Shown here: positions 1 to 64,000 of the stretch, one piece after another | How positions within the stretch are numbered: the stretch's first letter is position 1 | Layout: every line of letters starts with the position of its first letter | From: Dyella japonica A8 | Lineage (GTDB): Bacteria; Pseudomonadota; Gammaproteobacteria; Xanthomonadales; Rhodanobacteraceae | Direction of reading: 5' to 3' | NCBI RefSeq assembly: GCF_000725385.1 | Contig: NZ_CP008884.1 | Coordinates: 3,534,001 to 3,598,000 of the forward strand | DNA: 64,000 nucleotides | Notes under the pieces: model-generated | What the model saw: the letters and a program-made list of their open reading frames with translations, nothing else | What the model was told of the DNA's origin: nothing | The model's database searches: none | Program-made: the position numbers and the translations under genes

Positions 1-345
1 CCCGGCACCGAAGTGCTGGCCACCTACGCGGATCACTATTACGCCGGCAAGGCCGCTGCCACCACGCGTCGCCTCGGCAAGGGCAGCGTCACCATGATCG
101 GCGTGTCCACCGATGACGGGGCGCTGGAGCGGGAGATCGTGCGCAGCGTTTACCAGCGTGCCGGCGTCGCCATCGAAGACCTGCCTAAGGGCGTCTTCCA
201 CGAATGGCGCGGTGGCTACGACTTCCTGATGAACTACAACCCCGCCCCGTTCCAACCCACGCTGCCTGCCGGCGCGACGATCGTGCACGGCAAGGTGCCA
301 CTGGCGCCGGCGCAGGCGCTGGTGTGGAAAACAGCGACACCGTAG
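1..345 (+). CDS. Beta-galactosidase (GH42-type), C-terminal fragment
   Basis: Only the last 114 codons are inside the window; the frame is open from base 1, so the gene begins upstream. The sequence (ATYADHYYAGKAAATTRRLGKG, then an EWRGGYDFLMNYNP segment and a beta-rich tail ending PAQALVWK) matches the trimerisation and C-terminal beta-sandwich region of GH42 beta-galactosidases, which hydrolyse terminal beta-D-galactosides. No catalytic Glu is visible because those lie upstream. The call rests on family resemblance of the tail only; another glycosidase with the same C-terminal fold is possible. A convergent DUF455 gene follows after a pair of dispersed repeats. Confidence 0.75.
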   Translation, partial: PGTEVLATYADHYYAGKAAATTRRLGKGSVTMIGVSTDDGALEREIVRSVYQRAGVAIEDLPKGVFHEWRGGYDFLMNYNPAPFQPTLPAGATIVHGKVPLAPAQALVWKTATP

Positions 346-365
346 AACCAGTGCGGGCTCCTGTT

Positions 366-498
366 CGTCATTCCGGCGCAGGCCGGAATCCAGTGGCCGC
401 AGTGGTTGGTCATCGCGCTGCCATGACATAAGGGCTGCCGGAATTTCGCGAAAACTGATCGTTGTCGCTACTGGATTCCGGCCTGCGCCGGAATGACG
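366..498. repeat. Inverted pair of REP-like elements
   Basis: Bases 366-394 and 470-498 are perfect reverse complements (29 bp), separated by 75 bases. Each arm holds the internal dyad ATTCCGGC...GCCGGAAT. The same core recurs at 63063-63100/63206-63243 and, degenerate, at 26886-26911. The pair fills the space between two convergent genes, where it could also act as a bidirectional hairpin. Confidence 0.85.
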
Positions 499-522
499 AG
501 CAATAGGCGGGGCGCGCTGTCG

Positions 523-1335
523 CTACGACAGCATGGCGAGTTCGGTCAGGCGATCAAGCTCTTCATCATCGAAACCCGCCAGCAACCGCGCCGGACGATT
601 GAACGGACCGCGCAGGTTGCGCCCCATGTAATCGCGCAACAGATCCAGGAAGGTCTCCCGGGGATCCAGCCCGTCGCGCTCGCAGCAGTGCCGGAACCAG
701 CGCGTTCCCGCCGCCACGTGCGCCACTTCCTCGCGCAGGATCACCTCGAGGATGGCCACGGTGCGGTCATCACCCACAGACACCAGCCGCTCGATCATGC
801 CCGGCGTCACGTCCAGCCCGCGCGCCTCAAGCACGCGCGGCACCAGGGCCATGCGCGCAGTGTCGTGATGCGCGGTTTTCTCCGCCATTTCCCACAGGCC
901 GTTGTGCGCGTCGAAATCGCCATAGGCGTGGCCCAGCTCGGCGAGGCGACCGGAGAGCATCGCGAAATGACGCGCTTCGTCGTGCGCGCAACTTGCCCAG
1001 TCGCGGTAGTAGCCGAGGGGCTTGCCACGGAACCGGTAGACGGCGTCCCAGGCGAGATTGATGGCGTTGAATTCGATATGCGCCACCGCGTGCACAAGCG
1101 CCGCGCGGCCTTCGGCGGACCCGAGGCCACGGTGTGGCACCTGCCGCTGCGGCACCAGCACGGGGCGCTCAGGGCGTCCTGGCGCACCGATGGGCTCGGG
1201 GGCCGGTGATGCGGCGTCAGGGCCCAGTTCGCCCGCAAGGAAGGCCTCCCACGCCGCATGCGTGAGGCGCAGCTTTTCCGCGGGATCGGTGGCGTCGAGG
1301 CAACGCTTGGCGGCGGCGTGGAGGTCGGCGGTCAT
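523..1335 (-). CDS. DUF455 ferritin-like protein
   Basis: A 270-residue soluble protein. It carries a ferritin-like helical core with metal-ligand style motifs: HIEFNAINLAWD, DEARHFAML and EEVAHV, the E/H pattern expected of a diiron four-helix bundle. DUF455 proteins have no settled enzymatic role, so the function is unknown beyond probable metal binding. The ATG at 1335 (MTADLHAAAKRC) is chosen because the family begins there; a longer frame reaches back to 1374 but would run into the inverted repeat. The gene lies downstream of purF on the same strand, separated from it by a strong hairpin, so it is probably transcribed separately. Confidence 0.85.
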   Translation of the reverse strand: MTADLHAAAKRCLDATDPAEKLRLTHAAWEAFLAGELGPDAASPAPEPIGAPGRPERPVLVPQRQVPHRGLGSAEGRAALVHAVAHIEFNAINLAWDAVYRFRGKPLGYYRDWASCAHDEARHFAMLSGRLAELGHAYGDFDAHNGLWEMAEKTAHHDTARMALVPRVLEARGLDVTPGMIERLVSVGDDRTVAILEVILREEVAHVAAGTRWFRHCCERDGLDPRETFLDLLRDYMGRNLRGPFNRPARLLAGFDDEELDRLTELAMLS

Positions 1336-1359
1336 GGGCGATGATCGCTGGGAAGATGG

Positions 1360-1436
1360 CCTGTGGGAGCGCACCCTGTGCGCGACTGCCGAAACCTCGA
1401 GGCAGGACAGTCGCGCACAGGGTGCGCTCCCACAGG
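1360..1436. repeat. 29-bp perfect inverted repeat after purF
   Basis: Arms 1360-1388 and 1408-1436 are perfect reverse complements with a 19-base loop. The arm contains GGGAGCGCACCCTGTGCGCG, a second dispersed-repeat type distinct from the ATTCCGGC family. It sits 10 bases past the purF stop and 24 bases before the DUF455 start, so it may end the purF transcript, although there is no clear T-run. Confidence 0.85.
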
Positions 1437-1446
1437 TGTGAACCCC

Positions 1447-2922
<1,476 letters not shown>

Positions 2923-2940
2923 GGTAGTAAAGCCTGTAAT

Positions 2941-3546
2941 TTAAGAACTGGTTGCCGGTGCGGCCGTGGTTGCGGCCGCGGGATGGATCTCGTGTCCGGT
3001 CGCTGGCGAAGCGCCCGGGATGCTCGCCGGCAAGGCGGGCAAATGGTCAAGCAAGGCCGGAGGATTGAGGTAATGGCGGACATTGTCCGGCACCCGCTCG
3101 CCCAGCCACGCAGCCACTCCCTTGAACTGCGGCAATAACACCGAATCGTGCCACCACGGATCGCGAATGAACGCGGTAAACCCGAGCAGGAACACCCCGA
3201 GCGTCACCAACAGCACGCCACGGGCAAAACCAAACACCATGCCCAGCAGGCGGTCGGTGCCGGACAACCCGGTACCCTCCACCAGCCGGCTCACCAGGAA
3301 GCGCACCAGCGCTCCCAGGATCAGCACCGCCACAAAGCAGGCGCCGTATCCGACGAAGATCCGTGCCGACGGCAGCTCGATATGGTGCTCGAGCCCTGTC
3401 GCCACGCTGGGGCCAAACGTCCAGGCCACCCAGAACGCGGCCGCCCAGATGCCCAGCGCCAGCACCTCGGAAATGAGGCCACGCCACAGGCCGATCAAGA
3501 CCGACACGCCCAGAACGGCAAGAATGATGTAATCGGCCCAATTCAC
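2941..3546 (-). CDS. cvpA: CvpA family inner-membrane protein
   Basis: A 201-residue inner-membrane protein with about four hydrophobic helices, starting MNWADYIILAVLGVSVLIGL, the family's typical N-terminus. CvpA was first linked to colicin V production and is now tied to envelope homeostasis; its molecular activity is unknown. The C-terminal 40 residues are Ala/Pro/Thr rich and probably disordered. It lies between the SPOR-domain gene (32 bases upstream) and purF (18 bases downstream), the conserved proteobacterial order, which supports the call. Confidence 0.93.
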   Translation of the reverse strand: MNWADYIILAVLGVSVLIGLWRGLISEVLALGIWAAAFWVAWTFGPSVATGLEHHIELPSARIFVGYGACFVAVLILGALVRFLVSRLVEGTGLSGTDRLLGMVFGFARGVLLVTLGVFLLGFTAFIRDPWWHDSVLLPQFKGVAAWLGERVPDNVRHYLNPPALLDHLPALPASIPGASPATGHEIHPAAATTAAPATSS

Positions 3547-3578
3547 CGGGTCACCTCACCGTGGGTACTGAGCGGCAT

Positions 3579-4652
3579 TCACGGGGCGGTGACGACGTTG
3601 CCGTCCACGCCCAGCTTGCCCTTGATCTGGTCGCGGATGCGCACCGCATCGGCGCGCTGCGTCTGCGGACCCGCGCGCACGCGCCACAGCTGCTTGCCGT
3701 TGGCATTGACCGAATCCACGTAGCCGTCGAAGCCATTGGCGCGCAATTTGTCGCGCAGCGCATTGGCGTCGGCCTGCGTGCCCATGGCGGCCACCTGCAC
3801 CGCCCAGCCGCCGGCACGCGACGATGCCGGCGCCGCAGAGCTGCCTGCAGCGGCCGTGGCTGCAGGCCTGGCGGCCGGCGGATCGTCCTGCGTGGGCGTC
3901 GAGGCGCTGCTTTCCAGGTGCGCCGGGGCACCCGGGATGGTCTGGGTGATCTTCAGGCGGGCGGCCTCCGCCGCCGCGCGGGATTCGAACGGGCCTGCGG
4001 TCACCAGCGTCAGCGACTTGCCGCCCTGGTTGATGGTGCGGCCGGAGGCGGCGTAGCCCAGTCCGCGCACGCGCTGGATCAGGCTCTGCGCGCTGGCGCT
4101 CGACGCATACGCGCTGAGATTGAGCGAATAGGCACCGTGGGCCGCCGTGGCCGGCGGCAGGGCGGGCTCCTGCTGCGCCGGAATGGCAGCCGCCTTGGCG
4201 GCAGTGGTGGTGGCGGAGCCCGTGACGGCCTGACCGCCCTTGCCCTGCACCGGAATCACCGGCTGCGCGGCGCTCGAACCCGGACGCGTCACCGTGGTCG
4301 GCTCCGGCTTCTGCCCGGCGGTGGGGTCGGTCTCCACGTCACGCGGGCGGCTGGAGCCGATGTTCACCGTTGCCAGCTGGTCGGTCGAGCCCACCGGGGC
4401 GGCCGAGGCGGCCGGCGTCGGTACGGCCGGCCGGGGTGCCGGCGCTGCCGTGGAAGCCGATGCCGCACCGGGCGTCAGGCTCATGGTCTTGGTCTGCAGG
4501 TCGCGATCGGGTGCCGGCGGAATGGCCAGGCTTACCGATTCGTCGCCACTCGCGGCCGGGGGATTGCTGGAGATGAACATCGGCACGATAAGCACAGCCA
4601 GCGCGATGAGAACGGCAGCTCCCAGCAGACGTGTTTTCAAGACGGGCTCCAA
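3579..4652 (-). CDS. SPOR-domain membrane protein (DedD-like), two SPOR repeats
   Basis: A 357-residue protein with one N-terminal transmembrane helix (about residues 8-26), a long Ala/Pro/Thr-rich periplasmic linker and SPOR-type repeats. SPOR domains bind denuded septal peptidoglycan, so the protein probably acts at the division site. The final repeat (GGWAVQVAAMGTQADANALR, about residues 281-357) is clear. An earlier segment (YSLNLSAYASSASAQSLIQR to about residue 245) has the same layout and looks like a second, more diverged SPOR domain; E. coli DedD has one. The position between folC and cvpA is the conserved place of dedD. The gap to folC is 49 bases. Confidence 0.88.
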   Translation of the reverse strand: MEPVLKTRLLGAAVLIALAVLIVPMFISSNPPAASGDESVSLAIPPAPDRDLQTKTMSLTPGAASASTAAPAPRPAVPTPAASAAPVGSTDQLATVNIGSSRPRDVETDPTAGQKPEPTTVTRPGSSAAQPVIPVQGKGGQAVTGSATTTAAKAAAIPAQQEPALPPATAAHGAYSLNLSAYASSASAQSLIQRVRGLGYAASGRTINQGGKSLTLVTAGPFESRAAAEAARLKITQTIPGAPAHLESSASTPTQDDPPAARPAATAAAGSSAAPASSRAGGWAVQVAAMGTQADANALRDKLRANGFDGYVDSVNANGKQLWRVRAGPQTQRADAVRIRDQIKGKLGVDGNVVTAP

Positions 4653-4701
4653 ACGGCAGGGGGTGCGAGAACGCGGCGATTATACCTGCCCTTGCCGTCA
4701 C

Positions 4702-5994
4702 TCAGGCCGAATCGGGCGTGCCCGATTCAGCAAGCACCGCCGAGGCGACGAAGAATGAGCCAAACGCCAGCACGCATTCGCCGGTTTTCGCGGCGGAGCG
4801 CGCGGCGTTCAGCGCCGTGGAAACATCGGCGTGGGCATCGAAGCGAGCATCCGGCAGCACCGCCAGCAGCTGGTCAGCCAGCGCATCGGCTGCCAGGCCA
4901 CGTGGCGTGTCCCGCTCAAGCCCGGCCAGGTGCCAGTGCGCAATGCGGCCACCCAGGGCGCGGATCACGCCGGCAACATCCTTGTCCGACAGCGCGCCGT
5001 ACACCGCGTGCACCCGTACGCCAGGCCGCGCGTCCAGCCACTCGGCCAGCGCGCGCGCCGCCTGCGGGTTGTGGCCGACGTCCACCACCAGCTCAGGATC
5101 GCCGCCCAACACCTGCAGGCGTGCCGCCACACGCGCCGACCGGATGCCGCTTGCCGCCACCGTGGCGAGATCCATCGTGGCCAGCGAGGCGTCGATGCCT
5201 TGCAAGGCATGCAGGGCCGCCACCGACGTCGCGGCGTTGGCGTACTGCACCGGCGCCGTCAATCCCGGATCAGGCAGCGACAGCGCCAGGCCGTCGCGGT
5301 GCCGCCACTGCCAGCCGCGGGGCTCGCGCTGCACGGTGAAATCCACGCCGGCCCGCTCGACCACGGCGCCGATACGCGCCAGTGCCTGCAGCAAACCGGC
5401 CGGCGGATCGGCTTCACCGACGATGGCCGGACGCCCTGCCCGCGCAATGCCAGCCTTCTCCACCCCAATGCTGTCGCGATCCGGCCCCAGCCAATCCATA
5501 TGGTCGAGATCGACCGTGGTGATCACGGCCACGTCGGCATCCACGATGTTGACGGCGTCCAGCCGGCCACCCAGCCCCACCTCCAGCACAGCCACGTCCA
5601 GCGCGGCACGGGCGAACAGGTCCAGCGCGGCGAGCGTGCCGAACTCGAAGTAAGTCAGCGGAATCTCGCCGCGCGCCGCTTCGATACGCTCGAAGCTCGC
5701 CACCAGCGCGTCATCGCCGGCATCGCGCCCTTCGAGGCGGATCCGCTCGCGGTAATGCAGCAGATGCGGCGAGGTGTAGCAGCCCACGCGCTGGCCACCC
5801 GCCGTGAGCATGGCTTCCAGCATGGCCACCGTCGAGCCCTTGCCGTTAGTGCCGCCCACGGTGATCACGCGGCGTGCCGGTGCCGGCGCGCCCATGCGCT
5901 GCCACACCTCCCGCACGCGGTCCAGGCCCAGCTCGATGCTGCGCACGTTCACGCGTTCCTGGTAGGACAGCCATTCGTCGAGGGTACGGGTCAT
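4702..5994 (-). CDS. folC: Bifunctional dihydrofolate/folylpolyglutamate synthase FolC
   Basis: Joins L-glutamate to dihydropteroate and extends the polyglutamate tail of folates. Length 430 residues is typical. The Mur-ligase-type P-loop GGTNGKGST is at residues 47-55, and the central domain (AVITTVDLDHMDWLGPDRDSI) and the C-terminal domain (VVDVGHNPQAARALAEWL) are both present. The gene heads the folC, SPOR, cvpA, purF run and is preceded by a GNAT gene with a 15-base gap, so the transcript may start further upstream. Folate and purine synthesis are metabolically linked, which fits the clustering. Confidence 0.97.
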   Translation of the reverse strand: MTRTLDEWLSYQERVNVRSIELGLDRVREVWQRMGAPAPARRVITVGGTNGKGSTVAMLEAMLTAGGQRVGCYTSPHLLHYRERIRLEGRDAGDDALVASFERIEAARGEIPLTYFEFGTLAALDLFARAALDVAVLEVGLGGRLDAVNIVDADVAVITTVDLDHMDWLGPDRDSIGVEKAGIARAGRPAIVGEADPPAGLLQALARIGAVVERAGVDFTVQREPRGWQWRHRDGLALSLPDPGLTAPVQYANAATSVAALHALQGIDASLATMDLATVAASGIRSARVAARLQVLGGDPELVVDVGHNPQAARALAEWLDARPGVRVHAVYGALSDKDVAGVIRALGGRIAHWHLAGLERDTPRGLAADALADQLLAVLPDARFDAHADVSTALNAARSAAKTGECVLAFGSFFVASAVLAESGTPDSA

Positions 5995-6009
5995 GTGTGC
6001 AGTGAGTAC

Positions 6010-6606
6010 TCAGGCGTCCAGCGGACGCAGCCAGAAACGCAGGCGATGGGACGAGGATTCAAAGGCGCCAGTCTCGGTCCAGTCCAGCGTGCAGAACATG
6101 TTGTCCTGCCGCTGGTAGCCGCGCCCGGTCCAGAAGGCGTCATTGGATCGGTAACCGGCAGGCTGGCGCGAGTCGTTGGCTGCGCGCTCCACCGCGCAGA
6201 ACGCCGTCCAGCGATAGCCGGGCAAGGCGCGCGCATGGCGCTCGCGCGCGTCGAAGAAGCGATGGCCAAGGCCCTGCCCCCGGTAGGCCGGCAGCAGCAC
6301 CGATTCGCCGAAGTAGAACACCTCGCCGAGCATCATGCCGTGTTCGATGAAGGGCTGCTGGATGGAAGCCACCTCATCGACCAGCGGGATGCCCGTCGAG
6401 CATCCCACCACCCGGTCGCCGTCCAGCGCCAGCACGAACACGCTGCGCCGCGAGCGCGCGTACGCGTCCAGATAGCGCTGCTCGTAGGCCATGTCACCGT
6501 CGTACAAATAGGGATAGTCGCGGAAAACCTCGATGCGCAGCCGCGCGAGTTCCGGCAGGTGCGGACGCACCGCCTCGCCCACGCTGGTGAGGATGCGCAC
6601 CGTCAC
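6010..6606 (-). CDS. GNAT family N-acetyltransferase
   Basis: A 198-residue cytoplasmic protein. The acetyl-CoA pyrophosphate loop is visible in LLPAYRGQGLGHRFFDAR (the Q/RxxGxG/A pattern) in the middle of the protein, and the surrounding strand/helix order is that of a GNAT fold. The substrate cannot be read from sequence. It is tightly packed between the SnoaL-like gene (3 bases upstream) and folC (15 bases downstream), so all three probably share a transcript, although no functional link to folate synthesis is evident. Confidence 0.85.
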   Translation of the reverse strand: MTVRILTSVGEAVRPHLPELARLRIEVFRDYPYLYDGDMAYEQRYLDAYARSRRSVFVLALDGDRVVGCSTGIPLVDEVASIQQPFIEHGMMLGEVFYFGESVLLPAYRGQGLGHRFFDARERHARALPGYRWTAFCAVERAANDSRQPAGYRSNDAFWTGRGYQRQDNMFCTLDWTETGAFESSSHRLRFWLRPLDA

Positions 6607-6609
6607 GGC

Positions 6610-7017
6610 TCAGCCCTCGGCAACCTGCGCGATCCAGTCCTGCAGGTTGTAGTAGTTGCTGATGCGCGCGATGCGCCCGTCGCGGATGTCGAAGAACGCG
6701 CCGCCCGGCAGGGCATAGCGCTGGCCCCGCGCAGGCGGCAGGCCTTCGTCATCGGCCAGGTACTGGCCGTGCACCACGTACTCAGCGGCGGCGCGCATGT
6801 CATCGGCGCCCTGCAGCAGTACGATGTCGCGCAGTTCCTCGCGGTAGCTGCGATTCATGCGTGCCAGGAAGCTGCGGAACGCCTCCCGCCCGGTTTCGCG
6901 GTGCCCCTGGTTGATGTCATGTGCCACGTCGTCCGTCAGGCAGTCGAGCATGGCCTCCCAGTCGCCGCGATTGAACGCGTCGTAGTAACGGGCGACCAGG
7001 GCGGTGCTGGATGACAT
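6610..7017 (-). CDS. SnoaL/NTF2-like (ketosteroid isomerase-like) protein
   Basis: A 135-residue single-domain protein with the alpha+beta barrel pattern of the NTF2-like superfamily: helix-rich start (ALVARYYDAFNRGDWEAMLD), FDIRDGRIARISNYYNLQDW near the end. The pocket of such proteins binds small hydrophobic molecules, and some are isomerases or cyclases; this one's ligand is unknown. The ATG at 7017 is preferred over the in-frame start at 7047 because the family begins with this helix and a CAGGA ribosome site lies 8-12 bases upstream. It is first in the string leading to folC. Confidence 0.8.
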   Translation of the reverse strand: MSSSTALVARYYDAFNRGDWEAMLDCLTDDVAHDINQGHRETGREAFRSFLARMNRSYREELRDIVLLQGADDMRAAAEYVVHGQYLADDEGLPPARGQRYALPGGAFFDIRDGRIARISNYYNLQDWIAQVAEG

Positions 7018-7118
7018 GGCGGCGTCCTGCGGGGAAACGGGGCGCACAGCTTAAAGCATGTGCCGCCGCCGTGATCGCCGTTCACTTTCCCGGGGCCGGC
7101 GCGCAGGGCCGGCTTCGC

Positions 7119-7277
7119 TCAGAAATGCACGCCGGTGGCTCGCAGTGCCCAGTACATGCCGAACAGGGTCCAGAACGTTTTCTTCAGCGCCCGGCCCGCA
7201 AGCAGCGCAACCAGCAGGCCCAGCAGCAGCGGCATGTGTTTTTCGAGCGTACTGCGGGTGTCGTTGATGATGTTCAC
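7119..7277 (-). CDS. Small membrane protein, 52 residues, unknown function
   Basis: A short gene with a GTG start at 7277 and an excellent GGAGG ribosome site 8 bases upstream. The product has a polar N-terminus (VNIINDTRSTLEKH), one hydrophobic helix (about residues 15-30, MPLLLGLLVALLAG), a basic turn (RALKK) and a second, shorter aromatic hydrophobic stretch. It is probably an inner-membrane protein. The family is not recognised. The ribosome site is buried in the hairpin at 7285-7314. It lies 99 bases after the metal ATPase on the same strand, so it may be read from that operon. Confidence 0.6.
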   Translation of the reverse strand: MNIINDTRSTLEKHMPLLLGLLVALLAGRALKKTFWTLFGMYWALRATGVHF

Positions 7278-7284
7278 TGTGAAG

Positions 7285-7314
7285 TCCTCCCCGCACCCTA
7301 TCGGTGCGGGAGGA
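7285..7314 (-). promoter_or_regulatory. Hairpin sequestering the ribosome binding site
   Basis: On the minus strand, TCCTCCCGCACC (7314-7303) can pair with GGTGCGGGGAGGA (7297-7285): a 12-bp GC-rich stem with one bulged G and a 5-base loop. The 3' arm contains the GGAGG of the 52-codon gene starting at 7277, so the folded RNA would hide the ribosome site. This is the layout of a translational switch or RNA thermometer. With no T-run after it, it is a poor intrinsic terminator. Confidence 0.6.
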
Positions 7315-7376
7315 ATCATCCGCCCCGCCCCGTTTCCGAGGCAGGGCGCGACGTCAGCCATCGCAGGTGACAAGCA

Positions 7377-9860
7377 TCACAAGGCCGCGCGGCGCAGGCG
7401 CAGGGCGTTGGTCACCACGGATACCGAGGACAGGCTCATCGCCAGCGCCGCCACCATCGGCGACAGCATCAGGCCAAGCAGCGGGTACAACAGGCCGGCT
7501 GCCAGCGGCACGCCCACCGCGTTGTAGACGAAGGCGAAGAACAGGTTCTGGCGGATATTGCGCACCGTGGCTTGCGACAGCGCCCTGGCCCGCACGATGG
7601 CGGTGAGCTCGCCCTTCACCAGGGTCACCTGCGCACTTTCCATGGCGATGTCGGTGCCGCTGCCCATGGCGATGCCGACGTCGGCCACGGCGAGCGCGGG
7701 CGCGTCGTTGATGCCGTCACCGGCCATGGCTACGCGATGTCCCTGCGCTCGCAGTTGCTGGACCACTGCGGCCTTGTCGGTGGGCGATACCTCCGCGTGC
7801 ACCTCATCGATGCCCAGCGAACCGGCCACTGCCTTGGCGGTGGCAAGGTTGTCGCCCGTCAGCATCACGATGCGCAGGCCGGCCGCATGCAGGTCGCGGA
7901 TCGCCTGCGGCGTGCTCGCTTTCACGCGATCCGCCACGGCCATCAGGCCGGCCAGTTCGCCATCGACAGCCAGGAACATCACCGTGGCACCTTCGCCGCG
8001 CAACGCGTCGGCCTTCGCCAGCGCCGCGGGTGCCGGCTGCACGCCGATGTTCGATAGCAAACGCAGGTTGCCCAGCGCCACGGCATGGCCATCCACTTCG
8101 CCTTCCACACCCGCACCGGTCAGGGTGCGGAAATGTGCCACCGGCGGCACTGCCACCTGCTCCGCCGCCGCGCCGGCGAGGATCGCCCGGGCCAGCGGAT
8201 GTTCGCTGGGACGCTCCAGTGCCGCCGCCATCGCCAGCAGGCGTTCGCGCGGCTGGCCGCCAAGGCTCACCACCTCCTTCAGCGTGGGCTTGCCCCCGGT
8301 CAACGTGCCGGTCTTGTCGACCACCAGCGTGTCGATGCCGCGCAGCGATTCGATGGCAGCTGCATCGCGGAACAACACGCCGTTCTGCGCCGCACGGCCG
8401 CTGGCCACCATGATGGAGATCGGCGTGGCAAGGCCAAGCGCGCATGGACAGGCAATGATCAGCACCGACACCGCCGAAATCAGCGCATAAGCGAGCTTCG
8501 GATCGGGCCCCAGCCACGCCCACAGTGCGAAGGCCAACGCCGCGACGGCAACCACCGCCGGCACGAACCACGCCGCCACCCGGTCGGCTACGCGTTGCAG
8601 CGGCGCCTTGCTGCGCTGCGCCTGCGCCACCAGCGTGACGATCTGCGACAGCATGGTTTCCGCACCGACCTTGTCGGCACGCATCAACAGCGCGCCATCC
8701 TGGTTCACCGTGCCGCCCGTGACACGCTCGCCCCGCGTTTTGCCGACGGGCAGCGGCTCGCCGGTGAGCATGGATTCGTCCACGTGGCTGCTGCCATCGA
8801 TCACCACGCCATCCACCGGCACTTTCTCGCCGGGACGCACGCGCAGCGTATCCCCGGCATGCACCTCGTCCAGCGGCACATCGTGTTCACTGCCGTCAGC
8901 ACCCACGAGGCGCGCCGTCTTCGGCGCCAGCCCCAGCAGGGCCTTGAGTGCGGCGCCGGTGCGACGGCGCGCGCGCAGCTCGAGGAAATCACCCAGCGTC
9001 ACCAGCGTCACGATCACCGCCGCCGATTCGAAATACACGCCAACCCGGCCATGCATGTCGCGAAATCCCGCAGGGAACAGCGACGGCATCAGGAATGCCA
9101 CGGCGCTGTAGAGCCACGCCACGCCCGTGCCCAGCGCGATCAGCGTGTACATGTTCGGTGACCAGGGTTTCAGCGACTGCCAGCCGCGCGCAAAGAACGG
9201 CGCACCACCCCACAGCACGACCACGGTGGACAGCAAGGCCTCGGCCCACGCCGCCATGCCACCCCACGGAGAAGGCAGGTGCCAGCCAAACAGATGCGGC
9301 CCCATCGCCAGCAGAAACACCGGCAAGGTCAACGCCACCAGCGACCAGAAACGGCGCGACATGGCGGCAAGCTCGTGGCCGTCATCCTCGTCGAGGCTGG
9401 GCATCATCGGTTCCAGCGCCATGCCGCACTTCGGGCAATGCCCCGGCCCGATCTGCTGCACTTCCGGGTGCATCGGACAGGTATACATCGCGCCCGCCAG
9501 CGCCGCCGGGGCCGGCGTGTCGGCCGGCGTCAGGTAGCGCGCCGGATCGGCGAGGAACTTATCCTTGCAACGCTGCGCGCAGAAATAGAACGTCTCGCCA
9601 TCGTGTTCCGCCTGATGCTTCGCGGTGGACGGATCCACCGTCATGCCGCATACCGGATCCTTCGTCGTGTGGGCGGCGTGGTCGTGATGCGCCCCATGCC
9701 CATGCTGATGGTCGTGCTGATGGTCGTGGTGCCGGGCATGATCATGATGTGCGTGCGTCGAAGCGATAACGGCTGAGGCATCTCCACCACAACAGGACGC
9801 CTGGGTCGCCGGTGCGGGCTGCGGCTTCGCATGACAGCAGCCGTGTTCTTCCATGCTCAT
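7377..9860 (-). CDS. Copper-type heavy-metal P1B-ATPase with YHS domain
   Basis: An 827-residue inner-membrane pump that exports monovalent copper or silver using ATP. From the N-terminus: a Cys/His-rich tail (about residues 8-64), a YHS metal-binding domain (KDPVCGM, about 66-110), a second Cys module (YTCPMHPE to CPKCGMALE, about 126-153), then the pump core with the CPC metal site (C471-P-C473), phosphorylation motif DKTGT (D515), TGDN and [11 protein letters not shown] points to Cu(I)/Ag(I), as in CopA. The ATG at 9860 overlaps the stop of the merR gene by ATGA; the frame is open much further upstream but the leading part is antisense-like. Operon with the MerR gene. Confidence 0.93.
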
Positions 9861-10282
9861 GCCTCGTCCTCTGCATCGGTCAGCGCTTTCAGGATGGGGC
9901 ACTGGTCTGGCGAGCCGTGCCCCGGGCAGGCCTCGATCAGCTGTTCCAGCCCGTCGCGCACGCGGGTCAATTCCGCAATGCGTTCGTCGATGGCGGCCAG
10001 GCGTTCCTCCGCGCGCTTCTTCACCGCCTTCACCCCGCGTTGCCGGTCGGCGGAGAGCGACAGCAGGTCGCGGATCTCCTCCAGCGTAAAGCCCAGGTCT
10101 TTCGCCCGGCGGATGAAACGCAACTGCCGCACCGCGCCTTCGTCGTAACTGCGATAGCCGGAGGCCCGTCGCAACGGTTCGGGCAGCAGCCCTTCGCGCT
10201 CGTAATAGCGGATCGTGTCGATAGCCACGCCGACGCGCCTGGCGACGGCCCCGATGGTCATGGAGGTATGAGGGGTGTTCAT
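9857..10282 (-). CDS. MerR family metal-responsive regulator (CueR-like)
   Basis: A 141-residue activator/repressor with the N-terminal winged HTH ([27 protein letters not shown]), a long dimerisation helix and a C-terminal metal loop [10 protein letters not shown]. The two Cys flanking the loop are the CueR/CadR-type ligands. It should distort its own promoter when metal is bound and so switch on the downstream P-ATPase. Start choice: the ATG at 10282 coincides with the transcription start predicted from the -10 box at 10289-10294, so it would be leaderless. The ATG at 10261 matches the usual family start but has no ribosome site. Confidence 0.88.
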
Positions 10283-10288
10283 GGGCAA

Positions 10289-10320
10289 AGTCTAGACCCT
10301 TGATCAAGGTCTAGAGTCAA
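10289..10320 (-). promoter_or_regulatory. MerR-type promoter/operator of the metal operon
   Basis: Reading on the minus strand, a -35 box TTGACT (10320-10315) and a -10 box TAGACT (10294-10289) are 20 bp apart, the over-long spacer that defines MerR-controlled promoters. A dyad fills the spacer: TCTAGACC and GGTCTAGA (10291-10298 and 10308-10315) around TTGATCAA. The regulator gene and pump lie directly downstream, so this is an autoregulated operon promoter. Confidence 0.85.
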
Positions 10321-10395
10321 GCCCTAATGCTGCTGATAGCTCCTGTCGAAGACCCTTAACCTTGGCACTGATGTCTCTAACCTTGTCATTGGCCC

Positions 10396-10587
10396 TTAAC
10401 GATGACACCGGACGGTGGGCCCAACCGCAAGACGAGCTACTTCAAAGGCCTTGGCCAAGGCGGCCGACGACGATCGCCGCCAGATATCGACTGGTCCCAG
10501 GCGGAGCAACGGGTGCATTTCCACCGCAGCTCGCCACTCGTCAATCGTAAGCTGCGGGTCACGTTCAATGCTCAATTCGTAGGCCAT
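10396..10587 (-). pseudogene. Possible remnant of a small protein gene
   Basis: A 63-codon frame with an ATG at 10587 behind a G-rich ribosome site (GGGGGGTG, 4 bases upstream). The first part (MAYELSIERDPQLTIDEWRAAVE) has the look of a conserved small-protein N-terminus of unknown function, while the rest loses that character. The likeliest reading is a gene with an internal deletion. It may still be translated. The resemblance is by eye and needs a protein search. Confidence 0.35.
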
Positions 10588-10625
10588 TTCACCCCCCTGT
10601 TAACCCCAATCCGCTCAGAATCTTC

Positions 10626-10652
10626 AATGTCCGCTTTTGGTCGAAAGCAGAC
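10626..10652. repeat. Short hairpin repeat, copy 1
   Basis: AATGTCCGCTTTTGGTCGAA followed by AGCAGAC resembles the perfect copy at 13375-13400 (TGTCCGCTT ... AAGCGGACA). Here the stem carries two mismatches. This short element type is scattered through many proteobacterial genomes. Confidence 0.6.
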
Positions 10653-10818
10653 GCTGGCCCCTTGGCTCAAAACACGCACGGGGCCGAAGCGCGCGGCGCA
10701 CCCGCCTCTGACCAGAATATGGACCTGGAGATATGCCCACTCGGTGTGCTACCGAGTCGATGTGATCACCGGCGGTGCTTGCGGCAGCGCTTTGAGCACC
10801 ACCGCAAGCACCATGGAG

Positions 10819-11244
10819 TCAGGCCGCCGATCCGATCAGCGAGGCCTCCAGTGCCTTCAGGCCATCGCGATAAATGCCCTCGAACAATCGCGATGCCGCG
10901 TCATCACTCACGCCCACCGGCGTGAACTGACCCGACCAGTCGACGCGTGAGCTTTCATCGCCATCCGCACCGGTCACGCGCAGCGTCGAACGATAGTGGG
11001 TGACCGGAAACGGTGCCCGCAGGATGGAGTAGGTGTAGCTGCGCGAGCTGTTATCAAAGGCCTCGAGTCGCTCCACGATGGCCTCGCCATCGGGATTGAC
11101 GAGGCTGCGCACGCGGCCGCCCTCGCTCAACTCGCTCTTGGGGATGTACGGCAGCCAATCGGGCAGCGAATCGAAACCGCCAATCAGTTGCCACACGCGG
11201 TCGGGTGCAACCGGCAGCGTGATCGTTGCAGATGCTTGTGCCAT
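10819..11244 (-). CDS. SRPBCC (START/polyketide cyclase-like) protein
   Basis: A 141-residue single-domain protein with the helix-grip pattern: ATITLPVAPDRVWQLIGGFDSLPDWLPYI at the start, central beta strands (SRSYTYSILRAPFPVTHYRSTLRV) and a long C-terminal helix (DDAASRLFEGIYRDGLKALEASL). Such proteins enclose a hydrophobic pocket for lipids or polyketides; the ligand here is unknown. The gene ends 17 bases downstream of the aldo/keto reductase start region on the same strand in reverse order: it is upstream-adjacent on the map but transcribed after the reductase, so the two may form an operon under the divergent LysR regulator. Confidence 0.82.
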   Translation of the reverse strand: MAQASATITLPVAPDRVWQLIGGFDSLPDWLPYIPKSELSEGGRVRSLVNPDGEAIVERLEAFDNSSRSYTYSILRAPFPVTHYRSTLRVTGADGDESSRVDWSGQFTPVGVSDDAASRLFEGIYRDGLKALEASLIGSAA

Positions 11245-11261
11245 GGTGGGTTCCTCAGTGA

Positions 11262-12281
11262 TCAGATACGGTCGATGGGAAGCGGCGCATTGGGGGCAAC
11301 CAGGCGCTGCTCGCGCAATTCGCGCCAGAACTCGGAGGGAATGACTTCCCTCAGCGCGGCGGCATCTTCGGCGATGCGCTCAGGCTTGCTTGCGCCGGGG
11401 ATCACCGCCGCAACCGCCGGGTTCGCCAGCGAAAACTGCAGAGCGGCCGCCTTGATGCTGACGCCATGTCGCTGCGCGATCGCCTTGATGCGCTCGACCT
11501 TGGCAATGATTTCCGGCGGTGCCTTCTGGTATTCGAAGTGAGCGCCACCTGCCAGGATGCCGGAGCTGTACGGACCACCGACGACGATCTCGGTCTGGCG
11601 CTCGGCAGCCTTCGGCATCAGGCGTTGCAGTGCATGCTCGTGGTCGAGCAGCGAGTAGCGGCCCGCAAGCAGGAAACCATCCGGCTTCGCCTCTTCGAGA
11701 TCCAGCGTCAGTTCGATCGGCTCGACGCGATTCACGCCAAGGCCCCAGGCCTTGATCACACCCTCATCGCGCAGACGGGTCAGTACGCGAAAGGCGCCCT
11801 TGCGAGCCACTTCGAAATACGAAAGCCATTCGTCACCATAGAAATCCTGGGCAATGTCGTGCACCCAGACGATATCGAGGCGGTCGGTCTTCATCCGCTT
11901 GAGGCTGTCGTCGATCGACCGCAGCGTGGCATCCGCGGAATAGTCATTCACGAGCTTGTTGGGACGCCCGGCGGCAAACAGGCCGCTCTTTTCGCCCAGT
12001 GCTCGGGCACTGGTGTCTTCGACCTCGTCGAGAATCAGGCGGCCGACCTTGGTGCTGAGCACGTAGTCATCGCGCTTGTGCCTGGCCAGCGCTTCTCCCA
12101 GCCGGATTTCGGCGAGGCCCGCGCCATAGAACGGCGCCGTGTCGTAGTAGCGCACTCCCTGGGACCAGGCGGCGTCCACGGTGGCCTGGGCCTCCGCTTC
12201 CGGGATGTCGCGAAACATATTGCCCAGCGGGGCAGTACCAAAGCCGATCACGTTGCCGGCCAGTTTGTCTTTGATGCTCAT
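11262..12281 (-). CDS. Aldo/keto reductase (aldose/pyridoxal dehydrogenase-like)
   Basis: A 339-residue NAD(P)-dependent oxidoreductase. The four catalytic residues are in place: D and Y in YYDTAPFYGAG, K in VLSTKVGR, H in VWVHDI. Overall shape resembles D-threo-aldose 1-dehydrogenase / pyridoxal 4-dehydrogenase-like members (MGFGTAPLGNMFRDIPE-type start), but the substrate cannot be fixed. The ATG at 12281 has GGAG 8 bases upstream and is preferred over the in-frame start at 12320. It is divergent from the LysR gene at 12389, with 107 bases between, and may be its target; the SRPBCC gene follows 17 bases downstream. Confidence 0.88.
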   Translation of the reverse strand: MSIKDKLAGNVIGFGTAPLGNMFRDIPEAEAQATVDAAWSQGVRYYDTAPFYGAGLAEIRLGEALARHKRDDYVLSTKVGRLILDEVEDTSARALGEKSGLFAAGRPNKLVNDYSADATLRSIDDSLKRMKTDRLDIVWVHDIAQDFYGDEWLSYFEVARKGAFRVLTRLRDEGVIKAWGLGVNRVEPIELTLDLEEAKPDGFLLAGRYSLLDHEHALQRLMPKAAERQTEIVVGGPYSSGILAGGAHFEYQKAPPEIIAKVERIKAIAQRHGVSIKAAALQFSLANPAVAAVIPGASKPERIAEDAAALREVIPSEFWRELREQRLVAPNAPLPIDRI

Positions 12282-12388
12282 GGGGGGCTCCAGATGTGAA
12301 GCAATGTTGGGATGCGGCACAGTCTAGGCTTGCAAGTCAAGTCCGTCCAAGACTATATTTTCTACAGTTAAGTCCCATGGAGTCTCAA

Positions 12389-13318
12389 ATGTTGGATCTA
12401 CGCCAACTTCACTATTTCGTGGCCGTTGCCGAGGACGAGCACGTCGGACGGGCCGCCGAACGGCTCCATATCTCCCAATCGCCACTGAGCCGCCAGATCG
12501 CCCAGCTCGAGGAAAAGCTTGGGCTGACGCTATTTGAACGCTCCCAGCAACGGATCCGCTTAACCCGCGACGGCCGTACCTTCCTGGCCGAGGCACGCGC
12601 ACTGCTGACGCATGCCAACCGGCTGGAGTCGCTCGCACGACGACTGGGCCGCGGCGACGAAGGCGGCCTTTGCATCGGCTATCTGGAGTACGCGATGCAT
12701 TCGGGCGTGCTGCCCAACGCTCTGCGGGAATTACGAGACGACCGTCCTGCCGTGCACATTGCGCTCTACAACCAGCAGTCGGAAGTTCAACTGGAAGGGC
12801 TTCGACAGCGCAGCCTCGACATCGCACTCGTCTGCGAGCCGCCGCCACGCGACGACCCCGACCTCGAGGCCGTCCAGGTGCTCAACGACCCCATGCTGCT
12901 CGTGCTACCCGCGGGACACCCGCTGGCGGATGCGCAAGACATCACCCCGGCGGATCTCGCCGCACAGAAGTGGATCGGTGTCATGCACAAGGAAACCGTG
13001 TTACGACACGACACATTCATCGCCGCCTGCGCGAGCGCCGGATTCACGCCAACCATCACGATGGAAGCCACGGAACCACTGGCGGCCCTGGGCCTGGTTG
13101 CGGCAGGACTTGGTGTAACGACGATCCAGCAAAGCCTGCGCCACCAGGCACCCGCGGGCGTGGTGTTGCGCGAGTTGTCGTGGTTCAGCTATCGAATACC
13201 CTTGTGGGCGGCGTGGCACAAGATCAATTTAAGGCCACTGGTGGACGTCTTCCGCCAGACGTTGGTTGCAGCCAGCATTCCGGTGCGAGAGGTCATTCCG
13301 GAGACCGCGGCACCGTGA
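12389..13318 (+). CDS. LysR family transcriptional regulator
   Basis: A 309-residue regulator: N-terminal winged HTH (LRQLHYFVAVAEDEHVGRAAERLHISQSPLSRQIAQLEEKLG), linker helix, then the periplasmic-binding-like effector domain. The ATG at 12389 has GGAG 6 bases upstream and places the HTH at the very start; an earlier in-frame ATG lies at 12377. It is divergent from the aldo/keto reductase gene. The shared intergenic region has the small palindrome CTTGCAAG near 12327 and an AT-rich stretch, compatible with a LysR T-N11-A site. The inducer is unknown. Confidence 0.92.
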   Translation: MLDLRQLHYFVAVAEDEHVGRAAERLHISQSPLSRQIAQLEEKLGLTLFERSQQRIRLTRDGRTFLAEARALLTHANRLESLARRLGRGDEGGLCIGYLEYAMHSGVLPNALRELRDDRPAVHIALYNQQSEVQLEGLRQRSLDIALVCEPPPRDDPDLEAVQVLNDPMLLVLPAGHPLADAQDITPADLAAQKWIGVMHKETVLRHDTFIAACASAGFTPTITMEATEPLAALGLVAAGLGVTTIQQSLRHQAPAGVVLRELSWFSYRIPLWAAWHKINLRPLVDVFRQTLVAASIPVREVIPETAAP

Positions 13319-13339
13319 ATGCGCAAACGGCTTGGGGCT

Positions 13340-13873
13340 TCAAAGCGCCATGCTGATCATCGCTTCGGTGGCCATGTCCGCTTCAGGTCGAAAGCGGACA
13401 CTTTGCGACTTGTCAGGGCCACACAGCGGCAACTCCTCCCAGGCCTTTAAACGGGCACTCTCTTCGAGTGCTTTGATAAGTTGCCGTCGTCGAGCTACGA
13501 CCAGCAGTCCGCAGATCATGACGACACCACCGAGAGCCGCTACTGCTCTGACCGCAAGCGGCTGGCCTCCAGTCGCGAAGATCAGCCCGCCGGCCATCAT
13601 GATCCCGTACCCGAATGCGATGAAACGAAGCGCGTTTGTCCCTATCAACCCGCCCTGCGTCCGCCTGCCAAACAATAAGTCCGCGCCTTTGACAAAGGCC
13701 CAGAGCGCTCCGGCTTCTATCGCAACACCGACAATGGCCATAGCAACGGGATGCGCGTTTTCCGACCAGGCAAACATGGTCACTCCACAGACCATGGTGA
13801 GCACGCTGTAAGCCTCCCCGGGTGGCAGATTCGATGCCTGCCACCTTCGGGCTTCCTGAAGGTTAACGGTCAT
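13340..13873 (-). CDS. Hypothetical membrane protein with repeat-encoded tail
   Basis: About 177 residues with four hydrophobic helices (for example YSVLTMVCGVTMFAW, VAMAIVGVAIEAGALWAFV, IAFGYGIMMAGGLIFATGG, AVAALGGVVMICGLLVVA). The family is not recognised. The start is uncertain: the ATG at 13873 is taken, but a TTG at 13933 extends the frame. The last ~20 residues (SQSVRFRPEADMATEAM) are translated from the hairpin repeat at 13375-13400, so the original C-terminus was probably shorter or has been replaced. Convergent with the LysR gene, 21 bases apart. Confidence 0.55.
   Translation of the reverse strand: MTVNLQEARRWQASNLPPGEAYSVLTMVCGVTMFAWSENAHPVAMAIVGVAIEAGALWAFVKGADLLFGRRTQGGLIGTNALRFIAFGYGIMMAGGLIFATGGQPLAVRAVAALGGVVMICGLLVVARRRQLIKALEESARLKAWEELPLCGPDKSQSVRFRPEADMATEAMISMAL
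13375..13400. repeat. Short hairpin repeat, copy 2
   Basis: TGTCCGCTT (13375-13383) and AAGCGGACA (13392-13400) form a perfect 9-bp stem with an 8-base loop. It lies at the convergent ends of two genes, where it may help end transcription, and is a better copy of the element at 10626-10652. Confidence 0.7.
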
Positions 13874-13990
13874 CCAGGTAGGCAAGGATAGGCGATCTCC
13901 GTTGCCCAGACCTTGTTCGGGCACGGAGTGCAAATTCCCTATTCAGCACGCTTCCAACCGCTCCAAAGCCTTGATAAAGCCTGCCAACGG

Positions 13991-14458
13991 CTACAAAACA
14001 ATCCCAGCCAGCCGCCAGATCCCGTCGGAATCGAGAGCAAAGGTGACATTCTGCTGAAGGGTCTGGCCAGCCTTGTTGCTTCCGACAAATAGGACCGTCA
14101 AATAACTTCCCGGGGGGATGTGTTTGTCACCGGAATTGCCGTCGATGCGATTTCGGTTGATCGAAAACCATTGCCGCGTGGCTAGCTGCCCATTGGCCGA
14201 TGCATGCATCGCTTCGCTGTCGATGAATGCAACCCTGGTCGTGGCCGATTTCATGACGGGAGAAGCCATATCCCAAACCAGGCCAGCCTGCCCACTTTCT
14301 ACCGCCGCAAGCGCCTTGAAGGCCGCATCGACGAAATGCCCAGGGTCGAGGTCCGCTTGCGCGGCCCGCACAGCCGGTGGTCGAACGGACGCCACCTGCG
14401 CGGGTGCAGCGACCGAAACGAGCAGGAGGAGTGCGCAGGGAAAACGCTTATTGATCAT
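13991..14458 (-). CDS. DUF4019 secreted protein
   Basis: A 155-residue exported protein. An N-terminal signal peptide (MINKRFPCALLLLVSVAAPAQ) is followed by a single small domain (GHFVDAAFKALAAVESGQAG ... RQWFSINRNRIDG ... GSYLTVLFVGSNKAG ... IWRLAGIVL) that matches the DUF4019 layout. The function is unknown. The ATG at 14458 gives a compact signal peptide; a start at 14473 is also open. It lies beside the IS remnant at 14461, which may have disturbed its promoter. Confidence 0.72.
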   Translation of the reverse strand: MINKRFPCALLLLVSVAAPAQVASVRPPAVRAAQADLDPGHFVDAAFKALAAVESGQAGLVWDMASPVMKSATTRVAFIDSEAMHASANGQLATRQWFSINRNRIDGNSGDKHIPPGSYLTVLFVGSNKAGQTLQQNVTFALDSDGIWRLAGIVL

Positions 14459-14460
14459 CC

Positions 14461-14676
14461 GTGGATTATCCAATTCTTGATGGAGAGCCGGTCGTCCCGC
14501 CCTGTCGATACCAACATGACCATGACTGCACCGCCTATAAACAGCGTCAGGGCATCAAGCGCTTCTTCGCCGGACTCAAGCCATGGCGCTACATCGCTAC
14601 TCGATACGGCAAGCTCCCGGAAAACGTCCTCGGTTTCATCAAACTCGCCGGCATCGTGCCTTGGTTCAAATGCATA
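14461..14676 (+). pseudogene. IS5-family (IS427-like) transposase C-terminal remnant
   Basis: The translated segment TAYKQRQGIKRFFAGLKPWR and the following ATRYGKLPENVLGFIKLAGI match the C-terminal end of IS427-subgroup transposases, which carry the last catalytic Glu region and an IATRYDK-type motif. The usual Glu (as in VERFF) reads Lys here (IKRFF), and no N-terminal half precedes it, so it is inactive debris. Its subgroup and orientation differ from the transposase piece at 21435-21968, so it comes from a separate insertion. Confidence 0.7.
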
Positions 14677-14831
14677 GTTCGTGGCTACAGGCCGTGTCAA
14701 AAGCCGGGGAGCGCCAGCCACACAACCCCGATGTCCAGCGCGATGGGCTCAACACTTTACGAGCGGTCATTGCTATCGACCATGCGCCTGCGGCCATCGA
14801 AAGGAGCAGTCGTCAAGCAACCACTCGATGC

Positions 14832-17800
14832 TTACTGGATGTCATAACCAACACCTGCATTCACAGCGCCGTTACCGCGCGAGGCTGACGCACTGAAGGC
14901 CACGTGCCAGCGATCTCCAATGGGCGCTGTCACGCCGACCGCCAGGCCAGCAGCACCACCCGAGCAAAGACCCGTGCCCGCGACAATACGAGGCGCGCTG
15001 CTACCGGCCCCAGCCGCCATCGCACCGATACCTGCCTGGGCCATGGCGCATTGCGACTGCTGTGTCCGTGACAAGTCCGAAATGCGACGGTTGACGGCAT
15101 TGAATTGGTCGTTGACCTGGTTGCCGAACCCGGCGAGCGCCTGATTCGTGTAGGCGTTGGCTGTGTTCACCGCATTGGATGTTGCCGTGTCGGTGTAGCT
15201 GTTGGCCGCGCTTACTGCCTGCGATGTGACCGTGGTGAGCTGAGCGACATTGACCGCATCCGTGCCAGCCGTACCCGCTGCCACATTGGTGACCTGACGC
15301 TCCGCGCCCGCCGCGCCCACCGATATCGAGTTGGCGCGATCGGCCACCGAGCCGCCACCAATCGCCACGCTGTTGCTCGCGGTCGCCTGCGCACCGGTGC
15401 CGACCGCGGTGCTGGCGCTGCCCGACGCCACCGCACCGGCGCCACCCGCCGTTGCGTCGGAACCCGAGGCCTTCGGCTGAGACGCATTGGCGGTGTTGTT
15501 GACCTGAAAATAACCGGCCGTACCGTCGTTGAGCTTGTTAATGCTGGCAGTGTTCTGGGCGACTTGCTGATTGGTCGCGTTCAACTGCGAGCCGTTGACG
15601 GCATCCGTGCTGGTGGAAGACACATTGCCTTGGTGGACGTTGGTGATGGTGGTTCCGCCCGTGACGCCGCCGTCCGTCGATTTCGTACCACCCAGCGTCA
15701 CACTGCCCTTGCTGGAATCGTCATACTGCACGCCGCTGCTGCTCAGCGTGTTGCTCAGCGCGCTTATCTGGTTGCCGATGTTGTTCACCTGCGTCCCCAG
15801 GTTGTTGATTGCCTGGTTCGTCGCATTCAACTGCGAGCCGTTGACCGCATCCGTACTGGTCGCGCTCACCTGGCCAGCGGCGACGTGGGTGATGGTGCGC
15901 TCCGCACCCGCCGCACCCACGCTCACCGTGTTGGTGGGGCTAGTGCCCGCCACGGCATAGGTGGTGCCATTGACCGTCATGCTGGCCGTGGCAACGGCCT
16001 TGCTGGTGACCGAGCCCGAACCGAGTGCCACATCCCCGACGTTGGCGGCCACGGCGCCGGAACCCAGCGCCACGCCGTTCTGTGCTGCCGCATTGGCGGT
16101 GTCGCCCAATGCCACGGCGCCCGCTGCATTCGCCGTTGCGGTGTTGCCGAGCGCGACAGCGCCTTGACCGTTGGCCGTACCCTGGTTGCCCAGCGCGACA
16201 GCACCCTGACCACTCGCCGTATTGTTCTGACCCATTGCCACCGCACCCGTGCCGGTGGCGGTGTTCGGATCGCCAATGGCCACCGCGCCATCGCCGGACG
16301 CCGTATTGCCCACGCCGATGGACACCGACCGGCCGCCGGTTGCCGTCGCCGACTGGCCAATGGCCACCGCACCTGCGGTATGGGCGACGGCGCCCGTACC
16401 CTGTGCAATGGCATTACCGCCCGTGGCCTGTGCACCATTGCCCAACGCGATATCGTTGGCCACGCTGCTGTTGCCGTTGACACCGGCCACCGCATTCAAG
16501 CCCTGTGCGATGGAGCCGTCTCCATAGGCATTGGCTACCGAACCGACCGCGATGCTGTTGTTGCCTGCCGCATAGCTATCGGCCAGGTTCGAGTTGGTGT
16601 GGAAGTATTTGATGCCGCCGCCACCGATGACGCCACCGATCTGGTTGAACACGTCTTGCGCCGAGTTGTAGCTATTTCCGCCATAGCTCAGGCTAGTGGT
16701 CAGCTGTCCGGTGACGGGATCATACGTGGTATTGCCTCCCAGCCCCGAAGCGACAGAACTACCCAGGTTGGTCAGATTCGAGCCGACCGCGCCAATCGCC
16801 TGGTTCGTGGCATAGAGCTGGCTGCCATTCACCGCATCGGTGCTGGCGGCGCTCACCTGGCCCGCCGCCACTTTGGTGAGCTGACGCTGCGCGCCCGCCG
16901 CACCCACACTAACCACACCGGCAGGCGCGCCGCCTGCATAGCTGTACGCGGTGCCGTTGATCGTGCCGCTAGCCGTCGGTACCGCCGCAGCCGTTACCGC
17001 GGAACCCTGGCCGAGCGCGACATTCGAGCCCGTCACGCCGCTGGCGACGCTCGCGCCCGCACCCAGAGCAACACTGCCCAGGACGCCAGCATGGGCGCCA
17101 GCGCCGATCGCGAGCGACTGGATGCCGTCCGCGGTCGAGTTCGTACCGAGTGCGATCGCATCGGCCTGGCTGACCTGCGCGTTCTGGCCGATGGCGGTGC
17201 CACCAGGCGCGGTCTGCTGCACGATCGCGCCGTTGCCCAGGCCAATGCCGTTGTCCCCGTTCACGACCGTCGTCGGGCCGACCGCCACGGCGTCGGTGCC
17301 GATGGCGAGGGAGTCAAGTACGGTGGAGTTGGCGTGGAAATATTTGGTCGAAGTGACCGAGACCGAGCCGACCGCCCCCTGCAGCTGACGCAGCGTCACC
17401 GCATCATGCGATTCCGTGCCGTCGGCGACGTTGGTGATCTGGCGCAGCGCACCCGTCGCTCCATTGCCCACCGACACCGAGCCGAGCAGGGTGGCATCGG
17501 TCGTGTTGTAGGTCACGTAGCCCAAGCCCGTCGGGATCGAGCCGCTGACCGGCACGATCGCGCGATCGGCCACGGAGCCGGAACCCAGTGCCAGCGATCC
17601 GTCCACGCTGGCGACGGCGCCATTGCCGAGCGCCACGCTGTTGGTGTTGTTTGCCACGGCCGCCGGCCCGACTGCCACGCTGTCGGCCCCCAAACTCTGG
17701 CTGTCCGCCAGTGTCGAGTTGGCGTGGAAATACTTAATCCCCGCGCCGTTCTGGATATTCGTGACGCTGTTGGCAAGGGTGCTAACGTCCCCCGCAACAG

Positions 17801-20800
17801 TCGTCACGCGGCCGTCCAGATTGGTGATGTCCGCGGTGTTCTGCGTCACCTGCTGGTTGGTCGCGTAAAGCTGCGAACCATTCACCGCGTCGGCCGACGT
17901 CGCGCCAAGCACACCCGCCGCGACATTGGCAAGCGTCTGCGCCGCGCCGGGCGCTCCTCCGCTGCCACCCGGGGCCACCAGGGCGAGCTGATTGGCGGCA
18001 CCGGTCTGCTGCACGGGGCCGACCGCACCGTTGGCGACGTTGTTCGTGAGGTTGGTGACACTGCTGCCGAGGTTGGTGATCGCCGTGGCGTTGTTGGCGA
18101 TATTGGTCGTGTTCGTCGCCACCTGCTGGTTGGTTGCGTAGAGCTGCGAGCCGTTCACCGCGTCGGCGCTGGTACTGCTCAGCGCCGCTGGTGCGACGTT
18201 GGTGATCGTCTGGGGCGAACCTCTCCCATGACTGGCATCATAGGCATTCAACGAAGCGCTCCACTGCAAGGCATCCTGCTGCAGCGCGGTGATATTGGTA
18301 GTGTCGGTGGCGACCTGGTTGCCCAGGTTCGTCACGTTGGTGTTGGTCGTGGTCAGCTGGCTCACGTTCACTGCGTCGGTCGGGTTAACGCCCGCCGTCA
18401 CGTTGCTCAGCGTGCGCGTCCCGCCGCTGGCGTTGGCGAAGCTCACCATCGTGCCGCCCGTGCCAGCCCCCAACGTGATCAGGTTGGTATTGGTCGCGCT
18501 GATGCCGCCCGCCTGCTGCACCAGGCCTACCATGCCGTTACCGAGGTTGGTGATCGCCGCCGTGTTGTTGGCGATGTTGGTCGTGTTCGTCGCCACCTGC
18601 TGATTGGTCGCGTAGAGCTGCGAGCCGTTGACCGCGTCCGTCGAAGTCGCGCTTAGCGCACCTGCCTCGACGTTGGTAAGCGTCTGCGCTGCGCCAGGTG
18701 TCGCACCGCTGCCGCCCGGGGCCACCAAGGCGAGTTGATTGGCGACGCTGGTCTGCTGCACGGGGCCGACCGTGCCGTTGGCGACGTTGTTCGCCAGGCT
18801 GCTGATCGCCGTGGTGTTGTTGGCGATGTTGGTCGTGTTCGTTGCCACCTGCTGGTTGGTGGCATAGAGCTGCGAGCCATTGACCGCGTCGGTCGAAGTC
18901 GCACTTAGCGCACCCGCCGCGAGATGGGTGATCTTCAGGCCGCCGGCATCAACGCCGCTGGTGGTCACGCTCGGCCCGCCAGTGATGGTCAGGCCGGTGG
19001 TGTTGAAGGCAGCACTGCCCGCCGTCACGCTGTTGACGCTGAGGTTCTTGGCCAGGTCAAAACGGACGTCATTGCTCGTCGCGCTCTTCGACACGACGAG
19101 GTTGCCGTCGCCGTTGTTGAGATCGAAGCTGTTCCCCGTGGCGCTGCCCAACCCAACGCTGGTCGCGTTGGCGCCCTGGGCGCTCACCTTCCAGCCTTGG
19201 CCGAGGGTAGTGATATTGGTGGTGAGGTTGGCGATGTTGCCGGTATTGGTCGTCACCTGCTGATTGGTCGCATAGAGCTGCGAGCCGTTGATCGCGTCCG
19301 TTGAAGTCGCGCCTAGCGCACCCGCCGCGACATTGGTTAGCGTCTGCGCCGCGCCAGGTGTCGCACCACTGCCCCCCGGAGCCACCAGGGCGAGCCGATT
19401 GGCGGCACCGGTCTGTTGCACGGGACCGACCGTGCCGTTGGCGACGTTGTTCGCGAGGTTGCTGATCGCCGTGGTGTTGCTGGCGATGTTGGTGGTGTTG
19501 CTGGCGACCTGGTTGCCCAGGTTCGTCACGTTGGAGTTGGTCGTGGTCAGCTGGCTCACGTTCACCGCGTCGGTCGGGTTCACGCCCGCCGTCACGTTGC
19601 TCAGCGTGCGCGTGCCACCGCTGGCGTTGGCGAAGCTCACCACCGTGCCGCCCGTGCCCGCCCCCACCGTGATCAGGTTGGCATTGGTCGCACTGATGCC
19701 GCCCGCCTGCTGCACCAGACCCACCGTGCCGTTACCAAGGTTAGTGATCGCCGCGATGTTGTTGGCGATGTTGGTCGTGTTCGTCGTGACCTGCTGGTTG
19801 GTCGCGTACAGCTGCGAGCCGTTCACTGCGTCGGTCGAGTTGGCATTCAACTGCCCCGCCGCGACATTCTGGATTTGCCGCGGCGCGGTAGCCGAACCCA
19901 CGCTGACCACGTCGCCCGCCGCTGGCGCGCCGCCTGCGAAAGCATAGGTGGTACCGCCGATCGAGGCGTTGGGCGTGGCCACGGCCGCCGAGACCGTCGA
20001 GCCGTTGCCGAGGACCACCGCGCCATCCAAACCGGTTGCGACGGTCACACCGTTACCAACCACGAAGGCATTATTGGCGTTGATGGCGTTGTTGTTGCCG
20101 AGCGAATAGGACCCGGTGCCGGCGATGGTGCTGGGGTCACCAAACGCACCGGAATTGGCACCGCTCACCACATTGCCTGTGCCGACGCTGATGCTGTTCG
20201 CGCCGTTCGCCTGGGCGCCCACGCCCATCGCGATCGCGTTTCCGCCAGTTGCCTTTGCATTGAGGCCGATCGAGGTCGTCGCATTGGCGGCAACGCCGAT
20301 ACCGGCGTTGGTGCCGACGGCGATATTGTCATTGCCGGTCACCAGGCTGCCCGAGGCGGCCTTGTAGGTGGCGTTGTACACAACCGTGCCGTCGCCGGTG
20401 CCGAAGGCGACGTTCCGCGCGCCGGAGACGCCCGAGCCGGAGCCCAGCATCGTGCCGGACACGCCCCCACCAATGCCAGTATTTTGCACGCCAGTGACGG
20501 TATTGCCGGCGCCAACACCCACCGCAACGGAACCGGTATTGGCAGCGGATGAGCCAACACCAGCCCCCTGCCCAAAGGCAACCGAGCTGGCTCCGATGGC
20601 CAATGCTGCCGACCCAAGGGCAAGCGAGCCGACGCCCTGCGCCTGGGCTGCGTATCCACCGGCGAAGGCGTTGGTGCCACCGGCATTGGCATTTGCGCCG
20701 ATCGACGTCGCTTGCACAGCCGTGGCCCCCGCCCCAGGGCCGACTGCGGTTGCGGTGGTGTTGGACGCCGTGGAGTAAACGCCCAGCGCCAGACTATTGG

Positions 20801-21968
20801 CCCCGCTGGCGGTGGCATTGACGCCAAAGGCGCTCGAACCAGTCGATCCTGAGGCAGTCGCCGAATTTCCAATCGCGGTGCTATTGTCGCCCACCGCCTG
20901 GGCATGGAACCCGCCCGCGAAAGAGCCCGTGTTCGAGGCGTTCGAATTGTAGCCGATCGCCGTCGCATTGATGGCGCCGGCGTTGGCTGCGAACCCTGTC
21001 GCGGTCGTCCCATCGCCTGTGGCGCGCGAGCCAGCGCCGAGGGCGACTGCCGTGACGCCGGTTGCGATGACATTGTCGCCGTATGCCGTTGCATATTGCC
21101 CGAGGGCTTGAGCGCCATTTCCCACAGCCGTAGGCGCGGAGAAGGCCGTCGTCCCGCCGTTCGCGACCGACAGGGCTCCGATCGCTATCCCTGACGATGC
21201 GTTGACGGTCGCCGGCTGGTTGCAGCTGGCGCTGTTGCTGCCGATCGCAATGTTGGCGCTGAACCCATTGGTTTCCGTCTGGGTGCCGCAGGCGACGGCG
21301 TACTGCGCAAAGGCAGTTCCGGGTACTCCGAACACGCCAAGCAGCACCAGCGCTCCCGAGGCGCCCAGCGCGCCGAGCCCCAGCCTGTCGGGCTTCAGCC
21401 CCGGCAAGCGTTGCGCCAGGCCCGGTTTCACCATTGCCCCAACGTGCGCCTTCGTAGCGTAGAGGGACGGATTGCCTTTCTTCGTCTGATGCATCTCCTG
21501 GCTGCGCTTCTTCCTTTGGCTGTACGGCGCGCAGGGTACGGGGATGACCGCGCCATCCTCCAGCAGCATCCCGCGCGATTGCAGATGACGGTTGACCGTC
21601 CCCAGGATGCGTGGTGCCAGACCATGCGTTTCCAGCAATCGCCTGAAGCTCAGGATCGTCGTCTCGCCCGGGGTCCCGCCTTGCGCCAACGACAGCTGTG
21701 CAAATTTGCGCACGGGCGTGACCTTGTGCATCGCTTCCTCCATCGCCGAATCGCTATAACCAAACCACTGCTGCATGGCGTAGATGCGCAGCATCATCTT
21801 GATCGGGTACGGGTGACGGCCTCGGCCAGCCTTCGGGTACACAGGCTCGATCAACGCAAGCAACTCATCCCACAGCACTACGCGATCCATCTCGGCCAAA
21901 AACGTCTCGCGCCATGTGGATTTGCGTTTGCCGTTGTGCTCGATCTCGGAGAAGTTAATCTGACTCAT
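14832..21968 (-). CDS. Chimeric frame: IS5 transposase N-terminus fused to trimeric autotransporter adhesin
   Basis: A single 2378-codon frame. Residues 1 to about 178 are an IS5-group transposase (MSQINFSEIEHNGKRK start, first catalytic Asp in LLEDGAVIP, EMHQTKKGN), cut just before the second catalytic Asp. From M179 (ATG at 21434) it becomes a YadA-like trimeric adhesin: hydrophobic signal core (LGASGALVLLGVFGVPGTAFA), a first head of 14-residue AIG/ATG repeats to about residue 690, a stalk with nine DA(V/I)NGSQL necks, head modules each opened by KYFH(A/T)NS, and a C-terminal anchor (GLAVGVTAPIGDRWHVAFSA). Such proteins form surface trimers for adhesion and autoaggregation. The normal extended signal region has been lost to the transposase. 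Export would need initiation at 21434; the full fusion would probably stay in the cytoplasm. Confidence 0.85.
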   Translation of the reverse strand: MSQINFSEIEHNGKRKSTWRETFLAEMDRVVLWDELLALIEPVYPKAGRGRHPYPIKMMLRIYAMQQWFGYSDSAMEEAMHKVTPVRKFAQLSLAQGGTPGETTILSFRRLLETHGLAPRILGTVNRHLQSRGMLLEDGAVIPVPCAPYSQRKKRSQEMHQTKKGNPSLYATKAHVGAMVKPGLAQRLPGLKPDRLGLGALGASGALVLLGVFGVPGTAFAQYAVACGTQTETNGFSANIAIGSNSASCNQPATVNASSGIAIGALSVANGGTTAFSAPTAVGNGAQALGQYATAYGDNVIATGVTAVALGAGSRATGDGTTATGFAANAGAINATAIGYNSNASNTGSFAGGFHAQAVGDNSTAIGNSATASGSTGSSAFGVNATASGANSLALGVYSTASNTTATAVGPGAGATAVQATSIGANANAGGTNAFAGGYAAQAQGVGSLALGSAALAIGASSVAFGQGAGVGSSAANTGSVAVGVGAGNTVTGVQNTGIGGGVSGTMLGSGSGVSGARNVAFGTGDGTVVYNATYKAASGSLVTGNDNIAVGTNAGIGVAANATTSIGLNAKATGGNAIAMGVGAQANGANSISVGTGNVVSGANSGAFGDPSTIAGTGSYSLGNNNAINANNAFVVGNGVTVATGLDGAVVLGNGSTVSAAVATPNASIGGTTYAFAGGAPAAGDVVSVGSATAPRQIQNVAAGQLNANSTDAVNGSQLYATNQQVTTNTTNIANNIAAITNLGNGTVGLVQQAGGISATNANLITVGAGTGGTVVSFANASGGTRTLSNVTAGVNPTDAVNVSQLTTTNSNVTNLGNQVASNTTNIASNTTAISNLANNVANGTVGPVQQTGAANRLALVAPGGSGATPGAAQTLTNVAAGALGATSTDAINGSQLYATNQQVTTNTGNIANLTTNITTLGQGWKVSAQGANATSVGLGSATGNSFDLNNGDGNLVVSKSATSNDVRFDLAKNLSVNSVTAGSAAFNTTGLTITGGPSVTTSGVDAGGLKITHLAAGALSATSTDAVNGSQLYATNQQVATNTTNIANNTTAISSLANNVANGTVGPVQQTSVANQLALVAPGGSGATPGAAQTLTNVEAGALSATSTDAVNGSQLYATNQQVATNTTNIANNTAAITNLGNGMVGLVQQAGGISATNTNLITLGAGTGGTMVSFANASGGTRTLSNVTAGVNPTDAVNVSQLTTTNTNVTNLGNQVATDTTNITALQQDALQWSASLNAYDASHGRGSPQTITNVAPAALSSTSADAVNGSQLYATNQQVATNTTNIANNATAITNLGSSVTNLTNNVANGAVGPVQQTGAANQLALVAPGGSGGAPGAAQTLANVAAGVLGATSADAVNGSQLYATNQQVTQNTADITNLDGRVTTVAGDVSTLANSVTNIQNGAGIKYFHANSTLADSQSLGADSVAVGPAAVANNTNSVALGNGAVASVDGSLALGSGSVADRAIVPVSGSIPTGLGYVTYNTTDATLLGSVSVGNGATGALRQITNVADGTESHDAVTLRQLQGAVGSVSVTSTKYFHANSTVLDSLAIGTDAVAVGPTTVVNGDNGIGLGNGAIVQQTAPGGTAIGQNAQVSQADAIALGTNSTADGIQSLAIGAGAHAGVLGSVALGAGASVASGVTGSNVALGQGSAVTAAAVPTASGTINGTAYSYAGGAPAGVVSVGAAGAQRQLTKVAAGQVSAASTDAVNGSQLYATNQAIGAVGSNLTNLGSSVASGLGGNTTYDPVTGQLTTSLSYGGNSYNSAQDVFNQIGGVIGGGGIKYFHTNSNLADSYAAGNNSIAVGSVANAYGDGSIAQGLNAVAGVNGNSSVANDIALGNGAQATGGNAIAQGTGAVAHTAGAVAIGQSATATGGRSVSIGVGNTASGDGAVAIGDPNTATGTGAVAMGQNNTASGQGAVALGNQGTANGQGAVALGNTATANAAGAVALGDTANAAAQNGVALGSGAVAANVGDVALGSGSVTSKAVATASMTVNGTTYAVAGTSPTNTVSVGAAGAERTITHVAAGQVSATSTDAVNGSQLNATNQAINNLGTQVNNIGNQISALSNTLSSSGVQYDDSSKGSVTLGGTKSTDGGVTGGTTITNVHQGNVSSTSTDAVNGSQLNATNQQVAQNTASINKLNDGTAGYFQVNNTANASQPKASGSDATAGGAGAVASGSASTAVGTGAQATASNSVAIGGGSVADRANSISVGAAGAERQVTNVAAGTAGTDAVNVAQLTTVTSQAVSAANSYTDTATSNAVNTANAYTNQALAGFGNQVNDQFNAVNRRISDLSRTQQSQCAMAQAGIGAMAAGAGSSAPRIVAGTGLCSGGAAGLAVGVTAPIGDRWHVAFSASASRGNGAVNAGVGYDIQ
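17880..19740 (-). repeat. Near-identical internal repeats in the adhesin stalk
   Basis: Two unit types recur. One encodes AQTLTNVAAG, DAVNGSQLYATNQQV, then NNVANGTVGPVQQTG and LALVAPGGSG, with copies near 17920-18170, 18650-18890 and 19310-19490. The other encodes GLVQQAGGISATN, GAGTGGT, SFANASGGTRTLSNVTAG and PTDAVNVSQL, with copies near 18310-18550 and 19520-19750. DNA identity is high by eye, so recombination could change stalk length and assemblers may collapse copies. Confidence 0.75.
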
Positions 21969-22035
21969 ATCGATCGTCCCTGTTTGAAGTACGCCCGCGC
22001 CGATGTGTTTCGAGAAACTCGCTCAGAGCTTCCTT
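21435..22035 (-). mobile_element. Truncated IS5-group element, left end and transposase 5' half
   Basis: The transposase start codon is at 21968 and homology ends near 21435, where the adhesin begins. Upstream, the minus strand reads GGAAGCTCTGAGCGAG near 22035, which resembles an IS5-group terminal repeat, and it follows CTAA, a YTAR-type target. The boundary at 22035 is inferred. The right half and right end of the element are absent, so it cannot move by itself. Confidence 0.55.
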
Positions 22036-22650
22036 TAGGGAAGTGCTGTCCCTTGCCCGCGACGCCCAGATTCTCTGCGTGCCGCAGCCAACACATTTTC
22101 TTTCGGATCGTAAGAGTCTCGTCAGGTGATCGACTTTTGATTCGAGGCCAACTTCCTTTGGTCGCGGGTATCGCGCGCGATTCACTGTGACCTGGTTCTC
22201 ATAACACCGGCGCAGCGCTTCATGATCAGCTGCACCCATGGATCTTTTCGCTAAGCCGGCGTCAGGGCGCACATGGTGCTGCGGCGCGACGCCGCGCCAA
22301 TGCCGCCGGTCTGGTCATCACCCGGCGCACCGAGGAAAGCCTGCGCCCTAGCCAGCGGGCGACCAGGCAACGGGATTCACCTTGTTGCGAACGCTCTCAC
22401 TCCAAGGTCTTTCCGGTGTCGATGATGTGCCGCCGAAGTCTGGGTGCCATGCAGCACTCCTTCCGCTTGCACGTCGACGGTTTGTCGCGTCGACCGGCTC
22501 AAGTCGCACCGAAGAGCCGATCATCGGCGTTCAAACCAAAAACAGAAGCAGCCCAGGTATGCTCTGATTTCACCCGTCATCCCGGCGTAGGCTGGGATGA
22601 CGAGCAAACGCCCACGGATCAGGGCACTCCCAAGTCCGACAATGGCCTCA
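22036..22650. other. Non-coding stretch beside the IS fragment
   Basis: No frame here has a recognisable product or a good ribosome site. The stretch contains the near-palindrome CTTCCTTTAGGGAAG at about 22030-22044 and a hairpin repeat at 22575-22602. It looks like decayed sequence between the IS fragment and the beta-barrel remnant. Confidence 0.5.
22575..22602. repeat. Single REP-like hairpin
   Basis: CGTCATCCC (22575-22583) and GGGATGACG (22594-22602) form a perfect 9-bp stem with a 10-base loop. It is a diverged relative of the paired elements at 60920-61024. Confidence 0.7.
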
Positions 22651-22806
22651 TTACCAGGAGTACTTGACGCCGAACCTGGCCTCGCCAGCTCTGTAACGCT
22701 GCGCGCCACCTCGAAGCCGAGCCGACCCCGCACACTCACGGCCTTCGTCCTGTTGCCCTGCAACCCAACAACGCCTTCCGCCCTTGCACCCCATGGGGTG
22801 TGCAGG
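22651..22806 (-). pseudogene. Frameshifted end of an outer-membrane autotransporter barrel
   Basis: On the minus strand, a frame entering after a TAG near 22815 reads PWGARAEGVVGLQGNRTKAV then SVRGRLGFEV. A shift of one frame near 22710 continues as GGAQRYRAGEARFGVKYSW and a TAA at 22651-22653. An aromatic C-terminal residue after alternating hydrophobic positions is the usual end of an outer-membrane beta barrel. Only the last strands remain. This is either a decayed autotransporter gene or a read error at one base; the stop upstream favours decay. Confidence 0.6.
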
Positions 22807-22886
22807 AACGACGAACCAAGCTAGTTGATCAGTGCGCCCCCAAGGGAAGCCGCTTGTCGCATGATGCCCTCATGCGACAAGCGCGC

Positions 22887-25301
22887 TTAAAGCGCCACTT
22901 GGCTGCGGCGCGTGCTGAACGTATCGACCATGGTCACCAGCTGGCCGGCTGATGCGGGCTTGAGCAGGCTTGCGTCGAACGTCAGCGAAGGCTCGACCGC
23001 AAGCGGACGTTGCGGCGGCAGTGACGAATAGAGCATGACCGGCAGCTCGGGAAACTCATCACGCACGGATTGCAGCAACGCCCAGCCGTCCATGCTGTCC
23101 ATGCACTGGTCGGTCAGCACCATGTCAACGGCGTGCTCGCGCAGCAGCGCCAATGCTTGTGTACCGTCTGCCACGGCAACGGTGTGGAAGCCGTAGCCAT
23201 CGAGTAGGTCGCAGATCAGTTCGCGTTGCTGCTGCTGATCGTCAACTACCAGGAGTACGCGGTCCTGACCATCTACATCGACACTCGCATCCTCACCAAA
23301 GAGAGCCTCGATATCCTCCTCGCCGGCACGCTCCAGGTCGAGCGTGAATGCAAAGCGACTCCCTCTGCCAAGTTGCGACTGGATATCCAGCTGGCTATCC
23401 ATGCGCTCCAGTAGCTGACTTACGATGGCCAGACCCAGACCCTTACCTTCGTGCTGGGATGCGTTGCCCCCGCGCTGATAGGGTCGCAGCAGACGTTCCT
23501 TCTCATCCAGCGGTATGCCGATGCCATCATCTTCGATGACGAAGCGCAGTCGGACACGCCCTGCCGTGGAAGCAGGTTGCGCATCCACTGCAAAACGCAC
23601 GGTGCCACGATCGGTAAATTTCGCAGCGTTGCCCAGCAGATTGGCCAACACCTGGCGAAGACGGCGGAAGTCGGCGCGCACCGCCGCCGGCAGCTCCGCC
23701 GCGAACTCACAGGCCAGGCGGTTGCCGTGGCGCTCAGTCGCCAGTTCGGCCTGCTCCGCCACATCGCGCAGGAAAGCCGCCAGGTAACCCGCCGCCAGGG
23801 TCAGCTCCATAGCATCCAGTTCCTCGCGCGAAAACTCCAGCAGTTCGTCGATCAACTCCATCTGCTCGCGTACGTTGCGCTCGATCAGGCTGGCGTAGTC
23901 TCGGCGTGCATCGCCCGCCTGCCAGCGGCGCGTACTGTCCAACACCGAAGCCAGCGGGCCGCGCAGATCATGCCCGATGCGCGCCAGCAGCCCGCGGCGC
24001 GCCTGCAGCGACCGGTCCAGCTGCGCGGTACGACTGGCCACCACGCGCTCCAGCCGGTCGCGCTCGGTGGCCTGCTGGTGATCCAGCTGCACGCGTACGT
24101 CCATCTCTTCGCGTCGGCCGCGTCTGATTTCCACGACGAGCACCACGGCGAGCAACAATAGATCCGGCAATACCGTCGTGGAGAGCACCTGGCTGCTGAG
24201 CGGCGTGTGGAACAGGTAGCTGGAAAAATGCACCACCAGGTCTGTCCAGGCAAAGCCCACCAGCAGCAACGGAAACCAGGGTTTCACCACGCGGCGGCGA
24301 ATAGCGTAGATCGCCGCCACGGTAAGCATGACATCACCGAATAGACACAAAGGCATGATGAGCGCAATGAACATCATCCGACTCAGCCAATAGCTGAAGA
24401 AACCGAGCAACAGATAACCTGCGCCGACGCCTTTGAGCAGCCAGGCCCACCAGCGGCCCAGTCGATCGACCTCGATTGCCGCGTAGCAATATCCATTCGT
24501 CAGAAACAACAGGAGGGCTGCCAGCTGATACATGACCCACGCATTGATGTCCGGGCGGTTCGGCCATAGGTAGACAAGGGCGTAGTTGTCGATGACGCCA
24601 ACCCAGAGGGTATGGCAGAACATACCCAGCGCCATGTACATCAGCACACGGCGCCCATAGATCGCCCCCAACACCACGCCGAACACCGCCAGCAACAGAA
24701 CCGCTCCCAGCATGGCGCCATCCAGCACCGCTTCGCGCAGGCCGTCGCGCAGAAACTCGCCTGGCGTCCATAGTCGCGGCGACAGGCTCACCAGGAGACC
24801 AGGCGTGTAAACACGCATGAGCAAGGTGGCCCTGGCACCTGGTGGCAACACCAGCGGAAACATCGGTTTGCGTTCCGGCAGCGCCCAGACACTCAGCGGA
24901 TAGTCCGTACCTGCCTGCCACTCCTGCCAGCGGCCGGCCATCTCCACGTACAGGCGCACGTCACGCAATCGCGGCGGCCCGGCCTGCAACCAGGCGGAGC
25001 ACGCCTCACCGGTTGCATTGTGCAGACTTACCTTCAGCCACCATGCGGAGCTGCTGTACCCGCGTTGTAGCTCATGCGGCGCCTGAGCTGGCGACAGCCC
25101 GGGAAACAAGGCGAGCGCGCCCTGTGCATCGAGAGTTCGCGACGCATCCTCCGCCATCAGTGCATAAGGCGACAGGTCCAGCATCTTGGCGGGACAAGCA
25201 TCGAGTTCCACGTCGGCTGCACGGGCCGCTGTGTGGGGGGCGAACAGTGCGGTGATCAGCACAACCCAGGTCAACCACAACGCCAGCCTGCGGCGAACCA
25301 T
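22887..25301 (-). CDS. Hybrid sensor histidine kinase with 7TMR-DISM sensor
   Basis: About 804 residues. A signal peptide (MVRRRLALWLTWVVLITALFA) leads into a periplasmic beta-rich DISMED2-like domain (YSSSAWWLKVSLHNATGEAC), seven transmembrane helices (7TMR-DISM), a coiled coil, then HisKA with H-box IGHDLRGPLASVLD, HATPase_c (NLLGNAAKFTD, DDGIGIP, GKGLGLAIV) and a C-terminal receiver (VVDDQQQ ... VLTDQCMDSMDGW). DISM sensors often detect carbohydrates or other small ligands. The ATG at 25301 has GGTGAG upstream; a GTG at 25337, 3 bases past the response regulator stop, would add 12 residues. It is co-transcribed behind its partner regulator. Confidence 0.9.
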   Translation of the reverse strand: MVRRRLALWLTWVVLITALFAPHTAARAADVELDACPAKMLDLSPYALMAEDASRTLDAQGALALFPGLSPAQAPHELQRGYSSSAWWLKVSLHNATGEACSAWLQAGPPRLRDVRLYVEMAGRWQEWQAGTDYPLSVWALPERKPMFPLVLPPGARATLLMRVYTPGLLVSLSPRLWTPGEFLRDGLREAVLDGAMLGAVLLLAVFGVVLGAIYGRRVLMYMALGMFCHTLWVGVIDNYALVYLWPNRPDINAWVMYQLAALLLFLTNGYCYAAIEVDRLGRWWAWLLKGVGAGYLLLGFFSYWLSRMMFIALIMPLCLFGDVMLTVAAIYAIRRRVVKPWFPLLLVGFAWTDLVVHFSSYLFHTPLSSQVLSTTVLPDLLLLAVVLVVEIRRGRREEMDVRVQLDHQQATERDRLERVVASRTAQLDRSLQARRGLLARIGHDLRGPLASVLDSTRRWQAGDARRDYASLIERNVREQMELIDELLEFSREELDAMELTLAAGYLAAFLRDVAEQAELATERHGNRLACEFAAELPAAVRADFRRLRQVLANLLGNAAKFTDRGTVRFAVDAQPASTAGRVRLRFVIEDDGIGIPLDEKERLLRPYQRGGNASQHEGKGLGLAIVSQLLERMDSQLDIQSQLGRGSRFAFTLDLERAGEEDIEALFGEDASVDVDGQDRVLLVVDDQQQQRELICDLLDGYGFHTVAVADGTQALALLREHAVDMVLTDQCMDSMDGWALLQSVRDEFPELPVMLYSSLPPQRPLAVEPSLTFDASLLKPASAGQLVTMVDTFSTRRSQVAL

Positions 25302-25340
25302 ACTCACCGACACCACGCATCCCCCATCAACGGCCACACG

Positions 25341-26120
25341 TCATTCGCCACCATGGGTTTCACGTACCCGCGTGCTTGCGCGAAAGGCCGTGGGCGTCAT
25401 GCCCATGCGTTCGCGAAAGGCCGTCGTGAAATTGCATGCGCTCCTGAAACCAACCTGGTCGGCGATATCCTGCATGCTCATATACGATTCGGTGAGCAAT
25501 TCGCGGCCGCGACGCAGCCGCTCCTCGCGAATCCAGTGAAAGACCGTCACGCCCATGTGTTCGCGGAAGATCGATGACAGTCGCTTGCTGTGCGTGCCTA
25601 CCTTGTCGGCGATATCCGCCAGGGACGGCACTTGGTTTAGATGGTCGCTGATAAAGCGTATGGCCGCGCGAAGCATCACCTCATCTGGGGAAAGCAGCGC
25701 CTCCGGCTCGGACTCGGCGCCCGGCTTTCCGGCGCGCAAACTCAGTTGCAGGTGGATACGAACCCGTGCCAGCACCTCCCTGGGGAGACACGGCTTCAGG
25801 ATATAGTCGACGCCGCCATGGAGCAGGCCTTCCAGCCGTTCTTCGTCGGCACTTGCCGCACTCAGGAAAAGGATAGGAATGTCCTGCGTGCGCGGGCCAG
25901 CTTTCAGCATACGGCACACTGCAAACCCATCGGCGCCGGGCATGCGCACGTCAAGCAGGATCAGGTCTGGCGAAAGCGCCTGCGCACGCTGATAACCCTG
26001 CTGCGCATCCGTGGCGAGATTCACCCGTATGTTTTCCACACGCAACAGCTCGGTGACCGCACGCAACTCTTCGGGATGATCGTCGATGATCAGGACGAAC
26101 GGCTGATGCTTGGCCAACAC
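25341..26120 (-). CDS. Response regulator with AraC-type DNA-binding domain
   Basis: A 259-residue regulator. The receiver (about residues 8-125) has the acidic pair IIDDHPEE and phospho-acceptor D57 in LILLDVRMPG, with Lys in ILKPCLP. The C-terminal AraC/XylS HTH (about 150-259) ends in the typical SACNFTTAFRERMGMTPTAFR. AraC output domains are uncommon among response regulators and usually control metabolic or surface genes. The kinase gene follows directly, so the pair forms a phosphorelay: H-box, hybrid receiver, then possibly a separate Hpt, which is not seen in this window. Its targets are unknown. Confidence 0.92.
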   Translation of the reverse strand: MLAKHQPFVLIIDDHPEELRAVTELLRVENIRVNLATDAQQGYQRAQALSPDLILLDVRMPGADGFAVCRMLKAGPRTQDIPILFLSAASADEERLEGLLHGGVDYILKPCLPREVLARVRIHLQLSLRAGKPGAESEPEALLSPDEVMLRAAIRFISDHLNQVPSLADIADKVGTHSKRLSSIFREHMGVTVFHWIREERLRRGRELLTESYMSMQDIADQVGFRSACNFTTAFRERMGMTPTAFRASTRVRETHGGE

Positions 26121-27097
26121 ATGCTCCTATGAATGCCCATCACGGCTGCCCGATGATCCCGATGCTCTGGGCAGCCAAGCGCAACGGGGAAATTGCTTCA
26201 AGATAAGCCCTGCGCAAGCTTAAGCGAAACCTCCTACGATTTGACCAAAATCCCGTCTTGGCAGACGCAACAAAGCGTGGCTCCCGTGGACATTCCACGC
26301 ACTTCCGTCGGACGAAACCGGGCAGCCGAAAGCTTGTTGATCTCTACCCTCTGACCACGGTGGTTGAGGCGGGGGCTTTACCGCTGCGATACGGCTCACC
26401 GGCATCACCAAATCGCGGCTGAATCGGCGCAGTGCCTGAGCGAAAACAGGTTTGTCCAGCTCGAACACGCCAAGGCAGCGATCGCCGCGGGGCGACGCCA
26501 CTATGACGATGTGCCCGCACAGCTCGCTCGGAAATCACACGCCTTCGGCATTTGCGACCAGGCTTCCCGATCAAGGAACTCTTGCCAACCCATCGCCGAA
26601 CGATAGCCGGCCAACTTATTGCACGACCTAGTGCGCGGCCCTACGGCAGCCCCAACCGATCTCAAAACCAGGGACGGTAGCTCTGTCATGGGACTGCAAA
26701 TGGTTCTTGGCAATCGCGCGGAGACCCCGACCGCAATGTCCACTGAGGTCGAATTTCTTTTTTTGGCATCGACTTACGCCCAGTGACGGGGCCAGGTCAC
26801 TACGGCACTCCTGATCCAGTACGAACAGGATGAGTTGTCGCAATGGCGTTCATGACCGACCGGCGAGAACCGATCCCGGCTGCAACTGGATTCCGGCCTG
26901 CGAATGACGAGCAAAAAACCGCGGCTGTGAGATGTGGCCAGGTCTGTATCGGCTTACGCCAAAGCCAGCCCCCGGCAACGCGTCGCCGTCCCCTCCGGCC
27001 CCGCCGCACCCGGCCTGGATCACCCGTGGCTGCGGGTTGTCGCGCGTGGCGGAACGGGTTGCAGGTCGTGACAGTTGTTATTTGAATGCCTTGCGAC
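26121..27097. other. Long non-coding or decayed stretch
   Basis: About 1 kb with several short overlapping frames on both strands, none with a recognisable domain or good ribosome site. On the minus strand GWQEFLDREAWSQMPKACDF (about 26520-26590) looks protein-like but is soon broken, suggesting an old gene remnant. Bases 26886-26911 are a deleted copy of the ATTCCGGCC repeat. No tRNA or intact IS is seen. Confidence 0.5.
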
Positions 27098-27132
27098 CTA
27101 AATTAGCTTATTGCAACCTTTTATGCCACGCG
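27098..27132 (+). promoter_or_regulatory. Candidate operator upstream of the GlxA-type regulator
   Basis: CTAAAT (27098-27103), 12 bases, then ACCTTTTATGCCACGCG (27116-27132), ending 12 bases before the start codon at 27145. The same 17-mer, with a TTAAAT at the same spacing, lies upstream of the SDR gene (29107-29141). The neighbouring AraC-type regulator is the natural candidate to bind both; this is inference. Confidence 0.55.
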
Positions 27133-27144
27133 AGGGCTGGCCCC

Positions 27145-28119
27145 ATGCAGCGTATCGGTTTCCTGGTGTACCCCGGCTTCCAGATGATGTCGTTGGCCGC
27201 GGCGTCCGCTTTTGAGTTCGCCAACCTCGCGCTGAAACTCACCAATTACGAGGTCTGCATCGTGTCGGGGTCGGGCGGGCCGGTCATGAGCTCGCTGGGC
27301 ACCGCCATCCACACGGAAGCCATGGGCACGCAGCGCTTCGACACGCTGCTGATTGCTGGCGCCGTGGGTGTTCCCGAGGTCGATGCGTCCGTCATCGACA
27401 TCATTCGTGCCGCGCCCAGCACGTCGCGCCGCGTAGCCGCCATCTGCACGGGTGCATTCCTGTTGGCGCAGGCAGGCCTTTTGGATGGGCGTCGGGCCAC
27501 CACGCACTGGATGCTCGCCAGGCAACTGAAGCAGCAGTACGGGGCGGTAACGGTCGAGGAAGACCGCATTTTCATCATCGATGGCGACATCTGGACGTCC
27601 GCCGGCATGAGCGCGGGCGTCGACCTGGCCCTGGCCATGGTCGAACGGGACCTCGGCAGCGAGGTGGCGCGCACCGTGGCGCAACACCTGGTTGTCTACC
27701 ATCGCCGGACGGGCGGCCAATCGCAGTTCTCCGCGCTGCTCGAACTGGAACCCAAGTCGGACCGCATCCAGAACGCGCTGACCTATGCCAGGAGTCATCT
27801 GCGCTCTGCCCTCACCGTCGAGGAACTGGCGGCTGCTGCCCATCTGAGCCCCCGCCAGTTCAGTCGTGCATTCACCGCCGAAACCGGTCAGTCGCCCGCC
27901 AAGGCGGTGGAACAGCTGCGCGTGGAAGCCGCACGACTGATGATGGAGCAGACGCAACATCGCATCGAGATCATTGCCCGCGAGGTGGGGTTCGCCGACC
28001 GGGAGCGCATGCGGCGGGCATTTCTGCGCAGCTTCGGTCAGTCACCGCAAGCGATGCGAAGGCATGCGCTGGGGCAGCATGCCAACGCCATGGACAACGA
28101 CATGTCTCGCGTTGCCTGA
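27145..28119 (+). CDS. GlxA/FtrA-type AraC family regulator (DJ-1/PfpI + HTH)
   Basis: A 324-residue regulator. The N-terminal DJ-1/PfpI-like domain (IGFLVYPGFQMMSLAAASAFEFAN; ICTGAFLLAQAGLLDGRRATTHW) carries the Cys in the nucleophile-elbow position, and the C-terminal AraC HTH (about residues 215-310) ends FADRERMRRAFLRSFGQSP. These proteins act as DNA-binding sensors rather than amidases. The ATG at 27145 is chosen because the PfpI domain starts there; the frame is open upstream but without coding character. It is convergent with the SDR gene, with which it shares an upstream motif. Confidence 0.9.
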   Translation: MQRIGFLVYPGFQMMSLAAASAFEFANLALKLTNYEVCIVSGSGGPVMSSLGTAIHTEAMGTQRFDTLLIAGAVGVPEVDASVIDIIRAAPSTSRRVAAICTGAFLLAQAGLLDGRRATTHWMLARQLKQQYGAVTVEEDRIFIIDGDIWTSAGMSAGVDLALAMVERDLGSEVARTVAQHLVVYHRRTGGQSQFSALLELEPKSDRIQNALTYARSHLRSALTVEELAAAAHLSPRQFSRAFTAETGQSPAKAVEQLRVEAARLMMEQTQHRIEIIAREVGFADRERMRRAFLRSFGQSPQAMRRHALGQHANAMDNDMSRVA

Positions 28120-28173
28120 CGGGAGTCGGGAGCCGGAACCGTGCCGGCACCTGCCTTGCCACGACACCCATGC

Positions 28174-28204
28174 AAAAAAAGGGGCTCGCCTGAGTGCGAG
28201 CCCC
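28174..28204 (-). terminator. Intrinsic terminator after the SDR gene
   Basis: GGGGCTCGC (28181-28189) pairs with GCGAGCCCC (28196-28204) around a 6-base loop. On the minus strand the stem is followed directly by a T-run (A-run at 28174-28180 on the plus strand), 26 bases past the SDR stop. The same stem may also stop the convergent GlxA transcript. Confidence 0.85.
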
Positions 28205-28229
28205 TGCGCAGGTTTCGTCACGACCGGTA

Positions 28230-29036
28230 TCAGGACACCCGTGCCACGAGATAACGCTCCGCCGGCGCCGACCTTGAGAGCTGGGGTAGCAGCTTCTCGC
28301 GCGCTGCTTCATACGCCACCAGATCGCGGGCATCGGGCAAGGCCGGAATGGTGAAGAGCTCGCCCTGATCGAGGCCAGCCAGGGCGGCATCCACCATGGC
28401 GTCTGCGCGCATGACGATGGCCGAAGGCAGATGCTCTACCGGCGTGCCGGCCACGTCCCAGAACTCCGTCGCCGTGGCTCCGGGAAGCACCGCTTGCACA
28501 CGCACACCTTTGGCGGCCAGCTCGTGATGCAGCGAGCGCGTAAAGGCCAGTACATACGCCTTGGTGCCGCCATAGACACCATTGAGCAGTTCGGGGGCGA
28601 TGGCCACCACCGACGCGATGTTGATCACCGTGCCACTCCCACGCTCGACGAAACCAGGCACCGCAGCATAAGTGAGTCGCGTCAGCGCGCTGACGTTGAG
28701 CGAAATCATCTCGGCCATGCGATTCACGTCCGCCTCGAGCAGCGGCGCGGTGGCACCGAGGCCCGCGTTGTTCACCAGCATCGAGAGCGTGCGATCCGTG
28801 CGCAGCAATTGCTCCACGCTGGCGAGGTCGGCGGGATCATTCAAGTCGGCCTGAACCACCTGTACCGAGCGTCCCGTTTCGTCCGTCAGTCGCCGGGCGA
28901 GCGTATCCAGATGCTGGCGGCGGCGCGCGACCAGGATGAGGTCATATCCATCGTGGGCCAGACGGTCCGCATAGATGGCACCGATACCGCTGGAGGCGCC
29001 GGTGATGAGGGCGGTGCCTTTTTCGAGTGTGGTCAT
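28230..29036 (-). CDS. Short-chain dehydrogenase/reductase
   Basis: A 268-residue NAD(P)-dependent oxidoreductase of the classical SDR type: cofactor motif TGASSGIG near residue 14, NNAG, catalytic Ser in NIASVVAI, and YxxxK in GVYGGTKAYVLAF. The substrate is not determined. The ATG at 29036 is preferred since the family starts MTTLEKGTALITGAS; an upstream frame to 29126 covers the motif shared with the regulator gene and is unlikely to be coding. It is flanked by an intrinsic terminator downstream and the 17-bp candidate operator 89 bases upstream. Confidence 0.92.
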   Translation of the reverse strand: MTTLEKGTALITGASSGIGAIYADRLAHDGYDLILVARRRQHLDTLARRLTDETGRSVQVVQADLNDPADLASVEQLLRTDRTLSMLVNNAGLGATAPLLEADVNRMAEMISLNVSALTRLTYAAVPGFVERGSGTVINIASVVAIAPELLNGVYGGTKAYVLAFTRSLHHELAAKGVRVQAVLPGATATEFWDVAGTPVEHLPSAIVMRADAMVDAALAGLDQGELFTIPALPDARDLVAYEAAREKLLPQLSRSAPAERYLVARVS

Positions 29037-29106
29037 GTCCGTTTCTCTTGGCTTGCCGGCGGGATGCCGGCGACATGACGACTTTGTAAGGCGGTCCGGC
29101 ACGAAC

Positions 29107-29141
29107 TTAAATGTCGGAGACACCACCTTTTATGCCACGCG
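29107..29141. promoter_or_regulatory. Second copy of the candidate GlxA-type operator
   Basis: TTAAAT (29107-29112), 12 bases, then ACCTTTTATGCCACGCG (29125-29141), identical over 17 bp to 27116-27132. On the map it lies upstream of the minus-strand SDR gene but in the same plus-strand orientation as at 27116, so relative to the SDR it is inverted. Confidence 0.55.
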
Positions 29142-29611
29142 TCCACACGTGACACGCCCGCACGGCGCCCGCTGACCATCGACATTGATTGGTTGCCCTG
29201 GCGACCGGCCACGGTCAGTGCGCCAACCGCTTTGTATCGAAACGTATCCGTCGCCCGCCGCGACACATGACGCCGCATTTCGAACCACCCGGCGACACAC
29301 CCGGGATACGCCGCCACGGTTTCATGAACACACCGGCCACGAGCCGTTACGGAAGCTGCATCCGGAAACAGCGCAAGACGGCTTGCGTATCGAGGCCCTG
29401 GCTTACCGGGCGCCACACGATCCGTGCGCGCTGCCGGTTGTCCTAAATCGCCTCATCTACGTCATTTGCGGCATCACCAGAAAGTCCAACATGCGTACAC
29501 CGCACGAGCTCCACGCTTCCACCCACGCTTACGCGTAACTCCGATCGAGGCAAAGCGCCTCCGCTATTCCCACTGCATCGTCCGGTAGCAACGTCACGCA
29601 ATCACCGACAC
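29142..29611. other. Intergenic stretch upstream of the hydrolase genes
   Basis: About 470 bases between the SDR upstream motif and the alpha/beta hydrolase. Short frames are present on both strands but none has a ribosome site or known domain. It presumably carries the promoter for the hydrolase genes; no clear -35/-10 pair was picked out. Confidence 0.5.
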
Positions 29612-29627
29612 CACTCAGGAGACTCCT

Positions 29628-30386
29628 ATGCTCAAGCTACACAAGGCGCTGCTTGGCGCCCTCTTGTCGACCATGGCGGCCACCTCGGCCTACGCCGGAT
29701 CCGCGCCGGCCGCGAAGGACATTGTCCTGGTGCACGGCGCCTTCGTGGATGGCTCGGGATGGCAGGCCGTCTACGACATCCTGAGGAAGGACGGCTACCA
29801 CGTCAGCGTGGTCCAGGAGCCGCTTACAGGGCTGGCCGACGATATCGCGGCCACGAAGCGCGTCATCGATCAACAGACAGGGCCGATCGTACTGGTGGGC
29901 CATAGTTATGCCGGCGCCATCATCACGGACGCTGGCAGTGATCCCAAGGTGCGTGCGCTGGTTTACGTGGCGGCCTTCCAGCCGGATGCCCAGGAAACCA
30001 TCGGAGCACTGGTATCGAAGTTCGCTCCGCCGAACGATGCCGTGCGCTCCACGCCCGATGGCTTCCTGTACATCGATCCGGCGAAGTTCCATGCCACGGT
30101 GGCGGCGGATGTTCCCGCATCGGCCACTGAATTCCTTGCCGATGCGCAACAACCCGTCTCCGCCACGGTGTTTGCCACGCCGACAACGGTAGCGGCGTGG
30201 CACAGCAAACCGAGCTACGCGGTTCTGACCACGCAGGATCACGCGATAAATCCCGAACTTCAGCGCTGGATGTACCAGCGTTCCGGCGCCAAGGTCACCG
30301 AGGTGAAAGCGAGTCACGCGGTTTACGCCTCCCAGCCCGCCGTCGTTGCCAAGGTCATCGAGACAGCGGCACGTCCATCCGATTGA
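29628..30386 (+). CDS. Exported alpha/beta hydrolase
   Basis: A 252-residue protein with a signal peptide (MLKLHKALLGALLSTMAATS, cut after AYA) and an alpha/beta-hydrolase fold. The oxyanion motif HGAF is at residues 36-39, the nucleophile elbow GHSYAG has Ser93, and His230 in ASHAVY is the likely catalytic histidine. It resembles the EstC/MenH-like small esterase type; the substrate is unknown. An AGGAG ribosome site lies just upstream of the ATG. The epoxide hydrolase gene follows after 51 bases, so the two likely form an operon acting in the periplasm. Confidence 0.88.
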   Translation: MLKLHKALLGALLSTMAATSAYAGSAPAAKDIVLVHGAFVDGSGWQAVYDILRKDGYHVSVVQEPLTGLADDIAATKRVIDQQTGPIVLVGHSYAGAIITDAGSDPKVRALVYVAAFQPDAQETIGALVSKFAPPNDAVRSTPDGFLYIDPAKFHATVAADVPASATEFLADAQQPVSATVFATPTTVAAWHSKPSYAVLTTQDHAINPELQRWMYQRSGAKVTEVKASHAVYASQPAVVAKVIETAARPSD

Positions 30387-30437
30387 TGCCCTGTCGACAC
30401 CCTTTGGTCCCATTCCGTATTTCGCAGGAGGCTTGTT

Positions 30438-31820
30438 GTGAATTCCAAACCACTGACGGCGGCGTGCCACCCGCTGACGCCCATCGACAAGAACGATGTC
30501 ATCCCCTCGTTCGATACGTTCGCATCCACCCTGAAGGCTTCGGTCATCGCGCATCTTGCCGGCCTGGCCTTGCTGGTCGCCGCGGTCGTGGCCGGCACCG
30601 CATCGGCGGCCGAAGCCACCGTGCCCCCGGCGACGCCCAAGGCTGGCGATGACACATCCATTCGCCCTTTCCACATCGCCATTCCCGAGGCGCAGCTGGT
30701 TGACCTGCGCAAGCGCATCGAGGAAACCCGCTGGCCGGACAAGGAGACGGTCACCGACCGGACCCAGGGCGCCCAGCTCGCCAGGATGCAGGATCTGGTG
30801 CACTACTGGCAGACCGGTTACGACTGGCGCAAGGCCGAGGCCAAGCTCAACGCCTTGCCTGAATTCGTGACCACCATCGACGGTGTGGACATCCAGTTCG
30901 TGTGGGTCCGTTCGCGCAACCCGAACGCCCTGCCCCTGATCATGACCCATGGTTGGCCCGGGTCCGTGTTCGAAATGATCAAGACCGTCGGCCCTCTCAC
31001 CGATCCTGTCGCCTACGGCGGCCGGGCGGAGGATGCCTTCGACCTCGTGCTGCCCTCCATGCCGGGATACGGCTTCTCCGGCAAGCCCACCGGCACCGGC
31101 TGGACGCCCGATCACATGGCCCGCGCCTGGGCCGAACTCATGCGCCGCCTCGGCTACAAGCACTACGTTGCGCAAGGCGGTGACTGGGGCTCGGTCATCG
31201 TCGACAAGATGGCGGCGCAAAAGCCGGCGGGCCTGCTTGGCATTCACGTCAACATGCCTGCCACCGTGCCGCCGGAGATCGCGGACGCACTGCGTGCAGG
31301 CCAGCCGGCACCGGGCGGACTTTCGGACAAGGAGAAAGCCGCCTACAACGCGATGAACAACCTCTACAGCAAGGGTGGCGGTTATGCCGCGATGATGGTG
31401 ACGCGCCCGCAGACCGAGGGCTACTCGCTTGCCGACTCCCCCGTGGGATCGGCGGCCTGGATGTACGACAAGTTCGCGGACTGGACGTATAGCGGCGGCG
31501 ACCCCGAGCGTTCGCTGACGAAGGACGAGATGCTGGACGACATCACGCTGTACTGGCTCACCAACACCTCGACGTCGGCGGCACGCCTGTATTGGGAAAA
31601 CAACGCCAACAACTTCAATGCCGTCGATATTTCGATTCCCGCGGCCGTCACCGTTTTTCCGGGTGAGATCTATCAGGCACCACGGAGCTGGACAGAACGC
31701 GCCTATCACCACCTCATCTATTTCAATGAGGTGGACAAGGGCGGCCATTTCGCGGCGTGGGAACAGCCGGAACTCTTCAGTGAAGAACTGCGCAAGGCGT
31801 TCCGGCCGCTTCGTCATTGA
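30438..31820 (+). CDS. Epoxide hydrolase (EHN-type), exported
   Basis: A 460-residue alpha/beta hydrolase of the microsomal epoxide hydrolase type. A long N-terminus precedes a hydrophobic segment (about residues 36-58) that looks like a signal or anchor. Then come the EHN domain (PFHIAIPEAQLVDLRKRIEE), HGWPG (171-175), nucleophile Asp249 in GGDWG, and a C-terminal His in GGHFAAWEQPE. It would add water to epoxides. The GTG start at 30438 is set by CAGGAGG 6 bases upstream. Export is unusual for this family. Operon partner of the alpha/beta hydrolase at 29628. Confidence 0.9.
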   Translation: MNSKPLTAACHPLTPIDKNDVIPSFDTFASTLKASVIAHLAGLALLVAAVVAGTASAAEATVPPATPKAGDDTSIRPFHIAIPEAQLVDLRKRIEETRWPDKETVTDRTQGAQLARMQDLVHYWQTGYDWRKAEAKLNALPEFVTTIDGVDIQFVWVRSRNPNALPLIMTHGWPGSVFEMIKTVGPLTDPVAYGGRAEDAFDLVLPSMPGYGFSGKPTGTGWTPDHMARAWAELMRRLGYKHYVAQGGDWGSVIVDKMAAQKPAGLLGIHVNMPATVPPEIADALRAGQPAPGGLSDKEKAAYNAMNNLYSKGGGYAAMMVTRPQTEGYSLADSPVGSAAWMYDKFADWTYSGGDPERSLTKDEMLDDITLYWLTNTSTSAARLYWENNANNFNAVDISIPAAVTVFPGEIYQAPRSWTERAYHHLIYFNEVDKGGHFAAWEQPELFSEELRKAFRPLRH

Positions 31821-31827
31821 TGACACG

Positions 31828-31859
31828 ATCATGGCCCGCTCCCATCTGCGGGCCATGAT
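31828..31859. terminator. Hairpin at the end of the hydrolase operon
   Basis: ATCATGGCCCGC (31828-31839) and GCGGGCCATGAT (31848-31859) form a perfect 12-bp stem with an 8-base loop, 7 bases past the epoxide hydrolase stop. No T-run follows, so it may protect the mRNA 3' end or act as a weak terminator. Confidence 0.6.
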
Positions 31860-31940
31860 TCGGCGCGAGCAGGCGACATTCACGCCCACCCGTTTGCGCA
31901 CCGCCCCGGCATGCATCACGCCTCACGGCCGCAACCGTCT

Positions 31941-32426
31941 TCACTGCTCGATGACATGCTCCACGTGGCTCAGCCGCTCCGTGATGCCGTAGGCGGTACA
32001 GCGGATGACGACCGCGACATGGTCGGCATTGCGCCGGGTCAAGTCACTGGTGATGACCAGGTCCAGTAATTGGGCCATGGCTTCCAGATCCGCTTTGGAG
32101 TGGTCGACGGCCTTGCCCAGATCACACCCCAATACATGGCTGCGCGCCGCCATGAATCGCACCAGGCCGGCGATGGCGCAGTGGGTGACACGCGCCATCG
32201 CCGAGGCCATCGGCTTGGGCAGGCCCTCTTGATCGGCCACATCGTCGATGAGCTGGAGCACCGACCTGGCGACGGTCAGTGCGTAGGAAACAGGATTGGC
32301 GCGATCGAGCACCATGCAACCTCCTTGTAAACGCCCTTCCTGGGCAAGCAACTCAAACACCTCTTCCGCCGGAACGCTTTCGCTCTGAGCCCACTCCCTG
32401 TGGTAAGCGCCGCTGGATGCCATCAT
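31941..32426 (-). CDS. Hypothetical helical protein, 161 residues
   Basis: A cytoplasmic protein of unknown family, mostly alpha-helical, without signal peptide or membrane segment. Recognisable stretches include ALTVARSVLQLIDDVADQEG and DLEAMAQLLDLVITSDLTRR. Two adjacent ATG codons lie at 32426 and 32423; AGAGG sits 6 bases before the first. It is convergent with the epoxide hydrolase gene. No function is assigned. Confidence 0.62.
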   Translation of the reverse strand: MMASSGAYHREWAQSESVPAEEVFELLAQEGRLQGGCMVLDRANPVSYALTVARSVLQLIDDVADQEGLPKPMASAMARVTHCAIAGLVRFMAARSHVLGCDLGKAVDHSKADLEAMAQLLDLVITSDLTRRNADHVAVVIRCTAYGITERLSHVEHVIEQ

Positions 32427-32740
32427 CGTGCGCCTCTAACGATGTCATGGATATGACTCCGTGCCAATGTCTGTCGCCGGAACACGGTGATGCGCTCGCA
32501 CCTGCGCGTATCCACACGGAGTGCACCCGCCCGTTGTAGACGACGCGCAGCACGCGGCACGCGATGCGGACGCACAAAGCGCCTTTGTCTAGGTAGTTCT
32601 TCGGTAGAGATTCTTCTCCTTGAGCGACATGCTGACGCGCATCGGGGCGGGATGGGATGTGAATCACCTTGCCCAACCTCGTCCGCATACCACGGGGGCC
32701 AGGTACTCGTCCCCCACCGCGGCACACCGGGTGACAACGC
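32427..32740. other. Intergenic stretch, nothing recognised
   Basis: A 314-base divergent region between the hypothetical gene at 31941-32426 and the beta-barrel gene at 32741. It probably holds both promoters. No operator, RNA gene or repeat was recognised. Confidence 0.5.
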
Positions 32741-33568
32741 ATGCGAACGCTCGTGAGATATCTGGCTTTTCCGCTATGGCTCGTGTCCGTGACCGCGGTA
32801 TGCGCGCAGGATCTGGGTGGCGACAACGCGGAACTCGCCAAAAAGCTCAGCAATCCGGTGGCCGCCATGATCAGCGTGCCTTTCCAGTTCAACTACGATC
32901 AGAAGATGGGCCCGGCCGATGATGGCCATCGCACCTACCTGAACCTTCAGCCGGTGATACCGGTGAGCGTCGGTTCGGACTGGACCATGATTTCGCGCAC
33001 CATCCTTCCGGTGACCTCGCAGTCGGACATCGCGCCGGGCAGCGGCCATCAGTTTGGACTCGGCGACATCACGCAGAGCCTGTTCTTTTCGCCGAAGCAG
33101 CCCTCGGGCAACGGCATCATCTGGGGCGTGGGCCCCGCGTTCCTTATCCCGACGGCAACGGATGACCTGCTTGGCTCAAAGAAGTGGGGCGCGGGCCCCA
33201 CGGCCGTCGTGCTCAAGCAGAGTCATGGCTGGACTTATGGCTTTCTCGCCAATCACATCTGGTCATTCGCTTCAGTGGGTCGCGGACATGACCCTTCGCA
33301 TCCGGACATCAGCAGCACCTTCGTGCAGCCCTTCCTCAGCTACACCACGCCCACGGCCTGGACCTTTGGCATCAACGCCGAATCCAGCTACGACTGGAAG
33401 CACACCCAATGGAGCGTGCCCGTCAACATCACCGCCGCCAAGCTCACCCGTTTCGGAAAGCTGCCGGTGAGCTTCACGGGCGGCATTCGCTACTGGGCCG
33501 AAAGCCCCGAGAACGGCGCCAAAGGCTGGGGGTTCCGTTTTGCAACCACGCTGCTGCTTCCCAAGTAG
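32741..33568 (+). CDS. Outer-membrane beta-barrel transporter-like protein
   Basis: A 275-residue exported protein. The signal peptide (MRTLVRYLAFPLWLVSVTAVCA) ends near residue 22 before QDLGGDNAELAKKLSNPVAA. The rest alternates polar and hydrophobic residues as in an outer-membrane barrel (MISVPFQFNYDQKMGP, WGVGPAFLIPTATDDLLG, GWGFRFATTLLLPK), ending in a strand. The style is that of the neutral transporter/phenol-degradation MetA-like group, thought to admit hydrophobic compounds. It is followed 242 bases later by a second barrel gene, and the exported hydrolases lie upstream. Confidence 0.75.
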   Translation: MRTLVRYLAFPLWLVSVTAVCAQDLGGDNAELAKKLSNPVAAMISVPFQFNYDQKMGPADDGHRTYLNLQPVIPVSVGSDWTMISRTILPVTSQSDIAPGSGHQFGLGDITQSLFFSPKQPSGNGIIWGVGPAFLIPTATDDLLGSKKWGAGPTAVVLKQSHGWTYGFLANHIWSFASVGRGHDPSHPDISSTFVQPFLSYTTPTAWTFGINAESSYDWKHTQWSVPVNITAAKLTRFGKLPVSFTGGIRYWAESPENGAKGWGFRFATTLLLPK

Positions 33569-33590
33569 ACGTTCACCACGCGGTGCCGAC

Positions 33591-33818
33591 ATGCAAGCCG
33601 AAGGATCGTTTTATGTCTCCCCCAAACGGCATCCCTTCACGGTCGGGTGGCAAGTCATATCTGGCGTGCCGATGCATGCCTCATCCGATTCGATGCATGA
33701 GCGTCATTCGCTCATGCAGGCCGCGCTCAATGCTTCGTGCATGCAAACCATGTCCCCGCATAGCGTGACAACCCTCACCGAACCGAAAGTAGTCGCGCCG
33801 GGATACGGGGATGACTGA
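33591..33818 (+). CDS. Possible small ORF overlapping the next gene
   Basis: A 75-codon frame (start MQAEGSFYVSPKRHPF) running from just after the barrel gene into the first 8 bases of the next one, its TGA lying at 33816-33818. It is Met/His/Ser rich, lacks a signal peptide and has only a weak ribosome site. It could serve as a leader that couples translation of the SphA-type gene, or be chance. No family is recognised. Confidence 0.25.
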   Translation: MQAEGSFYVSPKRHPFTVGWQVISGVPMHASSDSMHERHSLMQAALNASCMQTMSPHSVTTLTEPKVVAPGYGDD

Positions 33819-34773
33819 TGGCCAGGCGCTTCGCAAAGGTCGCCGTGCTGGCACCCGCGCCGGCGGCATCCTCTGCGTTTGCCTGCTGGCCGCGATGGCG
33901 CCGTGCGTTCAAGCCACGGAGGGTGCCGGCGGCATGTACCTGCTTGGCAGCCAGTCGCTGGATGCAGGCCTGAGCCCGGCGCCCGGCTGGTACGTCACGG
34001 TGGTGGGCGTCCAGTACAGCGGCTCGGTCAGCGGCACGGTCCAGGGAGGCGTGGTCGTCAAGGAACTCGATAAGCGCTCGGACAGCCTGACTGCCCTGCT
34101 GCTCTACGCGCCCCAACGGAAGGTGCTCGGTGGCCAGCTTGCGCTCTCAGTGGGCGCGCCTTACGCCTACGTCAGGTTGAGCGGCGAGGTGCAAGGCCCG
34201 CGGAGACTGGTGCAGCGTTCTGTAAGCGGCACGGGGCTCAGCGACACCAGCCTGGGCGCGCGTCTTGGCTGGCGACTTGGCCCTGCCTTCAGCCATGCGC
34301 TGGCACTCACCGTGTGGGCTCCTACCGGCGATTACCAGAAGGGTTTCACGCCCTCCACCGGACATAACCGCTGGGCGGGCGATTTCACCTGGGCGCTGAC
34401 GTATGCGCCGGGAAATCACCGCACGGAAGTGTCCGCCGCCCTTGGCTACGGCATCAACTCGCCCAACACCACCACGCGCTACCTCAGCGGCAACGAACTG
34501 CATCTGGAACTTAGCGTGGGGCAGCGGCTGACGCCGCACTTCGAGCTGGGCCTGTCGGGGTACACCTATCGCCAGGTGACGGCTGACTCCGGTGCGGGCG
34601 CCCTCTTTGGCTCACTGAAGGGACGCGTCAGCGGCGCCGGCCCCGCACTGAACTACAGCAGCAAGCTCGGCGGCTACGGCCTCATCCTTGCAGCACGCTA
34701 CTACCACGAGTTCGATGCCAAGCGGCATTTTCGCGGTGACCTGGCGCTGGCATCCGCCACCCTGCACTTCTGA
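33811..34773 (+). CDS. SphA-type outer-membrane transporter protein
   Basis: A 320-residue exported barrel protein. The signal segment (GILCVCLLAAMAPCVQA) ends near residue 35, followed by TEGAGGMYLLGSQSLDAGLSPAPGWYV, the characteristic start of the SphA / phenol-degradation MetA-like family. Its tail ends in an aromatic strand (GDLALASATLHF), as expected for assembly by the Bam complex. Such proteins are linked to aromatic or sphingoid compound uptake. The ATG at 33811 follows GGATACGGGG. It is the second barrel gene in a row and closes the hydrolase/transporter cluster. Confidence 0.82.
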   Translation: MTDGQALRKGRRAGTRAGGILCVCLLAAMAPCVQATEGAGGMYLLGSQSLDAGLSPAPGWYVTVVGVQYSGSVSGTVQGGVVVKELDKRSDSLTALLLYAPQRKVLGGQLALSVGAPYAYVRLSGEVQGPRRLVQRSVSGTGLSDTSLGARLGWRLGPAFSHALALTVWAPTGDYQKGFTPSTGHNRWAGDFTWALTYAPGNHRTEVSAALGYGINSPNTTTRYLSGNELHLELSVGQRLTPHFELGLSGYTYRQVTADSGAGALFGSLKGRVSGAGPALNYSSKLGGYGLILAARYYHEFDAKRHFRGDLALASATLHF

Positions 34774-34846
34774 TCGCCCGGGCCATGCAGGTGTTCCGGT
34801 GCTGTCCGATCAGGCTGTTGCGATATTCGTTGGAAGGAAGTGATCC

Positions 34847-36646
34847 ATGACGCTCGCGTGGTCCAGGCAGGCTTCCATCAACCGCCATTTCAGGTGGCTG
34901 GTGCTGGCGGTGTATGCCGCCATCCTGCCGTTCGCGGCATGGGGACTGTTCCACCAATGGTCTGCCTATCGGGAGGCCGAGGCCTCGGCGCAGGATTTCG
35001 ACCGGTTCCGCGCCGCGCTCACCGCGATGGAGCAGCTCTCCATCGAGCGCATGGCCACGTCGCAGTGGATGACGCAGTCGGCGGATGCACAGCCCGACGA
35101 TCATGCCCGGATCGATGTCGCCCGCCGTGCGCTGAATGCACGCATGGATGGGCTCGGTCGATCCATGCGCGCGCCGGCCTGTCGTTCATGCGACAACCTG
35201 ATCGCCAGCTTCGACGCAGCCCGCTCCACGTTGGCCGATGCCCGCGCGCGGATCGATGCGATCCTTGCCACGGCGCCACCGCTGCGATCCGTCGATGGCA
35301 TGAATGACGCCATGGCCCACCTGACGGGTACCAGCTCGCAGCTTGCGACGTTCGCGGGCAACAACGTGTCCCGCTCGGTGCAGCACGACCCGGATACGGT
35401 CCGCTATATCTATGCCGCGTCGTTCGCGGCGCTGCTGCGCGACCAGGCCGGACAGCTCGGCGCACAGGTCTCCCTGGCGTTGGCCGACCACCGCAGGCTT
35501 TCGCCGGACGAGCTGCGCCACATCGAACAGACCACCGGCGAGATCCGCCTGCTCGACTGGCTGAGCACGACGGTCGTGCAGGAGCGCGCATCGATGTCCG
35601 ACGCGCTGGTTCGTCATGTGGACAGCACCTACATGCGCGATGGACTGGACTATGCCCAAGCCGTGGTGAAGCAAAATCAGGAAGGTGGACAGCACACCGC
35701 CGCGGATCAGTTCAGGCAACGCTACATCGCCTATCTGGCCCCCATCGCGACCCTGCGGGACGAAGCACTCCGCCTGGGCTCGGCGACGCTGCAGGCCGAT
35801 GAAGGCAGGCAACGCCTGCGCCTGATCGTCATCGCCGCGGCGTTTGTGCTGCTGACGAGCTTTCTGTGGCTGGTGACGCGGCAGTTCCACCGGAAGATCG
35901 TATTGCCCTTCGTCGCTGCACGCCGCATCGCACTGGAGCTGGCGACCAACCATGCGCCGACGCGTCCGGACAATGCCCGCTACCGGGGAGAAATTAGGGA
36001 TCTGTTCACCGCGCTTGGCGTACTGAGTGACAACAATCAGCGCCGCCTGGAGCTGGAGCGCGAACGCGAACGCCTCATCGGTGAACTTCGCCATGCGGCG
36101 GAAACCGATTTCCTCACCGGCCTGCTCAACCGCCGCGCATTCCACGCCCGCGCCCTCCAGATGCTGTCCGAATCGCGCGCCGCCGGGGATTGGCTGGCAT
36201 TCACCGCCTTCGATGTGGATCACTTCAAGCGCATCAACGATACATACGGCCATGAAGCCGGCGATCTGGCACTGAAGAAGCTCGCCGAACTGTGCGGCGA
36301 AACATGGCGAACCGAGGATCTCGTGGCCAGAACCGGTGGCGAGGAGTTCGCCGCCATCGCCAGAATCAAGCACCCCGACCAGTCCACCACCGCCGCACGG
36401 CGCCTGATGGAGCGACTGCATCGGGAAACCATCCTTACCGCCGACGGCAGGCGCTTTTCCATGACGGCGAGCTTTGGCGTCACCGTCACCTGTCCCGACG
36501 ATGCCCCCTCGCTGGACTCGCTCCTGAGGTCCGCCGACAGCCTGCTCTATCGGGCGAAAGAACGGGGACGGGATCGCATCGAGGCCGCCCCGTTCCAACA
36601 GGACCTGGCAGGCGCGACGGATGCCGACCGGCGTTCCGGCCTGTGA
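34847..36646 (+). CDS. Membrane diguanylate cyclase (GGDEF)
   Basis: A 599-residue enzyme that makes cyclic di-GMP from two GTP. A first transmembrane helix (about residues 17-35), a long periplasmic helical sensor of about 290 residues and a second helix (LRLIVIAAAFVLLTSFLWLV) lead to a short HAMP-like linker and the GGDEF domain. The active site reads GGEEF (497-501), a catalytic variant. An inhibitory site RTED (488-491) sits exactly five residues before it, so product feedback is expected. No EAL domain is present. The ribosome site GGAAGGAAG precedes the ATG. It is a stand-alone gene beside the convergent TetR. Confidence 0.93.
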   Translation: MTLAWSRQASINRHFRWLVLAVYAAILPFAAWGLFHQWSAYREAEASAQDFDRFRAALTAMEQLSIERMATSQWMTQSADAQPDDHARIDVARRALNARMDGLGRSMRAPACRSCDNLIASFDAARSTLADARARIDAILATAPPLRSVDGMNDAMAHLTGTSSQLATFAGNNVSRSVQHDPDTVRYIYAASFAALLRDQAGQLGAQVSLALADHRRLSPDELRHIEQTTGEIRLLDWLSTTVVQERASMSDALVRHVDSTYMRDGLDYAQAVVKQNQEGGQHTAADQFRQRYIAYLAPIATLRDEALRLGSATLQADEGRQRLRLIVIAAAFVLLTSFLWLVTRQFHRKIVLPFVAARRIALELATNHAPTRPDNARYRGEIRDLFTALGVLSDNNQRRLELERERERLIGELRHAAETDFLTGLLNRRAFHARALQMLSESRAAGDWLAFTAFDVDHFKRINDTYGHEAGDLALKKLAELCGETWRTEDLVARTGGEEFAAIARIKHPDQSTTAARRLMERLHRETILTADGRRFSMTASFGVTVTCPDDAPSLDSLLRSADSLLYRAKERGRDRIEAAPFQQDLAGATDADRRSGL

Positions 36647-36668
36647 TGGAACCCGGCCGGGCGATCGA

Positions 36669-37295
36669 TCAGCGCGGCGCCAGCAAGTGCTGCATCGCCT
36701 CACCCAATGCCGAGCGCAACCACTGCGGATCCAGCGCCGGGTCGCGCGCGGCGCGCACGGCCAGGCCTTCCACCAGACAGGTAAGCACCAGCGCACGCTG
36801 CCGGGCCAGTTCGGCCGGCATGCCGAAGCCGCCCTCCGCCGCCGGCCGCGTCAAAATCGCCTGCAGCTCGCCGAAATAGAGCTGATCGACCTGGTGCATG
36901 GCCGTGGCCACCGCCTCGTCGCGGGTGGCCTCTGCACTCGCCTCCAGGAACAGCGCGGCATTCATGATGCGCATGTCGGGCGTGGGCCGGGTCCAGGTGC
37001 CGAAGGTTTCCACCAGCATCTCGGTCAGGTCCATCGAGGAGTCGAAGGCGCGCATGTCCTCCAGCTCCATCTCGGTCTGGCGCTCGATGATGGCCAGCAC
37101 GATCGCACTCTTGTTGGGAAAATAACGGTAGATGAGGCCCGCGCTCATCTTCGCCGCCTCGGCGATGTTGGCCATGCTCGCCGCATGGAAGCCGTATCGG
37201 ACAAAGCAATCCTGCGCGGCCGCCAGGATGCGCTCACGCTGCTCCCTGGCGCGTTCGCTCAGTGGCTTTTCGTCGGTTTTCCCCTGCTTGCTCAT
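36669..37295 (-). CDS. TetR family regulator of the upstream RND operon
   Basis: A 208-residue repressor. The N-terminal HTH (ILAAAQDCFVRYGFHAASMANIAEAAKMSAGLIYRYFPNKSAI, residues about 24-66) is typical, and the C-terminal ligand domain is all-helical. It is the last gene of the operon adaptor, RND pump, outer-membrane factor, TetR: its ATG overlaps the TGA of the outer-membrane factor gene by 4 bases (ATGA). It probably binds the palindrome at 43077-43088, in front of the operon, giving feedback control. Convergent with the diguanylate cyclase. Confidence 0.9.
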   Translation of the reverse strand: MSKQGKTDEKPLSERAREQRERILAAAQDCFVRYGFHAASMANIAEAAKMSAGLIYRYFPNKSAIVLAIIERQTEMELEDMRAFDSSMDLTEMLVETFGTWTRPTPDMRIMNAALFLEASAEATRDEAVATAMHQVDQLYFGELQAILTRPAAEGGFGMPAELARQRALVLTCLVEGLAVRAARDPALDPQWLRSALGEAMQHLLAPR

Positions 37296-38689
37296 GGTGC
37301 GCGTTCGTTCCAGCCGCCTCCGAGCACTTTATACAAAGTGACCCGGTTGGTCTGCTCGGCCAGCCGCGTCGCGATCAGTTGTTGCTGCGCGCTGTACAGC
37401 GCACGCTGCGTCACCAGCGACTCCAGGTAGCTGTCCCGCCCCGCGCGATAACGCGCCCTGGACAGTTCATCCGCCCGCGCTGCCGCGCTCTCCAGTGCCT
37501 CCTGTGCCTGGCGCTGGTCGGCCAGCGTGCCGGTCAGCACCAGCGCATCGGCGACTTCGCGAAAGCCGGTCTGGATGGCTTTCTCGTACTGCGCCAGCGC
37601 GATCTGCTGGTCGGCCTTGGCGCCCGCGAGCTGTGCCGTGAGCCGGCCGCCCTGGAAAATCGGCACGGTAATCTGCGGCATGAACGTCCAGGCACCGCTA
37701 CCGCCTTTGAAGAGGCCAGAGAGACCGGTGCTCGCCGTGCCCGCGCTGCCGGTGAGCTGGATGGAGGGGAAGAATGCCGCCCGCGCCGCGCCGACATCCG
37801 CATTGGCCGCACGCAGCAGGTGTTCCGTCTGCAGGATGTCGGGCCGGCGCAGCAGCACGTCGGAAGGCAGTCCCGCCGGCAAGGCACCCAGCATGGTGAC
37901 GCCGCCATTCAGGCCATCGGGCAGCAGCGATTCATCCAGTGGCGCGCCCACCAGCAGGCGCAAGGCATTGGTGTCCTGCGCCACCTGACCGGCGTAGCGG
38001 GCCATATCAGCACGCGCGCTTTCCACGGTGGTCTGCGCCTGGCTCAGGTCCAGCTGGGATGCGGCGCCCAACGCATGTCGCTGCTGTGTCAGATGGAACG
38101 ACGCCTCCTGGTTGTCGCGCGTGGCCTGGGCCACTTTCAGCGACTCCTGATCCGCCGCCAGCGTGAGGTACGCATTGGCCACCTCGGCGATCAGGCTCAG
38201 TTGCGCGCTGCGCCGTGATTCGTCCTGCGCAAGGTACCGTTCCAGCGCGGCCGTGCTCAGCGAGTGCACGCGGCCGAACAGGTCCAGTTCGAAGTTGGCC
38301 GTGCCCAGCTCCACACTTGCCTGATCACTGACTGCCTGGCCGCTGCCACCTGTGCGGGTGGACTGGCCAACCACGTTGATCGACGGCACGCGGTCGGCAC
38401 GCTGGATGCGGTACTGCGCACGCGCCTTCTCCACGTTCAGTATCGCCACGCGCAGGTCGCGGTTGTTGTCCAGTGACAGCTCGATCAGGTGCGCCAGCTT
38501 CGGATCGGTGAAGAACTGGCGCCAACCGATATCCGACGCACGCCCCGGCACGCCGGCGGCTGCCTCCGGCAGAGGCCAGACGGCGGGGATATCCGCCTGC
38601 GCGGCCGGCAGTTTCGGCGCCATGTTCACGCAACCGCCGATGACCAGGGCGATCGCCGCACAGCACGCGGTGAGGATGGGCTTAGTCAT
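37292..38689 (-). CDS. RND efflux outer-membrane factor (NodT family lipoprotein)
   Basis: A 465-residue TolC/OprM-type protein that forms the outer-membrane exit duct. A lipoprotein signal peptide (lipobox IGGC, Cys20) and two long outer-membrane efflux repeats (for example [40 protein letters not shown]) are present. Its ATG lies inside the end of the RND pump gene (8-base overlap), and it overlaps the TetR gene at the other end, so the genes are translationally coupled. Confidence 0.93.
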
Positions 38690-41600
38690 GGGTCATCTCC
38701 CCCATCGCCTGTGCCGTGTTGGCTGGCGCTTTCTTCCTGACGAACACGCGCTGCACCGTCACGAAGAACAGCGGCACGAAGAAAATGCCCAGCGCGGTAC
38801 CGGCGATCATGCCGCCCAGCACGCCGGTGCCGATCGCGCGCTGCGCACCCGAGCCCGCACCGGCGGCCAGCGCCAGCGGCAGCACGCCCAGTCCGAACGC
38901 CAGCGACGTCATCAGGATCGGACGCAGGCGCGTGCGCACCGCCAGCAGCGTGGCGGCAATCAGCGCCATGCCCTTCTCCAGGTTCTCCTTGGCGAACTCC
39001 ACGATCAGGATTGCGTTCTTGCTCGACAGGCCCACCGTGGTGAGCATCGCCACCTGGAAGTACACATCGCGGTCCAGGCCACGGAAATACGCCGCCGTCA
39101 CCGTGCCGAGAATGCCCAGCGGCGCCACCAGCAGCACGGCGGTGGGAATGGACCAGCTCTCGTACAGCGCCGCCAGGCACAGGAACACCACCAGCACCGA
39201 CAAGGTGTACAGCAGCGGCGCCTGCGCACCGGCTTCGCGTTCCTGGTACGACTGGCCGGTCCATTCCATGCCGATGCCGTGCGGCAGCGCCGCCACCAGC
39301 TTCTCGACCTCGGCCATGGCCACGCCCGAGCTCACGCCCGGCGCGGCCTCGCCGTTGATCTCCATGGCCGACGCGCCGTTGTAGCGCTCCAGGCGCGGCG
39401 AGCCGAAGTCCCAGCGCGTGCTGGCAAAGGCACGGAACGGCACCATCGCGCCGCTGGCGTTGCGCACAGACCACTTCTCGAAGTCTTCCGGCGCCATGCG
39501 GAACGGCGCGTCGGCCTGCACGAACACGCGCTTCACGCGGCCGCGGTCCATGAAGTCGTCGATGTACTGACCACCCCAGGCCATCGTCAGGGTGTCGTTG
39601 ATGTCGCCGATGGCCAGCCCCTGCGCCGCTGCCTTGCGGTAATCCACGTCGATGCGGAATTGCGGCGTATCGTCCTGGCCGTTGGCGCGCACGTTGGCGA
39701 GCAGCTTGTTCTGCGCCGCCGCCTGCACGAACTGATTGCGCGCCTCGACCAGCGCCGCGTGGCCGAGCCCGGCGTTGTCCTTCAGGTAGAAGTCGAAGCC
39801 GGCCGAGTTGCCCAGTTCCGGCACGGCCGGCGGCGCAAAGGCAAACACCATCGCCTGCTTGATCTGGCTGAAGGCGCCCATGGCGCGTCCGGTGACGGCA
39901 TCCAGGCTCAGGTCGTGGCCGTGGCGCAGGCTCCAGTCCTTCAACTGCACGAACGCCATGCCCGTGTTCTGGCCGCCGCCGGCAAAACTGAAGCCCTGCA
40001 CGGAGAACACCGAATCCACCGCCGGATCGTCCATGAATTGCTTCTCCACGCGGCCCATCACCTGCCCCGTGCTCTCGGTGGTGGCGCCCACGGGCGCCTG
40101 CACCATGGCGAAGACAAAGCCCTGGTCTTCCATCGGCAGGAACGAGGTGGGCAGGCGCAGGAACACCACCACCATGGCGGCGCTCATCACCACGAACACC
40201 AGCAGGAAGCGCCGGCCCCGCGCGAGGATGCCGCCGACACTGCGCTCGTACTTCTGCGTGCCCTGGTCGAACTTGCGATTGAACCAGCCAAAGAAGCCAC
40301 GATCGGATGCGTGATGGCCCTTCGCGATGGGCTTGAGCAGGGTGGCGCACAGCGCCGGTGTCAACACAATGGCCACCAGCACCGACAAGGCCATCGACGA
40401 CACGATGGTCACCGAGAACTGGCGATAAATCACACCGGTGGAGCCGCTGAGGAAGGCCATCGGCACGAACACCGCCGACAGCACCAGGGCGATGCCCACC
40501 AGTGCGCCGGTGATCTGCGACATCGACTTGCGCGTGGCTTCCAGGGGCGAGAGCCCCTCTTCGCTCATCACGCGCTCGACGTTCTCCACCACCACGATGG
40601 CGTCGTCCACCAGCAGGCCAATGGCCAGCACCATGGCGAACATGGTCAGCATGTTGATGGAGTAGCCCATGGCCGCCAGCACGCCGAACGTGCCCAGCAA
40701 CACCACCGGCACCGCGATGGTGGGAATCAGCGTGGCCCGGAAGTTCTGCAGGAACAGATACATCACCAGGAACACCAGCACGATGGCTTCCAGCAGCGTC
40801 TTGATCACGCCCTTGATCGACACCTTCACGAACGGTGTGGTGTCGAACGCAACCACCGACTTCACCCCGCGCGGGAACGAGGGCTCCATCTGCTTGAGGG
40901 CCGCCGTCACGCGCTCGGCCGTGGCCAGCGCGTTGGCGCCGGAGGTGAGCGAGACGGCAATGCCAGTGGCCGGCTTGCCGTTGTACTTGCTGGTGAAGCC
41001 GTACTCCTGCAGGCCAAGCTCCACACGCGCCACGTCGCCCAGGGTCAGCACCGAGCCGTCCGTATTGCTGCGGACCACGATGTTGCGAAACTGCTCGGGC
41101 GTCTGCAGGCGTTGCTGCGCGATCACCGTGGCATTGAGCTTCTGGCCCTTCACTGCCGGGTTGCCGCCGATCTGCCCCACGGCCACCTGCTGGTTCTGTG
41201 CACGCAGCGCCGCCACCACCTCGGCAGGCGTCAGCTTGTAGGTATCGAGCTTGTTCGGATCCAGCCAGATGCGCATGGCGTACTTGGAGCCGAACACCTC
41301 GATATTGCCCACGCCTTCCACGCGGCTGAGCGGATCGACCACGCTGGCGGTGACGAAGTCGGAGATGTCATCGCCATCCAGGCGTCCGTCCTCGGACACG
41401 AAGCCCACCACCATCAGGAAGCCCGAGCTCGACTTCACCACGTTGATGCCCTGCTGCTGCACGATCTGCGGCAGCAGCGGCGTGGCCAGCTGCAGCTTGT
41501 TCTGCACCTGCACCTGGGCGATGTCGGGGTTGGTGCCGTTCTGGAAGGTGAGCGTCACCTGCACCGAGCCACTGGAGTCGCTGGTGGCGGACATGTAGAT

Positions 41601-41825
41601 CAGGCCATCCAGGCCCTTCATGTTCTGCTCGATGACCTGCGTCACCGAGTCTTCCGCCGCCTGTGCGGACGCACCGGGATAGTTGGCGTTGATGGTCACC
41701 TGCGGCGGCGCGATCACCGGGTATTGCGATACCGGCAGGCGCAGCAGCGACAACGCACCGGCCAGCATGACGATGATGGCGATGACCCACGCGAAGATGG
41801 GGCGATCGATGAAAAACCGGGCCAT
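38682..41825 (-). CDS. RND multidrug efflux pump (AcrB/MexB-like, HAE1)
   Basis: A 1047-residue inner-membrane proton/drug antiporter, the usual size of AcrB. It starts [17 protein letters not shown] like other HAE1 pumps and has 12 transmembrane helices with two large periplasmic loops. The proton-relay aspartates are in [17 protein letters not shown] in helix 4, and the second half repeats the topology ([28 protein letters not shown]). It forms a tripartite exporter with the adaptor upstream (12-base gap) and the outer-membrane factor downstream (overlapping). Substrates are probably hydrophobic drugs or dyes but are not defined by sequence. Confidence 0.96.
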
Positions 41826-41837
41826 GAGTCGAGATCC

Positions 41838-43028
41838 TTATTTGGCCACCGACGCCTGCGCCGCCCCGGCCGCAGCAGCGGCAGAAGCGGGCGCACCCGC
41901 TTCGGTGGCGTGCACAGCCATGCCGGGCTGGATCATCTGCAGCCCTTCCACGATCACCTTGTCGCCGGCCGCCAGGCCGCTTTCGACCAGCCACTGGTCG
42001 CCGATGGTGCGGCTCACCTGTACGTCGCGCAGCGCGGCCTTGCCGTCCTTGTCCACCACCATGGCCGTCGCGCCGCCCTTGGGGTCGCGTGCGATGCCCG
42101 GCTGCGGCACCAGCAGCGCCTGCGGGTTGCTGCCCTTGTCCAGCACGGCGCGCACGTACATGCCCGGCAGCAGCACATGTTCGGGATTGGGCACGATCAC
42201 GCGCAACGCAAAGCTGCCGGTGGTCGGGTCCACACTGACATCGGAAAACTGGAGCTTGCCTTGGTGCGCGTAGGGCGTGCCGTCTTCCAGCAGGATCTTC
42301 ACCGGCGTGCCGTCGGTTTCCTTCAGGGCGCCGGTGGCGATCTGCTTGCGCAACGCCAGCAGCTCGCTGCTGGACTGGGTCACGTCCACGTACACCGGGT
42401 CGAGTTGCTGCACGCGCGCCATGGGATCGGCCTGGTTGGCCGTCACCAGTGCGCCCGGCGTCACGCTGGATTTGCCGATGCGACCGGTGATCGGCGACAC
42501 GATGCGCGCAAAGGCCAGCGTCACGCCGGTGCTTTCCACCGACGCCTGCGCCGCGGCCACGTCGGCCTCGGCCTGTCGCCACGCGGCGGTGGCGTTCTCG
42601 TCGTCCTGCTTGCTCGCCGCATCGATGCGCGCCAGGTCGCTGGTGCGCCTGGCGTTGAGCTGTGCCGAATACAGCGCGGCCCTGGCCTTCGCGAGGGTGG
42701 CCTTGGCGTTGTTGTTGTCGGCGCGGTACTGGGCGTCCTCCAACTGATAGAGCGGCTGGCCGGCCTTCACCATCGCGCCCTCTTCGAACAGGCGCTGCTT
42801 GATGATGCCGTTCACCTGCGGCCGGACCTCCGCCATCAGGAAGGCGTTGGTGCGTCCCGGCAGCTCGCGGGTGACCGTGACTGGCCGCGGCTTGAGCGTG
42901 ACCACGGTGACCTCGGCGGCGCCGCCGTGCGGCGCCTGGGTCTTGCCGCTGCAGGCCGCCAGCGCCATCGCGGCCGGAACCAGGACACTCGCCAACCATG
43001 GGCGCAAAAACCTGCGTACGAGAGACAT
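41838..43028 (-). CDS. RND efflux periplasmic adaptor (AcrA/MexA-like lipoprotein)
   Basis: A 396-residue membrane fusion protein. The lipoprotein signal peptide ends in LAAC (Cys26). Next come the barrel-sandwich halves (VRPQVNGIIKQRLFEEGAMV and FARIVSPITGRIGKSSVTPG) around the alpha-helical hairpin, then the beta-barrel and membrane-proximal domains. It links the RND pump to the outer-membrane duct. It is the first gene of the operon, preceded by the TetR-type operator, and has an Ala-rich tail of no known role. Confidence 0.94.
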   Translation of the reverse strand: MSLVRRFLRPWLASVLVPAAMALAACSGKTQAPHGGAAEVTVVTLKPRPVTVTRELPGRTNAFLMAEVRPQVNGIIKQRLFEEGAMVKAGQPLYQLEDAQYRADNNNAKATLAKARAALYSAQLNARRTSDLARIDAASKQDDENATAAWRQAEADVAAAQASVESTGVTLAFARIVSPITGRIGKSSVTPGALVTANQADPMARVQQLDPVYVDVTQSSSELLALRKQIATGALKETDGTPVKILLEDGTPYAHQGKLQFSDVSVDPTTGSFALRVIVPNPEHVLLPGMYVRAVLDKGSNPQALLVPQPGIARDPKGGATAMVVDKDGKAALRDVQVSRTIGDQWLVESGLAAGDKVIVEGLQMIQPGMAVHATEAGAPASAAAAAGAAQASVAK

Positions 43029-43076
43029 AGCGGTAGCCTCAGTCCCGTGGGGAGGGGACGGTGCAAAAACGAGAGT

Positions 43077-43088
43077 GAATGATCATTC
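43077..43088 (-). promoter_or_regulatory. TetR-type operator in front of the first RND operon
   Basis: GAATGATCATTC is a perfect 12-bp palindrome 49 bases upstream of the adaptor start. It overlaps a plausible promoter read on the minus strand (TTTACT about 18 bases before AATGAT). The operon's own TetR gene (36669-37295) is the likely ligand. The rest of the space up to 43373 shows no other clear element. Confidence 0.65.
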
Positions 43089-43373
43089 TCATTTTCGAAC
43101 TGGTGAGTAAAGTTAGTCAACCCTGACGGAGGTCATGCCTGGAACAGGCCCGACGCCTCGGTTTGCTTGCGGCTAACTGACTGTCCCATCGGCTAAATGG
43201 GCAACCACGCAAGCGGACCCGCGCGCGGATCGCTTCCCTGCAGCCTCATGTGTCCTTTGCCGGCACCTTGGCAGCCGGGTGCGCTCCGCGCCAATGCCGG
43301 AAGCCACACCCTTGCCGGTGCGAGAGTCGTAACAAAATGCGACCAGACCCGGTGATCCGGGCCTGGGGCAAGG

Positions 43374-44864
43374 TCAACGGGCGCCCTGCCCGTCCCGCGA
43401 CGGAACGCCATCGCCTCGCCCGCCGACGGTTTCATCGCTCGGCGTACCCATCGCCTGGTACAGCGCCGCGGTATCGATCAGGCGCGCCGCGGTCGCCTGG
43501 ATGGCCTGCACGCGCGCGTTCTGCCAGCGTTGCTCGCTGGCCACCGTGACCGGGTAGGACACAGAACCCAGCCGATAGCGCTGCTGCGCATCGTCGTTGG
43601 ACTGCCGCGCCGAGGTCTCGCCGCCTTCCGCGGCCTTGAGCGCAAGCGCGTCCTGGTCGAGTGCGGTGAGCGTATCGGCAACGTTCTGGAACGCGCCCAG
43701 CACGGTCTGCTGGTACTGCGCGATCGCCGCCTCGTAGTTCGCGATGGCCGCCTTGCGCTGCGCACGCAACGCGCCGCCGTGGAAGATCGGCTGGGTAAGG
43801 CCGGCGGTGGCGCCCCAGATGGTCCCTGCCCCCGTGAAAAGCCTGGCGCGATCAAACGCCCCCGTGCCCAGCGACGCGCTCAGCGAAAGATGCGGAAACA
43901 TGTTGCCGGTGGCCACGCCGACCTGCGCGGACGTCGCGCGCACGTTCGCCTCCGCCGCCAGCACATCCGGCCGCTGGCTCAGCAACTCGGACGGCACGAC
44001 TACCGGCACGTCGGCCGGCAGGCTCAGGCTGGCCAGCGTCAGCACGGCCGGCGACTGATCCGGCGTGCGCCCCATCAGCACGGCAAGCGCGTGGCGTTCG
44101 CGCAGGGCCTGCGCGCGCAGGCCGGGCAAACCGGCATCGATGGATGCAGCGTTGCGCTGTGCCCCCAGCACGTCTTCATGCGCGGCGGCGCCGAGCCGGT
44201 AAGCCTTGTCGGCAAGGTCCACCTGCTCGCGCGCCAGCGTGGACAACCGCTCCGTGGCACTCACCTGCTCCGCCAGCGACGACGCACGCACGGCGCTGAT
44301 CACGATATTGGCGGCAAGCGCACGCCTTGCCGCATCGAACTGGTACGACTGTGCGTCCACCTGCGCCGCGGCCTGCTTCACCTCGTTACGCGAGACGCCG
44401 AACAGGTCGAAGTCGTAACCCAGCTGCAACTGCCCCGCGAAGACGTTGTAGATGTTGGTCGGCCGGCCGATATTGGGCAGGCCCAGCGCGCGCTGGCGAC
44501 TCACCTGGCCACCGGCATCCAGCGAAGGCCACAAGGCGTTGCCCACTTCGGCGCGATATTGCTGACGCACCGATTCCAGCGTGTGCCGCGTCGCCTCCAG
44601 CGACGGGCTGTTGCGCAGGCCTTCGTCGACCATCGCGTCCAGTTCTGCCGAGCCATAGGCATGCCACCACACGGGCACGGCCGGGACGCCAGCGGTGAAG
44701 CGCTGCGACACGCCGCCGGCTTCGGCACTGGCGACAGGCGCCGGTGCCACGGTGTAGCTGGCGGGTTCCGGCGCCTTGGGTGGCTTGGCCGGCGGCGCGA
44801 ACGAACAACCGGCCAGCGCGGCGGCCACGGCAAGCGCCAGCAGGTGACGGGGGAAACGCTTCAT
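43374..44864 (-). CDS. RND efflux outer-membrane factor 2 (NodT family lipoprotein)
   Basis: A 496-residue TolC/OprM-type lipoprotein (MKRFPRHLLALAVAAALAGC, Cys20) with two efflux repeats; the second includes LTQPIFHGGALRAQRKAAIA. The last ~20 residues are polar. The ATG at 44864 overlaps the TGA of the RND pump gene by ATGA and has AAGGAG upstream, so it is chosen over a start at 44909. It is the last gene of the second efflux operon, and 345 bases separate it from the first operon's start. Confidence 0.92.
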   Translation of the reverse strand: MKRFPRHLLALAVAAALAGCSFAPPAKPPKAPEPASYTVAPAPVASAEAGGVSQRFTAGVPAVPVWWHAYGSAELDAMVDEGLRNSPSLEATRHTLESVRQQYRAEVGNALWPSLDAGGQVSRQRALGLPNIGRPTNIYNVFAGQLQLGYDFDLFGVSRNEVKQAAAQVDAQSYQFDAARRALAANIVISAVRASSLAEQVSATERLSTLAREQVDLADKAYRLGAAAHEDVLGAQRNAASIDAGLPGLRAQALRERHALAVLMGRTPDQSPAVLTLASLSLPADVPVVVPSELLSQRPDVLAAEANVRATSAQVGVATGNMFPHLSLSASLGTGAFDRARLFTGAGTIWGATAGLTQPIFHGGALRAQRKAAIANYEAAIAQYQQTVLGAFQNVADTLTALDQDALALKAAEGGETSARQSNDDAQQRYRLGSVSYPVTVASEQRWQNARVQAIQATAARLIDTAALYQAMGTPSDETVGGRGDGVPSRDGQGAR

Positions 44865-47800
44865 GGGGCAATCTCCTTCGGCGCTTCGTCGGCACGCACG
44901 CGATACCACGCGGCGTACAGCGCCGGCAGATAGAACAAGGTAAGCACGGTGGCGACGGTGATGCCGCCCATCAATGCGGTGGCCATGGGGCCGAAGAAGT
45001 TGCTGCGCAACAGCGGAATCAGCGCGAGCACCGCCGCCGCGGCGGTGAGCGTGATGGGGCGGAACCGTCGCACCGTGGCGCCCACGATCGCCTCCCAGCG
45101 TGGATGACCCTCGCGGATGTCCTGCTCGATCTGGTCCACCAGGATCACCGAGTTGCGCATGATGATGCCGAACATGGCGATGGTGCCCAGCAGGGCGACG
45201 AAGCCGAACGGCTGGCGGAACATCAGCAGCGACACGATCACGCCGATCAGGCCCAGCGGCGCGGTGAGCACCACCATGAAGGTGCGGCCGATGCTTTGCA
45301 GCTGGATCATCAGCAAGGTGAGCACTGCGATCACCAGCAGCGGCATTTGCGCGTTGATGGAGCCCTGCGCCTTGGCGTTCTGCTCCACCGAGCCACCCAC
45401 TTCGATGCGATAACCCACCGGCAGGTGGCTGCGCAGTTCACCCAGCTTCGCGTCGATGGCGTTGGTCACGTCCAGGCCCTGTGCGCCGTTGCGCGTGTCG
45501 GCCTGCACGGTAATCGACGGCTGGCGGTCACGTTCCCAGATCACGCCATATTCCAGCCCGTAGCGCACATGGCCAAGCTGCGCCAGCGGAATGGCCTGGC
45601 CGTTGGGCGTGGGCAGCGCGAGCTGTTCGATCTGGTCGGGATGCACGCGCTCGTTCTTCGGGGCACGCAGGTCCACCGCGATCAGCTTGTCGCGCTCGCG
45701 GTACTGCGTGACGGTGGTGCCCGACAGGGACAGCGCCAGGAAGTTGGCGACATCCTGCGAACTGATGCCCAGCTGCCGCGCCTTTGCCTGGTCGATCTCG
45801 AAGCGCACCGAGCGTTCGGCCGGCTCGTCCCAGTCGAACTGCACGTTGCGCGTGCGCGGGTCGGCGCGCACCACGCCAGCCACCTTTTCGGCAATGCCGC
45901 GCACCGTGGCGATGTCATCGCCGTTGATGCGGAACTGCACGGGAAAGCCTACCGGCGGTCCGTTCTCCAGCCGACTGACGCGGGTGCGCACGGCGCTGAA
46001 ATCATGCGCCAGCACGCCGTCGAGATAGCCCGCCAGGGCTTCGCGCTGCTGCACGTCCCTGGCGGTCACCACGAACTGCGCGAAGTTGGGCTGGGCCAGC
46101 TGCTGGTCCAGCGGCAGGTAGAAGCGCGGCGCGCCGCTGCCCACGAAACTCACGTAGTTGGCGACTTCCTTGCGCTGCTTCAGCACGTTTTCCATGCGCT
46201 TGACCTGCACCAGCGTGGCATCGAACGAAGCGCCTTCGGGCAGGCGCAGGTCCACCAGCAGTTCGGGGCGGTCGGAGCTGGGGAAGAACTGCTTGGGCAC
46301 CAGCCCGAAGCCCGCCATCGACACCACGAACAAAGCCACGGTCACCACCAGCACCAGCACGCGGTGCCTTAGGCAGGCATCCAGCATGCGGCGAAAGCGC
46401 TGGTAGAACGCCGTGCCGTAGATGTCGATGTCACCGCCGTGCGCCGGGACGGCCAGCGCCTTCGCGCGGCGCGCATCGCGCCAGCGCGCCGGCAGGAAAC
46501 GCGCCCACCATTCGTCGCCGGGCTTCGCCCGTGCATGGTGCTCGGGCAGCATGTGATAGCCCAGCAGCGGAATCACGATCACCGCCGCCAGCCAGGACAC
46601 CAGCAAGGCGATGGCGGATACCTCGAAGATCGAGCGCGTGTACTCGCCCGTGCCGGACTTGGCCAGCGCAATGGGCAGGAAGCCCGACACCGTCACCAGC
46701 GTGCCGGTGAGCATGGGAAATGCCGTGCTGGTATAGGCGAACGCGGCCGCGCGCAGGCGGCTCCAGCCCTGCTCCAGCTTCACGGACATCATCTCCACCG
46801 CGATGATCGCGTCGTCCACCAGCAGGCCCAGCGCCAGCACCAGCGTGCCGAGCGACACCTTGTGCAGGCCAATGCCGAACAATTCCATGCACAGCGCCGT
46901 GGCGGCGAGCACGAACGGAATGGAGATCACCACCACCATGCCGGTGCGAAAGCCCAGGCTGAGCAGGCTGACCAGCAACACGATGGCCACCGCTTCGGCG
47001 ACGGACTCAAGGAAGTCGTCCACTGAATGCGACACCGCGTGCGGCATGCTGGTGACTTCGTTGAGCTTGAGGCCGGCAGGCAGGCGCTTCTGCAGGTCCA
47101 CCGTGGCCTTGTCCAGCGCCTGGCCCAGATGGATCACATCGCCGCCCGGCTGCATGGTGATGCCGATGCCCAGCACCTGCTGCGACATGAAGCGCATCTG
47201 CTGGCTCGGCGGATCATCGTAGCCACGCCGCACGGTGGCCATGTCGCCCAGGCGGAAGCTGCGGCCGTTGATGCGCAGCAAGGTGTTTTCCAGCGCGGCG
47301 ACGTCGTTGAACTGCCCACTGGGTCGCACGTATACGCGGTCATCGGCGGTGGTGATGATGCCGGCCGAGGCCACCGCGTTCTGTTCGTTGATGGCCTGTG
47401 CGATCTGCTGCGGCGTGATACCCAGTTGGGACAGTTTCGCGTTGGCTATCTCGATGGTGATGCGCTGGTTCTGGTCGCCCAGGAAATCCACCTTGCCCAC
47501 GCCCGGCACACGCAGCAGCTCCGCACGCAACTGGTCCGCGTAGTCATGCAGCTGCGCGGGCGAAAAACCATCGCCCTCCAGCGCATAGATGTTGGTATAG
47601 ACGTCGCCGAACTCGTCGTTAAAGAACGGCCCCTGCACGCCCGGCGGCAATTGCGCGGCGATATCGCCCACTTTCTTGCGCACCTGGTACCAGGTATCGG
47701 GCACGCTGGACGCCGGCGCGGAATCCTTGATGTTGAAGAAGATCAGCGACTCGCCGGGGCGCGAGTAGCTGCGCAGGAAATCGATGGATGGCGTCTCCTG

Positions 47801-48046
47801 CAGCTTGCGCGAGATGCGGTCGGTGACCTGCTCCTGCACCTGCTTCGCGTCGGCGCCCGGCCAGTAGGTCTGCACCACCATCACCTTGAAGGTGAACGGT
47901 GGATCCTCCGACTGAGACAGCCGGCTGTACGAAAGCATGCCGAACAGCGCGACCATCACCATGATGAAGAACACCAGCGACTGGTGTCGCAGCGCCCAGG
48001 CCGAGAGATTGAAGCGGCCTTCCTCGTGGGGAGACTGCGCGCTCAC
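44861..48046 (-). CDS. RND efflux pump 2 (TriC/MdtB-like branch)
   Basis: A 1061-residue inner-membrane antiporter. It starts with a short cytoplasmic tail (MSAQSPHEEGRFNLSAWALR), unlike the first pump, and belongs to a different RND branch (SEDPPFTFKVMVVQTYWPGA, as in TriC-like pumps). The helix-4 motif [19 protein letters not shown] holds the acidic pair. Twelve transmembrane helices and two periplasmic loops are present. Its ATG overlaps the adaptor gene's end by 4 bases, and the outer-membrane factor gene overlaps its end. Substrates are unknown. Confidence 0.95.
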   Translation of the reverse strand: MSAQSPHEEGRFNLSAWALRHQSLVFFIMVMVALFGMLSYSRLSQSEDPPFTFKVMVVQTYWPGADAKQVQEQVTDRISRKLQETPSIDFLRSYSRPGESLIFFNIKDSAPASSVPDTWYQVRKKVGDIAAQLPPGVQGPFFNDEFGDVYTNIYALEGDGFSPAQLHDYADQLRAELLRVPGVGKVDFLGDQNQRITIEIANAKLSQLGITPQQIAQAINEQNAVASAGIITTADDRVYVRPSGQFNDVAALENTLLRINGRSFRLGDMATVRRGYDDPPSQQMRFMSQQVLGIGITMQPGGDVIHLGQALDKATVDLQKRLPAGLKLNEVTSMPHAVSHSVDDFLESVAEAVAIVLLVSLLSLGFRTGMVVVISIPFVLAATALCMELFGIGLHKVSLGTLVLALGLLVDDAIIAVEMMSVKLEQGWSRLRAAAFAYTSTAFPMLTGTLVTVSGFLPIALAKSGTGEYTRSIFEVSAIALLVSWLAAVIVIPLLGYHMLPEHHARAKPGDEWWARFLPARWRDARRAKALAVPAHGGDIDIYGTAFYQRFRRMLDACLRHRVLVLVVTVALFVVSMAGFGLVPKQFFPSSDRPELLVDLRLPEGASFDATLVQVKRMENVLKQRKEVANYVSFVGSGAPRFYLPLDQQLAQPNFAQFVVTARDVQQREALAGYLDGVLAHDFSAVRTRVSRLENGPPVGFPVQFRINGDDIATVRGIAEKVAGVVRADPRTRNVQFDWDEPAERSVRFEIDQAKARQLGISSQDVANFLALSLSGTTVTQYRERDKLIAVDLRAPKNERVHPDQIEQLALPTPNGQAIPLAQLGHVRYGLEYGVIWERDRQPSITVQADTRNGAQGLDVTNAIDAKLGELRSHLPVGYRIEVGGSVEQNAKAQGSINAQMPLLVIAVLTLLMIQLQSIGRTFMVVLTAPLGLIGVIVSLLMFRQPFGFVALLGTIAMFGIIMRNSVILVDQIEQDIREGHPRWEAIVGATVRRFRPITLTAAAAVLALIPLLRSNFFGPMATALMGGITVATVLTLFYLPALYAAWYRVRADEAPKEIAP

Positions 48047-49176
48047 AGCGGGCGATCCTCGGGATGCGGCGGCTCCATCGGTGCCACCTTCTCGCCGGCA
48101 CTGACCGTGTGCACGCCCTGCATCACCACGCGCTCACCCGGCTTGATGCCGGAGCCAAGCAAGACGTCGCGCTCGCCGTATCGCAACACGGTGACGGGGC
48201 GAAGCTCCAGCGTCATGTCCGCCGGGCGAACCACCCATACCGCCGGCTGCTCGCCCTGATGGAACAAGGCGGTGGCCGGCAGCCGCACCGACGCGTCTGC
48301 GCTGGACGAGGCCTGCAGCGCCACGTCGGCGATCATGCCCAGGCGGACCTGCGCGCTGGGCGCGTCCAGAGCGAGCTTGACGCGATAGGTGCGACTGGCC
48401 GGATCGGCCGCCGGCGCCACATCCCGCACATGCGCAACCAGCGGTTTGCCGGCCACCGAAGGCAGGCTGACGCTGGCGGCCTGCCCCGGCCCGATCTCGC
48501 CGATGCGCGACTCGGGCACGTCGACGAACACATCGCGCTCGCCCGACCAGGCAAAGCCGAACACGGCCTGCCCCGCGGCCAGCACCTGCCCCACCTCCGC
48601 CTGCTCGCTCGTGATGGCGCCGTCGCGATCGGCCACGAGGGCGTTGTAGCGGTGCTGGTTCTGCGCCAGCTCGTATTGCTGCCGTGCCTGTACCTGCGAT
48701 GCCAGCGCGGACGCATAGGCATCGCGCGTCTGCTCCAGTTGGAGCTGGCTGATCAGGTTGGCCTTGGCCTGCGCTTCGTCGCGATCGCGCTGCTGGGTGG
48801 CGAAAACCAGCCGATGCTCGGCCGCTTCCAGCGCGGCACGGGCGGCGGCTTCGTTCTTCGCGGCGTCGGCATCATCAAGACGCGCCAGCACCTGCCCCTT
48901 TTTCACGCTGTCGCCCAGGCGCGCGTCGCGCGACGCCAGTTGCCCGGGCACGCGGAAGGACAAGGGCATTTCGTAGCGCGCGTGGATCTCGCCGGGAAAG
49001 CGCAGGACGCTGACGCCGTCCGCCGCCGGGGCCGGCAAGGCGATGACGGGGCGGGCTGCCTCGGGGTCTTGGGCCTGGTGACCGCAACCGGCCAGCAGCG
49101 CGAGTGCCGCCGCCATGCCCAGCCACGCCACGGGCCTGCGCGCGGAACCTCGCGCCGGGGAGTCTGGATGAATCAC
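48043..49176 (-). CDS. RND efflux periplasmic adaptor 2 (lipoprotein)
   Basis: A 377-residue membrane fusion protein. The GTG at 49176 is chosen because AGGA lies 8 bases upstream and it yields a full lipoprotein signal peptide (WLGMAAALALLAGC, Cys31). The frame is open for another 140 codons but that part is antisense to the TetR gene. Adaptor domains are clear: RVPGQLASRDARLGDSVKKG (sandwich half), a hairpin rich in Gln and Ala, and QVRLGMIADVALQ (barrel). Divergent from the TetR gene, with the operator between. Confidence 0.9.
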   Translation of the reverse strand: MIHPDSPARGSARRPVAWLGMAAALALLAGCGHQAQDPEAARPVIALPAPAADGVSVLRFPGEIHARYEMPLSFRVPGQLASRDARLGDSVKKGQVLARLDDADAAKNEAAARAALEAAEHRLVFATQQRDRDEAQAKANLISQLQLEQTRDAYASALASQVQARQQYELAQNQHRYNALVADRDGAITSEQAEVGQVLAAGQAVFGFAWSGERDVFVDVPESRIGEIGPGQAASVSLPSVAGKPLVAHVRDVAPAADPASRTYRVKLALDAPSAQVRLGMIADVALQASSSADASVRLPATALFHQGEQPAVWVVRPADMTLELRPVTVLRYGERDVLLGSGIKPGERVVMQGVHTVSAGEKVAPMEPPHPEDRPL

Positions 49177-49250
49177 GAGCCGTTCCTGATGGGGATGGGG
49201 GCGAATGCAGCGTCCCGGCCAGCGGGCGCTGCATACGATTACGAACTCTA

Positions 49251-49274
49251 ATACACAGTTGTATCTGAATACAA
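49251..49274. promoter_or_regulatory. TetR-type operator with three half-sites
   Basis: TTGTAT (49259-49264), CTGA, ATACAA (49269-49274) is a perfect dyad. ATACA (49251-49255), CAGT, TGTAT (49260-49264) forms a second dyad sharing the middle half-site. It lies between the divergent adaptor and TetR genes, so one bound repressor could control both. Confidence 0.75.
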
Positions 49275-49320
49275 ATATAGATCCAGATGATGACTTGTGG
49301 CCTACGTGGTACGATGCCGC

Positions 49321-49929
49321 ATGGCCCGTAAACGACTGACCCGCGAAGAAAGCCGCGACCAGACCCACCAGCGTCTGCTGGAGGCGGCGGCATCCGTCAT
49401 CGCCAAGAAAGGCTTTGCCGCCGCCAGCGTGGAAGACATCACGGCGCAGGCCGGCTACACGCGCGGCGCGTTCTATTCGAACTTCAAGAGCAAGGCCGAG
49501 CTGTTCATCGAGCTGCTGAGCCAGGACCACCAGTGCGTGCGCGAGGATCTGCACGAGATCCTCGAGGCGCCGATTTCCCTGGAAGCCGTCGAGCAACGGA
49601 TCACGCAGTACTACCTGCGCGTGTACCGCGACGAGAAAAACTTCATCCTGTGGGCCGAGGCGCGCCTGCTGGCCTTGCGTGACGCGAAATTCCGCGCCCG
49701 GCTCAACGCCTACTGCGTCGAAAAGCGCGACGACATCGCCGAGGTCATCGAGCGTTTCTATCAGATGCGCGGCACCAAGCCGCCCGCCCCGCCCAAGGAT
49801 CTCGCCTTCGGTACCATGGCGCTGGTCGACGGCATGCGTTTCTTCAACGAAACCATTCCGAAGGAATTGCCCGACGAGGCGGCGCAGAACACTCTGGGCG
49901 TGATCTTCAACTCAACCTTCTTCAAGTAA
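49321..49929 (+). CDS. TetR family regulator of the second RND operon
   Basis: A 202-residue AcrR-like repressor: HTH in LLEAAASVIAKKGFAAASVEDITAQAGYTRGAFYSNFKSK, then a helical ligand domain. The ATG at 49321 (MARKRLTREESRDQ) is chosen over the in-frame 49297 because family members start shortly before the HTH. It is divergent from the efflux operon and separated from it by the operator at 49251-49274. The MFS gene follows after 46 bases on the same strand and may be co-transcribed. Confidence 0.92.
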   Translation: MARKRLTREESRDQTHQRLLEAAASVIAKKGFAAASVEDITAQAGYTRGAFYSNFKSKAELFIELLSQDHQCVREDLHEILEAPISLEAVEQRITQYYLRVYRDEKNFILWAEARLLALRDAKFRARLNAYCVEKRDDIAEVIERFYQMRGTKPPAPPKDLAFGTMALVDGMRFFNETIPKELPDEAAQNTLGVIFNSTFFK

Positions 49930-49975
49930 GCATCCGCCCGGAAACGACGGCGAATGGCCCAGCTGGCAACGCCCC

Positions 49976-51268
49976 ATGACTGACCCGACCCACGCGCCAG
50001 GCGAGCACCACGCCACCGTCAGGCTGGGCCTGAAGGAGAACTGGCGCCAGTTCGCATGGCTGGTGCTGATCAACGCCTTTGTCGGCGGCATGGTGGGCAT
50101 CGAGCGCACCGTGGTGCCGCTGATCGGCGCGGAGACGTTCCACATTGCGTCGACCACGCTGATCACCTCGTTCATCGTCAGCTTCGGCGTGGTCAAGGCG
50201 CTCGCCAATCTCGTTTCCGGCCACCTCGCGGATACCTGGGGGCGCAAGCGCGTGCTGGTGATCGGCTGGCTGCTGGGCTTGCCCGTGCCCTTCATCATCA
50301 TCACGGCCCCGAGTTGGGAGTGGATCGTCGCGGCCAACGTGCTACTCGGCCTGAGCCAGGGTTTCGCCTGGTCGATGACGGTGATCATGAAGGTCGACCT
50401 GGTAGGCCCGAAGAGTCGCGGGCTCGCAGTGGGGCTCAACGAATTCGCCGGCTATGTCGCCGTGGGTGCCACGGCCTTCCTGACGGGCTATCTGGCCAGC
50501 CGCCATGGCCTGCGACCGGTGCCGATCTACCTGGGCATCGGCTACGCCGTGCTGGGTACCCTGTTGTCCATGCTTGCCGTACGCGACACGCGCGAACACG
50601 TCCGCACCGAGACACGGGACGCGAACGACTCCGCGGCGTCGCTCAGCTTCCGTGAAGTCTTTGCGCTCACCACGTACCGCAACCGCGATCTGTTCGCCGC
50701 GTCGCAGGCAGGGCTGGTGAACAACCTCAACGACGGCATGAGCTGGGGCATCTTCCCCTTGTTCTTCACCTCGCTCGGCATGGGCGTGGAGCGCATCGGC
50801 ATCCTCAAGGCGGTGTACCCGGTGGTATGGGGCGTGGGCCAGGTGGTGACCGGCCCGCTGAGCGATCGCTGGGGGCGCAAGGGACTCATCGTCGCTGGCA
50901 TGTGGGTGCAGGCGGCCGGCCTTTTCCTCACCGCCGCCACCGGCCATTTCGCGTGGTGGCTGGTGGCCAGTGTGCTGCTCGGCGTGGGCACGGCCATGGT
51001 GTATCCCAGCCTGATCGCGGCGGTGTCCGACGCATCGGCGCCGGCATGGCGCGCCCGCTCGCTCAGCGTGTATCGCTTCTGGCGCGACCTGGGGTACGCC
51101 ATTGGCGCGTTGTCGGCCGGATTGATCGCGGACCGCTTCGGCTTTGCCACGGCCATCCAGTCCATCGGCGCCCTCACCTTCGTCTCCGGTGCCGTGGTGG
51201 CCGTTGTGATGAGGGGCCGGCGGCCTGGGTCGGCGCCTCCAGCCGTGGCGTCATTGCCCGGGCCGTAG
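49976..51268 (+). CDS. MFS transporter
   Basis: A 430-residue inner-membrane transporter with about 12 hydrophobic helices. The MFS signature between helices 2 and 3 is GHLADTWGRKRVLVIGWL, repeated in the second half as GPLSDRWGRKGLIVAGMW. The cytoplasmic central loop contains RDTREHVRTETRDANDS. Drug or metabolite export is likely, but the substrate is not readable. Its position directly behind a TetR gene suggests it may share control by that regulator and belong to the same efflux regulon. Confidence 0.9.
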   Translation: MTDPTHAPGEHHATVRLGLKENWRQFAWLVLINAFVGGMVGIERTVVPLIGAETFHIASTTLITSFIVSFGVVKALANLVSGHLADTWGRKRVLVIGWLLGLPVPFIIITAPSWEWIVAANVLLGLSQGFAWSMTVIMKVDLVGPKSRGLAVGLNEFAGYVAVGATAFLTGYLASRHGLRPVPIYLGIGYAVLGTLLSMLAVRDTREHVRTETRDANDSAASLSFREVFALTTYRNRDLFAASQAGLVNNLNDGMSWGIFPLFFTSLGMGVERIGILKAVYPVVWGVGQVVTGPLSDRWGRKGLIVAGMWVQAAGLFLTAATGHFAWWLVASVLLGVGTAMVYPSLIAAVSDASAPAWRARSLSVYRFWRDLGYAIGALSAGLIADRFGFATAIQSIGALTFVSGAVVAVVMRGRRPGSAPPAVASLPGP

Positions 51269-51345
51269 TCACCGTTTCATCATGCGGCATCCGCTGCGCC
51301 AACCAACGGGCGGACGTCACCACCCTCACGTGCAGGTGTTCCGGG

Positions 51346-52482
51346 ATGACCTCCATCTACCTCGATTACAACGCCAGCACGCCGATTGATCCGGTGGTGC
51401 AGGCCGTCATGCAACCGTATCTCCACGACGCCTTCGGCAACCCCTCGAGCGGGCACTGGGCCAGCCGGCCGGCGAAGGATGCACTGGAGCATGCGCGCCG
51501 CCAGGTGGCCTCGCTGCTCGGTGCGCAGCCCGACGAGATCGTGTTCACCAGCGGCGGTAGCGAGGCGAACAATCTTGCCCTCAAGGGCAGTTTTTTCGCA
51601 CTGCGCGACTGCGGCGACCACATCATCACGCAGGTGACGGAACATCCATCCGTACTGAAGCCGCTGGCGTTCCTGCAGAAACTGGGGGCTTCGGTGACCA
51701 TGCTGCCGGTGGACGCGATGGGCCGGGTCGATCCCGATGCGGTGCGCCGCGCCATCACGCCGCGCACCGTGCTCATCAGCATCATGCATGCGAACAACGA
51801 GACGGGGACGCTGCAACCCATCGAAGCCCTTGGCGCGATCGCACGCGAGCACGGCGTGCGCTTCCACACCGATGCCGCGCAGTCGGCAGGCAAGGTAGCG
51901 ACGCAGGTCGACCCGCTCGGCGTCGATCTCCTCAGCCTGGCAGGCCACAAGCTGTACGCACCCAAGGGCATTGGCGCGCTGTACGTCCGGCGCGGCACGC
52001 TGTTGGAACCGTTGATCCATGGTGCCGGACACGAACAGGGCCGGCGCGCGGGCACCGAGAGCGCGCTGCTTGCCGCGGCCCTGGGCGAGGCCTGCGCCCT
52101 GGCCGGCGACCTCGCGCCGGTGACGCGCATCCGCGCGCTGCGCGATCACTTCTGGCATGCATTGCAGGATGTGTACGGCGAGCGCGTGGTGCTCCACGGC
52201 CATCCCACGGACCGCCTGCCCAATACGCTCAACGTCGGTTTCGTGGACCGTATCGGGGCCGAGGTACTAGCCGGGCTCGAAGGCGTCGCCGCTTCCACCG
52301 GTTCGGCCTGCCATGCGGGCGTGGTCGAGTTGTCGCCGGTGCTCGCGGCCATGGGCGTGAGTGAACGCACCGGCATGGGCGCTGTCCGCTTCAGCCTCGG
52401 GCGAGGCACGACACGGGCGGACATCGATGCCGTGGTGGACCAGCTGCGCACCAGCGAAACCACGCGCCGCCGCGACGGCTGA
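51346..52482 (+). CDS. Cysteine desulfurase-like PLP enzyme (NifS family)
   Basis: A 378-residue class V aminotransferase-fold enzyme that would release sulfur from L-cysteine as a persulfide. PLP-binding Lys202 lies in SLAGHKLYAPKG, and the catalytic Cys322 in ASTGSACHAG is kept. The start MTSIYLDYNASTPID is the NifS/IscS type; the ATG at 51346 is the only one giving that N-terminus. No iscU, iscR or sufE lies nearby, so it is unlikely to be the main Fe-S assembly enzyme; a specialised sulfur donor role is inferred. Confidence 0.9.
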   Translation: MTSIYLDYNASTPIDPVVQAVMQPYLHDAFGNPSSGHWASRPAKDALEHARRQVASLLGAQPDEIVFTSGGSEANNLALKGSFFALRDCGDHIITQVTEHPSVLKPLAFLQKLGASVTMLPVDAMGRVDPDAVRRAITPRTVLISIMHANNETGTLQPIEALGAIAREHGVRFHTDAAQSAGKVATQVDPLGVDLLSLAGHKLYAPKGIGALYVRRGTLLEPLIHGAGHEQGRRAGTESALLAAALGEACALAGDLAPVTRIRALRDHFWHALQDVYGERVVLHGHPTDRLPNTLNVGFVDRIGAEVLAGLEGVAASTGSACHAGVVELSPVLAAMGVSERTGMGAVRFSLGRGTTRADIDAVVDQLRTSETTRRRDG

Positions 52483-52515
52483 AACACGCCGGGCCAAGGG
52501 CCCCGTCCAGGATCG

Positions 52516-52592
52516 CCATGACAGGGCACGCACCCTTCAGGGTGGCGACTTGATGACTACCGGCACCTTGTATCCCGCCGCGCCTGTCATGG
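52516..52592 (+). promoter_or_regulatory. Structured leader upstream of the protease-like gene
   Basis: CCATGACAGG (52516-52525) and CCTGTCATGG (52583-52592) are perfect 10-bp complements. Inside them, ACCCTTCAGGGT (about 52531-52542) can form a second small hairpin. The ribosome site of the next gene lies about 20 bases after. This may be an RNA control element or a split DNA operator; no known riboswitch class was matched. Confidence 0.4.
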
Positions 52593-52624
52593 AGTCTATG
52601 CGGGTGCAATGAAGGAGCGTTGTC

Positions 52625-53620
52625 ATGACACCTGCATGGAGTTTGATCGCTGCCGCCGGAATCGCCATTGCGCCTGTGCATGCGCAGGTGGTTCCCACCG
52701 TTTTCGAGGCCGGGCATTTCTTCGTCACGCCGGAAACCGCATCGGGGGAACGACTCAAGTTGCTGGTGGATACAGGCGGCGGTGGTGTCGACGGCATGTA
52801 CCTGCTCAACACGCAGGCGGCGTCCCGGCTGAAACTGGCGGCCGGCCATTGCACGCTGCAGGGCAAGGACATCACCACCGCGCCTGCTCCCGTCTACAAG
52901 CCGGGCCTTGGCATTCCTGCACCCACCAACGCCACCTGCACCGGCGTCATGACCTATGAAGACAAGCACCCCATCAGCGCCATGGACGGGATGCTCGGGT
53001 CCAACTATCTCAACGGCCGCATCTGGACCTTCGACTACCCCGCGAAGCAATTGATACTCCAGGGCAAGCACTGGACGCCGGTCGTGGACGATCACGCCTA
53101 CACACTGGGTTTCCAGAAGGATGCCGAAGGCAAGCGGGCCCGCGCGTTTCCACGCGTGGTAATCCGCGTGGATGGCCAGCCGCTCGACATGCTGCTGGAC
53201 ACCGGCGCGACCGCCTTTCCCTCCGAATCGGGAAAGCAGGCCACCGGCACCCCCACCGTCAACGGCTTTGGCGTGACCAGCTACATCACCCACAGCCAGC
53301 TGGAACGCTGGCATGCCGCACATCCCGGGTGGCGAGCGGTGGAAAACGGCGACGAGCTGTTCGCTGGCCAACCGACCCGCATGATCGAAGTGCCCTCGCT
53401 GGACATCGCGGGCTGGTCGGTCGGCCCGGTGTGGTTCACCGAGCGCAACGACGACGACTTCCACAACTTGATGGACCCGCTCATGGACAAGCCGCCCGAA
53501 GGCGCTGTGGGCGGCAATGTACTCGGCCGTTTCAGGCTCACCATCGACTATCCCCAGGGTGTCGCTTATTTCGGATGCACGCAGGGCTGCCAGACGGCCA
53601 TTCCTTCATCCAGGCATTGA
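52625..53620 (+). CDS. Exported retropepsin-like aspartic protease-type protein
   Basis: A 331-residue protein with a signal peptide (MTPAWSLIAAAGIAIAPVHA). It has two Asp-Thr-Gly motifs: LLVDTGGGG at Asp49 and MLLDTGATAF at Asp192. Each is followed by a beta-rich lobe, so the protein looks like a two-lobed pepsin-type arrangement built from retropepsin-like units. Cys pairs near the end (YFGCTQGCQT) may form a disulfide. A good ribosome site (AAGGAG) precedes the ATG. Proteolytic activity is not proven; some relatives are inactive. It appears to be monocistronic. Confidence 0.82.
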   Translation: MTPAWSLIAAAGIAIAPVHAQVVPTVFEAGHFFVTPETASGERLKLLVDTGGGGVDGMYLLNTQAASRLKLAAGHCTLQGKDITTAPAPVYKPGLGIPAPTNATCTGVMTYEDKHPISAMDGMLGSNYLNGRIWTFDYPAKQLILQGKHWTPVVDDHAYTLGFQKDAEGKRARAFPRVVIRVDGQPLDMLLDTGATAFPSESGKQATGTPTVNGFGVTSYITHSQLERWHAAHPGWRAVENGDELFAGQPTRMIEVPSLDIAGWSVGPVWFTERNDDDFHNLMDPLMDKPPEGAVGGNVLGRFRLTIDYPQGVAYFGCTQGCQTAIPSSRH

Positions 53621-53670
53621 CCCCAAGCCGCGTTCGCCCACGAAACACGACGGGCCAGCGCGCGCGGCCC

Positions 53671-53703
53671 ATGCCATGTATTCATGATATGAATACATGG
53701 CAT
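53671..53703. promoter_or_regulatory. Perfect 15-bp inverted repeat (large palindrome)
   Basis: ATGCCATGTATTCAT (53671-53685) and ATGAATACATGGCAT (53689-53703) are exact reverse complements with a 3-base centre (GAT). There is no T-run, it is AT-rich against a GC-rich background, and it lies 131 bases before the amidohydrolase start, so an operator for a dimeric regulator is more likely than a terminator. Confidence 0.7.
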
Positions 53704-53833
53704 TGTGGTATTTCATTGGCAAATAGCAGGATCCGGCGCTACGGTAACCGGCATCGCCAACACCTTGCCACGCCTCGCGGGTATTCCCGCAGCGCCTCAT
53801 CCTTCGCGTGGCTCGCTCTCCCCGGGTCATGAC

Positions 53834-55042
53834 ATGTTTGATCGCCTGTTCGACAACGCCGTGGATATGCACGGCCAACGCGTTTCGCTTGCCGTCCGCG
53901 ACGGGCGCTTCGCCGCCATCGCGCCCAGCTGCGATAGCTCGCTTGCGCGTGAGCGGATCGACCTCGAAGGCCGGCTCGTCCTGCCCGGCCTGGTCGACGG
54001 CCATATCCATCTCGACAAAAGCTTTGTCGGTGACCAGTGGCACCCGCACGTCCCGGTGACGTCGCTGCGTGCACGACTGGCCATCGAGAAGATACAGCTC
54101 GCTTCGGCACGGCCCGTGCGGGAGCGCGCGGAGGCGCTTATTGCACAGGCGGCCTCGTTCGGCACGACAGCGATGCGCTGCCATGTCGACGTCGATGCCA
54201 CCACGGGCCTCTCCCACCTGCACGCCGTGCTGGAAGCGCGCGAGCGCTGGCAGGGTATCGTGGATATCGAACTGGTCGCCTTCCCGCAGGCCGGCATCAT
54301 CAGCTGCCCGGGTACCGCGGACGTGCTGGACGCGGCGATGTCGGCGGGCGCGCAGGTCATCGGCGGCATCGACCCGACCACGCTCGATGGCGACGCCAAG
54401 GCGCACCTTGACGTGGTATTCGGCATCGCGGAACGCCACGGCGTGAAGGTCGATATCCACCTGCACGAACCGGGCGAACAAGGCATCCGGCAACTGCTCG
54501 CCATCGCCGGGCGCACGCAGGCCCTTGGCATGCACGGCAGCGTCGCGGTGAGTCACGCCTACGCACTGGGCGAAGTCCCGCTCGACATGGTGGACCGCAC
54601 GGCCGCCGCACTGGCCGATGCGGGCGTGGCCATCATGACCAATGCGCCGGGCGACCGGCCGTTTCCTCCGGTGATGCGCCTTCGCGATGCCGGTGTCCAC
54701 GTGTTCGCCGGCAACGACAACATTCGCGATGCGTGGTGGCCCTACGGCAATGGCGACCTGCTGCAGCGGGCCATGCTGATCGGTTACCGCTCCGGCTTCC
54801 ATACCGATGATGCCTTGCACGTGGCGCTCGACATGGTCACGCATGCCGGTGCCCGCGTGATGGGCCTGCAGGACTACGGCCTTGCCGTGGGCCACGAGGC
54901 GACGTTCGTGATCGTGGATGCCCCCAACAGCGCGGCGGCCGTGGCCGGTGTACCCGCTGACCGTACTGTCGTCAGGCGCGGCGTGTGGGCTAACCGCGAT
55001 ACCGCTCCAGCATCCGGCCCAGTTCCGTTGCGAGTGCCTTGA
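53834..55042 (+). CDS. Amidohydrolase, cytosine deaminase-like
   Basis: A 402-residue metal-dependent hydrolase. Metal ligands are visible in HIHLDK (His57, His59), DIHLHEPGE, SHAYAL and GNDNIRDAWWP; the last matches the cytosine deaminase/AtzC branch. It would deaminate or dealkylate a heterocyclic or N-acyl substrate; the exact one is unknown. The ATG at 53834 gives the family's N-terminal barrel strand; the frame is open to 53705. There is no strong ribosome site. Its 3' end overlaps the convergent LysR gene by 53 bases, and a large palindrome lies upstream. Confidence 0.85.
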   Translation: MFDRLFDNAVDMHGQRVSLAVRDGRFAAIAPSCDSSLARERIDLEGRLVLPGLVDGHIHLDKSFVGDQWHPHVPVTSLRARLAIEKIQLASARPVRERAEALIAQAASFGTTAMRCHVDVDATTGLSHLHAVLEARERWQGIVDIELVAFPQAGIISCPGTADVLDAAMSAGAQVIGGIDPTTLDGDAKAHLDVVFGIAERHGVKVDIHLHEPGEQGIRQLLAIAGRTQALGMHGSVAVSHAYALGEVPLDMVDRTAAALADAGVAIMTNAPGDRPFPPVMRLRDAGVHVFAGNDNIRDAWWPYGNGDLLQRAMLIGYRSGFHTDDALHVALDMVTHAGARVMGLQDYGLAVGHEATFVIVDAPNSAAAVAGVPADRTVVRRGVWANRDTAPASGPVPLRVP

Positions 55043-55871
55043 CCACAGGATCGGCCGTTGGCCGGTGCAGCAGGGCGATGTCCATCGTTTCGATGGGTGG
55101 CAGGCCCTGTCTGCGCGTCAGCACCACGTGTTCGGCCGTCACGGCACGCGCCGGAATCAGGCTGACACCCAGACCACCGGCCACGGCGGACTGTACGCCG
55201 AACAGGCTGGAACTGGTGAAGCTGATGCGCCACGTCCTGCCCTGCCCCTCTACCGCCTTGACCATTTCCTCGCGATACAGGCCGCGCGGCGGAAAGGCCA
55301 CCAGCGGCAGCGGCTCCTGACCGACGGCAGGGTTCTTCACGCTGTCGATCCACACGAGCTTTTCGCGCCAGCGCGCTACCGCTTCGCGGCTGTTGCGGCG
55401 CTGCTTGACGATGACCAGGTCCAGTTCGCCGTGATCGTAGCCATGAGCGAGATCCCGGCTCAGCCCGGTGGTCACTTCCAGCTTCACATGGGGATGCCTG
55501 CGATTGAACGAGGCGAGCAAGGCCGGCGTGCGGCCGACGACGAAGTCCTCCGGCACGCCCAGCCGTACCGTCACCGCCGCGGCGGTGCCCGCCAGCGCGT
55601 CCAGCATCTCGTCGTTGAGCGCCAGCATGCGCCGCGCGTAGGCAAGCAGTTTCTCGCCCTGGTCGGTAGGGCGCACGTCGCGGTTGCCGCGCACCAGCAG
55701 CGGGTGGCCAGCCATGTCCTCCAGCCGGCGGATCTTCTGGCTCACCGTCGACTGGGTGGAATGGAGGCGCGCGGAGGCCGTGGTGAAGCTGCCGCAGTCA
55801 GCCACCGTGACGATGGCGCGCAGCAGGTCCAGGTCGAACAGCGCCCTATTTGGTTTTGCACTGGTAGTCAT
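54990..55871 (-). CDS. LysR family transcriptional regulator
   Basis: A 293-residue regulator: HTH LDLLRAIVTVADCGSFTTASARLHSTQSTVSQKIRRLE, followed by a substrate-binding-like effector domain. It is divergent from the exported amidohydrolase at 55965 (93 bases between), whose promoter region includes CAAATATTTG (55873-55882) and AT-rich T-N11-A type sites, so that gene is the likeliest target. It is convergent with the cytosine deaminase-like gene, overlapping by 53 bases, which may also create antisense transcripts. The effector is unknown. Confidence 0.92.
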   Translation of the reverse strand: MTTSAKPNRALFDLDLLRAIVTVADCGSFTTASARLHSTQSTVSQKIRRLEDMAGHPLLVRGNRDVRPTDQGEKLLAYARRMLALNDEMLDALAGTAAAVTVRLGVPEDFVVGRTPALLASFNRRHPHVKLEVTTGLSRDLAHGYDHGELDLVIVKQRRNSREAVARWREKLVWIDSVKNPAVGQEPLPLVAFPPRGLYREEMVKAVEGQGRTWRISFTSSSLFGVQSAVAGGLGVSLIPARAVTAEHVVLTRRQGLPPIETMDIALLHRPTADPVVKALATELGRMLERYRG

Positions 55872-55964
55872 TCAAATATTTGGCTTCTAAATGACAGGAC
55901 CGACTTCTAACATCGATCGACGCACCGGGCAACGCCCGCTTTCCCGCCACGAGGAACACCACGC

Positions 55965-57416
55965 GTGAAGAAGCTTCTTTCCGTCGCCATCGCTTCGGCG
56001 ATGGCCCTGGCCGCCCCGGCCTTCGCCGCCCCGTCGGCGGGCGACGTGATCATCCGCCATGCCAACGTCGTCGACGTCGAGCACGCCAGGACCATCGAAG
56101 ACCAGGCCGTAGTGCTGCGCGGCAATGACATTGTTGCCGTAGGCAACGACAGCGACATCGCCAAGGCATGGAAGGCCAGCCTTACCGTCGACGGCGGCCA
56201 CCGCTACCTGATTCCCGGCCTGTGGGACATGCACGTGCATTTCGGCGGCGGCCCGGACCTGATCGACGAGAACAAGGCCTTGCTGCCGCTGTACGTCGCG
56301 CATGGCATCACCACCATCCGCGACTGCTCCGGCGACCTGCCCGAGCAGGTGCTGGCCTGGCGCGGGGAGATTGCCGACGGCACGCTGTTCGGTCCGCAGC
56401 TCTTCAGCTCCGGTGCGAAGATCGAAGGCATCCACCCGGTCTGGAAAGGCACCATCGAAGTCGGCAGCAAGGCGGACGTCGACGCCGCGTTCGTGAAGCT
56501 GAAGAAGGACAAGGTCGACTTCGTCAAGATCACCGACAGCACGCTGGATCCGCAGCTATTCCTCTACGCCGTGTCCGAAGCGCACAGCTTCGGCATGCGC
56601 TCGTCTGGCCACATCCCGATGGCGTTGACGGTGGAACAGGCCGTGGATGCCGGCATCAGCTCGATCGAACACATCGACTATGCCTACAAGGCGGGCGTAA
56701 AGGACGAAGCGGCCATCGCCGCGGACTTCGCCGCCGGGCGCATCACGCGTGCCGAAGCCAACAAGCGCCTGGATGCCGGCTTCGACAAGGCGACGGCGAT
56801 GAAGGCGTACCAGTTGTTCCGCGGCAAGGGCGTCTTCGTGACGCCCACGCTCAACGGTGGTCGCGTGCTGGACTTCCTGGATACGGACAACCACGCGAAC
56901 GATCCCTACCTCGCCTACATCGGCCCCAAGCTGCGCAAGACCTACGACTGGCGCATCGAGCGTGCCGCCAAGGCGACGCCGGAGCAGATTGCGGCCCGTC
57001 ACGAGCACTACGGGAAGCTGGCCGCCGTGCTGCCGATGCTGCAGCAGGCGGGCGTCACCATCATGGCGGGCACGGACGCGGGTTTCCTCAATTCCTTCGA
57101 CTATCCGGGCATCGGCCTGCACGAAGAACTGAGCCTGTTCGTGAAGAGCGGCCTGACGCCGGCACAGGCGCTGTCGTCCGCGACGCGTGCCGGCCCGGCA
57201 TGGTTCGGCAAGCTGGACCGCTACGGCGCCGTGGCCACCGGCCATGCGGCCGACCTGGTGCTGCTGAAGCACGATCCCCTCAAGGACATCGACGCCACGC
57301 GGGATATCGACACGGTGATCATGCGGGGCCACGTGTATGACCGCCACGCGCTGGACGGCATGCTCGAGCAGACCCGCGCCAAGGTGGCCGCATGGAACCA
57401 GCACGCCGCGCAATAA
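55965..57416 (+). CDS. Exported amidohydrolase (imidazolonepropionase/prolidase-like)
   Basis: A 483-residue protein with a signal peptide (MKKLLSVAIASAMALAAPAFA). The amidohydrolase metal site shows as WDMHVH (His90, His92), a Lys in DFVKITDSTL, HIPMA, EHIDYAY and Asp in AGTDAGF. The layout resembles exported Xaa-Pro dipeptidase or cyclic-imide/organophosphate-type hydrolases; the substrate is not fixed. It is preceded by the divergent LysR gene and followed by a bidirectional terminator, so it is probably a single-gene unit. Confidence 0.88.
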   Translation: MKKLLSVAIASAMALAAPAFAAPSAGDVIIRHANVVDVEHARTIEDQAVVLRGNDIVAVGNDSDIAKAWKASLTVDGGHRYLIPGLWDMHVHFGGGPDLIDENKALLPLYVAHGITTIRDCSGDLPEQVLAWRGEIADGTLFGPQLFSSGAKIEGIHPVWKGTIEVGSKADVDAAFVKLKKDKVDFVKITDSTLDPQLFLYAVSEAHSFGMRSSGHIPMALTVEQAVDAGISSIEHIDYAYKAGVKDEAAIAADFAAGRITRAEANKRLDAGFDKATAMKAYQLFRGKGVFVTPTLNGGRVLDFLDTDNHANDPYLAYIGPKLRKTYDWRIERAAKATPEQIAARHEHYGKLAAVLPMLQQAGVTIMAGTDAGFLNSFDYPGIGLHEELSLFVKSGLTPAQALSSATRAGPAWFGKLDRYGAVATGHAADLVLLKHDPLKDIDATRDIDTVIMRGHVYDRHALDGMLEQTRAKVAAWNQHAAQ

Positions 57417-57461
57417 CCGCGTGAGGTGACCTGTCACCCCGGCAGGCGCACACGGCGGGTG

Positions 57462-57492
57462 AAAAAAGGCCGGCACCATGCCGGCCTTTTTT
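57462..57492. terminator. Bidirectional intrinsic terminator
   Basis: GGCCGGCA (57468-57475) and TGCCGGCC (57479-57486) form a perfect stem with a 3-base loop, flanked by A6 on the left and T6 on the right. It lies 45 bases past the amidohydrolase stop and is a textbook terminator on either strand. Confidence 0.95.
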
Positions 57493-57643
57493 CTTCACGC
57501 GGCACTGCACGAGGCCGGACCGACAATAAGCCGCCAGACGCCGGGCCAGGATATCCCGGCGGCCTCCGGTGAGCGGCAGAGGTAACCCGCGGCCGCCATC
57601 CGACGAAGTCAGGACATCCCCCCTGTCGTTCCAGGAGCGCCGC

Positions 57644-58723
57644 ATGACCGATCCGTCCCGACCGCCGCCGTCACGCCAGCCCTGGAGGTGGGCGGTGATC
57701 GGCCTCGCCGTCACGGCGCTCGCCGCCGCCTTTGCCTATGTCGCCGGCTGGATCACGCCGCAACGCGTGACCTCGCATCGCATCGTGGATGCCTTGCAGG
57801 CGGGGGGCATCCATCCCGGCTTTCGACGCAACCATGCGAAGGGCGTGTGCGTGGCCGGCTACTTCGAAAGCAACGGCGCGGCAGCGGCCTATTCCAAAGC
57901 GAGCGTGTTCGCGTCGGGGCGCACGCCGTTTGTTGGCCGCTTCGCCCTGCCCGGCGGCAATCCTTATGCGCCTGACAGCAGCGTTCCCATCCGCAGCTTC
58001 GCCCTGCGCTTTTCCCTGCCAAACGGTGAGCAGTGGCGCACCGGCATGAACAGCATGCCGGTGTTCCCGGTGGCGACGCCGCAGGCGTTCTACGAGCAAC
58101 TGGTGGCGACGCGCCCTGATCCGGCGACCGGCAAGCCCGATCCGAAACGCGCGGGGGCGTTCTTCGCCGCCCATCCGGAAACCGGCGCGTTCCTCGCCTG
58201 GGTGAAGACGGCCAAACCGTCGGCCAGCTACGTCACCGAAACCTATGAAGCGCTCAACGCGTTCTACTTCGTCGACGCCATGGGCAAGCGCCATCCCGTG
58301 CGCTGGAAGGTCACGCCGGAAGCCAGCGACGATGCGGGCACCGGCCCGCAGGCCGGCGACCCGGATTACCTCGCGCACGACCTGCAACAGCGGCTGGCGC
58401 AGGGGCCGCAACGCTGGCATCTGCGCGTGACGCTGGGCGCGCCCGGCGACCCGACCAACGATGCGACGAAGGTGTGGCCGGCGGACCGTCACGTCATCGA
58501 CGCCGGCACGCTGGTGATCGAAAGCGAACAGCCGCAGGACAGCGGCCCGTGCCGCGACGTGAACTACGACCCCACCATCCTGCCCTCGGGCATCGAGATC
58601 TCCGACGACCCGCTGCTGCCGGCGCGATCTTCCGCCTATGCGGATTCGTATCTGCGCCGCACCAGCGAGGAAGCGCATGTGCCCGGCGCCGCGCACGCCA
58701 CGTCGCCTTCGGAGCATCCGTGA
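57644..58723 (+). CDS. Catalase-like peroxidase (SrpA family), membrane-anchored
   Basis: A 359-residue heme protein of the mini-catalase type. An N-terminal helix (WAVIGLAVTALAAAFAYVAGW) anchors or exports it. The catalytic His lies in RRNHAKGVCVAGYF and the proximal-Tyr region in RSSAYADSYLRR; YSKASVFASGRTPFVGRFAL is typical of the family. These proteins remove peroxide, often in the periplasm. The ATG at 57644 has CAGGAG upstream. The cytochrome b561 gene follows with a 1-base overlap, so it could supply electrons for peroxide reduction. Confidence 0.88.
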   Translation: MTDPSRPPPSRQPWRWAVIGLAVTALAAAFAYVAGWITPQRVTSHRIVDALQAGGIHPGFRRNHAKGVCVAGYFESNGAAAAYSKASVFASGRTPFVGRFALPGGNPYAPDSSVPIRSFALRFSLPNGEQWRTGMNSMPVFPVATPQAFYEQLVATRPDPATGKPDPKRAGAFFAAHPETGAFLAWVKTAKPSASYVTETYEALNAFYFVDAMGKRHPVRWKVTPEASDDAGTGPQAGDPDYLAHDLQQRLAQGPQRWHLRVTLGAPGDPTNDATKVWPADRHVIDAGTLVIESEQPQDSGPCRDVNYDPTILPSGIEISDDPLLPARSSAYADSYLRRTSEEAHVPGAAHATSPSEHP

Positions 58724-59346
58724 TGAACACCACCAACGCGTTCCACCCGCTCGCGCGGGCGCTGCACTGGATCATGGCCGTGCTCGTGCTGGCCATGCTG
58801 TTCATCGGCGTGGGCATGGTGTCGACCGTGTCCGGCAAACACACCTGGCTGCTGGCCATCCACAAGCCGCTGGGCGCGGCCATCTTCGTGCTGGCGCTGA
58901 TCCGCCTCGCCGTGCGCCTGCGCTTTCCGCCACCGCCCTTGCCCGCCGACATGCCGCTGCTGATGCAATTCGTTGCACATGCCTCGCACTGGGTGCTTTA
59001 TGCCTTGATGCTCACCCTGCCGCTGGTGGGCTGGGCGATGTTGTCGGCGGGCGGCTATCCGATCTCGCTCGGCGGCTCGCTGCACCTGCCGCCGCTGCTT
59101 GCGGCCAACGGCGAAACCTTTGCCTGGTTGCGCGAAGCGCATCGGTACCTGGCGTACCTGCTGTTTCTCACCGTGCTGGGACACATGGGTGCCGCGCTGT
59201 ACCACGGCCTGATCCGGCGCGACGACGTACTGCCCAGCATGACGTTTCCGCGCCATTCCCGCCCGGAGCCGCCACGCATCGTCGAGCCGGCGCCCATGCC
59301 GGCCGAGGCCGAGCCAACGGCAATCGAACCGCCGTCGCAGGAATAA
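58723..59346 (+). CDS. Cytochrome b561-type membrane protein
   Basis: A 207-residue di-heme inner-membrane protein with four hydrophobic helices. Candidate heme-ligand His are in RALHWIMAV, AIHKPLG, HASHWVLYALM and TVLGHMGAALYH. It probably passes electrons from the quinol pool to a periplasmic acceptor. The ATG shares one base with the TGA of the catalase-like gene (TGATG), giving coupled translation. The acidic Pro-rich tail has no known role. Confidence 0.9.
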   Translation: MNTTNAFHPLARALHWIMAVLVLAMLFIGVGMVSTVSGKHTWLLAIHKPLGAAIFVLALIRLAVRLRFPPPPLPADMPLLMQFVAHASHWVLYALMLTLPLVGWAMLSAGGYPISLGGSLHLPPLLAANGETFAWLREAHRYLAYLLFLTVLGHMGAALYHGLIRRDDVLPSMTFPRHSRPEPPRIVEPAPMPAEAEPTAIEPPSQE

Positions 59347-59418
59347 CGCTCGCACACACCGTGCCGGCTGATCGCCGGTGTCGCAGGTACCCATCACTTG
59401 CGATGCCGGCTGTCAATA

Positions 59419-59436
59419 GTATGATTCATGTCATAC
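59419..59436. promoter_or_regulatory. TetR-type operator, GTATGA-N6-TCATAC
   Basis: GTATGA (59419-59424) and TCATAC (59431-59436) are perfect complements around 6 bases. The dyad covers an alternative ATG at 59428, which argues for the start at 59455 and for autorepression by the TetR gene. Confidence 0.7.
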
Positions 59437-59454
59437 AAGCAGCACGGAACGACC

Positions 59455-60048
59455 ATGCGCTACGACGCCGAACACAAACAGAAAACCCGGGCCAAGGTGC
59501 TGGACGTGGCCGCCAAGGCCATCCGCCAGGAGGGGCCTGAGCGCATCGGCGTGGCCAGCGTCATGGCCGAGGCCGGCCTCACCCACGGCGGCTTCTATGC
59601 CCACTTCAAGTCGAAGGATGAGCTGGTGGCCGCGGCCATCGAGCGGATGTTCGAGGAATCGGCCGCGCGCCTGAGGCACGAACTGGACGGCCGCGATCCC
59701 GCCCACGGCCTGGCGGCCTACATCGACTTCTATCTGTCCAGGAAGCATCGCGACGCGCGCGGCGCCGGCTGCCCCATGGCCGCACTGGCGTCGGATCTGC
59801 CCCGGCTGCCCGAGGAAACACGCGCGCTGTTCGCCAGCGGTGCGCGCCGCCTCGCCGATGCGCTGGCGGAAACCTTCACCGCGATGGGACGCGCCGAACC
59901 GCAGGCACTCGCCCGCTCGACGGTGTCCGAACTGGTGGGCGCGCTATCGCTTGCCCGCGTGGAAACCGATGCGAAGCGCTCGGACGCCATCCTCGCCGAC
60001 TCGCGCCAGTTGCTGAAGCAGCGCCTGGGACTGGAACAGGCCCCATGA
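59455..60048 (+). CDS. TetR family regulator
   Basis: A 197-residue repressor with an HTH in VLDVAAKAIRQEGPERIGVASVMAEAGLTHGGFYAHFKSKDEL and a C-terminal helical domain containing GAGCPMAALASDLPRL, the conserved Cys segment of the NemR/AcuR-like subgroup, whose members respond to electrophiles or acrylate-like compounds. The start at 59455 is chosen since the operator overlaps the earlier ATG. The thioesterase gene overlaps its end by ATGA, so the two are co-regulated. Confidence 0.9.
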   Translation: MRYDAEHKQKTRAKVLDVAAKAIRQEGPERIGVASVMAEAGLTHGGFYAHFKSKDELVAAAIERMFEESAARLRHELDGRDPAHGLAAYIDFYLSRKHRDARGAGCPMAALASDLPRLPEETRALFASGARRLADALAETFTAMGRAEPQALARSTVSELVGALSLARVETDAKRSDAILADSRQLLKQRLGLEQAP

Positions 60049-60494
60049 GCATGATCACCGAGATCGGCCATGGGCTGGACGGGCTGGACCAGCTGCGCGC
60101 CTTCATCGCCTCCGGCAAGCGCCCCGGCATCGGCGACTCGCTGGACTTCGACCTGGTCGAGGTCGGCGACGGCTTCGCCGTGTTCGAAGGCATGCCAGGC
60201 CCACATGCCTACAACCCCATGGGCGTGGTGCACGGCGGCTACTTCGCCACCCTGCTCGACTCCGCCTGCGGCTGCGCCGTGCATTCGCGGCTCACTGCGC
60301 AGCAGGCGTATACATCACTGGAACTGAAAGTCGCCTTCCACAAGGCGATGACGCGCGACAGCGGCCGCATCCGCGCGGAAGGGCGCCTGCGCTCCATCGG
60401 CCGCCGCGTGGCGTTCGCCGAAGCGAGCCTGCTCGATGCGGAAGGCAGGCTCTACGGCTCCGCGACATCCACCCTGCTGGTGTTCGACCGCTAG
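60045..60494 (+). CDS. PaaI-type hotdog-fold acyl-CoA thioesterase
   Basis: A 149-residue hotdog protein that hydrolyses acyl- or aryl-CoA thioesters. The core motif NPMGVVHGGYFATLLDSACG carries the conserved HGG turn and the Asp of the PaaI group; the second half (SLELKVAFHKAMTRDSGRIRAEG) is typical. It is coupled to the TetR gene by a 4-base overlap, so the regulator may sense the thioesterase's substrate or the product. The natural acyl group is unknown. Confidence 0.9.
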   Translation: MSMITEIGHGLDGLDQLRAFIASGKRPGIGDSLDFDLVEVGDGFAVFEGMPGPHAYNPMGVVHGGYFATLLDSACGCAVHSRLTAQQAYTSLELKVAFHKAMTRDSGRIRAEGRLRSIGRRVAFAEASLLDAEGRLYGSATSTLLVFDR

Positions 60495-60694
60495 CGCGCG
60501 CGGGCCCGCATGGCCCGCGTGCGCGCCGCTCGCGTCGCGCCTGCTATACGCGAAACAGCGCCTGTCCGCCCCGCCTTCTTCGCGGATGCCTTGTGCTTGG
60601 TCTGACGTACCCGATTCGCGGGCACGTCGTTACCGGCCGGCTTTTCGTCGTGCACGTCCTTGCGGATGCGCGCCAAGGCTCGTTCAGTTGGCAT
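60491..60694 (-). CDS. Small basic protein, 67 residues, unknown
   Basis: A Lys/Arg/Ala-rich product starting MPTERALARIRKDVHDEKPA and ending in an Arg-Ala tail, like histone-H1-type or DUF6496-like small basic proteins. The ATG at 60694 has GGAG 8 bases upstream; a longer frame reaches 60823. The end is convergent with the thioesterase gene, overlapping by 4 bases. A nucleic-acid-binding role is only a guess, and the gene could be a diverged copy of a longer family. Confidence 0.4.
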   Translation of the reverse strand: MPTERALARIRKDVHDEKPAGNDVPANRVRQTKHKASAKKAGRTGAVSRIAGATRAARTRAMRARAR

Positions 60695-60877
60695 CTCGCG
60701 GCTCCGCCCATGGGAAGCGGCCATGCTGCCGCGGCCACCGTGAAAGACGGAGCAAATAAACCTCAAAATCCCGGGCGAGTGTTGGTGTGCGTAGCAGAAG
60801 GCATTGCGACGGCGTTCGACCATGCTGCGATGCGCGCCTGTCAGAACCTATTCCGAATCCTGCTCAAGCGCCCACTT

Positions 60878-61024
60878 CCCTCACCGCCATCCCCACTCCC
60901 CTCACCGTCATCCCCGCTTCCCTCACCGTCATCCCCGCGAAAGCGGGGATCCAGTGCCTTTAAGCGAGTGCCGCAAAGTGCCAAAGTCGCTGGATCCCCG
61001 CTTTCGCGGGGATGACGGTGAGGG
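60878..61024. repeat. Tandem short repeats leading into an inverted repeat pair
   Basis: Three ~21-base units of CCCTCACCGTCATCCCC type run from 60878 to 60940. The last is part of a 35-bp arm (60920-60954) that is the perfect reverse complement of 60990-61024, across a 35-base spacer. The core, ATCCCCGCGAAAGCGGGGAT, is another variant of the dispersed repeats. Confidence 0.85.
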
Positions 61025-61090
61025 ATGAACGTTCGTCATGGCGAAATAAAGCGCCGGTCGCAAACAGGCGCTCACGCCAGCGCGAGGCCC

Positions 61091-62950
<1,860 letters not shown>

Positions 62951-63062
62951 GGGGTCGTCCTTGGGGTGGTGCCTGGGGATACATCGTGGGTGAAGGCATG
63001 GTGGGGGTGTTTCAAGGTTTGTTCTGTCATGGCGAAGGAGTGCTTCGCCATGACCCGGTACC

Positions 63063-63243
63063 GAGGCGCTGGATTCCGGCCTGCGCCGGAATGACGGTCA
63101 TGAGGGTAATCCGAGGCTTACAGCTCGCGACTCCGTTGTGGCATCCGAAAGACGCCTGATCCAACGTGCGAGAGACGCCGTGCTTATCCCACTCCGGAAC
63201 CGTTTTGACCGTCATTCCGGCGCAGGCCGGAATCCAGCGCCTC
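63063..63243. repeat. Inverted pair of REP-like elements, 38-bp arms
   Basis: Bases 63063-63100 and 63206-63243 are perfect reverse complements over 38 bp with a 105-base spacer. The core equals that of the pair at 366-498, but the flanking bases matched between the arms here (GAGGCGC) differ from those there. Confidence 0.88.
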
Positions 63244-63293
63244 GTGGACAGTCGAGCCACAACCTCCCCAACGCCCCTTGTATTCCCCAAAAG

Positions 63294-63331
63294 TTACGAT
63301 ATATCTTAAGACTGTTACTTACGATATATCG
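63294..63331 (+). promoter_or_regulatory. PadR/YqjI-type operator repeats
   Basis: TTACGATATATC occurs twice (63294-63305 and 63319-63330), 25 bp apart start to start. The second is part of the palindrome CGATATATCG (63322-63331), which touches the GGAG ribosome site (63331-63334) of the PadR gene. Binding there should block its own transcription or translation. Confidence 0.75.
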
Positions 63332-63340
63332 GAGTCTGTC

Positions 63341-63973
63341 ATGGGATTTCATCATCTGTTTGGCCGCCACCATCACCACCACGGCTGCGACGGCCGCGAG
63401 GCCTGGGCCCGTGAGGCCATGGGCATCGGCCGGGGCCGGGGGCGCCGGGGGTTCGGCGATGACGAGGGCGAAGGCGGCTGGGGTGGCATGGGCGGTCGTT
63501 TCCGGGGTGGGCGCGTGTTCGGCCACGGCGACCTCAAGCTCATCCTGCTGGCCCTGATCGCCGAGCAGCCGCGCCACGGTTACGAGCTTATCCGCACCAT
63601 CGAGGAGATGTTCGACGGCGCGTACGCGCCCAGCCCCGGCGCGGTCTACCCCACCCTCACCCTGCTGGAGGAACTGGGCCACGCCAGCGTGCAGAGCGAC
63701 GATGGCAAGAAGCTCTACACCATCACCGAAGCGGGCAAGGCGTTCCTCGCCGAGAACAAGGAGGCCGTGGACGCGGTGATGTCGCGCATGGAGCAGACGG
63801 CCAGGATGTTCGCCCGCGCCGCCGCGCCGATGGCACTGCGCGAAGCCATGCACAACCTCAAGCGCGCCCTGTTCATGCACGGTGGCCCGTGGAACACCGA
63901 GGAAGTGAAGCGCATCGTCGACATCATCAAGCGTGCCGCCGACGAGATCATCAAGGGCAAGAAGGATGCCTGA
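63341..63973 (+). CDS. yqjI: YqjI-like PadR family regulator with His-rich N-terminus
   Basis: A 210-residue regulator. The N-terminus is a metal-binding tail (FGRHHHHHGCDG) and a Gly/Arg linker. The PadR winged HTH follows (GHGDLKLILLALIAEQPRHGYELI ... PSPGAVYPTLTLLEELG), then a C-terminal dimerisation helix. This is the layout of E. coli YqjI, a nickel-sensing repressor of iron-reductase genes. The ATG at 63341 has GGAG 6 bases before it. The next gene starts at 63966 within its last codons, so regulator and target are probably coupled. Confidence 0.85.
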   Translation: MGFHHLFGRHHHHHGCDGREAWAREAMGIGRGRGRRGFGDDEGEGGWGGMGGRFRGGRVFGHGDLKLILLALIAEQPRHGYELIRTIEEMFDGAYAPSPGAVYPTLTLLEELGHASVQSDDGKKLYTITEAGKAFLAENKEAVDAVMSRMEQTARMFARAAAPMALREAMHNLKRALFMHGGPWNTEEVKRIVDIIKRAADEIIKGKKDA

Positions 63974-64000
63974 GCCCCTGCCCTCCGCGCCGGCCGGCAT
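63966..64000 (+). CDS. Start of next gene (partial)
   Basis: An ATG at 63966 opens a frame (MPEPLPSAPAG) overlapping the last codons and stop of the PadR gene, in a different frame, and runs out of the window. By analogy with the YqjI neighbourhood it might be a siderophore-interacting ferric reductase, but 11 residues cannot show this. Confidence 0.4.
   Translation, partial: MPEPLPSAPAG

What the first reader, a model, noticed from the sequence alone, without database searches (positions are those of the whole stretch)
14832..21968. In-frame fusion of an IS5 transposase to a giant trimeric autotransporter
The frame runs without interruption from a transposase start through 2200 codons of adhesin. 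The transposase breaks just before its second catalytic Asp, and the adhesin lacks the extended signal region usual for the class. Either the adhesin is silenced (cytoplasmic fusion), or it is expressed from the internal ATG at 21434 using the IS promoter. IS-driven capture or phase switching of a surface adhesin would be a useful discovery.
Basis: partly seen in the sequence, partly recalled or inferred. Interest (0 to 1): 0.8.

Follow-up and report, generated by a model that had tools for sequence, protein, structure and literature searches.

The report
Adhesin fused to transposase front half
A giant bacterial surface-adhesin gene lacks the usual leader of its family and instead continues in one unbroken reading frame from the front half of a decayed IS5 transposase gene, which likely replaced the adhesin's own start and is predicted to supply its translation start.

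Summary
Window 14832-21968 (-) is one open frame of 2378 codons in a complete, single-contig genome. Codons 1 to about 186 are the front half of an IS5-family transposase with its IS left end at about 22033. The rest is a trimeric autotransporter adhesin with a hydrophobic signal core, heads, stalks and an anchor. Most related adhesins examined, including others in the same genome, start with an ESPR leader; here no ESPR is found in any frame of window 14000-29000. IS homology runs past the internal ATG at 21434, so that ATG is IS-derived. The transposase part is decayed (28 of 103 residues invariant in 12 intact relatives are changed, five codons missing), yet has no stop and no net frame shift. 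The IS occurs once in the genome, so a repeat-caused misassembly is unlikely. I read it as an old IS-mediated 5'-end replacement: translation most likely starts in the transposase part, and the retained signal core is predicted to export the adhesin. Silencing, or a start close to the junction, is not excluded. No promoter-like site and no second example of the fusion were found; phase switching has no support. A new variant of a known kind.

The parts
14832..21968 (-). single open frame of 2378 codons: transposase front half + trimeric autotransporter adhesin
22035..22038 (-). CTAA one base outside the IS left end; CTAG or CTAA abuts four of five copies compared (possible target site)
   Evidence: sequence
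21412..22033 (-). IS5-family left half: left end (GGAAGCTCTGAG...), leader and transposase codons 1-186
   Evidence: DNA alignment to L142; left end shared by G039/G050 copies
21412..21968 (-). transposase relic coding part, no stops; helical part (residues 13-138, a dip at 47-49) predicted to fold, residues 139-193 not
21554..21560 (-). approximate place of a 15-nt deletion at or beside the first catalytic Asp
21398..21412 (-). junction between IS-derived and adhesin-derived sequence
   Evidence: DNA homology ends 21412, protein homology ends at residue 190
21966..21968 (-). transposase ATG, AGGGA upstream, anti-SD dG -4.8
21729..21731 (-). internal in-frame ATG (codon 80) with GGAGG upstream, dG -9.3, the strongest of the 22 in-frame starts in codons 1-230
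21429..21434 (-).
21306..21383 (-). hydrophobic signal core, residues 196-221, ending AFA|Q (predicted signal peptidase I site)
   Evidence: highest 19-residue hydropathy of the protein, 1.93 at residue 197; AWA|QY in the nearest homolog
14844..14960 (-). YadA membrane anchor
   Evidence: local model E 1e-10
22887..25337 (-). hybrid sensor kinase (7TMR-DISMED2, HisKA, HATPase, receiver), co-directional, upstream
25341..26120 (-). response regulator with AraC-type HTH, co-directional, upstream

Best explanation
The adhesin gene continues in frame from the left half of a decayed IS5-family element that likely replaced its native promoter, start codon and ESPR leader, and its translation would now start inside the transposase part. 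Shown: the continuous frame, the IS left end, the point where IS homology stops, the absence of an ESPR, the retained hydrophobic core with an AFA|Q site, the heads, stalks and anchor, and decay of the transposase part without loss of frame. Inferred: an old IS copy next to or in the 5' end of the adhesin lost its right half together with the adhesin's start and ESPR in a deletion or recombination; the transposase's own ribosome site (21968), or the GGAGG-preceded ATG at 21731, starts translation; the transposase piece stays in the cytoplasm as an oversized leader; the signal core enters Sec, signal peptidase cuts after AFA, and the adhesin is assembled as usual. Transcription by read-through from the upstream regulator-kinase genes is a guess: no promoter-like and no terminator-like site was found in 21300-22900.
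For: Single frame, domains on both sides. IS left end and homology end. ATG 21434 is inside IS homology. ESPR missing here but present in the nearest homolog (Pfam ESPR 44.1 bits) and in other adhesins of this genome. The transposase part changed 28 of 103 residues that are invariant in 12 close database transposases, against 0-6 for each of the 12 left out in turn, yet has no stop in 186 codons, and its only gap against these 12 is five codons. Neutral decay at 8-20% substitutions leaves the frame open in only 2-25% of simulations. Internal repeats of the adhesin differ mostly at third codon positions (25, 11, 72), a sign of purifying selection. The helical part of the relic is still predicted to fold (block pLDDT 64-90). 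The IS is single-copy, so no repeat of it could have misled the assembly.
Against: No orthologous locus or second strain was available, so the age of the fusion and selection on it are not measured. The relic may have decayed before the fusion. No promoter-like site was found. The anti-SD pairing at 21968 (-4.8) is no better than that of GTG 21431 (-4.7) and lies between the 10% and 25% quantiles of random sites. A folded 130-residue domain ahead of the signal core may hinder export. The adhesin repeats may have diverged before the fusion. The DNA alignment to L142 contains further 1-2 base gaps that cancel out; the counts in residues 133-186 depend on how that stretch is aligned. The codon-position test (relic 36:4 against 43:27 in seven open copies, p = 0.0017; 18:2 against 32:20, p = 0.023, in the first 132 codons) is weakened because the outlying copy L040 shows a similar skew (20:2), and in the first 132 codons the relic is little worse than L040 at invariant residues (9 of 46 against 10 of 56).
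Confidence: 0.42

Rival explanations
1. The adhesin is silenced: the IS and a deletion removed promoter, start and ESPR not long ago, and the open frame is a young pseudogene that has not yet collected stops.
For: No promoter-like site upstream; ESPR gone; an adhesin frame of this length would stay open by chance in 32% of 60 simulations at 1% substitutions and 10% at 2%; another adhesin of this genome has its ESPR and anchor in different overlapping frames.
Against: The whole frame from the IS start to the anchor is intact; at 5% or more neutral substitutions none of 60 simulated adhesins stayed open, while the joined relic shows much change, though some of it may predate the fusion.
Confidence: 0.27
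2. Translation starts just before the junction (ATG 21434 or GTG 21431, both IS-side) or at it (TTG 21407), giving a 35-44 residue ordinary signal peptide; the upstream transposase frame is untranslated or translated separately and the continuity is incidental.
For: From these starts the n-region (K, R), hydrophobic core and AFA|Q look like a standard signal peptide; GTG 21431 has anti-SD dG -4.7, as good as the transposase start; a plain signal peptide without ESPR occurs in one adhesin of the order (L131); a third of random joins are in frame.
Against: Anti-SD pairing is weak at ATG 21434 (-3.1) and TTG 21407 (-3.5) against a random median of -2.2 and a 10% quantile of -5.4; no promoter-like site; the long relic frame without a stop is then unexplained.
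Confidence: 0.27
3. The fusion is an assembly artefact.
For: Internal repeats in the adhesin can confuse assemblies.
Against: The relic has no second copy in the genome by DNA or protein and no convincing right half elsewhere (only matches at E 0.12 and 0.81), so no repeat of it could make the false join; the genome is one 4.83 Mb contig.
Confidence: 0.04

Closest known systems
Trimeric autotransporter adhesins (type Vc; YadA/XadA-like, with ESPR)
   Same: YadA_head, YadA_stalk and YadA_anchor modules; signal core and Ala-x-Ala site; the G035 homolog shares QY...C.GxQTExNG...NIAIGSN at the predicted mature N-terminus
   Different: no ESPR; native start not found; N-terminus is transposase-derived; ends in YDIQ, whereas 17 of 18 complete related ORFs end in W or L
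IS5-family transposase (PF05598 + PF01609 type)
   Same: 62% identity to the closest database copies over the front half, left end and leader present
   Different: right half, second Asp, Glu and right end missing; five codons deleted; single copy, decayed
Host-transposase fusion genes (recalled, from no call: known mostly from animals)
   Same: a transposase N-terminal domain joined in frame to an unrelated host protein
   Different: bacterial, joined to a secreted adhesin, no evidence that DNA binding matters

Membership tests
Trimeric autotransporter adhesin | YadA_anchor at the C-terminus | tested here: met
   24.5 bits for the C-terminal fragment, cut-off 22.7; 25.2 bits in genome search; not listed in the whole-protein scan
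Trimeric autotransporter adhesin | YadA head and stalk repeats | tested here: met
   7 and 13 stretches
Trimeric autotransporter adhesin | cleavable Sec signal | tested here: inconclusive
   hydrophobic core and AFA|Q present, but 195 residues from the first start; no signal predictor was run
ESPR-type signal (PF13018) | about 25-residue conserved extension before the signal core | tested here: not met
   no match in six frames of 14000-29000 nor at this place in the own-genome ESPR search, which lists ten other places
Functional IS5-family element | DDE triad and both ends | tested here: not met
   second Asp and Glu region absent, no right half found elsewhere; first Asp ambiguous
Functional IS5-family element | left end and DUF772 domain | tested here: met

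The most novel reading that the evidence does not exclude
The helical DNA-binding-like domain of an IS5 transposase has been exapted as the cytoplasmic leader of a trimeric autotransporter: it supplies the ribosome site and takes the place of the ESPR, slowing or steering export of a 2150-residue adhesin.
Probability: 0.15. Interest if true: 0.75.

Novelty: new variant of a known kind. Interest (0 to 1): 0.45.

Why it matters
If the fusion is made and exported, an IS can hand a ready start and leader to a secreted giant adhesin, a route by which mobile elements re-wire surface proteins. It would also be a natural experiment on what the ESPR is for, since an adhesin would have replaced it with unrelated protein; the review PMC8151025 (passages seen by term search) reports that ESPR removal has different effects in different autotransporters.

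Tried and rejected
An orthologous intact locus: AraC and SDR neighbours are conserved in the nine AraC loci fetched from the genus (L107-L115), but a tblastn of the adhesin finds one only in L107 (G012), a shorter XadA-like adhesin with an ESPR, 31% identical, so not an orthologue. The aldo-keto reductase/LysR pair is together in the one locus fetched for it (L116, G011), without the adhesin.

P0020 (2890 aa) at first seemed to share the N-terminus RLGLGAL; a second, better-looking signal stretch lies downstream in it, so I treat the similarity as chance (judgement, not tested).

Other transposase-adhesin fusions: none of the 120 listed of 1674 proteins carries the transposase Pfam label (only candidates sharing most words were scored). 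The adhesin N-terminus gave 6 weak matches and 5 of 233 family genomes at E 1e-8, own genome included (at most 14 candidates scored per genome). Literature searches for such fusions or IS-switched trimeric adhesins showed nothing on point in their listings (one search listed 12 of 29 papers); no paper but PMC8151025 was opened.

One search aligned several loci in the wrong orientation; its rows were not used and were replaced. The promoter and terminator scan and Rfam found nothing; phage records hold only 60-80% identical IS pieces.

Full report
What is there. The window lies in a complete genome of 4,827,500 bases in one contig, at C1:3534001-3598000. On the minus strand an open frame of 2378 codons runs from ATG 21968 to 14832. 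Pfam places the transposase domain DUF772 at residues 50-118, then YadA heads and stalks; the C-terminal 102 residues alone give YadA_anchor above its cut-off. A model built from relatives' C-termini also finds the anchor (E 1e-10).

The IS part. The closest transposases in the protein database are 62% identical over the front half; the best match among 398 genomes drawn from the order is L142, 57%. Four copies from genome G039 and one from G050 share a left end GGAGGGTCTGAACAAGTC, preceded by CTAG or CTAA in four of the five. The window has CTAA, one more A, then GGAAGCTCTGAGCGAGT, so the IS left end is at about 22033. DNA alignment to L142 runs from there to 21412, which is 22 bases past the ATG at 21434. 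tblastn against plasmids extends the protein match to residue 190. The junction is therefore at 21398-21412, and ATG 21434 belongs to the IS. The rest of the transposase, with the second Asp and the Glu, is absent; the own genome shows no other copy and no convincing right half. A five-codon deletion lies at or beside the first catalytic Asp; the DNA alignment puts the Asp codon in the gap, the protein alignment keeps an Asp there, so its loss is not certain.

State of the relic. Among 12 close database transposases (chosen from the 120 listed, one of them a 231-aa fragment), 103 columns up to residue 186 are invariant; the relic differs at 28 of them (11 of 70 in residues 1-132, 17 of 33 in 133-186), whereas each of the 12 left out in turn differs at 0 to 6. 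So it no longer evolves as a transposase. Still it has no stop (its other two forward frames have 6 and 3), its only gap against these 12 is five codons, and the further 1-2 base gaps in the DNA alignment to L142 cancel. In simulations from three open copies, 8 to 20% random substitutions leave the 186 codons open in 2 to 25% of runs: suggestive, not proof, of a kept frame. A codon-position test on eight DNA sequences gives first-plus-second to third position changes of 36:4 for the relic and 43:27 pooled for seven open copies (p = 0.0017), but the outlying copy L040 alone is 20:2, so I give this little weight. Third-position GC is 0.77 in the relic, 0.80 in the adhesin and 0.73-0.84 in two open copies. 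The structure model of the relic folds residues 13-138 into helices (block means 64-90, a dip at 47-49) and leaves 139-193 disordered (mean pLDDT 65.6), as a cut catalytic domain would be.

The adhesin part. Directly after the junction comes RLPGLKPDRLGLGALGASGALVLLGVFGVPGTAFA|QYA, with the highest hydropathy of the whole protein. The nearest homolog, in genome G035 of the same family (47% identity, E 3.6e-15), starts with an ESPR (Pfam 44.1 bits), then a signal core and AWA|QYTNGCMGQQTEQNG, matching AFA|QYAVACGTQTETNG here. Nineteen adhesin-like ORFs in the 31 fetched loci start with an ESPR motif (picked by that motif, so not a rate; two are from this genome); L131 shows that a plain short signal also occurs, and several database hits carry no ESPR label. 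In the own genome six YadA_anchor matches pass the cut-off (of eight listed): by frame length and position four share their open frame with an ESPR, one has an ESPR in a different overlapping frame, and the window adhesin has none; a seventh, below the cut-off, also sits in an ESPR frame. Six frames of window 14000-29000 hold no ESPR (best E 2.5), while a model without them recovers those of L118 and L119. So neither side of the IS carries the old 5' end: a plain insertion is not enough, a deletion or recombination must also have removed it (inference). Four internal repeat pairs of the adhesin (267 codons) differ 25, 11 and 72 times at codon positions 1, 2 and 3, which speaks for selection on the protein at least until recently.

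How it may work. Of the 22 in-frame starts in codons 1-230, ATG 21731 has the strongest anti-SD pairing (dG -9.3); the transposase ATG 21968 has -4.8, GTG 21431 -4.7, ATG 21434 -3.1 and TTG 21407 -3.5; random window sites have 5, 10, 25 and 50% quantiles of -6.1, -5.4, -3.4 and -2.2. So ribosome-site strength alone does not separate the transposase start from the near-junction one. No sigma-70-like promoter and no terminator were found in 21300-22900. Upstream and co-directional lie a response regulator and a hybrid kinase, so read-through is possible but untested. A review of type 5 secretion says that the C-terminal, ordinary part of an extended signal is usually enough for export, with one trimeric exception, and that the extended signal of EmaA matters for proper assembly (PMC8151025, passages seen). 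Export without ESPR is therefore plausible; export behind a folded domain is not shown.

Against the reading. No second strain or orthologous locus was found in the collections searched, so the fusion's age is unknown and a recent silencing remains possible. Phase switching by this IS has no support, since the element is single, half and decayed.

Noticed in passing
window 14461-14847 (+): A second transposase-like relic (DDE_Tnp_1_2 end, 17.3 bits, below the cut-off of 29.2) abuts the 3' end of the adhesin, so both ends of the gene may touch IS debris.
   Followed up: partly
L172 (G000:C1:1034500-1040500): Another adhesin of this genome has its ESPR in a 563-aa frame and its anchor in an overlapping 1317-aa frame, i.e. 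a frame break. Described only.
   Followed up: partly
window 21731 (-): The relic has GGAGG before an in-frame ATG (codon 80) where the open copy L142 has GGAAG and TTG.
   Followed up: no
window 22887-26120 (-): Regulator with AraC-type HTH and 7TMR-DISMED2 hybrid kinase upstream of the adhesin; in G002 the regulator is 79% identical but the kinase only 50% over its C-terminal part.
   Followed up: partly
window 14832-14850 (-): The adhesin ends in YDIQ; 17 of 18 complete related ORFs end in W or L, one in R, which may matter for outer-membrane insertion.
   Followed up: no
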